Assembly (NCBI RefSeq): GCF_003185805.1
Contig: NZ_QHJY01000147.1
Span: forward strand, 1 to 32,870
Source of the DNA: Caulobacter sp. D5
Lineage (GTDB): Bacteria > Pseudomonadota > Alphaproteobacteria > Caulobacterales > Caulobacteraceae
DNA length: 32,870 bases
Direction: 5' to 3'
Made by a program: the position numbers and the translations under genes. The stretch's first letter is position 1. Each line of letters begins with the position of its first letter. Positions 1 through 32,870 of the stretch are shown here, piece after piece. The notes beneath the pieces are model-generated. The model saw only the letters and a list, made by a program, of their open reading frames with translations. It made no database searches and was not told the origin of the DNA.

Positions 1-32
1 TTCACCGGCCTGAGCTCATTTTTCACCGAGCA

Positions 33-126
33 TCCCCGCGAAGGCGGGGATCCAAGCCGATGTTGCGGTCGATCCACGGCCGCGCCTCATCCTGAAATCC
101 AGTTTGGATCCCCGCCTTCGCGGGGA
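33..126. repeat. 23-bp inverted repeat pair, each arm itself a hairpin
   Basis: A 23-base arm at 33-55 is matched exactly, in inverted orientation, at 104-126. Each arm carries its own small hairpin, CCCCGC-GAAG-GCGGGG. The 48-base spacer shows nothing recognisable. It lies just downstream of the minus-strand regulator gene that ends at 170, so it may end transcription. The layout is that of a dispersed intergenic palindromic repeat rather than an insertion sequence; no transposase is present. Confidence 0.75.
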
Positions 127-169
127 GACACGGATTTGAAGGTCGCGAACAGCTGAATGTCGATACGCG

Positions 170-1171
170 CTAGGCCAAGGCCTTCGCCGCGCCCCGCGCC
201 GCCTTGGGCGGCGTGGGGTGGTGGCGGCTCCAGACGCGCCGCAGCTGGCGGGTCGAGGCGAAGCCGGCCCGCTCGGCGACGCTTTCCATGTCCAGCCGCG
301 TCGCCGACAGCATCTCGCTGGCCAGCGCCAGGCGCAGGCGGTTGACGTAGTCGGTCAGGTTCATGCCGGCATGGGCGTTGAACAGCCGCGACAGGTGCCG
401 CGGGCTGGCGGCGGCGAGGCCGGCCAGGACCTCCAGGCTCCAGTCGCGGGCCGGGTCGGCGGCGATGGCGTCCTGCACCCGATGGATGGCCGGATGGACG
501 TGGTTGCGCCCCTCCAGCCACGGCGACAGCTGCGGGTCGGACGGTCCCCGGCGCAGATAGACCACCATCTGGCGGGCGATCGACACGGCCTGGGCGGGGC
601 CGCGCAGCCGGGCGACCAGATGCAGCATCAGATCGACGCCCGAGGTGACGCCGGCGCTGGTCAGCCGCTCGCCGTCCTCGACGAACAGGCGATCCTCCAG
701 CACCCGGGCGCTGGGCGCCAGGCGCGCCAGCTCCTCGGTGCAGGCGTGGTGGGTGGTGCAGGCCCTGCCGGCCAGCAGCCCCGCCCGCGCCGCCAGCAGG
801 CTGCCCGAACAGATGCAGGCCAGGGTCACGCCCGGCCGCACGGCGCGGGCCAGCCAGGCGACGATGGCCGCCTCGTCCTCGGCGTCCGCCGCCGAGGCCC
901 CCTCCCCGCCCAGCACCTGGTCGACATTGCCCGAGACGATGACCAGCGCCCCGTCCGGCAGGGCCTCGGGCAGCGGCTGGATCCCGGCCAGCGTCAGGCC
1001 GATGGAGCTTTCCACGCTCGGCCGGGCGGCGACATAGGTCACGGCGAAGCCGGGCGCGCCGGGCTCGAAGGTCGCCCGCCGCAGCACCTCCAGCGGTCCG
1101 GCCACGTCGAGCAGCAGGGTGCGCGGCGGCAGGACGACGAAGACGGGGATGACGGCGGGCGGCTCGGTCAT
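170..1171 (-). CDS. GlxA-family transcriptional regulator (DJ-1/PfpI domain plus AraC HTH)
   Basis: A 333-residue protein. The N-terminal ~185 residues form a class I glutamine amidotransferase-like DJ-1/PfpI domain, with a nucleophile-elbow type segment (ACICSGSLLAA). The C-terminal ~100 residues are an AraC/XylS DNA-binding domain: two helix-turn-helix units, including SLEVLAGLAAASPRHLSRLF and the second-HTH segment SVAERAGFASTRQLRRVW. Proteins of this architecture are transcription regulators whose DJ-1 part probably senses a ligand. The start codon overlaps the stop of the upstream cysteine hydrolase (ATGA, 1168-1171), so the two are translationally coupled. The pairing suggests that the regulator controls the hydrolase or responds to its substrate; this is inference. 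Ligand and targets are not visible. The protein has full length for the family. Confidence 0.9.
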   Translation of the reverse strand: MTEPPAVIPVFVVLPPRTLLLDVAGPLEVLRRATFEPGAPGFAVTYVAARPSVESSIGLTLAGIQPLPEALPDGALVIVSGNVDQVLGGEGASAADAEDEAAIVAWLARAVRPGVTLACICSGSLLAARAGLLAGRACTTHHACTEELARLAPSARVLEDRLFVEDGERLTSAGVTSGVDLMLHLVARLRGPAQAVSIARQMVVYLRRGPSDPQLSPWLEGRNHVHPAIHRVQDAIAADPARDWSLEVLAGLAAASPRHLSRLFNAHAGMNLTDYVNRLRLALASEMLSATRLDMESVAERAGFASTRQLRRVWSRHHPTPPKAARGAAKALA

Positions 1172-1713
1172 GCGGCTTCGAGGGCCTCTTCCACGGTGGC
1201 GATGCGGGCAAAGCGTTCGTGCAGCACCAGTTCGGTGCGAGCCTTGATGTCGTCGACGGTGAAGACCCGCCCGTGGCGGTCGGTCATGTCGAAGGTCAGG
1301 GTGGCCTCGGTGACGTAGTTGACGGCGAAGCCCAGATCCGAGGCGTGGCGGGTGGTGGTCTCGCAGCACTGCTCGGTGCGGATGCCGCTGACGATCACCT
1401 TGCCGATGCGGTTGCGGATCAGCCAGACCAGCAGGCCGGTGCCGGCCAGGGCGCTGTGGGCGGGCTTGTGGAAGGTGACGTCGGGCTCGAACGACAGCCC
1501 CTCCACCGTGCGCACATGGCCCGAGGCCAGGCTGAACAGCCCCTCGGCCTCGACGTGCAGGATCTGCACGACCGGCAGGCCCCGGGCCTTGGCGCCGTCG
1601 ATCAGGGCCTGCTGGCGCTCCAGATAGACCGCGGCCACGGCCGGATCCCATGAGGCGCGCTGGCGAAAGGAATCCTGGGCGTCGACGACGATCAGGGCGG
1701 TGGCGGCGGACAT
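1168..1713 (-). CDS. isochorismatase-family cysteine hydrolase
   Basis: A 181-residue protein of the isochorismatase-like hydrolase superfamily. The expected triad can be placed: Asp11 in IVVDAQDSF, Lys83 in TFHKPAHSAL, and Cys116 in the segment GIRTEQCCETT, which sits in the usual G-x-x-T-x-x-C context. Members cleave amide or vinyl-ether bonds (nicotinamidases, N-carbamoylsarcosine amidases, isochorismatases); the substrate cannot be told from sequence. The ATG at 1713 is chosen because it begins the conserved MSAATALIVVDAQDSF core, although the frame stays open for a long way upstream. The stop overlaps the start of the GlxA-like regulator by four bases, so the two are one operon with the hydrolase first. 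Cytoplasmic; no signal peptide. Confidence 0.9.
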   Translation of the reverse strand: MSAATALIVVDAQDSFRQRASWDPAVAAVYLERQQALIDGAKARGLPVVQILHVEAEGLFSLASGHVRTVEGLSFEPDVTFHKPAHSALAGTGLLVWLIRNRIGKVIVSGIRTEQCCETTTRHASDLGFAVNYVTEATLTFDMTDRHGRVFTVDDIKARTELVLHERFARIATVEEALEAA

Positions 1714-1931
1714 TTGCGTTGCTCCGTGGCGATGACGATGCCGCAAGCTAGCCTTTGCGTTCAAGGCGAATAAGGAAGCTGACGGACGAAGAGCGGACAG
1801 AAAAGGACATCGAGGCTTCGCGCCGGTCTTCGCCCCCTTCACCGCGCCCGCTCGCTTTCGGCGCCGTTCGGCCCCATATGATGGAGCGTGGAGCCCGCCT
1901 CGGACTTCGCCGCCGGCGAGGAGCTTCCCCC

Positions 1932-2120
1932 TTGAGACATCCCCTACGCGCGCCGGAGTACCGCGCGCTGGCCGCCGCCGCTCTCGAAGCGGCCGGCAAA
2001 TGCGGCCTGCCCCACGTCCAGGCCAAGCACGAGCACGCCGCCCGCACATGGAGCGATCTGGCCGACGCCGAAGACGCCCGCGCGGCGACGCGGGTCCGAA
2101 TGACGACGTCGGGCGTTTAG
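1932..2120 (+). CDS. small hypothetical protein, TTG start
   Basis: A 62-residue reading frame rich in Ala and charged residues. Its core (EYRALAAAALEAA, then HVQAKHEHAARTWSDLADAED) looks like two amphipathic helices, not translated noise. The frame is open further upstream to an ATG at 1755, but the upstream part is a compositionally poor Arg/Ser/Pro stretch. I prefer TTG at 1932, because GAGGAG at 1918-1923 lies eight bases before it and makes a strong ribosome-binding site. No domain is recognised. It is on the same strand as the transglutaminase gene 37 bases downstream and could be co-transcribed with it. It could also be a spurious frame in GC-rich DNA. Confidence 0.5.
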   Translation: MRHPLRAPEYRALAAAALEAAGKCGLPHVQAKHEHAARTWSDLADAEDARAATRVRMTTSGV

Positions 2121-2157
2121 CGACGCCACCTTCCGCTCCAGCCTGGAATCCCGCGCG

Positions 2158-2958
2158 ATGCGTCTCTCGATCGACTGCCGCCTGCGCTACGAGGTGCGGA
2201 CCCCCACCAGCTTCATCCTGGCGATCCAGGCCGCCGACGGCGCCGACCAGGCGGTGCTGGACGAGACCATCCTGCTGCCGCCGGGCGTGAGCGCCGACTT
2301 CTTCGTCGACGCCTTCGCCGGCAACCGCTTCATCCGCTTCCTCGCCCAGCCGGGACCGCTGGACATCGGCTACATCGCCCAGGTCGAACGCCGGGCGCAG
2401 GTCGATCAGCGCGGCTTCATCGGCGGCGACGTGGTCAACGACCTGCCGGCGACCGTGCTGCCCTATCTGAACCCCAGCCGCTATTGCCCGTCCGACCGCC
2501 TGACCGCCTTCGCCCGCCAGACCTTCGGCGCCCGCCCCCAGGGCCTGGGCCAGGTCCAGGCGATCGCCGACTGGATCGCCGCGACCATCACCTACGAGGC
2601 CGGGACCAGCAGCGACACGACCTCGGCCATCGACACCCTGGTCGACCGCAAGGGCGTCTGCCGCGACTTCGCCCACATCGGCATCGCCCTGTGCCGGGCG
2701 CTCGACATGCCGGCCCGCTTCGCCTCGTGCTACGCGCTCGACCTTCAGCCGGCCGACTTCCACGCGGTGTTCCAAGTCTATCTGGACGGCGCCTGGCGGA
2801 CCTTCGACGCCACCCGCCGCGCGCCGCTGGGAGGCCTGGTGCCCATCGGCTTCGGCCGCGACGCCGCCGACGTGCCGTTCGCCGCGACCTTCGGCGACGC
2901 CCGGTTCGAGGCCAAGTCCATCCTGGTGACGCGGGCGGACGAGGCGCCAGCCGCCTAG
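2158..2958 (+). CDS. transglutaminase-like cysteine protease family protein
   Basis: A 266-residue protein. Residues 1-110 form the N-terminal beta-rich domain usual in bacterial transglutaminase-like proteins (SIDCRLRYEV start). The transglutaminase core follows at about 125-225. The catalytic triad is visible: Cys168 in KGVCRDFAH, His202 in DFHAVFQVYL, and Asp217 in TFDATR. Proteins of this architecture are probably peptidases or amidases acting on peptide or isopeptide bonds; the substrate is unknown. There is no signal peptide, so it is probably cytoplasmic. The MFS gene starts 96 bases downstream on the same strand, and nothing ties the two functionally. Confidence 0.88.
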   Translation: MRLSIDCRLRYEVRTPTSFILAIQAADGADQAVLDETILLPPGVSADFFVDAFAGNRFIRFLAQPGPLDIGYIAQVERRAQVDQRGFIGGDVVNDLPATVLPYLNPSRYCPSDRLTAFARQTFGARPQGLGQVQAIADWIAATITYEAGTSSDTTSAIDTLVDRKGVCRDFAHIGIALCRALDMPARFASCYALDLQPADFHAVFQVYLDGAWRTFDATRRAPLGGLVPIGFGRDAADVPFAATFGDARFEAKSILVTRADEAPAA

Positions 2959-3054
2959 CGGGCCTCCCTTCGAATCGTCCGCATCCGGAAACTGACATTT
3001 CAGTCGCTTTTCCAAGCCATCGGGCGTAGAGGAGCCGCCTCGAAGGTTCCCGTC

Positions 3055-4275
3055 ATGTCCACGTCTCCTGCTCCGGCAACTGCGCCGGCGCCCGTTCACA
3101 GTTCCCGCGCCCTCTACGTCCTGCTGCTGGTGGTGTTCATCAACCTGGTGGGTTTTGGGCTGGTGATCCCGCTGCTGCCCTTCTACGCCAAGGCGCTGAA
3201 CGCCAGCCCGTGGCAGGTAACGGCGCTGTTCTCGGCCTATTCGCTGGGCCAGTTCCTGGCCGAGCCTTTCTGGGGACGCCTGTCCGACCGCATCGGCCGG
3301 CGGCCGGTGCTGATCGTCACCATCCTGGCCAACACCCTGTCCTACGTGGCCCTGGCCTTCGCCCCGACCATCGCCGTGGCCTTCATCATCCGCTTCTTCA
3401 GCGGCGCGGCCAGCGGCAACATCTCGACGATCCAGGGCTACATGGCCGACGTCACCCCGCCCGAGAAGCGGGCCGGGCGCATGGGCCTGCTGGGCAGCGC
3501 CTTCGGGGCCGGCTTCGTGGTCGGCCCGGCCCTGGGCGGCCTGCTGGCCCACCCGGACGCTGGACGCCTGGGCTTCCAGATCCCGCTGTTCGTGGCCGCG
3601 GGCCTGGCGGCGGCCGCCTCGCTGGGCGTCTTCCTGTTCGTGGTCGAGAGCCGCGCGCCCCGCAAGGACGCCCCGCCCCCGCCGCCCCGCCGCGAGGCCC
3701 TGAAGGCCGCCTTCGCCCATCCGGTGCTGTCGCGGGTGCTGATGGTCACCTTCGTCTCCACCGCCGCCTTCTCAGGCATGGAGGCGATCTTCGGCCTGTG
3801 GACCTCGGCCCGCTTCGGCTGGGGCCCGCAGCAGGTGGGCCTGTGCTTCGCCGTCATCGGCGTGGTGGCCTCGCTGGGCCAGGGCGTGCTGACCGGACGC
3901 CTGGCCCGCCGCTACGGCGAGCCCAAGGTGCTGACCACGGGCCTGGCCATCATCTGCCTGTCGATGGCGATCACCCCGTTCGTGCCCAGCGGCCATTTCG
4001 TGCCGCTGTTCGTGGGCCTGACCGCCTTTGGCCAGTCGCTGGTGTTCCCGTGCATCGCCGCCCTGATCTCGCGCGCGACGCCGCCCGACCAGCAGGGGGC
4101 CATGCTGGGCCTCAACATGGCCGGCGGCTCGCTGGCGCGGATGAGCGGCCCGATGATCGCAGGGCCCCTGTTTGGCCTGACCATGGCGGGTCCCTACTGG
4201 TTCGGGGCGCTGCTGACCGTGCCGGCCGTCGCCCTGGCGGTGACGGTGGGCCGCCGCGCCAAGGCCGCGCCGTAA
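3055..4275 (+). CDS. MFS transporter, TetA/DHA1-like drug:proton antiporter type
   Basis: A 406-residue inner-membrane protein with about twelve hydrophobic segments. A Pro/Ala-rich cytoplasmic N-terminus (residues 1-18) precedes TM1 (ALYVLLLVVFINLVGFGLVI). The MFS motif A is clear in the TM2-TM3 loop (GRLSDRIGRRPVL), and a motif-C-like glycine-rich segment is present in TM5 (GAGFVVGPALGG). A charged central loop at about residues 198-222 (RAPRKDAPPPPPRREALK) separates the two six-helix halves. This fits the tetracycline-exporter-like DHA1 subfamily, which exports small molecules in exchange for protons. The actual substrate is not predictable. A terminator-like hairpin directly follows the stop codon. 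Confidence 0.9.
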   Translation: MSTSPAPATAPAPVHSSRALYVLLLVVFINLVGFGLVIPLLPFYAKALNASPWQVTALFSAYSLGQFLAEPFWGRLSDRIGRRPVLIVTILANTLSYVALAFAPTIAVAFIIRFFSGAASGNISTIQGYMADVTPPEKRAGRMGLLGSAFGAGFVVGPALGGLLAHPDAGRLGFQIPLFVAAGLAAAASLGVFLFVVESRAPRKDAPPPPPRREALKAAFAHPVLSRVLMVTFVSTAAFSGMEAIFGLWTSARFGWGPQQVGLCFAVIGVVASLGQGVLTGRLARRYGEPKVLTTGLAIICLSMAITPFVPSGHFVPLFVGLTAFGQSLVFPCIAALISRATPPDQQGAMLGLNMAGGSLARMSGPMIAGPLFGLTMAGPYWFGALLTVPAVALAVTVGRRAKAAP

Positions 4276-4276
4276 G

Positions 4277-4310
4277 GGCCTGGGGACTAAGAGTCCGCCA
4301 GGCCTTGCTT
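4277..4310 (+). terminator. probable intrinsic terminator after the MFS gene
   Basis: GGCCTGG (4277-4283) pairs with CCAGGCC (4298-4304). The stem extends inward through GGAC/GTCC with one bulged base. TTGCTTTT follows directly. It begins two bases after the MFS stop codon and separates that gene from the ribosomal-protein operon. Confidence 0.6.
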
Positions 4311-4427
4311 TTCACCCGGGGTTCCCGTATTCACCCCGCCTTTCCGGAACCGCCTGGCCAATTTGGCATGCCATGGCGGTTCGTCTCGCTATCCAGAGGA
4401 CGGGGCCGTTAAACGCTCCGACGCGAA

Positions 4428-4628
4428 ATGCCTAAGTTGAAGACGAAGTCGGGCGCCAAAAAGCGCTTCAAGATCACCGCCACGGGCAAGCTGAAGGCCG
4501 GCGTCGCCGGCAAGCGCCACCGCCTGATCGGCCACAACGGCAAGTACATCCGCCAAAACCGCGGAACGAAGGTGATGAGCGAGGCTGACGCCAAGACCAT
4601 CCGTTCGTACCTGCCCTACGGCCTTTAA
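4428..4628 (+). CDS. rpmI: 50S ribosomal protein L35
   Basis: A 66-residue, strongly basic protein. It opens with [20 protein letters not shown] and has the family's IRSYLPYGL-type end, at the usual length for bacterial L35. It is a component of the large ribosomal subunit. It is followed 15 bases later by rplT, the standard L35-L20 pairing. The infC gene, which heads this operon in many bacteria, is not upstream: an MFS transporter and its terminator are there instead. The 117-base leader (4311-4427) presumably holds the promoter, but I could not place one convincingly. Confidence 0.98.
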
Positions 4629-4643
4629 GAGGAGCGCTGACAC

Positions 4644-5000
4644 ATGGCTCGCGTTAAACGTGGCGTCACCGCCCACGCCAAGCACAAGAAGGTTCTTGAA
4701 CAGGCGAAGGGCTTCTACGGCCGCCGCAAGAACACCATCCGTACGGCCAAGGCCGCGGTCGACAAGGCCGGCCAGTACGCCTACCGCGACCGCAAGGTGC
4801 GCAAGCGCGCCTTCCGTTCGCTGTGGATCCAGCGCATCAACGCCGGCGCCCGCACCGAAGGCTTCACCTACTCGCAATTCATCCACGGCCTGGACGTGGC
4901 GGGTATCGTGATCGACCGTAAGGTCCTGGCGGACATCGCCGGCAACGACGCCGTCGCGTTCAAGGCCATCGCCGACAAGGTTCGCGCGGCCCTGGCCTAA
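4644..5000 (+). CDS. rplT: 50S ribosomal protein L20
   Basis: A 118-residue basic protein. It starts [20 protein letters not shown] and contains the family's [11 protein letters not shown] and [19 protein letters not shown] segments. The length is normal for L20, an early-assembly large-subunit protein. In several bacteria L20 also represses its own operon by binding mRNA; whether that happens here cannot be seen. The ribosome-binding site is AAGAGGAG before the ATG. A strong hairpin terminator lies 36 bases after the stop, ahead of pheS. Confidence 0.98.
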
Positions 5001-5035
5001 GGAACTTCCGAGCCTCACCGCTCGAACGATCCTTT

Positions 5036-5067
5036 AAAAGCCCTCCGGCGCGAGCCGGAGGGCTTTT
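5036..5067 (+). terminator. intrinsic terminator or attenuator between rplT and pheS
   Basis: A perfect 14-base-pair stem: AAAAGCCCTCCGGC (5036-5049) pairs with GCCGGAGGGCTTTT (5054-5067), with a GCGA loop. The T-run is formed by the 3' arm plus one more T. It is a textbook factor-independent terminator. The pheS start is only 56 bases downstream on the same strand, so it either ends the ribosomal operon or lets through a controlled fraction of transcription into pheST. Confidence 0.9.
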
Positions 5068-5123
5068 TGCTGCGCGTTACCCGGTTCCACCCGACGTCAA
5101 AACCGCCTAGACGGAACCCCGTC

Positions 5124-6197
5124 ATGACCGATCTCAACACCCTCGAATCCGACGTCCTGGCCCAAGTGGCCGGCGCGGCCGACCTGCAAGCGCTAGACGC
5201 GGTCCGCGTGGCCGCTTTGGGCAAGACCGGCTCGATCTCGGGCCTGCTCAAGACCCTGGGCGCGATGAGCCCCGACGAGCGCAAGGAACGCGGCGCAGCG
5301 ATCAACGCCCTGCGCGACCGCGTGCAGTCGGCGATCACCGAGAAGAAGGCCGCGCTGGAAGCGGCCGAACTCGACGCCCGCCTGGCCCGCGAGACCCTCG
5401 ACCTCACCCTGCCCGGCCCCTACCGCCGCAAGGGATCGGTCCACCCGACCATGCAGACCATGGACGAGATCGTCTCGATCTTCGCCGAGATGGGCTTCGC
5501 CGTGGCCGAAGGTCCGGACATCGAGGACGACTTCCACAACTTCACGGCCCTGAACTTCCCCGAGAAGCACCCGGCCCGCGAAATGCACGACACCTTCTTC
5601 TTCAATCGCAAGGAAGACGGCGAACGCATGCTGCTACGTACGCACACCAGCCCCGTGCAGGTGCGCACCATGGTCAGCGAGAAGCCGCCGATCCGCATCA
5701 TCGCGCCGGGCCGCACCTATCGCGTGGACAACGACGCCACCCACACGCCGGTGTTCCACCAGGTCGAGGGCCTGGTGATCGACAAGGGCATCCACATGGG
5801 CCACCTGAAGTGGACCCTGGAGACCTTCCTGGCGCGGTTCTTCGAGACCGACGCGGTGACCACCCAGTTCCGCCCGCACCACTTTCCGTTCACCGAGCCG
5901 TCGGCCGAGATGGACGTGCAGTGCGACCGCTCGGGCGGCGAGATCAAGATCGGCCAGGGCACGTCGTGGCTGGAGATCCTGGGCTGCGGCATGGTTCACC
6001 CGAACGTGCTGCGCGCCTGCGGCATCGATCCGGACGAGTACCAGGGCTTCGCCTTCGGCGTCGGCGTCGACCGCCTGGGCATGCTGAAGTACGGCATGCC
6101 GGACCTGCGCGACATGTGGTCGTCGGACAGCCGGTGGCTCGCCCACTACGGTTTCTCGGGCTTCGCCGCGCCGAACCCCGCCTCGGGGCTCAGCTGA
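5124..6197 (+). CDS. pheS: phenylalanine--tRNA ligase alpha subunit
   Basis: A 357-residue catalytic subunit of the alpha2-beta2 class II synthetase that charges tRNA-Phe. Residues ~1-90 form the N-terminal coiled-coil arm that contacts tRNA. The class II motifs follow: motif 1 around [19 protein letters not shown], motif 2 around [20 protein letters not shown], and motif 3 around [17 protein letters not shown] at 5124 ([14 protein letters not shown]) is chosen over the open upstream frame, because the upstream part overlaps the terminator. The stop overlaps the ATG of the following small gene (TGATG, 6195-6199). That gene in turn overlaps pheT, so the three are translated as one coupled unit. 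Confidence 0.97.
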
Positions 6198-6565
6198 TGA
6201 ACGCGCGTCCGACCATCGACGGCTCGGCCAAGGTCTTCGAGAACTTGGAGATCTCGCTGATCGACCTGTTCCGCGCCCAGCTTCAGGGCGGCGTCAACAT
6301 GGTCGCCGGCCGCACCTTCAAGAACTGCCGCCTGCACGGGCCGGTGGTGATGCTGGCGCTGGAAGGCGTGACCTTCGACTCGACCAACTTCGGCTTCCAC
6401 GGCGGCGACATCGCCAATCTCGTTCTGCGCCCGGCCGGTGAAAAGGTCATCGGCGCCCTACCCTTCAAGGATTGCGCCTTCATCGGCTGCCAGTTCTTCG
6501 CGGTCGGCTTCACCGGCCCCGAGACCTTCCTGCAGCAGATCCTGGCGTTGGAAACCACGCAATGA
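6197..6565 (+). CDS. conserved-looking protein of unknown function between pheS and pheT
   Basis: A 122-residue protein. The start overlaps the pheS stop and the stop overlaps the pheT start (ATGA, 6562-6565), so it is embedded in the operon. I do not recognise the family. The second half alternates aromatic, Asn/Asp and hydrophobic residues ([20 protein letters not shown], then [16 protein letters not shown]), with F-x-x-C/N spacing reminiscent of short right-handed beta-helix or pentapeptide-like repeats. There are no TM segments and no signal peptide; four cysteines are present. Codon use matches the neighbours, and full coupling on both sides argues that it is a real gene. A role linked to the synthetase is only inferred from position. 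Confidence 0.85.
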
Positions 6566-9000
6566 AGTTCACCCTTTCCTGGCTCAAGGATCACCTCGAC
6601 ACCGAAGCGACCGCCGCCCAGGTGGTCGCCGCCATGACCATGGCCGGCCTCGAGGTCGAGCACGTCACCGACCCTGCCGCCAAGCTGGCCGCCTTCAGCG
6701 TCGCCAAGATCGTCGAAGCCGTTCAGCACCCCAACGCCGACCGCCTGCGCGTCTGCCAGGTCGACACCATCGACGGCCGCAAGGAGATCGTCTGCGGCGC
6801 CCCGAACGCCCGCGTCGGCCTGACCACCATCTACGCCCCGATCGGCGCCTATGTGCCCGGCCTGGGCGTCACCCTGGTCGAGAAGCCGGTGCGCGGCGTC
6901 GTCTCCAACGGCATGCTGTGCTCGGGCTCCGAGCTGGAGGCCGACGACGGTTCGGAAGGCATCCTGGAACTGTCCGGCGACCTGGCCGTGGGTACGCCCG
7001 CCGCCGTGGCGCTGGGCCTGGAAGCCGTCATCGACTTCGAGGTCACCCCCAACCGCCCCGACTGGCTGGGCGTCGCCGGCATCGCCCGCGACCTGGCCGC
7101 CGCCGGCGTGGGCAAGCTGAAGGACCTGTCGATCGCGCCGGTCGCCGGGACCTTCCCCTGCCCGATCACGATCGAAGTCGACGGCGAGGCCTGCCCGGTA
7201 TTTGCCGGCCGCCTGATCAGGGGCGTCAAGAACGGCCCCTCGCCCCAGTGGCTGCAGGAGCGCCTGAAGGCCATCGGCATCAATCCGAAGTCGGCCCTGG
7301 TCGATATCACCAACTACATCTCCTACGACCGCGCCCGGCCGCTGCACGTCTATGACGCGGCGCTGCTGTCGGGGACCAAGATCGAGGCGCGCCTGGGCCG
7401 CCACGGCCTGAACGGCGACGAGCACCTGATCGCGCTGGACGGCAAGACCTACGAGCTGACCCCGGCCATGTGCGTCATCGCCGACGCGGGCGGCGAGCGC
7501 CCGATCGGCCTGGGCGGCGTCATGGGCGGCGAGAGCACGGGCTGCTCGGAAGCCACCGTCGACGTCTTCGTCGAGAGCGCCTGGTTCGAGCCGATCCGCA
7601 TCGCCCAGACCGGCCGCGAGACCGGCATCAACAGCGACGCCCAGTACCGCTTCGCCCGCACGGTCGACACCGGCTCGGTCGTGCCGGGCCTGGACCTGGC
7701 CACCAGGCTGATCCTGGAGCTGTGCGGCGGCGAGGCCTCGGAAGTCGTCATCGCCGGCGAGGCCCCGGCCGCGCCCGGCCCGATCCTGTTCGATCCGGCC
7801 TATGTGCAGGCCCTGTCGGGCCTGGAGATCGCGCCGGAAAAGAGCCTGGAGATCCTCCAGGCCCTGGGCTTCAAGGTCGAGCCGCCCAAGGATGTGCCCG
7901 TCGCCGAGTTCGCCACCCACGCCGAGAGCGTGGTCTGCGTGACCCCGCCGAGCTTCCGCCGCGACGCCCACGGCAAGGCCGACCTGGTGGAAGAAGTGGC
8001 CCGCATCGCCGGCTACGGCGCCCTGCCCTCGACGCCCCTGCCCGAGGTCGCCCGCGCCGTCGGCGGCGTGCTGACCCCGCGCCAGGTGCGCGCCCGCGCC
8101 GCCCGCCGCGCCCTGGCCGCGGCCGGCTACGCCGAGGCCGTGACCTGGAGCTTCACCAGCCGCGCCACCGCCCAGCTGTTCGGCGGCGGCGCCGACGCCC
8201 TGGTGCTGGCCAATCCGATCGCCTCGGAACTGGACTGCATGCGCCCGTCGGTGCTGCCCAACCTGATCGAGGCCGCCGGCCGCAACGCCCGCCAGGGCTT
8301 CCCGGACGCGGCCCTGTTCGAGGTCGGCCCGGTGTTCCTGGGCGATGGTCCCAAGGACCAGCGCACGGTCGTCGCCGGCATCCTGGCCCCGCGCCCGCCG
8401 CGCGCCTGGGACAAGCGCTCGGCCGAGGACGTGTTCACGATCAAGGCCGACCTCTTGAACCTGCTCGAGGAGATCGGCGCGCCGGTCGCCTCTCTGCAGA
8501 CCGCGCAAGGCTCGGCCTCGTCGTGGTGGCACCCGGGCCGCTCGGCCCGCCTGCAGCTGGGCCCCAAGGCGGTGATCGCCGAGTTCGGCGAGATCCACCC
8601 CGCGGTGCTCAAGGCGCTGGACGTCGCCGGCCCGGTCTACGGCTTCGAGATCACCCTGGAGGCGATCCCCGAGCCGAAGAAGAAGGCCGTGAAGACCAAG
8701 CCGGCCTTCAGCCCGTCGGCCCTGATGCCGCTGAGCCGCGACTTCGCCTTCGTCGCCGACAAGGCCAAGGCGGCCGGCGACCTGGTGAAGGCCGCGGCCG
8801 GCGCCGACAAGGCCCTGATCGCCTCGGCCCGCGTCTTCGACGTCTACGAGGGCCCCGGCGTGCCGGAGGGCTCCAAGTCGGTGGCCATCGAGGTGCTGGT
8901 CCAGCCGCGCGACGCCACCCTGACCGACGCCGAGATCGAGGCCCTGTCGGCCAAGGTCGTCGCCGCGGTCGAGAAGGCGGGCGGCAAGCTGCGGGCTTGA
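6562..9000 (+). CDS. pheT: phenylalanine--tRNA ligase beta subunit
   Basis: An 812-residue partner of PheS, of normal length. Domains in order: an N-terminal OB-fold tRNA-binding domain (about 40-150, with the [22 protein letters not shown] segment), the B3/B4 editing region (about 210-390, including [17 protein letters not shown]), B5 (about 410-490), a catalytic-like core (about 500-700, [18 protein letters not shown]), and a C-terminal ferredoxin-like anticodon-binding domain (about 715-812, beginning near PLSRDFAFV). A Lys-rich linker ([13 protein letters not shown]) precedes the last domain. The start overlaps the stop of the small upstream gene by four bases. A long hairpin follows and probably ends the operon. 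Confidence 0.97.
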
Positions 9001-9025
9001 TCCCGTCTCGTTGAGCGCCATGTGA

Positions 9026-9067
9026 GGGGCGAAGGTGATGCTGCGCTGCATCCACCTTCGCCCCTTT
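9026..9067 (+). terminator. long hairpin after pheT
   Basis: GGGGCGAAGGTG (9026-9037) pairs perfectly with CACCTTCGCCCC (9053-9064), and TTT follows. An inner ATGC/GCAT pairing (9038-9041 with 9048-9051) lengthens the stem. It lies 25 bases after the pheT stop and 17 bases before the next ATG, so it is well placed to end the pheST transcript, although its T-run is short. Confidence 0.65.
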
Positions 9068-9081
9068 CGCGTTTCAGGCCC

Positions 9082-9354
9082 ATGAGCGACGACCTCTTCA
9101 GCCACAACCCCGCCAAGAGCCGCTACGAGCTGGACGTCGACGGCCTGATCGCCTTCGCCGACTACCAGCGCAGCGGCCATCGCCTGGTCATCCCGCATGT
9201 GGAGGCCGATCCCGCCCTGCGCGGCACCGGGGCCGCCGGCCGCCTGATGGTCAAGGTCGCCGAGGTGGCCCGGGCCGAGGGCATGCGGATCACCCCGCTT
9301 TGCTCCTACGCCGCCGCCTGGCTGCGGCGAAACGACCCCGAACTGATCGCCTGA
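9082..9354 (+). CDS. small GNAT-like N-acetyltransferase family protein (COG2388/YidJ type)
   Basis: A 90-residue protein of the short GNAT-like family. It has the typical layout: an N-terminal strand pair (SRYELDVDGLIAFADYQRSG), the conserved HVEADPALRGTGAAGRLM segment that forms the acetyl-CoA pyrophosphate loop (R-G-x-G-x-A type), and the C-terminal PLCSYAAAWLRRNDP, which matches the family's C-x-Y-A-x-x-(W/F) ending. Members bind acetyl-CoA but their substrates are mostly unknown. ATG at 9082 is used because the upstream open frame overlaps the pheT terminator hairpin. It probably forms its own short transcript. Confidence 0.85.
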   Translation: MSDDLFSHNPAKSRYELDVDGLIAFADYQRSGHRLVIPHVEADPALRGTGAAGRLMVKVAEVARAEGMRITPLCSYAAAWLRRNDPELIA

Positions 9355-9431
9355 CGCCTTCCGACAGGCGGATAATCCGGGAACAGGACGGGGAACGTCG
9401 CTCACCCGACGTTTGCGGCGCAGCAAAGCCC

Positions 9432-9462
9432 TTGGCGAGCGTGCGGTTCCTCGTGCTAGAAC
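9432..9462 (+). promoter_or_regulatory. candidate housekeeping promoter for the 3-hydroxybutyryl-CoA dehydrogenase gene
   Basis: GCTAGAAC at 9455-9462 matches the Caulobacter sigma-73 minus-10 consensus GCTANAWC exactly. TTGGCGA at 9432-9438 resembles the minus-35 (TTGACGS). The spacing of 16 is slightly longer than the usual 10-14. The site is 65 bases upstream of the ATG at 9528. Confidence 0.4.
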
Positions 9463-9527
9463 TTCGGCGACGGTACAGCGCGCCCTGCCGGGAGCTTGCG
9501 CGATCGTGAGCGAAGGCTTGGATTTTC

Positions 9528-10406
9528 ATGGTTGATATCAAGACGGTCGGCGTAATCGGCGCCGGTCAGATGGGTTCGGGCATCGCCCATGTCTGCGCTC
9601 TCGCGGGCTACGACGTCCGCCTGCACGACATCTCGCGCGAGCGCATCGACGCGGGCCTGGCCCTGATCGAAAAGAACCTCGCCCGCCAGGTCACCCGCAA
9701 CATCATCGACCAGGACGCGGCCGACGCCGCGCTGGCCCGCATCGCGGCCGCCGAGGCCATCGAGGCCATCGGCCAGACCGATCTGGCGATCGAGGCCGCC
9801 ACCGAGAACGAAGAGCTCAAGAAGGCCATCTTCCGCGGTCTGCAGCCGCACCTGAAGCCCGACACCCTGCTGGCCTCGAACACCTCGTCGATCTCGATCA
9901 CGCGCCTGGCCTCGGCCACCGATCGCCCCGAGCGCTTCATCGGCCTGCACTTCATGAACCCCGTCCCGCTGATGAAGCTGGTCGAGATCATCCGCGGCAT
10001 CGCCACCGACGTGCCGACCTACGAGACGGCCGTGGCCTTCGCCAAGTCGCTGGGCAAGATCACCAGCAACGCCGAGGACTTCCCCGCCTTCATCGTCAAC
10101 CGCGTGCTGGTGCCGATGATCAACGAGGCGATCTACACGCTGTACGAAGGGGTCGGCACGGTCGACGCCATCGACACCGCCATGAAGCTGGGCGCCAACC
10201 ACCCGATGGGCCCGCTGGAGCTGGGCGACTTCATCGGCCTGGACACCGTGCTGAGCATCATGAACGTGCTCTACGAAGGCCTGGCCGACAGCAAGTACCG
10301 CCCCTGCCCGCTGCTGGTGAAATATGTCGAGGCCGGCTGGCTGGGCAAGAAGACCGGCCGCGGCTTCTACGACTACCGCGGCGAGGTCCCGGTCCCGACG
10401 CGGTAG
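9528..10406 (+). CDS. 3-hydroxybutyryl-CoA dehydrogenase (3-hydroxyacyl-CoA dehydrogenase family)
   Basis: A 292-residue single-function dehydrogenase that interconverts (S)-3-hydroxyacyl-CoA and 3-oxoacyl-CoA, most likely the C4 compounds. The N-terminal Rossmann fold has the dinucleotide motif GAGQMG (11-16), and the acidic residue at the end of strand 2 (RLHD, Asp34) indicates NAD preference. The catalytic residues are in place: Ser120 (SNTSS), His141 in GLHFMNPVPLMKLVE, Glu153, and Asn191 in FIVNRVLVPMINE. The C-terminal helical domain (about 185-285) ends with the family's GRGFYDY. The length is standard for this stand-alone type. It would serve butyrate/hydroxybutyrate or fatty-acid metabolism. 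No pathway partner is adjacent; the next gene is convergent. Confidence 0.93.
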   Translation: MVDIKTVGVIGAGQMGSGIAHVCALAGYDVRLHDISRERIDAGLALIEKNLARQVTRNIIDQDAADAALARIAAAEAIEAIGQTDLAIEAATENEELKKAIFRGLQPHLKPDTLLASNTSSISITRLASATDRPERFIGLHFMNPVPLMKLVEIIRGIATDVPTYETAVAFAKSLGKITSNAEDFPAFIVNRVLVPMINEAIYTLYEGVGTVDAIDTAMKLGANHPMGPLELGDFIGLDTVLSIMNVLYEGLADSKYRPCPLLVKYVEAGWLGKKTGRGFYDYRGEVPVPTR

Positions 10407-10416
10407 AGCGCGTCGG

Positions 10417-10797
10417 TTACCAGTGGATCGGGACATCGTAGGCGCCCAAGGCGCCATCGATACTGAGGATCGGCGCCTTGTCGTTGATCGCTTGAGCGAC
10501 GATCAGCCGATCCCAAGGATCGCGATGGTGCGTAGGTAATCTTCCGGCGACGACGGCGTCCGCTGGGTTGACGTCACGCCATAGAAATCCGGCTGCGGTC
10601 GCCGCTGTCAGAAGATCGGCGGGCAATCTCTGCAATAACGGGTCGCGTCGCCGCTTGAACTCGATCTCGTAGGCGCTGACCGCGCTTACGTAGATCTTCA
10701 CGTCGATGTCGCCAAGAAAACCACGCGCCGACGGCGAGAGACGATCGACATCGGTCCACCACCAAATCAGTACGTGGGTGTCGATCAGCAGCTTCAT
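10417..10797 (-). CDS. PIN-domain toxin (VapC-like ribonuclease)
   Basis: A 126-residue PIN-domain protein. The acidic active-site residues expected for metal-dependent RNases are visible: Asp6 (LLIDTHVLIW), Glu44 (SAYEI), Asp93/Asp96 (HHRDPWDRLIVAQA) and Asp114 (SIDGAL). It belongs to the subgroup with the DPWDRL(I/L)-AQA signature. The start overlaps the stop of the upstream antitoxin gene (10794-10797), the usual arrangement for a type II toxin-antitoxin module. Its target RNA is unknown. The gene stops 11 bases from the convergent dehydrogenase gene. Codon usage looks a little less GC-biased than in the neighbours, consistent with acquisition, but this was judged by eye. Confidence 0.9.
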   Translation of the reverse strand: MKLLIDTHVLIWWWTDVDRLSPSARGFLGDIDVKIYVSAVSAYEIEFKRRRDPLLQRLPADLLTAATAAGFLWRDVNPADAVVAGRLPTHHRDPWDRLIVAQAINDKAPILSIDGALGAYDVPIHW

Positions 10798-11060
10798 TTT
10801 TCAGTTGGGAAGATCGGCCCGTCGGCGGCCTCTTCCAACTCGGGATCGGGACGCAGAAAAAGATAGGGATCTTCGAGCTTGCCCAGATGCGCGTATAGGC
10901 CGGGAATGCGCCGTCCCCGTACTCGCGGCTCAGTTTTCGCGAGGTTGAGCGTCGCTACGTCCTCGCCGTCCTGCGTCAGCAGGACCTCCTCGCCAGCCCG
11001 GACACGGGCGACGAGTTCAGCCATCTGACCTTCTTTTCCGATGTCGAACCGGATCGTCAT
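10794..11060 (-). CDS. Phd/YefM-type antitoxin of the PIN-toxin module
   Basis: An 88-residue protein. The N-terminal part (FDIGKEGQMAELVARVRAGEEVLLTQDGEDVATL) has the strand-helix-strand pattern of the Phd/YefM fold, which binds the operator DNA. The C-terminal acidic tail (PDPELEEAADGPIFP) would wrap the toxin. It precedes the toxin and overlaps its start by four bases. By analogy with such modules it should repress its own promoter, in the short gap toward feoB (11061-11096). Intact, with no sign of decay. Confidence 0.85.
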   Translation of the reverse strand: MTIRFDIGKEGQMAELVARVRAGEEVLLTQDGEDVATLNLAKTEPRVRGRRIPGLYAHLGKLEDPYLFLRPDPELEEAADGPIFPTEK

Positions 11061-11096
11061 GGGCGAAGCCTAACACGGCCTCGCCCGCGCGACGAC

Positions 11097-12968
11097 TCAC
11101 CCCGCCCCGAGCGCCACGGCCACGTGGTAGACGACGAAGGCCGCCAGGTAGGCCAGGGCGACCATGTAGACGAACATCACCGTCGGCCAGATCCAGCTGT
11201 TGGTCTCGCGCTTGACCACGCCCAGGGTGGGCATGCACTGCGGCGCGAAGACGTACCAGGCGAGGAAGGCCAGGGCCGTGGCCAGCGACCACTGGCTGTT
11301 CAAGGTGGCCGACAAGGCGTCGGTGGAGCCGTCGGCCCCGCCCACGGCGTAGACCGTGCCCAGCGCCGCCACGGCGACTTCGCGGGCCGCCATGCCGGGG
11401 ATCAGGGCCACGGTCATTTGCCAATTAAAACCAATGGGCTGCATGACGGGGGCCAGGAAATGGCCCAGGCGCCCGGCGATGCTGTAGTCGATGGCCGGCC
11501 CCGTCGCGCCTTCCGGCGGATAGGGGAAGGTCGACAGCACCCAGACCAGCACCATCAGAGGCATGATGATGCGGCCGGCGCGGTTCAGGAAGATCTTGGC
11601 GCGGGTCCACAGGTTGAGCAGCAGGTTGCGCGGCTCGGGCCAGCGATAGGTCGGCAGCTCCATCATGAACGGCTCGACCGTGCCCCGCCAGAAGATGCGG
11701 CGGATGACGAACGACACCAGCAGGGCGAAGACGATGCCCGCGGCGTAAAGGCCGAACATCACCAGGCCCTGCAGCGACAGGCCGTTGACCGTGGTCCGCG
11801 GGATGAAGGCGCCGATGATCAGGGTGTAGACCGGGATCCGCGCCGAGCAGGTCATCAGCGGAGCCACCAGGATGGTGGTGAGCCGGTCCTGCTTGTTGTC
11901 GATCACCCGCGTGGACATGATCCCCGGGATCGCGCAGGCGAAGCTCGACAGCAGCGGGATGAAGGCCCGGCCGTGCAGGCCCGCCCCGCCCATGATCTTG
12001 TCCATCAGGAAGGCCGCGCGGGTCATGTAGCCGCTGTCTTCCAGCAGCAGGATGAAGAAGAACAGAATCAGGATCGGCGGCAGGAACACCAGCACGCTGC
12101 CGACGCCGGCGATCAGGCCGTCGGCGATGAAGCTGGAAAGCAGCCCCTCGGGCAGGTGGGCGGTGACGAAGGCGCCGAGCGCGGCGAAGCCGCCGTCGAT
12201 GGCGTCGGCCGGGATGGTCGCCCAGGTGAACACCGCCTGGAACATCACGAACAGCAGGGTGAACAGGATCGCCAGGCCCGCCACCGGATGCAGCAGCACC
12301 GAGTCGATCTTGCCGGTCACCGTGTCGGGCCGCTCGGGCGGGCGCACGCAGGTCTTGAAGATGCGCTGGGCCTCGGCGTGGGCGGCGCGGATCTCGCCGG
12401 CGCTCGGCTCGCGCCAGGTGTTGTCGACGGCGTTCGAGTGGGTCAGCGTCAGGGTGTAGACCTGGGTCAGCAGTTCGTCGAGGCCGCGTTTGCGGGTCGC
12501 CACCGTGGTCACGATCGGCGCGCCGACCTCGCGGGCCAGCTGCTCCAGATCGATCCGCAGGCCCTGGCGCTGGGCGATGTCGAACATGTTGAGGGCCAGG
12601 ACGAACGGCCGGCCGACCTGCTTCAGTTCGAGCACCAGGCGCAGCACCAGGCGCAGGTTGGTGGCGTCGGCCACGCAGACCAGCACGTCGGGCGCGGTCT
12701 CGCCGGCCAGGCGGCCCAGCACGGCGTCGCGGGTGACGACCTCGTCGGGGCTGCGGGCGCGCAAGCTGTAGGTGCCCGGCAGGTCGAGCACGCTGACGGT
12801 GCGGCCGCCCGGCGTGACCAGCTGGCCTTCCTTGCGCTCGACGGTGACGCCAGCGTAGTTGGCGACCTTCTGGCGGGCCCCGGTCAGGGCGTTGAACAGC
12901 GCGGTCTTGCCGGAATTCGGATTGCCGACCAGCGCGATGCGCGAGGGCCGGATAGCGGTGTCGGTCAA
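11097..12968 (-). CDS. feoB: ferrous iron transporter FeoB
   Basis: A 623-residue inner-membrane GTP-dependent Fe(II) transporter. The N-terminal G domain has G1 GNPNSGKT (15-22), the G2 threonine in GVTVE (42), G3 DLPG (62-65) and G4 NMFD (127-130). A linker/GDI region leads to two gate-type membrane halves (from about residue 230) with the conserved SSFACAIPGIMSTR and MTCSARIPVYTLII segments and the C-terminal FAPQCMPTLGVVKRET. The start is TTG at 12968 rather than ATG, overlapping the feoA stop as TTGA, so translation probably depends on feoA. It is shorter than the E. coli protein (about 770), but this size is common in proteobacteria. No separate FeoC is visible. Confidence 0.95.
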   Translation of the reverse strand: MTDTAIRPSRIALVGNPNSGKTALFNALTGARQKVANYAGVTVERKEGQLVTPGGRTVSVLDLPGTYSLRARSPDEVVTRDAVLGRLAGETAPDVLVCVADATNLRLVLRLVLELKQVGRPFVLALNMFDIAQRQGLRIDLEQLAREVGAPIVTTVATRKRGLDELLTQVYTLTLTHSNAVDNTWREPSAGEIRAAHAEAQRIFKTCVRPPERPDTVTGKIDSVLLHPVAGLAILFTLLFVMFQAVFTWATIPADAIDGGFAALGAFVTAHLPEGLLSSFIADGLIAGVGSVLVFLPPILILFFFILLLEDSGYMTRAAFLMDKIMGGAGLHGRAFIPLLSSFACAIPGIMSTRVIDNKQDRLTTILVAPLMTCSARIPVYTLIIGAFIPRTTVNGLSLQGLVMFGLYAAGIVFALLVSFVIRRIFWRGTVEPFMMELPTYRWPEPRNLLLNLWTRAKIFLNRAGRIIMPLMVLVWVLSTFPYPPEGATGPAIDYSIAGRLGHFLAPVMQPIGFNWQMTVALIPGMAAREVAVAALGTVYAVGGADGSTDALSATLNSQWSLATALAFLAWYVFAPQCMPTLGVVKRETNSWIWPTVMFVYMVALAYLAAFVVYHVAVALGAG

Positions 12969-13285
12969 AGCGTCTTTCCGTCGAACTGAACGGTCACAGC
13001 GCGCGCCTCGCGGCGGCGCAGGGCCACGCGGGTGTCGTCCACCCTTACGGCGATGGGATCACGGCCAAAGAGGCCTTCCTGCAGAATCTCGATGCGCGCG
13101 CCCTCGACGAAGCCCATCTCCAGCAGGCGGCGCTCCAGCTCCTCGGCGGCCACCGCCTCGGGCGAACCGGTCTCGCCGCGCACCGCCACGATCACGCCCT
13201 TGTCGCCTCGCGCGGCCGTGCTCAGGGCGCGGGTCGGGGCGTCGGAAGCTATGGAGGCGTCGGCGGTGAGGACGGCGTCGGTCAT
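12965..13285 (-). CDS. feoA: FeoA family ferrous iron transport accessory protein
   Basis: A 106-residue protein. After an unstructured N-terminal stretch (residues 1-28), the SH3-like FeoA domain is recognisable: KGVIVAVRG, LERRLLEMGFVEGARIEILQEG, DPIAVRVDDTRVALRRREARAV. FeoA is a small cytoplasmic partner required for FeoB function. It is directly upstream of and coupled to feoB. ATG at 13285 is preferred to a longer upstream start, because the longer form adds residues encoded over a likely operator. Upstream is a divergent gap shared with tipF. Confidence 0.92.
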   Translation of the reverse strand: MTDAVLTADASIASDAPTRALSTAARGDKGVIVAVRGETGSPEAVAAEELERRLLEMGFVEGARIEILQEGLFGRDPIAVRVDDTRVALRRREARAVTVQFDGKTL

Positions 13286-13313
13286 CTGGGGCCTCGCGGC
13301 GAAAACTTGCGAA

Positions 13314-13332
13314 CGGTTATCAGCCCTAACCG
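13314..13332. promoter_or_regulatory. inverted repeat upstream of feoA
   Basis: CGGTTA (13314-13319) is inverted as TAACCG (13327-13332), with a 7-base spacer, about 29 bases before the feoA ATG. Next to it, GCGAA occurs twice on the minus strand in direct orientation five bases apart (13299-13313). Either could be an iron- or oxygen-responsive operator, but neither is a clear Fur or FNR/FixK consensus. Confidence 0.35.
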
Positions 13333-13446
13333 CCACTGTCGACGAAAGGATGGCCGCCGCGAACGGTGGTCTCGAAAAAAATCAACAGGGGATGCGCGGC
13401 GTAATGGCCCAGCCGCGTTAATCTATTCGACTCAAGGCCGCAGCGG

Positions 13447-13464
13447 TTGCATTAATTTTTGCAA
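13447..13464. promoter_or_regulatory. AT-rich TTGCA-N8-TGCAA palindrome just upstream of tipF
   Basis: TTGCATTAATTTTTGCAA has inverted TTGCA/TGCAA arms around an AT-rich centre that contrasts with the GC-rich surroundings. It ends 20 bases before the tipF ATG. It could be a regulator site or promoter core. The shape recalls alphaproteobacterial Fur-type boxes, but the match is loose. Confidence 0.3.
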
Positions 13465-13484
13465 GCGATTCGTAGGGACCTGAA

Positions 13485-14756
13485 ATGCGAAGGCTAAAGC
13501 TGGCTCTTCTGACCGGCGCCTATCTCTGCCTGGCTCTGATCGTCTCCCTGCTGCTGTGGCGCATGGGCGCGACCCCTGCTGTCGGCCTCTCGGCCTTCAT
13601 CGGGTCGCTGGGCCTGTGCTTCGCTTTCCACGGCATCATCAGCAACGTCTTCGACAACGCCCAGCTGAAGCTGGACATCGAAACCGTGCGCGAAGCCCAT
13701 TCCATCCTGGTCGAGCAGATCGAGAAGATCGACGCGCGCATGACCACCCTGGTCGAAACCGTCGCCGAGGACGCCGAGAAGCGCTCGGCCGAACTGACCA
13801 GCGAGGTCCACCAGCTCGAAGACCTGATGCAGCGCATGAGCGAGCGCCTGGAAAGCCAGCTGACCCACCAGGTCGCGGCCGCCCGCCACAGCGCCAGCGC
13901 CAACGCCCGCGTCGCCGCCCCGGTCAACGCCATGCTGGAGATCGTCCAGGACGCCCTGGCCGAGAACCGCGTCGATCTTTACCTGCAGCCGGTCGTCAGC
14001 CTGCCCCAGCGCCGCACCGTCTTCTACGAAAGCTTCTCGCGCCTGCGCGACGAGACCGGCCGCGTGATGATGCCGGCCGAGTACCTGGCCGTCGCCGAGT
14101 CCGAAGGCCTGATGACGGCCATCGACAACCTGCTGCTGTTCCGCTGCGTGCAGATCGTCCGCCGCCTGGCCAAGCAGGACCGCAAGGTCGGCATCTTCTG
14201 CAACATCTCGCTGGCCAGCCTGGCCGACGAAAGCTTCTTCCCGCAGTTCCTCGAGTTCCTTCAGGGCCACAAGGACCTGGCCGGCTCGCTGATCTTCGAA
14301 CTGGGCCAGACCGCCTTCAACCAGCGCGGCCCGGTCGAGGCCCGCCACATGGCCCGCCTGGCCAGCCTGGGCTTCCAGTTCAGCCTCGACAAGATCGTCG
14401 ACCTGGACCTCGACTTCCAGGACCTGGCCCGCGCCGACGTCAAGTTCGTCAAGGTCGGCGCCGAGATGATCCTCGAGCAGCTGGAAGAGCAGGACGGCAA
14501 GCTGGTGCTGAGCTCGCTGCCCGACCTCAACGCCGCCGACTTCGCCGCCCTGATGCGCCGCTACGGCGTCGAGGTGATCGCCGAGAAGGTGGAGAGCGAG
14601 CGCCAGATCGCCGAGATCCTCGATCTCGACATCGGCTACGGTCAGGGCCACCTGTTCGGCGAACCGCGGGCCATCCGCGACGCTGTGCTGGCCGAGACCG
14701 CCCCGCCGGCCGACTTCGTCCAGGCCCCGCTGCGCCGTCGCGCCGCCAACTGGTAG
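13485..14756 (+). CDS. tipF: TipF-like flagellar regulator, degenerate EAL c-di-GMP receptor
   Basis: A 423-residue membrane protein. Two N-terminal TM helices (about 5-25 and 33-53) are followed by a coiled coil (about 60-135) and a C-terminal EAL-type domain (about 148-400). The EAL signature reads Glu182-Ser-Phe. Asn240, Glu272, Lys320 and the GYGQGHLFGEP end are kept, but the DDFG-type metal motif is replaced by LDK (301-303), so it should bind c-di-GMP rather than cleave it. This is the architecture of Caulobacter TipF, a polar c-di-GMP receptor that recruits flagellar assembly factors. The ribosome-binding site is TAGGGA before the ATG. A hairpin terminator follows. Confidence 0.88.
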   Translation: MRRLKLALLTGAYLCLALIVSLLLWRMGATPAVGLSAFIGSLGLCFAFHGIISNVFDNAQLKLDIETVREAHSILVEQIEKIDARMTTLVETVAEDAEKRSAELTSEVHQLEDLMQRMSERLESQLTHQVAAARHSASANARVAAPVNAMLEIVQDALAENRVDLYLQPVVSLPQRRTVFYESFSRLRDETGRVMMPAEYLAVAESEGLMTAIDNLLLFRCVQIVRRLAKQDRKVGIFCNISLASLADESFFPQFLEFLQGHKDLAGSLIFELGQTAFNQRGPVEARHMARLASLGFQFSLDKIVDLDLDFQDLARADVKFVKVGAEMILEQLEEQDGKLVLSSLPDLNAADFAALMRRYGVEVIAEKVESERQIAEILDLDIGYGQGHLFGEPRAIRDAVLAETAPPADFVQAPLRRRAANW

Positions 14757-14781
14757 GCCTTCCCGCAAGCTGATCCTTTCG

Positions 14782-14813
14782 ACCGCCGTCCGGGCCACCC
14801 CGGGCGGCGGTTT
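14782..14813 (+). terminator. intrinsic terminator after tipF
   Basis: ACCGCCGTCCGGG (14782-14794) pairs with CCCGGGCGGCGGT (14799-14811) through 13 pairs including one G-U, with a CCAC loop. TTT runs from the end of the 3' arm. It lies 25 bases after the tipF stop. Confidence 0.75.
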
Positions 14814-14901
14814 CGCATTAAGCCTGCGTCATGAGCCGCAATTCACTCGGCTCTCGCCCCCTGCCCGGCCAAGCTCCTGGCGACATGCCAGGGAGGGGAT
14901 C

Positions 14902-15369
14902 ATGCGCAAGGCGATGATGGCGGCGGCGCTGCTGGCGGCGATGGGCGGGGCGAGCACGGCATGGGCGGCCGAACCGTCGCTGACCGAGACGATCACGGCC
15001 CAGGACCGCAAGGTCTTCGACGCCTACAACGCCTGCGACCTGGAAACCTTCGGCGCGGCCTTCGCGCCGGACGTCGAATTCTATCACGACGAGGGCGGCG
15101 TCACCTGGGAGCGCCAGTCGGTGATCGACAACACCCGCAAGTACATCTGCGGCAAGGTGCGGCGCGAACTGGTCCCCGGCACGCTGCGCATCTATCCGAT
15201 CAAGGACTTCGGCGCGGTCGAGGAGGGCGAGCACCGCTTCTGCCAGAAGGACCAGGGCTGCGCCGGCATCGCCAAGTTCGTCATCGTCTGGAAGCGGCAG
15301 GGCGAGACCTGGATCGCCACGCGGGTGCTCAGCTACGGCCATCGCACGGCCACGGCGGAAGAACGCTGA
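14902..15369 (+). CDS. secreted NTF2-like (SnoaL/DUF4440 type) protein
   Basis: A 155-residue protein. A signal peptide is clear (MRKAMMAAALLAAMGGASTAWA, likely cleaved after AWA), so it is exported to the periplasm. The mature part has the cone-shaped NTF2-like fold pattern: an N-terminal helix (ITAQDRKVFDAYNACDLETF), then FAPDVEFYHDEGGVTWERQSV, and closing strands (FVIVWKRQGETWIATRVLSYGHR). Such domains bind small ligands or act as isomerases; no catalytic residues can be assigned. Cysteines at about 45, 83, 113 and 120 could form disulfides after export. A strong ribosome-binding site (GGGAGGGG) precedes the ATG. The gene stands alone downstream of the tipF terminator. Confidence 0.8.
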   Translation: MRKAMMAAALLAAMGGASTAWAAEPSLTETITAQDRKVFDAYNACDLETFGAAFAPDVEFYHDEGGVTWERQSVIDNTRKYICGKVRRELVPGTLRIYPIKDFGAVEEGEHRFCQKDQGCAGIAKFVIVWKRQGETWIATRVLSYGHRTATAEER

Positions 15370-15440
15370 GACCGCAAGCATCGGAATGACGGGCGCGGGC
15401 GACGGCGCGATGGTGGGCTCAGATCCGAAAGGAGCCCGAC

Positions 15441-16190
15441 ATGACCACCGCCGATCCCACTCCCGCCTACCCCACCGACGAAGCCCGCTGGGCCGCGATC
15501 GAGCGCCGCGACCGCGCCGCCGACGGCGCCTTCTTCTGCGGCGTGCGCACCACCGGCGTCTATTGTCGCCCCAGCTGCTCGGGACGCCCGCTGCGCAAGA
15601 ACGTCGCCTTCTACGACACCCGCGAGGCCGCCCGGGCGGCGGGCCTGCGTCCCTGCCTGCGCTGCCGGCCCGACGAGCCGATCGAGACCCTCAGCTACGG
15701 CTTCGGCGAGACGCCGCTGGGCCTGGCCCTGGCGGCGACCTCCGAAACGGGCCTTGCCCTGCTTATCATGGGATGGGACCGCGCCGAGATGCGCGAGGAC
15801 CTGGCCGCCCGCTTCCCCCGCGCCCGGCTGGTGGAGGATGACGCCGCCGCCGGCCCAGCCCTCGCCGCCCTGGTCGCCGCCATCGACAGCGGCCGCCCGG
15901 GCGACCTGACGCTCCCCCTTGCCCTCGACGAGCGCGGCACGGACCTGCAGCGCGCCGTCTGGAAGGCTCTGCGCGACATCCCGGCCGGAACCACCGCCTC
16001 CTACGCGCAAGTGGCGCGCGCCATCGGCCGGCCCTCGGCCGTGCGGGCCGTGGCCCAGGCCTGCGGGGCCAATCCGGTCGCCGTGCTGACGCCCTGCCAC
16101 CGGGTGGTGCGCTCGGACGGCGGGCTTTCCGGCTACCGCTGGGGCGTCGAGCGCAAGCAGGCCCTGCTGGCGCGGGAAGCCGCTGCATGA
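15441..16190 (+). CDS. ada: Ada-type alkylation repair protein lacking the AraC domain
   Basis: A 249-residue protein. Residues 1-80 are the Ada metal-binding domain with the four zinc cysteines (Cys42, Cys46, Cys72, Cys75 in YCRPSC and PCLRC), one of which in E. coli Ada accepts methyl groups from phosphotriesters. Residues ~83-249 are the O6-alkylguanine methyltransferase, with acceptor Cys219 in PCHRVV and the GYRWGVERK end. The ~100-residue AraC helix-turn-helix that normally sits between them is absent, and the two halves are joined directly. It should repair DNA but could not act as the classical AraC-type activator. The ribosome-binding site is AAAGGAG. It is coupled by ATGA to the oxygenase downstream. 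Confidence 0.9.
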   Translation: MTTADPTPAYPTDEARWAAIERRDRAADGAFFCGVRTTGVYCRPSCSGRPLRKNVAFYDTREAARAAGLRPCLRCRPDEPIETLSYGFGETPLGLALAATSETGLALLIMGWDRAEMREDLAARFPRARLVEDDAAAGPALAALVAAIDSGRPGDLTLPLALDERGTDLQRAVWKALRDIPAGTTASYAQVARAIGRPSAVRAVAQACGANPVAVLTPCHRVVRSDGGLSGYRWGVERKQALLAREAAA

Positions 16191-16873
16191 ACCTGGACTG
16201 GACCCGCATCGCCGCCGAGCTCGACGCCCGCGGCTGGGCGACCACCGGCCCGGTGCTGACGCCGGAGACCTGCGGCCGCCTGGCCGGGCTCTATGCCGAG
16301 GAGGCGCCGTTCCGCAGCCGGGTGGTCATGGCCCGCCACGGCTTCGGACGCGGCGAATACAAATACTTCGCCTATCCCCTGCCCGAGACGGTGCAGAAGC
16401 TGCGGGCCGGCCTCTATCCGCCGCTGGCCCGCATCGCCAACGGCTGGATGCAGCGGCTGGGCGAAGAGCGCCGCTTTCCAGACGACCTGGCGGGGATGCT
16501 CGACCGCTGCCACGGCGCAGGCCAGGTCCGGCCGACGCCCCTGCTGCTGACCTATGGCCCCGGCGACTACAACTGCCTGCACCAGGACCTCTACGGCGAG
16601 CACGTGTTTCCGCTGCAGGCCGCCTTCCTGCTCGACGAGCCGGGGCGCGACTTTACGGGCGGCGAGTTCGTGCTGGTCGAGCAGCGCCCGCGCCAGCAGT
16701 CGGCCGCCCAGGTCGTGCCGCTGGCCCAGGGCGAGGGCGTGATCTTCGCCGTGCGGGAGCGGCCGGCGGAAGGCGCGCGCGGCGTCCATCGCCGGATCCT
16801 GCGCCACGGCGTCAGCGAGGTGCGCGGCGGAACGCGGCGTACGCTCGGCGTGATCTTCCACGACGCGGCCTGA
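16187..16873 (+). CDS. 2OG-Fe(II) oxygenase (Oxygenase-NA type), likely DNA alkylation repair partner
   Basis: A 228-residue protein with a double-stranded beta-helix dioxygenase signature. The iron ligands are His132 and Asp134 (CLHQDLYGEHVFPLQ), a conserved FTGGEFVLVEQ strand follows, and the distal His207 with the 2-oxoglutarate-binding arginines 217/218 lies in LRHGVSEVRGGTRRTLGV. I recall this family in Pfam as an oxygenase acting on damaged DNA (PF09859). The start overlaps the ada stop by four bases, which strongly supports a joint role in removing alkyl lesions, AlkB-like by oxidation. The exact substrate is not known from sequence. A palindromic terminator follows. Confidence 0.85.
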   Translation: MNLDWTRIAAELDARGWATTGPVLTPETCGRLAGLYAEEAPFRSRVVMARHGFGRGEYKYFAYPLPETVQKLRAGLYPPLARIANGWMQRLGEERRFPDDLAGMLDRCHGAGQVRPTPLLLTYGPGDYNCLHQDLYGEHVFPLQAAFLLDEPGRDFTGGEFVLVEQRPRQQSAAQVVPLAQGEGVIFAVRERPAEGARGVHRRILRHGVSEVRGGTRRTLGVIFHDAA

Positions 16874-16887
16874 GCCCCACGCGAAAA

Positions 16888-16911
16888 GGCCCCGGAGCAT
16901 GCTCCGGGGCC
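16888..16911. terminator. perfect 24-bp palindrome between convergent genes
   Basis: GGCCCCGGAGC (16888-16898) and GCTCCGGGGCC (16901-16911) are perfect inverted arms separated by AT. AAAA precedes the stem. It lies between the oxygenase gene and the convergent adhesin gene, so it can serve as a bidirectional terminator. Confidence 0.75.
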
Positions 16912-16972
16912 CTGTCGTTTCACGCCTTCTGCGTGGCTCGCGCTTCTGCGCTCCGATTACCGGGTGAAATTA

Positions 16973-18121
16973 TTACCAGGCGAAGCCGACGCTGCCGCCG
17001 CTCATCACGTCGCGGCCCGTGGCCGAGAAGCCGACGTTGTAGCTGACGGCGCGGCTGTTGTGCGAGTAGCCCACGGCGATGGCGCCCTGGCCGCGATAGC
17101 CGCCGACGGCCACGGCCAGACGGTTGGTCAGGCCTGCGCCCTGGCCGGCGTTGTTGGCGGCCATCATCGACATGGCCGAGCTCATGGCGCCGACGCCGTT
17201 CAGGCGGCTGGAGACCTCGTTGATGCGGTTGTCCATCTGGGTGGCCAGGGTATCGACGCGCCAGTCGGTATAGGCGTTGGCGGCGCTCAGAGTCGCGGCG
17301 GCCTTGGTGTCGGTATAGGCGTTGGCCGAGCTCAGGGTCGTGGCGGCGGTGGCCGTGGTGAAGGCGTTGGCCGTGGTCGCGGCGGCGGCGGCGGCCGTGT
17401 CCGTATAGGTGTTGGCCGTCGTCACCGCGGCCGCGGCGGCCGTGTCGGTGTAGGCGTTGGCGGTCGTCAGCGTCTGGGACGCGACGGTGTCGGTGTAGCT
17501 GTTGGCCGTGGTCAGGGTCTGGGCGGCCACGGTGTCGGTGTAGGTGTTGGCGGTCGAGGTGATGCTGGCCACGGCCGTGTCGGTGTAGGCGTTGGCGCTG
17601 GACAGGGTCGAGGCGCTGTAGCTTTCCAGCTGGCCCAGGTTCACCGCGTCGGTGCTGTTGACGCCGTCCGAGACGTTGGTGATGCGGCGGGTCGAGGTCG
17701 AGGTGCCGACCGAGACGGTGTTGTCCTCGTCGGCGACTGAGCCGTAGCCGATGGCGACGCTGTTGGTTCCCGTGGCGGAGGCGTAGGCGCCGAGCACCGA
17801 GCTGTAATCGCCGGTCGCCGAAGAATAGTTGCCGACGACGGTCGAGTATTCGCCCGAGGCCTCGCCGTGCGCGCCGATCTGGATCGCGGCCGTGCCGCTG
17901 GCGACGGCGCCGTGGCCGATCGCCAGGGCGTGATAGCCGCTGGCCGTGGCGCTGGCGCCCAGGGCGTTGGCGTAGTCGCCGCTGGCCGTGGCGTACTCGC
18001 CGACGGCGGCGGTGTCATAGCCCGTGGCGGTCGCGCCGGTGCCGGCCGTGGTTTGAGCAAAGGCGCCTTGAGCGGCAAAGATCGAGATCGCGATGGCCGA
18101 GCAGAACAGAGCCGACTTCAT
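16973..18121 (-). CDS. small trimeric autotransporter adhesin (YadA-like)
   Basis: A 382-residue outer-membrane adhesin. The signal peptide is residues 1-22 (cleavage after AFA). The head, about 24-135, is a YadA-type left-handed beta-roll of ~14-residue Ala/Gly/Ser repeats (ASGDYANALGASATASG). The neck lies at about 136-165 (RRITNVSDGVNSTDAVNLGQL). The stalk, 174-293, is eight 15-residue repeats of the type xxANxYTDTxAAxxL, followed by a short coiled coil. The C-terminal membrane anchor is about 300-382, ending in GGSVGFAW with the terminal aromatic residue used for outer-membrane insertion. ATG at 18121 is chosen over GTG at 18136 because it begins the signal peptide; no good ribosome-binding site is seen. 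Very short for the family; the upstream DNA is AT-rich. Confidence 0.93.
   Translation of the reverse strand: MKSALFCSAIAISIFAAQGAFAQTTAGTGATATGYDTAAVGEYATASGDYANALGASATASGYHALAIGHGAVASGTAAIQIGAHGEASGEYSTVVGNYSSATGDYSSVLGAYASATGTNSVAIGYGSVADEDNTVSVGTSTSTRRITNVSDGVNSTDAVNLGQLESYSASTLSSANAYTDTAVASITSTANTYTDTVAAQTLTTANSYTDTVASQTLTTANAYTDTAAAAAVTTANTYTDTAAAAAATTANAFTTATAATTLSSANAYTDTKAAATLSAANAYTDWRVDTLATQMDNRINEVSSRLNGVGAMSSAMSMMAANNAGQGAGLTNRLAVAVGGYRGQGAIAVGYSHNSRAVSYNVGFSATGRDVMSGGSVGFAW
17243..17602 (-). repeat. eight 45-bp tandem repeats encoding the adhesin stalk
   Basis: Residues 174-293 consist of eight consecutive 15-residue units, such as STANTYTDTVAAQTL and TTANSYTDTVASQTL, each encoded by 45 bases. 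Units 1-5 and 7 are the most alike; unit 6 (TTANAFTTATAATTL) and unit 8 have drifted. The 15-residue periodicity matches the right-handed coiled-coil stalk of YadA. Copy number could vary by recombination. Confidence 0.9.
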
Positions 18122-18423
18122 AGCAACGTTACGCACTATACTAACTCACTTACAAAACAGGCTCGGAATTCTTCCGCCGCCCCCTGTCGATGAGAAATAG
18201 TCGCCATTTCTTATTGTAAGGTGAATCGCAAATTATTAAATTCCGTAGATAAATTACCTACAATATCGAACACCGTTACTTCCCATTTTGAGAGAAATAC
18301 CTATCAACAGACACTGTTGATATCTTCGCGAGCGATCACCACATGCGAAGCGCGGCCGCGCCCTTCCGGCTCGCCGCTCGCCCGCCATTGACGCTCGGAC
18401 TCTCGCCCGGTACCCGCCCTGCC
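18122..18423. promoter_or_regulatory. AT-rich divergent control region between adhesin and HAD gene
   Basis: This 302-base gap holds no convincing gene. From about 18140 to 18330 it is clearly AT-rich by eye, unlike the rest of the window. It contains several inverted repeats: AGAAAT-N7-ATTTCT at 18193-18211, GTAG-A-TAA-A-TTA-C-CTAC at 18245-18261 (one mismatched pair), and a perfect 9-bp arm pair at 18302-18322. Promoters for both flanking genes should be here, but no consensus minus-35/minus-10 pair could be fixed with confidence. Confidence 0.55.
18302..18322. promoter_or_regulatory. candidate operator, perfect 9-bp inverted repeat
   Basis: TATCAACAG (18302-18310), a spacer of ACA, then CTGTTGATA (18314-18322), a perfect inverted repeat. 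Size and symmetry suit a dimeric regulator. It lies about 180 bases upstream of the adhesin start and 100 bases upstream of the HAD gene start. No cognate regulator gene is adjacent. Confidence 0.5.
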
Positions 18424-19284
18424 ATGATCGACTTTCCCGCCGGCCTCTCCGCCCTGACCGACCGCTACGACGTTGTGCTCTGCGACGTGTGGGGCGTGAT
18501 CCACAACGGCGTGCGCAACTTCCCGGAAGCGTGCGACGCCCTGGAGCGCTTCAACCGCGACCACGGCCCGGTGGTGCTGATCTCCAACGCCCCCCGCCCC
18601 TCGGCCGACGTGCTGTCGCAGCTGGACGGCCTGAAGGTGCAGCGCGAGGCCTGGAGCGCCTTCGTCACCAGCGGCGACGCCACGCGCTCGCTGCTGACGC
18701 CCCAGGCCGGCAAGAAGGTCTGGAAGGTCGGCCCCGACCGCGACGCGCCGCTGTGGGCCGGGCTGGACCTGACGCTGGCCGGCTGCGAGGACGCCGACTT
18801 CATCCTGTGCTCGGGCCTCTATGACGACGAGACCGAAGTCCCCGAGGACTATCGCGACCGCCTGAAGGTCGCCGCCGATCGCGGCCTGCTGTTCATCTGC
18901 GCCAATCCCGACCGGGTGGTGCAGCGCGGCGACAAGCTGATCTACTGCGCCGGCGCCCTGGCCGACCTCTATGAGGAGCTGGGCGGCAAGGTGGTGATGG
19001 CCGGCAAGCCGTTCGCGGCGATCTACGACCTGGCCCTGGCGCAGGCCGAACGCCTGAAGGGCGGCCCGGTCGATCGCTCGCGCGTGCTTTGCATCGGCGA
19101 CGGCGTCATCACCGACGTGCTGGGCGCCGAGAACCAGAAGCTGGCCTGCCTGTTCATCGCCAAGGGCATCCACGGCGAGAAGGCCCTCGGCGCCGACGGC
19201 CTGCTGTCGCCCGAGGCCGTGGCCCAGTTGCTGGCCGCCGAAAGCGTCGGCGCGACCCACGCCATCGCCGATCTGGTCTGGTGA
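18424..19284 (+). CDS. HAD superfamily subfamily IIA hydrolase-like protein
   Basis: A 286-residue protein of HAD subfamily IIA, of the group I recall as TIGR01459. The nucleophile motif is Asp21 in LCDVWGVIHNG. The second aspartate of the usual DxD is Trp23, a feature of this subgroup. Motif II is LISNAPRPS, motif III is in AGKPF, and motif IV is CIGDGVITDVLGAEN. The C2-type cap lies at about residues 80-200. Members are putative sugar- or nucleotide-phosphate phosphatases; the substrate is unknown. ATG at 18424 (MIDFPAGLSAL) is chosen because the longer upstream frame is low-complexity. It heads a probable three-gene operon with the MaoC hydratase and ribF. Confidence 0.88.
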   Translation: MIDFPAGLSALTDRYDVVLCDVWGVIHNGVRNFPEACDALERFNRDHGPVVLISNAPRPSADVLSQLDGLKVQREAWSAFVTSGDATRSLLTPQAGKKVWKVGPDRDAPLWAGLDLTLAGCEDADFILCSGLYDDETEVPEDYRDRLKVAADRGLLFICANPDRVVQRGDKLIYCAGALADLYEELGGKVVMAGKPFAAIYDLALAQAERLKGGPVDRSRVLCIGDGVITDVLGAENQKLACLFIAKGIHGEKALGADGLLSPEAVAQLLAAESVGATHAIADLVW

Positions 19285-19346
19285 ACCCCGCCCGGCGCGC
19301 TACAAAGCCCGTCTAAGAGCAATAAGAACGCAGGATCGGGGATCGC

Positions 19347-19766
19347 ATGGGTCTCTTTCTCGAGGACTTGAGCGTCGGCCAGAGCGCCGAACTCAGCCGC
19401 ACCGTGGGCGAGGCCGACATCCAGGCCTTCGCCGACGTGACCGGCGACACCAACCCCGTCCACCTCGACGCCGACTATGCGGCGGGCACCAGCTTCGGCG
19501 AGCGCATCGCCCACGGCATGCTGTCGGCCGGCTACATCTCGGCGGCGCTGGGCACCAGCCTGCCCGGTCCCGGCGCGGTCTATCTGTCGCAATCGCTGAA
19601 CTTCAAGCGGCCGGTGCGCATCGGCGACACCGTCGTGGTCAAGGTGGCGGTCACCGCCATCGACGAGGCCAAGGGCCGCGTCACCCTCTCCACCACCTGC
19701 ATCGTCGGCAAGAAGGCCGTGGTCGACGGCGAGGCCGTGGTCCTGGTTCCGAAGAAGGGCGCCTGA
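19347..19766 (+). CDS. MaoC-family (R)-specific enoyl-CoA hydratase
   Basis: A 139-residue hot-dog-fold hydratase of the PhaJ type. The hydratase-2 motif is clear: the catalytic Asp in FADVTGDTNPVHLDADYA and the His of the same segment, followed by GERIAHGMLSAGYIS. Members hydrate trans-2-enoyl-CoA to (R)-3-hydroxyacyl-CoA, which can feed polyhydroxyalkanoate synthesis or reverse beta-oxidation. It lies 62 bases after the HAD gene, and ribF begins two bases after its stop, so it is co-transcribed with ribF. No PHA synthase is in the window, so the physiological pathway is open. Confidence 0.92.
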   Translation: MGLFLEDLSVGQSAELSRTVGEADIQAFADVTGDTNPVHLDADYAAGTSFGERIAHGMLSAGYISAALGTSLPGPGAVYLSQSLNFKRPVRIGDTVVVKVAVTAIDEAKGRVTLSTTCIVGKKAVVDGEAVVLVPKKGA

Positions 19767-19768
19767 GC

Positions 19769-20722
19769 ATGGATCCGCGCGTGCGCCTGAAGATCGTCCA
19801 TGGCTGGAAGGACGTAGCGCCAGAGGAGAAGGGCGCAGCCGTAGCCCTGGGCAATTTCGACGGCGTCCATCGCGGCCACCAGCAGGTGATCGCCGAGGCC
19901 GCCCGGGCCGCGCGCGAACTGAAGGTCCCGCTGGGCGTGGTCACCTTCGACCCGCACCCCCGGCGCCTGTTCCGCCCCACCGAGCCGGCCTTCCGGCTGA
20001 TGACGGTCGAGCAGCAGGCCCGCCTGCTCAGCGATCTGGGCGTCGACTTCCTCTACCTGCTGCCGTTCGACTTCGAGATGGCCACGCTGGACGATCGGGC
20101 CTTCGCCGAGCGCGTGCTGCACGACGGCCTGGGCATCCGCCACGTCGCCGTCGGCTTCGACATCTCGTTCGGCAAGGGCCGCACCGGCAGCCCCGAGGCC
20201 ATGAAGGCCTATGGCGAGGAGCTGGGCTTTTCGGTCTCGGTCGCCGAACCCGTGGCCAACCGCGACGGCGAGAAGTTCTCTTCCACCGGCGTCCGCGAGG
20301 CCCTGCGCGCCGGCAAGCCCGAGGAAGCCGCCCGGATCCTGGGTCGCCCCTTCGCCATCGAGGGCGTGGTGCGCCGCGGCCAGCAGCTGGGCCGCCAGCT
20401 GGGCTTTCCCACCGCCAATGTCGAGATCGTCGACTACGTGGTGCCCAAGCTCGGCGTCTACGCCACCCGCACCCGCCTGCCCGACGGCCGGGTGATCCCG
20501 GGCGTGGCCAACCTCGGCAACAACCCGACCACCGGCGAGGTCGAGACGCGGCTGGAGACCTGGCTGTTCGACTTCGACGAGGATCTCTACGGCCAGGTCA
20601 TCGAGACCCAGCTGATCGCCTTCCTGCGCCCGGAACTGAAGTTCGACAGCATCGAGCTGATGATCGACCAGATCCGCTGCGACGAGACCCAGGCCCGGGC
20701 GATCGTGGCGCCGGGGTTCTGA
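19769..20722 (+). CDS. ribF: bifunctional riboflavin kinase / FAD synthetase
   Basis: A 317-residue enzyme that makes FMN from riboflavin and then FAD. The N-terminal nucleotidyltransferase domain (about 1-180) has the GNFDGVHRGH motif at 28-37 and the conserved SSTGVREAL near 171-179. The C-terminal riboflavin kinase domain (about 185-310) has GRPFAIEGVVRRGQ, LGFPTANV and the WLFDFDEDLYGQ segment. The length is standard. It starts two bases after the MaoC stop codon. A GC-rich hairpin and REP-like elements follow, before the convergent acyl-CoA dehydrogenase gene. Confidence 0.96.
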   Translation: MDPRVRLKIVHGWKDVAPEEKGAAVALGNFDGVHRGHQQVIAEAARAARELKVPLGVVTFDPHPRRLFRPTEPAFRLMTVEQQARLLSDLGVDFLYLLPFDFEMATLDDRAFAERVLHDGLGIRHVAVGFDISFGKGRTGSPEAMKAYGEELGFSVSVAEPVANRDGEKFSSTGVREALRAGKPEEAARILGRPFAIEGVVRRGQQLGRQLGFPTANVEIVDYVVPKLGVYATRTRLPDGRVIPGVANLGNNPTTGEVETRLETWLFDFDEDLYGQVIETQLIAFLRPELKFDSIELMIDQIRCDETQARAIVAPGF

Positions 20723-20730
20723 AACAGAGA

Positions 20731-20750
20731 AGGCCGCCTCACGGCGGCCT
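20731..20750 (+). terminator. GC-rich hairpin after ribF
   Basis: AGGCCGCC (20731-20738), loop TCAC, GGCGGCCT (20743-20750), a perfect 8-bp stem eight bases after the ribF stop. A C-run rather than T-run follows, so it is a weaker intrinsic terminator or simply the edge of the REP-like block. Confidence 0.45.
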
Positions 20751-20855
20751 CCCCCTCCGGCCCTCTGGGCCACCTCCCCCAGAGGGGGAGGATTTTGCTG
20801 AGCAGATGCTCCCCCTCTGGGGGAGCTGTCGCGGAGCGACTGAGGGGGTCTTCCC
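20751..20855. repeat. pair of REP-like palindromic elements, locus 1
   Basis: Two inverted modules lie between convergent genes. The first (20751-20791) reads CCCCCTCC, a small GGCC hairpin, then the perfect stem CCTCCCCC-AGA-GGGGGAGG (20773-20791). The second (20808-20845) is its inverted relative: GCTCCCCC-TCT-GGGGGAGC (20808-20826), a GTCGC/GCGAC hairpin, then GAGGGGG. The same two modules recur at 27293-27428 in the other order. It probably works as a bidirectional transcription end or mRNA-stabilising structure. Confidence 0.75.
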
Positions 20856-22160
<1,305 letters not shown>

Positions 22161-22178
22161 GGCGTTCCCGATCCCTGG

Positions 22179-22196
22179 TTCAAACACTTGTTTGAA
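22179..22196. promoter_or_regulatory. PsrA-like operator upstream of the acyl-CoA dehydrogenase
   Basis: TTCAAACA-CT-TGTTTGAA is a perfect 18-base palindrome. Its core CAAAC-N4-GTTTG matches the published PsrA consensus (G/C)AAAC-N2-4-GTTT(G/C), recognised by fatty-acid-responsive TetR-family repressors. It sits where transcription of the minus-strand gene should start, just downstream of the likely minus-10. Confidence 0.7.
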
Positions 22197-22199
22197 GAC

Positions 22200-22229
22200 G
22201 TTGTAACACCGAGTTTACGGGCGCGGCAA
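22200..22229 (-). promoter_or_regulatory. candidate promoter of the acyl-CoA dehydrogenase gene
   Basis: On the minus strand TTGCCGC (22229-22223) resembles the Caulobacter minus-35 TTGACGS. GTTACAAC (22207-22200) matches the minus-10 GCTANAWC at seven of eight positions, with a spacing of 15. The PsrA-like palindrome begins four bases downstream, over the expected start site, which would allow repression. Confidence 0.5.
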
Positions 22230-22328
22230 GCGGGCGATGCGGGGCCATTTTGAACGATCCCGCCGCTTCGGCCCCGGATCCTCGCCTGGCGGCTTGTCAG
22301 CCGCCCGCTCCTGACGGAAAACACCGCC

Positions 22329-22919
22329 ATGAACCTGACCATCAAGCCCCTCGAAGGCCGCTACGTGCGGCTGGAGCCCGTCACCCCCGAACTGCGCGAC
22401 GAGTTGCGCGGCGCCATCGACTGCGATCCCGAGAGCTGGGAGATCATGTCGGTCAACGGCTGCGGCGAAGGCTTCGAGGACTGGTGGGGCGCCCTCTTGG
22501 GCGAGAGCGACCGGGGCGAGCGCATCGGCTTCGCCATCCGCCGCAAGTCGGACGGCAAGATCGTCGGCACGTCGAGCTATCTGAACATCCGCCGCCTGCA
22601 CAAGGGCCTGGAGATCGGCTCGACCTTCCTGCACCCCAGCGCCCGCTCGGGCCCGGTGAACCCGGAATCCAAGCGCCTGCTGCTGGGCCACGCCTTCGAC
22701 TCCGGCGTCATCCGCGTGGAGTTCAACATCGACGTCCGCAACGCCCGCAGCCAGGCCGCGGTCGAAAAGCTGGGCGCCAGCAAGGAAGGCGTGCTGCGCA
22801 GCCACAAGATCACCTGGACCGGCCACGTGCGCGACACGGCCGTGTTCTCGATCACCGATTTCGACTGGCCGGGCGTCAAGCAGCGCCTGGAGTTCCGCCT
22901 CAGCGAGGACTTCGTCTGA
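22329..22919 (+). CDS. GNAT N-acetyltransferase (RimJ/RimL-like)
   Basis: A 196-residue protein of the RimJ/RimL branch of GNAT acetyltransferases. It begins with the typical LEGRYVRLEPVTPE, continues with IGFAIRRKSDGKIVGTSSYL and the strand LEIGSTFLHPSARSGPVNPESKRLLLGHAF (acetyl-CoA-binding region), and ends with FNIDVRNARSQAAVEKLGASKEGVLRSH, the N-x-x-S-x-x-x-x-E-K-x-G motif. It would use acetyl-CoA to acetylate a protein N-terminus or a small molecule; the target is unknown. It is divergent from the acyl-CoA dehydrogenase, with about 170 bases between starts. Confidence 0.9.
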   Translation: MNLTIKPLEGRYVRLEPVTPELRDELRGAIDCDPESWEIMSVNGCGEGFEDWWGALLGESDRGERIGFAIRRKSDGKIVGTSSYLNIRRLHKGLEIGSTFLHPSARSGPVNPESKRLLLGHAFDSGVIRVEFNIDVRNARSQAAVEKLGASKEGVLRSHKITWTGHVRDTAVFSITDFDWPGVKQRLEFRLSEDFV

Positions 22920-23063
22920 GCCTGTCGCGGCGGGTCGTCGCCAGGTAGAGCTTCCAGCGATCGCGACAACCTGCCGCACCTATACCTGGGCCAAATAAGA
23001 AAAACCGACGTTATCCTTGCTTTGTAAGGATTTCGCCAAGCATTGGCCGTCAGATTGCCGATC

Positions 23064-24281
23064 ATGACGGCCATTGCCTGCCTGCGTATCCTGCTCACCG
23101 CCGCGGAGACGGCGGGCGCCAGCGTTCCTCCTGCCCAGGTAGAGGTCGCGGCCGACCTTTATCTCAAGCATCGCTGGAAGGCCCCGCGCCGCTACGGCGT
23201 CGTCGCGCCCCTGGCCTTCGTGCTGGCCGACACCAAGGCCGAGCAGCTTGATCCCACCGAGATGCAGGCCCTGGCCATCGAGCTGGAGACCTCGCTGTTC
23301 CCCGGCCGCAAGAGCGGCCAAGTTTGTCTCATGACCTTCGAGGGCGACGAGAACGCCGTGCTGCAGTTCGCCAGCCTGTCGCAAGGCGAACTGGCGGGCC
23401 TGATGGCCGGCCGCGGCTATTCCGGCGCCCCGGGCCACGTGCAGGTGATCACCGCCGAGGAGATCCGCGCGGTGCCCAGCGCCCCCGCCGCCGCGCCCGA
23501 ACCAGCGCCCGCTCCTGCAAAAACCGCCGCCAAGCCGGCCGCCCCGATCCGCCCCATCGCCGCCGTCGCGCCGGCCAAGCCCGCCGCGCCGCTGACCACC
23601 GGCTGGAGCGCCATCTACCACCTGCCCGGCGAGACCGTGGTCGGCGCCCTGCTGGGCCACAAGGCCGATCTGGCCGCGCCGCGTCCGACCGAAGATTCCG
23701 ACCTGCTGGCCCGAGACCTCACCGGCCTCAACGACGCCCAGTTCGGCTTCCCGACGGTCAAGAACGGCGACGGCGCGCTGTTCCTGCCGCTCAGCTTCTG
23801 GAACCTGACCACCCCGGCCTCGCAGGAGGCCTACAAGCGCCGGCTGTCGCGCTTCCCGCTCGACCTGCAGCCGCGCCTGGGGGCCAGCGTCTACGACACC
23901 CCGCGCGAGCCCTCGATGGGCCTGCTGCAGCAGATCCGCGGCTTCCTGCAGGGCTCGTTCGCCTACATCGACCTCTGCATCTCCGATCCGAACTTCCCGG
24001 TGAACACCCTGCCGGGCGACATCGCCTCCAGCATCTCGCTGGAACTGGGCGAGGAGTCCGACGCCGAGCGGATCAAGGCCATCGCCCTCTTCGCCTCGCG
24101 CCAGTCGATCTATCGCGGCAAGGGCGTACGCCAGGCGGTGCTGGGCGTGCGCAGCGCCAAGGAGCTGGACGCCTGCCGGGCCGCCGGCCTGCGCTTCGCC
24201 GCCGGCCCCGCCGTCAGCGCCCTGCTCGACAAGCCGCCGGCCCTGGGCGCGACCCAGGAACTGCCGCTCCGGGCCGCCTAG
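23064..24281 (+). CDS. unknown-family protein, paralog 1 of 3
   Basis: A 405-residue protein of a family I do not recognise. Residues 1-136 form an N-terminal alpha/beta domain shared with two downstream paralogs: the MTAIACL start, APRRYGVVAP, FVLADT, LDPTEMQALA, FEGDE. A Pro/Ala-rich linker at about 138-178 is unique to this copy. The C-terminal domain (about 180-392) shares YDTPREPS, DLCISDPNFPV and FAAGPAVSALLDKP with the others. Its pattern faintly recalls the second half of an EAL-type barrel, without catalytic residues. ATG at 23064 is fixed by the conserved start of all three copies. No signal peptide or TM. An ATCCTT-N7-AAGGAT inverted repeat lies upstream at 23013-23031. Function unknown. 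Confidence 0.85.
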   Translation: MTAIACLRILLTAAETAGASVPPAQVEVAADLYLKHRWKAPRRYGVVAPLAFVLADTKAEQLDPTEMQALAIELETSLFPGRKSGQVCLMTFEGDENAVLQFASLSQGELAGLMAGRGYSGAPGHVQVITAEEIRAVPSAPAAAPEPAPAPAKTAAKPAAPIRPIAAVAPAKPAAPLTTGWSAIYHLPGETVVGALLGHKADLAAPRPTEDSDLLARDLTGLNDAQFGFPTVKNGDGALFLPLSFWNLTTPASQEAYKRRLSRFPLDLQPRLGASVYDTPREPSMGLLQQIRGFLQGSFAYIDLCISDPNFPVNTLPGDIASSISLELGEESDAERIKAIALFASRQSIYRGKGVRQAVLGVRSAKELDACRAAGLRFAAGPAVSALLDKPPALGATQELPLRAA

Positions 24282-24365
24282 GCGCACTCGGAAACCGGCG
24301 TTCGCGACGCTGGGTCGCAGCTGACCTATAACGCGTGATAACCTCGCTCGCGCAACCTGCGCGAC

Positions 24366-25562
24366 ATGACCGCCATCGCCTGCCTGAAGGTCTTCGTCGG
24401 GGACGATCCCGCCGAGACCGAGCGTAACGCCGCCCTCGTGGCCAAGGTCGCCGCCGAGCACCTGAAGACCGCCTGGACGGCGCCGCGCCGCCATGGGCTG
24501 GTGGCGCCGTTCTCGTTCGTGCTGGCCGATCCGCGCGCCACGCGGCTGGACGCCCGCGAACTCCAGGCCCTGGCCCGCGCCCTCCAGCACCGCCTGTTCG
24601 GCGACGACGACGCCGGCGAGATCGTCATGCTGATGTTCGAGGGCGACCAGCATGAAGTCATGCGCTTCGCCGGCCTGCCCGCCCGCCAGCTCACCCTGCT
24701 GCTGTCCGGCGAGGAGGACGCCTCCCTGGCCGGCCGCGTCTGCCGCATCACCCCGCGCGAGGTGCGCTCGGTCATGCCGATGGGCGGCCCGATCACCGGC
24801 GTGCCCACCATGGAGGCCCTGGCCCGCCTGTGCCCGCGCCCGCTGCCGGCCCGGGTGGCCTGGCGCGGCGTCTATCACACCGGCCGCCAGCTCTTCGTCG
24901 GCAACGTCGCCGTCTGGCGCGAGGCGGGCCACGCCGGCGTCGCCTACGAGACCTATGTCGACGGCCAGCGCGCCCTGCACGACATGGCCATCCTCAAGGG
25001 CGCGATCGCCGCGCTCGGCCCCAACACCGGCGTCGCCTACGTGCCGATCGGCTTTTCTTCGGTGCTGAAGCCCGGTCTGCGGGCCGAGCTGGAGAGCCGT
25101 CTGCGCGCCCTGCCCGGCGACCTGCGCGGACGGCTGGCGGCGGGCGTCTACGGCGTGCCCCGCGCGCCGTCCCTGGTCGCCCTGCGCCAGCTGAAGGCGT
25201 TCCTCGATCCCTATTTCAGCCGTCTGGACCTGCGGGTCAGCGATCCGGCCTTCCAGGTCGAGGACCTGCCGCCGACCCTGGCCGCCAGCATCACCTTCCA
25301 GCCCGAGGGCGACACCGAGGCCAACCGCCTGGCCGCCATCGCCCGCTTCCTCAAGGACGCCCCGCTCTATCGCCGCCGCCAGGTCTGGCAGGGCGTCAGC
25401 GACCTGCGCGGCCCGCGCGAGCTGGCCGCGGCCCTGGACCAGGGCGCCTCGTTCGTCAGCGGCGGCATGGTCACCGAACTGCTGGAAGCGCCGACCACCG
25501 TCGCGCCCTATCCGCGCGGCCAGCTGCCGCTCTACGGCTGGACCGCCGAGGCGGCGGCTTAG
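24366..25562 (+). CDS. unknown-family protein, paralog 2 of 3
   Basis: A 398-residue paralog of the flanking genes at 23064 and 26073, closer to the latter. Shared N-terminal blocks: MTAIACLKVFVG, APRRHGLVAP, FVLADPRATRLDARELQALA, FEGDQHEVMRFAG. Shared C-terminal blocks: VYGVPRAPS, FSRLDLRVSDPAFQVEDLPP, IWQG-type VWQGVSDL, and FVSGGMVTELLEAP. There is no Pro/Ala linker, only a short GGP-rich joint near residue 140. It starts 84 bases after paralog 1. CCTATAAC at 24325-24332 is one mismatch from the Caulobacter minus-10 consensus, so it may have its own promoter. Its stop overlaps the stop of the opposite-strand VOC gene by four bases. Function unknown; cytoplasmic by appearance. Confidence 0.85.
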   Translation: MTAIACLKVFVGDDPAETERNAALVAKVAAEHLKTAWTAPRRHGLVAPFSFVLADPRATRLDARELQALARALQHRLFGDDDAGEIVMLMFEGDQHEVMRFAGLPARQLTLLLSGEEDASLAGRVCRITPREVRSVMPMGGPITGVPTMEALARLCPRPLPARVAWRGVYHTGRQLFVGNVAVWREAGHAGVAYETYVDGQRALHDMAILKGAIAALGPNTGVAYVPIGFSSVLKPGLRAELESRLRALPGDLRGRLAAGVYGVPRAPSLVALRQLKAFLDPYFSRLDLRVSDPAFQVEDLPPTLAASITFQPEGDTEANRLAAIARFLKDAPLYRRRQVWQGVSDLRGPRELAAALDQGASFVSGGMVTELLEAPTTVAPYPRGQLPLYGWTAEAAA

Positions 25563-25963
25563 GGCGTCTCGAACGTGAACACCACGCTGTCGGCAGAGCG
25601 CTGGGCCGGGCCGTGGAACACCGCCTCGATGTTGTTGCCGTCCGGATCCCACAGGAAGGCGGCGTAGTAGCCAGGGTGGTAGGGCCGCTCGCCCGGCCCG
25701 CCGTTGTCGCGCCCGCCGGCCGAAAGGCCCGCCGCGTGAAAGCGCCGCACGGTGTCCTGGTCCTTGGCCTGGAAGGCGAGATGCACGTGGGTGGCCGGCT
25801 CGCCGGCGTCGATCCACAGCTCGTCGGCCGACAGGTGATCCCCGGCGTCGTCGAAGGGAACGCCCAGAGCCTCCAGCACCGCCCGGTAGAAGCGTTTGGT
25901 CGCCTCCAGGTCCCTGGCGCGCAGGTGGACATGGTCGATCAGCCGGCCGCGATGGATCTGCAT
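25559..25963 (-). CDS. VOC-family (glyoxalase/bleomycin resistance-like) protein
   Basis: A 134-residue protein of the vicinal oxygen chelate superfamily. Two beta-alpha-beta-beta-beta units are visible: the first starts LIDHVHLRARDLEATKRFYRAVLEALGV, the second around THVHLAFQAKDQDTVRRFHAAGL and ends with FLWDPDGNNIEAVFHGP. Likely metal ligands are His11 or His13, the His of THVHLAF, and Glu112 in NNIEAV. The substrate cannot be told; such single-domain proteins include lyases, dioxygenases and drug-binding proteins. It lies antisense between paralogs 2 and 3, and its stop codon overlaps that of paralog 2 (25559-25562). A ribosome-binding site (GGGAGGAG) precedes the ATG on the minus strand. 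Confidence 0.9.
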   Translation of the reverse strand: MQIHRGRLIDHVHLRARDLEATKRFYRAVLEALGVPFDDAGDHLSADELWIDAGEPATHVHLAFQAKDQDTVRRFHAAGLSAGGRDNGGPGERPYHPGYYAAFLWDPDGNNIEAVFHGPAQRSADSVVFTFETP

Positions 25964-26072
25964 GACGATCTCCTCCCCCGCCACAACGCGTCGGAAAGAC
26001 CGAGGTTCGTGCGACGTCTGGCCGCAACCGCATAGGCGCCTATCGGTAACCACCGCGCGCGAAGGTTGCTCC

Positions 26073-27290
26073 ATGACTGCCGTAGCGTGCCTGAAGATCT
26101 TCGTCGGCGACGAACTCCGTTTCGCGGACAACGACGCCATGGCCGCCCTCGTGGCCAAGGTGGCCGGGGCCTATCTGGAAACCACCTGGCTGCATCCGCG
26201 CCGCTACGGCCTGGTGGCGCCGTTCACCTTCGTCCTGGCCGACCCCCGCGCCACGCGGCTCGACGCCCGCGAACTTCAGGCCATGGCCCGCGACATGCAG
26301 CGCAAGATGTTCGGCGTCGAGGGCGACGGCGAGGTCAGCCTGCTGCTGGTCGAGGGCGACCAGGCCGAGGTCATGCGCTTTGGCGGCATGTCGCTGGCGG
26401 CCGTGCGGGCCCTGATGGTCGATGGGGCCTATCCCGAGGGCCTGGGCCGGGTCTGCAAGGTCACGCCCGACGGCGTGGTCTCCCTGGCCCCGCCCGGCGG
26501 ACCGGTGGCCGGCGAGCCGCCGATGGAGGCCCTGCCCAAGATCGTCTCGCGCCCCGAACCGACCGGCCCGCTGGGCTTCCGCGGCGTCTATCACCTGCAA
26601 CGCGAACTCTTCGTCGGCAGCGTCGTCGTGCACGCCCTCGTCGAGCGCCGCGCCTTCGACCAGGACGTCCACGCCGAGGCCGAGGACGCCGACGCAGCGG
26701 CCCTGGCGGCGCTGCCCGCCCTGCTGAAGGCCGACGAGGCCGGCGTGATCTTCGTGCCGATCTGCTTCTCCAGCCTGGTCAAGCCGATCGGCCGCAACCT
26801 TCTGACCGTCGGGCTGTCGGCCCTGCCGGCCTCGGCGCGCGGCCGCCTGGCGGCCGGCATCTACGACACCCCGCGCGTCCCCTCGTTCTCGGCCCTGTCG
26901 CAGATCAAGTCGTTCCTGGCGCCCTATTTCTCGCGGCTGGACCTGCGGGTGCGCGATCCGGCCTTCCGGGTCGAGGACCTGCCGCCCGACTTCGCCAGCA
27001 GCGTCACCCTCGACCTGCCCGACGCCGTCGAAAGCGAACGGCTGGCGGCCATCGACCGCTTCATGCGCGAGGGACCGACCTATCGCCGCAAGCGCATCTG
27101 GCAGGGCGTCACCGGCGTCTCACGCCGCCGCGAACTGCTGGCCTGCGTCGATCACGAGGTGCCGTTCGTCACCGGCCCCGAAGTCACCGACCTGCTGCAC
27201 GCCCCGGCCACCGTCTCGCCCTTCGCCCGACCGATGCTGCCGCTGCACGACTGGCACGAGGTGCAGTCGCTGGACCCGCAGGTGGCTTGA
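26073..27290 (+). CDS. unknown-family protein, paralog 3 of 3
   Basis: A 405-residue paralog of the genes at 23064 and 24366. Conserved blocks: MTAVACLKIFVGD, PRRYGLVAPF, FVLADPRATRLDARELQAMA, VEGDQAEVMRFGG in the N-terminal domain; IYDTPRVPS, FSRLDLRVRDPAFRVEDLPP, IWQGVTGVSRRRELLACVD and FVTGPEVTDLLHAP in the C-terminal domain. Paralogs 2 and 3 are visibly closer to each other than to paralog 1. A GAAGG ribosome-binding site precedes the ATG, and a perfect 12-base palindrome ATAGGCGCCTAT (26032-26043) lies just upstream. It is followed by the second REP-like locus and convergent mutL. No TM segments or signal peptide; function unknown. Confidence 0.85.
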   Translation: MTAVACLKIFVGDELRFADNDAMAALVAKVAGAYLETTWLHPRRYGLVAPFTFVLADPRATRLDARELQAMARDMQRKMFGVEGDGEVSLLLVEGDQAEVMRFGGMSLAAVRALMVDGAYPEGLGRVCKVTPDGVVSLAPPGGPVAGEPPMEALPKIVSRPEPTGPLGFRGVYHLQRELFVGSVVVHALVERRAFDQDVHAEAEDADAAALAALPALLKADEAGVIFVPICFSSLVKPIGRNLLTVGLSALPASARGRLAAGIYDTPRVPSFSALSQIKSFLAPYFSRLDLRVRDPAFRVEDLPPDFASSVTLDLPDAVESERLAAIDRFMREGPTYRRKRIWQGVTGVSRRRELLACVDHEVPFVTGPEVTDLLHAPATVSPFARPMLPLHDWHEVQSLDPQVA

Positions 27291-27292
27291 GA

Positions 27293-27428
27293 CCCTCCCC
27301 CTGAAGGGGGAGGTGTCGGCGAAGCCGACGGAGGGGGACGTACTTGCCGAAGCGGCGAGCGATCTGCGTCAGCAGCCTCTTCCCCCTCCGGCCCTTCGGG
27401 CCACCTCCCCCTTCAGGGGGAGGATCTG
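27293..27428. repeat. pair of REP-like palindromic elements, locus 2
   Basis: The first module (27293-27337) has the stem CCTCCCCC-TGAA-GGGGGAGG (27294-27313), then GTCGGC-GAA-GCCGAC (27315-27329) and GAGGGGG. The second (27380-27423) is an inverted, slightly different copy: CCCCCTCC, GGCCC-TTC-GGGCC, then CCTCCCCC-TTCA-GGGGGAGG. The same modules lie at 20751-20855. Again the block separates two convergent genes, here paralog 3 and mutL. Confidence 0.8.
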
Positions 27429-29387
27429 TTACCGCCGCCCGAACAGCTTCTCGATGTCGGACAGCTTCAGCTCCACATAGGTCGGGCGGCCGTGGTTGCA
27501 CTGGCCCGAGTGGGGCGTGGCTTCCATCTCGCGCAGCAGGGCGTTCATCTCGGCGGCGTTGAGGCGGCGGCCGGCGCGGACGCTGCCGTGGCAGGCCATG
27601 GTCGAGCAGACCTCCTCCAGCCGCTCCTTCAGGGCCAGGGCCTGGCCGTTCTCGGCCAGGTCGTCGGCGATGTCGCGCACCAGGCCCGCCGCGTCGGCCT
27701 TGCCCAGCAGGGCCGGCGTCTCGCGCACCAGCACCGCGCCGGGGCCGAAGCTTTCGAGGACGAGACCGAGCGAAGACAGCTCCTCGGCCCGCGCCACGAC
27801 GCGCTCGGCCTCGGCCGGATCCAGCTCGACCACCTCGGGCAGCAGCAGGGTCTGGCGGGCGACGCCGCCGGCCTCCATCTCGTGCTTCATCCGCTCGTAG
27901 ACCAGGCGCTCGTGGGCCGCGTGCTGGTCGACGATGACGACGCCGTCGCGGGTCTGGGCGACGATATAGGTCTCGTGCACCTGGGCCCGGGCCGCGCCCA
28001 GCGGGAAGTCGATCGGGTCGAAGGGCTGGCTCGGAGCGTAGTCCTGCGAGGGATAGGCCACCGACGGCGGCGCGTCGTAGCCGCCATAGGCCGCCTCGCG
28101 CACGGCCTCGGCCACGCCGCCGCCCGCGAAGCCGCCGCCCCCGAAGCCGCCGCCCAGGGTCCGATACGCCTCCTCCGGCCGCGCCTCGTGGCGGGCCGAG
28201 ACGTCCGACAGCCCCGGCAGGTCCATCGGACGCTGGGTCGGCGGCGTCCAGCCGCCCTCGCGCCAGGCCGAGAAGCCGGCCGGCGACGGACCCGGCTGGT
28301 ATCCGGGGTACACGTTCTGCGCGCGAATGCTGTCCAGGGCCTGGGCGGCCGTGGTGGTCGAGGCGCGGTGGCCGGCGCCGGCCAGGGCGTGGCGCAGGGC
28401 CCCGACGATCAGACCGCGCACCAGGGCCGGATCCCGGAAGCGCACCTCGGCCTTGGCCGGGTGCACGTTGACGTCCACCTCCGAGGTGTCGAGCGTCACG
28501 TACAGCGCCGCGCTGGGGTGGCGGTCGCGGGCCAGGAAATCGGCATAGGCCGCACGCAGGGCGCCTTGCAGCAGCCGGTCACGCACCGGCCGGCCGTTGA
28601 CGAACAGGTACTGGTGGGCGGCGTTGCCGCGGTTGTAGGTCGGCAGGCCGGCAAAGCCCGACAGCCGCACGCCGTCGCGGGTCTGGTCGATCTCCAGCGC
28701 ATTGTCCTGGAAGTCGCGGCCCAGCACGGCGGCCAGGCGCGCCAGCCGACCTTGAGGACCCGGATGCTCGGGCGGCAGGCGCAGGATGCGGCGGCCGTCG
28801 ATGTCGAGGCTGAAACCCACCGACTCGTGGGCCATGGCCTGGCGCTTCAGCTCCTCGGTGATCGCCTGGGCCTCGGCCCGCTCGGACTTCATGAACTTCA
28901 GGCGGGCCGGCGTGGCGTAGAACAGGTCGCGCACCTCGATGCGGGTGCCGTTGTCGCCGGCGAAGGCGGCGGGGGCCACGTCGTCCACCCGGCCGCCCTC
29001 GACCAGGATCGACCAGGCCTCGCGCTGGCCCTTGGCGCGCGAGCTGATCTGCAGCCGCGCCACCGAGCCGATCGACGGCAGGGCCTCGCCGCGGAAGCCC
29101 ATGGTGTGGATGCGCAGCAGGTCCCACAGCCCCTCGTCGTCGGGGGCGAGCTTGGAGGTGGCGTGGCGCTCGATGGCCACCGGCAGCTCCTCGGCGCTCA
29201 TGCCGCAGCCGTCGTCGGCGACCAGGATCCTGGTCAGGCCGCCGCCGTGGGCTTCCACCTCGATGCGGGTCGCGCCGGCGTCGATGGCGTTGTCGACCAG
29301 TTCCTTGATGGCGCTCGCGGGCCGCTCGACCACCTCGCCGGCGGCGATGCGGTTGACGGTCTCGGGCGGCAGGCGGCGGATCGGCAT
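27429..29387 (-). CDS. mutL: DNA mismatch repair protein MutL, endonuclease type
   Basis: A 652-residue protein that links mismatch recognition by MutS to strand incision. The N-terminal GHKL ATPase has the catalytic Glu29 in [19 protein letters not shown] (58-63), the [11 protein letters not shown] lid and [21 protein letters not shown] Gly/Pro-rich linker spans about 365-465. The C-terminal domain keeps the nicking motif [12 protein letters not shown] (from 487), ACHGSVRAG (about 598) and CNHGRP (about 630), so this MutL should itself cut the strand, as in bacteria without MutH. ATG at 29387 begins the conserved [20 protein letters not shown]; the upstream open frame is not family sequence. 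Divergent from the GumN-like gene. Confidence 0.97.
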
Positions 29388-29465
29388 GGAAAACGGACTT
29401 TCGGGCGCAGGCGAGCCTGCATTGCGGCGACTTAATTTGACCGCCCCGGTTGAGAACGGTTCAGC

Positions 29466-29490
29466 TTGCAAGGAACCGCCATTCTAGAAC
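29466..29490 (+). promoter_or_regulatory. candidate housekeeping promoter of the first GumN-like gene
   Basis: TTGCAAG (29466-29472), ten bases, then TCTAGAAC (29483-29490). The second element differs from the Caulobacter minus-10 consensus GCTANAWC at one position, and the spacing lies within the reported 10-14 range. The GTG start is 30 bases downstream. Confidence 0.35.
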
Positions 29491-29519
29491 GATTCCGAAC
29501 AAGCCGAGGACGAGAGATA

Positions 29520-30518
29520 GTGATCAAGCGTGTCGCCGCAGCCCCCGCCCTCGCGGGTTTCCTCCTGGCGCTCGCCGCCGGCCCCGCCCTGGCGCAGCAG
29601 GCGGTCGACGCCTCCGGGCCGATCGCGCTGCAACGGGTCGATCCCAACGAGAACCTGGTCGAGGAACTGATCGTCAACGCCCGCCTCCCCGGGCCGGCCT
29701 GGTGGAAGGTCAGCGACGGCGACACCACCGTCTACGTGCTGGGCGTGCCGGCCATGGTCCCCACCGACACCAAGGCCGAAGAGTCGGTGCTGCGCCGGCG
29801 GCTGGACGGGGCCAACGTGCTGATCATGGGCCAGGAGGCCGATGTCAGCGTCGTGCGCCTGATCGCCCTGGCCATGGGCGGCCGCAAGCTGTTCGTCTCC
29901 GACCGGCCGATGCGCCAGACCCTGCCGCCGGACCTGCGCCAGCGTCTGGAAGCGCGGCTGAAGGCGATGAAGGAAAAGCCGGACGCGATGGACGACACCA
30001 AGCCCGCCTTCGCCGGCTTCCTGGTCGCCAACAGCCAGGACGGCAATGTCTCGATCAGCGTCGGCGGCGTCACCGACCGCATCCGCGACATCGCCAGGAG
30101 CCGGGACCTGGCCAAGCGTCCCCGCATCCAGAACCTCTCGGGCTACAGCCTCGCCGACGCCATCAAGGCCCTGGCGACCGCGCCGCAGCCCCTGCAGCTG
30201 CTGTGCCTGGACGCGGGCCTGCGCCAGGCCGAGAGCGGCGAAGGCGGGATCAAGACCACCGCCCGGCGCTGGTCCGAGGGCCAGGTGCGCGACGTGGTCG
30301 CGGCCGATCGCGGCTTCCAGCGCTGCCTGGACTCGACCCCGTCGATCGCCCGCGAACTGCGCGACGGCCGCGACGACGCCGTCAAGGCGATCGAGGCGGC
30401 CCTGAAAAAGCCGGGCAAGGCCGTCGCCGTCATCGAACTGCGTTCGCTTCTGGCCCAGGATGGGGTGCTCGACCAGCTGCGGGCCAAGGGCCTGAAGGTC
30501 TCCACCCCGGACGAGTGA
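29520..30518 (+). CDS. TraB/GumN-like exported protein, copy 1
   Basis: A 332-residue protein with a signal peptide (residues 1-25, ending PALA before QQAVD), so periplasmic or outer-membrane associated. The start is GTG at 29520, chosen because it puts the basic KR residues directly before the hydrophobic segment; the ATG-like upstream frame would bury it. The segment PGPAWWKVSDGDTTVYVLGVP matches the N-terminal signature of the TraB/GumN/TIKI family, where WKVSDGDT(T/S)-x-Y-(L/V)-x-G is followed by the GxxH metal-binding motif. Here the motif reads GVPA, so the metal ligand is missing. The C-terminal part (AVIELRSLLAQDGVLDQLRAKG) also fits the family's end. Likely a non-catalytic member; function unknown. 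A second copy follows. Confidence 0.82.
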   Translation: MIKRVAAAPALAGFLLALAAGPALAQQAVDASGPIALQRVDPNENLVEELIVNARLPGPAWWKVSDGDTTVYVLGVPAMVPTDTKAEESVLRRRLDGANVLIMGQEADVSVVRLIALAMGGRKLFVSDRPMRQTLPPDLRQRLEARLKAMKEKPDAMDDTKPAFAGFLVANSQDGNVSISVGGVTDRIRDIARSRDLAKRPRIQNLSGYSLADAIKALATAPQPLQLLCLDAGLRQAESGEGGIKTTARRWSEGQVRDVVAADRGFQRCLDSTPSIARELRDGRDDAVKAIEAALKKPGKAVAVIELRSLLAQDGVLDQLRAKGLKVSTPDE

Positions 30519-30568
30519 CGCCCGACAAGTGACACGGGGCGAGTGACACAGGGTGAGTGACACGGGGC
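30513..30568 (+). repeat. four 14-bp tandem repeats between the GumN-like genes
   Basis: Units of 14 bases start at 30513, 30527, 30541 and 30555, with the form (G/A)AGTGAC(A/G)C-(A/G/C)(G/C)G(G/A)-C/T. The last three are nearly identical, for example GAGTGACACGGGGC. Each unit has one TGA, and because 14 is not a multiple of three these TGAs fall in all reading frames. The first TGA is the stop codon of the upstream gene. Confidence 0.85.
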
Positions 30569-30594
30569 GAAGGGCGCCAGGGAGGGAAGACATC

Positions 30595-31539
30595 TTGCGA
30601 AAACCGACCCTGATCCTGGCCGCCCTGACGGCTCTGGCGGCGGCCTCCGGCGCATGCGCCCAGGTCATCGACGACCCCGAGGCCAATGTCGTCGAGTCCC
30701 TGGTGGTCCAGGCCAAGCTGCCCGGCCCGGCCTGGTGGAAGGTCAGCGACGGCGACACGACGATCTACGTGCTGGGCATCCCCGGCAGCGTGCCCCAACG
30801 CCTGGACTGGGACACCTCGGTGCTCGACCGGCGGCTGGACGGCGCCTTCGTCCTGCTGACCCCGGCGGTGAACCGCACCCAGCTGGCGGACCTGCCCATC
30901 TTCCTCAGGACGCGCCGGCGGTTGAAGGACGGCTCGTCCCTGACGCAGGTGGCCCCGGACCTGGCGGCCCGTCTCGACCGCGCCTGGAACAGGACCCACG
31001 CCAGCGGCGATTGGCGTGACTGGAAGCCGCTGGGGGCGGGGCTGATGCTGGCGGCCGCCGCCCGCAACGACGCCAGGCTGACGACCAGTCAGCCGGACCG
31101 CACGATCAATCGCCTGGCCCGCAAGCACAGGGTTCCGATGCGGCCGGCGGCGATCTACGAGGCCACGCCGCTGCTCGAAGCCGTGGTCGCCCAGCATTCC
31201 GACGCCGCGGGCCTGGCCTGCCTGGAAGGCGTGCTGGACGAGGTCGAGGCCGGGCCGGAGCCCATACGCCGCGCCGCCCGCGCCTGGGCTGACGGCGACG
31301 TGCGCGGCGCGCTCGCGGTCCCGCGCCAGGGCGAGCGCTGCGCCATGGTCCTGCCGGGCGTCGCCGACCGGCTGCGCAAGAGCTCGGCCGCCCAGGTCGA
31401 GGCGATCAGCCAGGCGATGGACACGCCCGGCAAGGCGGTGGCGATCTTCTCGCTGCGCAGCCTGGTGGCCCAGGGCGGCGTGCTCGACACCCTGCGGGCG
31501 CGCGGCTTCAAGGTGACGACGCCGGAGAGCGCGAACTAG
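30595..31539 (+). CDS. TraB/GumN-like exported protein, copy 2
   Basis: A 314-residue tandem paralog of the preceding gene. The start is TTG at 30595, preceded by the strong ribosome-binding site GGGAGGGAAG and giving a good signal peptide (RKPTLILAALTALAAASGACA). The shared signature PGPAWWKVSDGDTTIYVLGIP is retained, and the C-terminus (AIFSLRSLVAQGGVLDTLRARGFKVTTPE) closely matches copy 1. As in copy 1, the GxxH motif of TraB/TIKI proteins is replaced (GIPG). The middle of the protein has diverged more. The two genes form an operon, with the 14-bp repeats between them. It ends ten bases before the convergent protease gene; a run of eight C separates the stop codons. Confidence 0.82.
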   Translation: MRKPTLILAALTALAAASGACAQVIDDPEANVVESLVVQAKLPGPAWWKVSDGDTTIYVLGIPGSVPQRLDWDTSVLDRRLDGAFVLLTPAVNRTQLADLPIFLRTRRRLKDGSSLTQVAPDLAARLDRAWNRTHASGDWRDWKPLGAGLMLAAAARNDARLTTSQPDRTINRLARKHRVPMRPAAIYEATPLLEAVVAQHSDAAGLACLEGVLDEVEAGPEPIRRAARAWADGDVRGALAVPRQGERCAMVLPGVADRLRKSSAAQVEAISQAMDTPGKAVAIFSLRSLVAQGGVLDTLRARGFKVTTPESAN

Positions 31540-31549
31540 CCGCCCCCCC

Positions 31550-32629
31550 CTAGCCGCCCTTGCGCCTGAGCCTCGGCGTGATCGTCGTGGTCATCAGCCG
31601 GCCCTCGCGGATCAGCACGAAAGGCGTCGGCACGTCGATGCAGGCGTGGTCGAGCACCCGCAGCATGTCGTCCAGGCCGGTCAAAGGGCGTTCGCCGGCC
31701 TTGATCAGCAGGTCGCCGGCCCGCACCCCGGCCTTGGCGGCGGGGCCGCCCGGGTCCGTCTGGGCGACGAACACCGCATAGCCCTGGGTGACGCCGGTCG
31801 AGCGGGCCAGCAGCGGCGGCACCGGCGCCTGCTGGGCGACGACGCCGATCGAGGCCCGCCGCACCTGGCCGTGGGCCAGAAGCTCGCCGATCACGAAGCG
31901 GGCGGTGTTGGCGGCCACGGCGAAGCACAGGCCCGGATAGCCGACGATGACGGCGGTCGCCACGCCCACCACCTCGCCGTTGGAGGCCACCAGCGGCCCG
32001 CCGCTGTTGCCGGGATTGAGGGCGGCGTCGGTCTGGATCAGGTCCTCGATCAGCCGCCCGCGCTCGCCGCGCAGGCTGCGGCCCAGCGCCGAGACCACCC
32101 CCGTGGTCACCGTGGCCTCGAAGCCGAGCGGCGCGCCGATGGCGATGACCAGCTGGCCGCGCCGCAGGGCCTTGGAATCGCCCAGCCGCACCGGCGGCAG
32201 GTCGACCGGCTGGTCGATCTTCAGCAGGGCAAGGTCGGTGTCGGGATCATCGCCGATGCAGCGCGCCGTCAGGCTGCGGCCGTCGGCGGTGATGACCACG
32301 AAGCGGCGCGCGCCCTGCACCACGTGGCTGTTGGTCAGCAGCACCCCGCCCTCGGCCACGGCGAAGCCCGAGCCCACGCCCTGCAGGTTGGGATCGTCGA
32401 GCATCGGGTGGATGCGCACCACGCTGGGGCCGACCGTCTCGACGGCCCGGACCACGGCGTTGGAATAGGCGTCCAGCAGATCGCCCTCATCGGCCCGGGC
32501 CGGACGCGCCGGCGGCGTCCCCGCGTCGAACACGAACTGGGCCTCGGCCGGATAGGCCAGGATTTCCCGCGCCCGGCCGGGGCGCGGGCGCCTGGCCCTC
32601 GCGAACAGTTCGTACTTCCGAGCCTTCAT
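31550..32629 (-). CDS. HtrA/DegP-like serine protease (S1C family) with PDZ domain
   Basis: A 359-residue protein. A trypsin-like domain (about 55-235) has the triad His102 (LLTNSHVVQGA), Asp132 (DPDTDLALLKI) and Ser209 (NPGNSGGPLV). A single PDZ domain follows at about 250-350 (GYAVFVAQTDPGGPAAKAGVRAGDLLIKAGERPL). This is the DegS/DegP-type arrangement. Unlike those periplasmic proteases, it shows no signal peptide or TM anchor: the N-terminus is basic (MKARKYELFARARRPRPGRA). It may therefore act in the cytoplasm, or the true start may lie elsewhere. Substrate unknown. It is convergent with the GumN-like pair. Confidence 0.92.
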   Translation of the reverse strand: MKARKYELFARARRPRPGRAREILAYPAEAQFVFDAGTPPARPARADEGDLLDAYSNAVVRAVETVGPSVVRIHPMLDDPNLQGVGSGFAVAEGGVLLTNSHVVQGARRFVVITADGRSLTARCIGDDPDTDLALLKIDQPVDLPPVRLGDSKALRRGQLVIAIGAPLGFEATVTTGVVSALGRSLRGERGRLIEDLIQTDAALNPGNSGGPLVASNGEVVGVATAVIVGYPGLCFAVAANTARFVIGELLAHGQVRRASIGVVAQQAPVPPLLARSTGVTQGYAVFVAQTDPGGPAAKAGVRAGDLLIKAGERPLTGLDDMLRVLDHACIDVPTPFVLIREGRLMTTTITPRLRRKGG

Positions 32630-32720
32630 CCCCGCCCCCCGCCCCCGTCCCCTGGGGCCTGCGCCGGGGGAAAGGTTAACGATGACGGCGTTCGGCGATC
32701 AAGCCTTCTTCACGCCCGGC

Positions 32721-32870
32721 TCAGCGCGAGCCTTCGGCCAGCACCGCCGGCGAGACGCTGGCGACCGGGATCACGAAGCCCTGCGGACGGGGCGGCGCTT
32801 GCGGCGCGGCGGCCGGCGCGGGCAGGCCGGCCCCCGCCGCGTCGTTGACGCACTGGGCCGTGTCGATCAG
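32721..32870 (-). CDS. C-terminal fragment of an unknown protein, cut by the window edge
   Basis: Reading the minus strand from the window end gives 49 residues and a TGA stop at 32723-32721: LIDTAQCVNDAAG, a Pro/Ala-rich segment (LPAPAAAPQAPPRPQG), then FVIPVASVSPAVLAEGSR. The amino-terminal part lies outside the window. The family is not recognisable from this tail; the Pro/Ala stretch looks like a linker or disordered tail. The frame uses the GC-rich third positions typical of the neighbours, which supports it as coding. The gap to the protease (32630-32720) is GC-rich and shows nothing recognisable. Confidence 0.55.
   Translation of the reverse strand: MIDTAQCVNDAAGAGLPAPAAAPQAPPRPQGFVIPVASVSPAVLAEGSR

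Follow-up and report, generated by a model that had tools for sequence, protein, structure and literature searches.

Three neighbouring paralogues at the mutL locus of Caulobacter sp. D5 are very probably degenerate GGDEF-EAL proteins

The 32,870-nucleotide stretch of Caulobacter sp. D5 DNA analysed here (the window) carries three related genes for proteins of about 400 residues. A first-pass annotation, made from the sequence, could place them in no family and proposed them as a candidate for an undescribed system. What are these proteins, from what do they derive, and what might they do? The paralogues themselves are real. All three are complete ATG-to-stop frames, and BLASTP aligns them over almost their full length, at 34% identity for copies 1 and 2 (E 1e-59), 35% for copies 1 and 3 (E 1e-62) and 53% for copies 2 and 3 (E 2e-127). 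The N- and C-terminal motifs by which they had been recognised are all present, and the proposal that each of the three proteins is built of the same two domains was borne out. The features are as follows.

23009..23041, + strand: conserved element upstream of copy 1, CGTTATCC..GTAAGGATTTCGCCAAGC, from 14 aligned upstream regions
23064..24281, + strand: copy 1 (P0001), very probable degenerate GGDEF-EAL protein, 405 aa; genus-level orthologue group at the locus
23472..23603, + strand: Ala/Pro-rich interdomain linker of copy 1 (about residues 137-180), from sequence and alignment
24366..25562, + strand: copy 2 (P0002), very probable degenerate GGDEF-EAL protein, 398 aa
25559..25963, - strand: VOC/glyoxalase-superfamily gene between copies 2 and 3, outside the trio family (Pfam PF00903, 3e-10)
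26073..27290, + strand: copy 3 (P0003), very probable degenerate GGDEF-EAL protein, 405 aa; the copy that was modelled
26073..26489, + strand: GGDEF-like N-terminal domain of copy 3 (residues 1-139), its GGDEF origin suggested by structure and position
26562..27257, + strand: EAL-like C-terminal domain of copy 3 (residues about 164-395), from structure, Foldseek/VIA-align 2 and alignment

The trio had been called a tandem array, which describes copies 1 and 2, adjacent on one strand with an 84 bp gap, but does not extend to copy 3, which is split from copy 2 by the minus-strand VOC gene. This gene is convergent; its stop shares 4 bp with the stop of copy 2, and its start lies 109 bp from copy 3. 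In the alignment, copies 2 and 3 have a shorter interdomain linker than copy 1. Searches of the own genome with copy 2 (E<=10) and with the family profile (E<=0.001) found these three matching places only. The conserved element upstream of copy 1 is presumably a promoter or other regulatory site. A promoter/terminator scan returned no sigma-70-type promoter site and two terminator-like sites, with 1.6 expected, and a sigma-54-like GG-N10-GC spotted by eye before copy 1 was rejected because it is not conserved across the upstream alignment. Elsewhere in the window, at 13485-14756, lies an EAL-domain gene that would fit a TipF-like protein.

Family libraries did not recognise the proteins. Pfam and NCBIfam gave nothing significant for the three copies, the best values, for PUNP (0.014) and Bflower (0.023, low-complexity linker), being far below cut-off, and Pfam found no significant match in 52 homologues. 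The Pfam gathering cut-off for EAL (PF00563) was reached by none of the three copies, the 52 homologues, ten distant relatives from the order and ten bridging relatives. Full-length yet sub-threshold matches to Pfam EAL were seen in L108 (1.8e-4), L109 (1.3e-3), L081 (0.0096) and L082 (0.015), and a sub-threshold match to GGDEF in the relative L107 (0.014). Among PDB sequences, alignment A6 had no match, and the only match of the family profile, a catalase at E 0.29, was dismissed as chance. Direct hhalign comparison of the trio family with EAL scored 21.9, barely above the maximum of 21.4 in 60 shuffles. Against GGDEF, neither the trio N-terminal domain (14.3, shuffles 17.5) nor A6 (19.1, shuffles 26.4) rose above shuffles; L095 and L096, the weakest GGDEF matches in this genome, were left out.

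Because direct comparisons with the EAL and GGDEF sets were indistinguishable from shuffles, a bridging family was needed. The trio family (A2) matches an alphaproteobacterial family (A9) with probability 98.9 and E 2.6e-17 in hhalign, an alignment that spans A2 columns 167-390 and thus the C-terminal domain only. A9 in turn matches the EAL set (A5) with probability 95.5, E 1.4e-8 and a score of 67.9, where 25 column shuffles reached no more than 14.7, and its N-terminal part matches the GGDEF set (A8) with probability 84.9, E 6.4e-6 and a score of 40.7, compared with 14.4 in 25 shuffles and 20.9 when reversed. These comparisons indicate that the C-terminal half of the trio is homologous to EAL, transitively through A9. 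A profile of seven members matched in 53 of 385 sampled genomes; of the 277 alphaproteobacterial genera sampled, 39 have a match.

The predicted structure of copy 3 (pLDDT 89, pTM 0.64) points the same way. In a Foldseek search of the PDB the model matches GGDEF-EAL structures along its length, 4rnh at E 5.0e-11 and also 5m3c, 9cmf, 6pwj and 3pjw, and all 50 among the matches listed are GGDEF-EAL or EAL proteins. Whole-chain TM values are low (0.34-0.41, rmsd 16-21; 0.34 for the match at E 5e-11) because the two domains sit differently relative to each other than in known structures. With VIA-align 2, the EAL domain of LapD (3pjt_A) aligns with model residues 164-377 at Z 17.7 and rmsd 3.4 over 208 aligned residues, and dual-domain PDB entries align from residue 1 of the model. 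An EAL-type barrel is the predicted fold of the C-terminal domain. The GGDEF origin of the N-terminal domain is less firm and is suggested by structure and position. The isolated domain model had no Foldseek match at E<=0.001, the best being 6tts (E 6e-3, prob 0.99) with other palm-fold cyclases closely behind, and its VIA Z was at most 7.8, with rmsd 3.8 over 117 residues, a level that can reflect a common arrangement. Since structure and transitive profile comparison both point to the GGDEF-EAL superfamily, the trio can be placed there, and we hold with high confidence that these proteins are GGDEF-EAL derivatives. The earlier statement that they match no family stands as far as significant Pfam and NCBIfam matches go; that they cannot be placed was wrong, and the supposed undescribed system becomes a degenerate form of a known kind and not a wholly new fold.

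The degeneration affects both domains. Neither the GG(D/E)EF signature nor ExLxR occurs in any of the 52 homologues, RxxD near the hairpin occurs in one, and the hairpin expected to carry GGDEF reads VAPF in copy 3. When EAL residues are mapped through the alignment and the order of strands rather than by superposing coordinates, the catalytic N is P in 46 of the 52, the E of ExTE is T, S, A or G in 45, the catalytic K is T in 44, the E of AEGVE is Q in 44, and the Q of QG is S or T in 39 and retained in 7; most catalytic EAL positions have apparently been replaced. Column 295 is Asp or Glu in 51 homologues, possibly a metal ligand that has survived. At column 188, 38 of the 52 have an Arg that may, judged by spacing, be the R of ExLxR; copy 2 has R there, copy 1 K and copy 3 A. 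Six homologues carry an acidic residue within columns 183-187. With these residues, the family may still bind a ligand.

How does the trio compare with characterised proteins? It shares domain order and, less firmly for the N-terminal domain, predicted folds with the GGDEF-EAL proteins of c-di-GMP turnover (PF00990 plus PF00563), with structural matches along the chain and an EAL half profile-homologous through the bridging family; unlike them, it has neither the GGDEF signature nor ExLxR and stays below Pfam cut-offs. YdiV/STM1697 and CsrD are gammaproteobacterial and Pfam-recognisable; YdiV is EAL-only, unlike the two-domain trio, and CsrD is a degenerate GGDEF-EAL protein. According to excerpts of PMC10333796 they are catalytically dead EAL derivatives with another role, as the trio may be. 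These inactive EAL or GGDEF-EAL proteins act by protein or RNA contact, and the likeness proposed for the trio is one of function. LapD and FimX are doubly degenerate GGDEF-EAL modules, as the trio appears to be, and rank with the closest structural matches to the copy 3 EAL-like domain (Z 17.7 and 16.9), tied with active phosphodiesterases. LapD, a membrane receptor, contains a HAMP domain, and FimX carries PAS/REC domains. Both bind c-di-GMP via ExLxR, as stated in excerpts of PMC10333796, whereas the trio lacks this motif and no added domain was recognised in it. TipF (CC0710) and PopA (CC1842) of C. crescentus, from the same genus as the trio, are enzymatically inactive GGDEF/EAL-family proteins (PMC3764195, in extract). 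Both belong to the GGDEF/EAL set already known, and they bind c-di-GMP, whereas the trio has neither a family match nor the binding motifs.

The reading that we favour, with moderate confidence, is that of a doubly degenerate GGDEF-EAL family, probably non-enzymatic, that acts by protein contacts. Both domains of an ancestral GGDEF-EAL protein would have lost their signatures, leaving a GGDEF-like domain followed by an EAL-type barrel that most likely neither makes nor hydrolyses c-di-GMP. More tentatively, the family may consist of adaptors working through protein-protein contact in the manner of YdiV and CsrD. The usual partner would be a signalling protein, with a histidine kinase as the likeliest case and a canonical GGDEF-EAL enzyme as a rarer one, and we presume a partner for the window's own copies.

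Copy 1 is the genus-level orthologue at a locus where one to four copies lie between a GNAT gene and mutL. A mosaic origin or domain swap, raised by split tblastn matches in L029, L031, L032 and L035, was rejected because these copies fall into the copy-1 group in both the N-domain tree, which took in non-coding frames of outgroup loci, and the C-domain tree, which left out these frames and four near-duplicate loci; the split matches are due to the variable interdomain linker. A C. vibrioides genome (L040) has two family members flanked by the GNAT gene and mutL. In C. crescentus, the copies are presumably CC_0692-0694 (CCNA_00728-00730), taking mutL as CC0695 and GumN as CC_0696, and no paper on these genes or on an unannotated GGDEF-EAL family was among the matches listed for the open-access literature.

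An alternative is that the EAL-like domain binds c-di-GMP without hydrolysis, as in TipF, LapD or FimX, the copies serving different targets. The structural matches to LapD and FimX, tied with those to active phosphodiesterases, and the frequent residues at columns 188 and 295 would suit such a receptor, as would the precedent of PopA and TipF, enzymatically inactive proteins that Caulobacter already employs (PMC3764195, in extract), TipF binding c-di-GMP without degrading it (excerpt of PMC7987155). However, ExLxR, absent from all 52 homologues, is called determinative for c-di-GMP binding in catalytically inactive EAL domains in excerpts of PMC10333796, RxxD near the hairpin is absent from 51, and both R and K are missing from column 188 of copy 3; we consider a receptor role unlikely.

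The first-pass annotation had suggested that the copies might form a hetero-oligomer or might sense different signals. In the former case, two or three co-located copies would assemble via the EAL dimer face, and one copy would modulate another: 15 of 16 same-genus genomes with a match hold two or three copies, and the mutL locus often has at least two copies together. Against this, copy number there varies from 1 to 4, single copies occur there (e.g. L018, L019, L021, L023) and at unlinked places, and co-transcription of copy 3 with copies 1 and 2 is improbable because copy 3 lies past a convergent gene, so that a hetero-oligomer seems very unlikely. The copies could instead be remnants of a formerly active GGDEF-EAL gene that is on its way to being lost. 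They evolve faster than several neighbours: between close species the trio proteins are 80-90% identical, compared with 93-99% for RibF, ACAD, GNAT and MutL (tblastn), and some relatives are disrupted, with one in-frame stop each in G176 and G116 and a split frame in L036. However, the neighbours VOC, TraB1, HAD and YadA diverge as fast as the trio or faster, 14 positions are invariant across the 52 homologues, and orthologous copy 1 is kept genus-wide. Furthermore, 10 orthologous pairs tested have no internal stops, and dN/dS is 0.22-0.37 at dS 0.23-0.33 in 7 close pairs, which shows computationally that close orthologues are under purifying selection. Because these pairs are intact with such ratios, the copies are judged to be retained, as the first-pass annotation had supposed, and we regard decay as extremely improbable.

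Returning to non-enzymatic adaptors, a role on kinases is suggested by gene neighbourhoods: histidine kinase genes stand next to some of the alphaproteobacterial relatives, and Caulobacterales relatives outside the mutL locus frequently have kinase or GGDEF-EAL genes close by. Of 49 alphaproteobacterial loci, 10, from 7 of 33 genera, have a kinase gene within 500 bp and 39 have none, a linkage spotted post hoc: the first ten loci supply 7 of these 10, and the later 39 give 3 (Poisson p 0.003), loci within genera not being independent. Among 47 loci, a kinase or GGDEF-EAL gene flanks 8 of the 13 that have neither the window's GNAT nor its MutL gene and 1 of the 34 that have either, these 34 being largely one homologous locus; 33 of them have no kinase in the flanks. 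No kinase was found among the window's open reading frames scanned with Pfam, and the neighbour of the two scanned f4-family relatives, L097 and L101, is a prolyl oligopeptidase gene rather than a kinase. A wider proposal, which we rate as rather unlikely, is a hidden class of GGDEF-EAL pseudoenzymes across the Alphaproteobacteria, many of them histidine-kinase adaptors, of which the Caulobacter mutL-locus copies would be orphan, multiplied members. In members beside kinase genes, the dead GGDEF-EAL module would give the kinase a scaffold for docking and allosteric control.

Caulobacter is a main model for c-di-GMP cell-cycle control. In C. crescentus 14 GGDEF/EAL proteins have been counted, according to excerpts of PMC3764195. 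Because C. vibrioides L040 carries two family members, the model species very probably has GGDEF-EAL superfamily relatives that no family model flags, and these would persist in strains built without all c-di-GMP enzymes. If the wider proposal is true, part of the c-di-GMP machinery has been repurposed as a two-component regulator. The kinase genes beside some family members provide a directly testable hypothesis of how signalling enzymes become adaptors.

The first-pass annotation had proposed three protein genes here as a tandem array of a family that it could not place. All three are real at the positions it gave, and the motifs that it listed were found in their sequences. Copies 1 and 2 lie 84 bp apart; the description as a tandem array requires correction because a VOC-family gene separates copies 2 and 3.

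Genes discussed in the text
13485-14756, + strand, protein with one EAL domain (Pfam EAL 1.9e-41), some 8 kb upstream of the trio
23064-24281, + strand, copy 1 (405 aa)
24366-25562, + strand, copy 2 (398 aa)
25559-25963, convergent, VOC-family gene between copies 2 and 3
26073-27290, + strand, copy 3 (405 aa)

The three proteins are paralogous along nearly their full length (34% identity for copies 1/2, 35% for 1/3 and 53% for 2/3), and a search of their own genome gave no fourth copy. One scan of genome contigs yielded 47 loci, the majority titled Caulobacter and the remainder Phenylobacterium, Brevundimonas or, in a few cases, MAGs with less exact names. Together with the window's own these hold 83 family reading frames, a count that includes the window copies more than once since L001-L003 overlap; 78 are full-length. 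Dropping frames more than 85% identical left 52 homologues, whose alignment (A2) has 14 invariant positions. The earlier remark that no known family is matched held at the level of libraries: neither Pfam nor NCBIfam gave a significant match for the trio, nor did Pfam for any of the 52 homologues (best E 0.023). Structure and profile comparison nevertheless place the family, which is very probably a GGDEF-EAL derivative.

An AlphaFold2 model of copy 3 built on A2 had a mean pLDDT of 89 and a modest pTM of 0.64, so that the relative placing of its two domains is uncertain. Foldseek returned 100 PDB chains at E<=0.001, the best 50 all being GGDEF-EAL or EAL proteins (top 4rnh, 5.0e-11); whole-chain TM-scores to dual-domain entries reached only 0.34-0.41 (rmsd 16-21), the low values that a different placing of two domains would give. 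In VIA-align 2 the LapD EAL domain aligned on model residues 164-377 (Z 17.7, rmsd 3.4, 208 aligned), tied with active phosphodiesterases, and dual-domain entries aligned from residue 1. When the N-terminal domain was modelled alone (pLDDT 84.5), Foldseek against the PDB gave no match at E<=0.001; the first was 6tts, the GGDEF domain of Caulobacter DgcB (E 6e-3, prob 0.99), and VIA Z for this domain did not exceed 7.8. Taken alone this is suggestive and not decisive, because the next matches, close behind, are nucleotidyl cyclases that share the palm fold.

Profile comparison, judged against column shuffles, provides a bridge. Directly, A2 scored 21.9 against the seven EAL domains of its own genome, hardly above the best of 60 shuffles (21.4). 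Compared with GGDEF, the N-domain scored 14.3 (17.5 for the best shuffle) and A6, seven distant homologues of the same order, 19.1 (26.4 for the best shuffle), so that neither stood out. A6 matched A2 at 2.6e-12 and EAL at 7.7e-4 (score 34.4; maximum of 60 shuffles 21.6), and two of its members have sub-threshold Pfam EAL matches along their full length (0.0096, 0.015). Of 385 sampled alphaproteobacterial genomes, 53 were matched when A6 served as a profile, a figure that includes the own genome and some matches to one domain only. Adding ten of these relatives to A6 gave A9, which matched A2 at 2.6e-17, EAL at 1.4e-8 (score 67.9; maximum of 25 shuffles 14.7, reversed 12.2) and, with its N-terminal part, GGDEF at 6.4e-6 (score 40.7; maximum of 25 shuffles 14.4, reversed 20.9). 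Because the A9-A2 alignment extends over the C-terminal domain only, the GGDEF assignment of the trio's N-domain rests on structure and position. Five of the ten relatives have sub-threshold Pfam EAL matches (L102, L104 and L105 partial; L108, 1.8e-4, and L109, 1.3e-3, full length) and two have GGDEF matches that are likewise sub-threshold (L107, 0.014; L108, 0.11). L112-L161 hold 54 A9-family frames, a set in which the members of A9 and three fragments from L135 are counted; at E<1e-6 the A2 profile matched 23 of them and our small EAL and GGDEF profiles none. Two A9-family genes lie in tandem in another alphaproteobacterium (L121, 4148-7461), and likewise in L143, so that the family has duplicated in tandem in other genera than Caulobacter as well.

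The signature motifs are lost. GG(D/E)EF and ExLxR occur in none of the 52 homologues, and RxxD near the hairpin in one; six have an acid somewhere in columns 183-187, the strand of the EAL motif. With EAL catalytic positions assigned from alignment and strand order, not superposed coordinates, the catalytic N is P in 46/52, K is T in 44/52, the first E of ExTE is T/S/A/G in 45/52, the E of AEGVE is Q in 44/52, and the Q of QG is S/T in 39/52 and retained in 7/52. Column 295, Asp or Glu in 51/52, may be a surviving catalytic position, and the Arg of column 188 (38/52) may be the R of ExLxR. Because these motifs and positions are replaced, we infer that the family would be without catalysis.

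The genes are maintained, with dN/dS of 0.22-0.37 at dS 0.23-0.33 in seven close orthologue pairs; three more distant copy-1 pairs gave 0.41-0.69 at dS 0.59-0.65, values on which we place no reading. Internal stops were absent from all ten pairs. By tblastn, the trio is 80-90% identical in close species, below RibF, ACAD, GNAT and MutL (93-99%) and no lower than VOC, TraB1, HAD and YadA (46-94%). Across the order, 31 of 299 sampled genomes matched: 16 of the 19 listed from the same genus (3 genomes with three copies, 12 with two and 1 with a single copy), 3 of the family but outside the genus, and 12 distant genomes from two further families. In a C-domain tree copy 1 forms a single group across Caulobacter, located between a GNAT gene and mutL, and the window's copies 2 and 3 fall in another, larger group in which individual lineages have duplications of their own. 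Copy number at this mutL locus ranges from one to four (four in L028).

Upstream of copy 1 a conserved element (23009-23041) spans the stretch from 55 to 23 bp ahead of the ATG; in close species it contains an ATCCTT-N7-AAGGAT inverted repeat, and parts of its right half (GTAA.GA.TTCGCCAAGC) are conserved further out. A different upstream pattern is common to copies 2 and 3 (24299-24343 and 26010-26051; GCGACG.CTGG.(T/C)CGCA-like ... TAACC). Recognised genes near the trio include PheS, FeoB, Ada, RibF, acyl-CoA dehydrogenase and MutL. Also present are an alkylation-repair pair (15441-16873, +), in which an Ada-type methyltransferase gene overlaps an Oxygenase-NA (oxidative DNA demethylation) family gene by 4 bp; a short trimeric autotransporter adhesin with YadA head, stalk and anchor (16973-18136, -); and two successive TraB/PrgY/GumN-family genes adjoining mutL (29466-31539, +), retained in many fetched Caulobacter loci. 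In the single-EAL-domain protein D-K replaces the DD motif; from its position near mutL it may be the TipF of Caulobacter.

Those window ORFs that were scanned gave no histidine kinase. Of the 47 loci, 13 lack both the GNAT and the MutL gene of the window, and in 8 of these the fetched flank holds a gene for a histidine kinase or a canonical GGDEF-EAL protein; among the remaining 34, for the most part copies of a single homologous locus, only 1 does. L037 and L041 have nearly the same surroundings. In L039 (Phenylobacterium aquaticum) an MHYT-PAS-GGDEF-EAL gene is immediately upstream of the homologue, which is followed after about 200 bp by a hybrid kinase; L038 has a convergent GGDEF-EAL gene at about 20 bp, L099 a same-strand kinase about 110 bp downstream, and L033, L034, L037, L041 and L049 a kinase at 1 kb or more. 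Among 49 alphaproteobacterial loci, drawn from genomes matched by the A6 profile, 10, from 7 of the 33 genera, have a kinase gene no more than 500 bp away. Within that distance lie 13 kinases, 8 of them on the homologue's strand, where 0.31 would be expected; the 471 kb farther out hold 3. Of the 10 loci, seven are among the first ten, viewed before the test, and three among the 39 fetched later (p 0.003). The direction of the linkage outweighs the p-value, because the Poisson calculation takes no account of relatedness and assumes a low local density of kinases, and because the nine kinases behind the kinase profile came from these loci and those of Caulobacterales. Homologue and kinase open frames, taken as ORF limits and not start codons, abut in L117 and L118 and overlap in L120. 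Both scanned f4-family relatives have a prolyl oligopeptidase (S9) gene immediately 3' of the homologue (L097, 4337-6445; L101, 7238-9289).

Inactive derivatives of GGDEF-EAL proteins already form a recognised kind: according to excerpts of PMC10333796, YdiV and STM1697 have no catalysis and no c-di-GMP binding yet contact transcription factors, and CsrD promotes small-RNA decay. PopA and TipF are inactive members in Caulobacter, according to excerpts of PMC3764195, PMC7987155 and PMC10212136, the first of which counts 14 GGDEF/EAL proteins in C. crescentus. Since excerpts give mutL as CC0695 (PMC1839093) or CCNA_00731 (PMC8034640) and a GumN-family gene as CC_0696 (PMC3073932), the C. crescentus copies should be at about CC_0693-0694; a search of open-access papers found none that gives their gene numbers, and no description of the family among the matches listed. 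Reception of c-di-GMP by the trio ranks second as a mechanism and is unlikely. The family is a previously unflagged variant within this recognised kind, and the most likely mechanism, which we propose tentatively on indirect genomic support, is that its members would be adaptors acting on signalling proteins.
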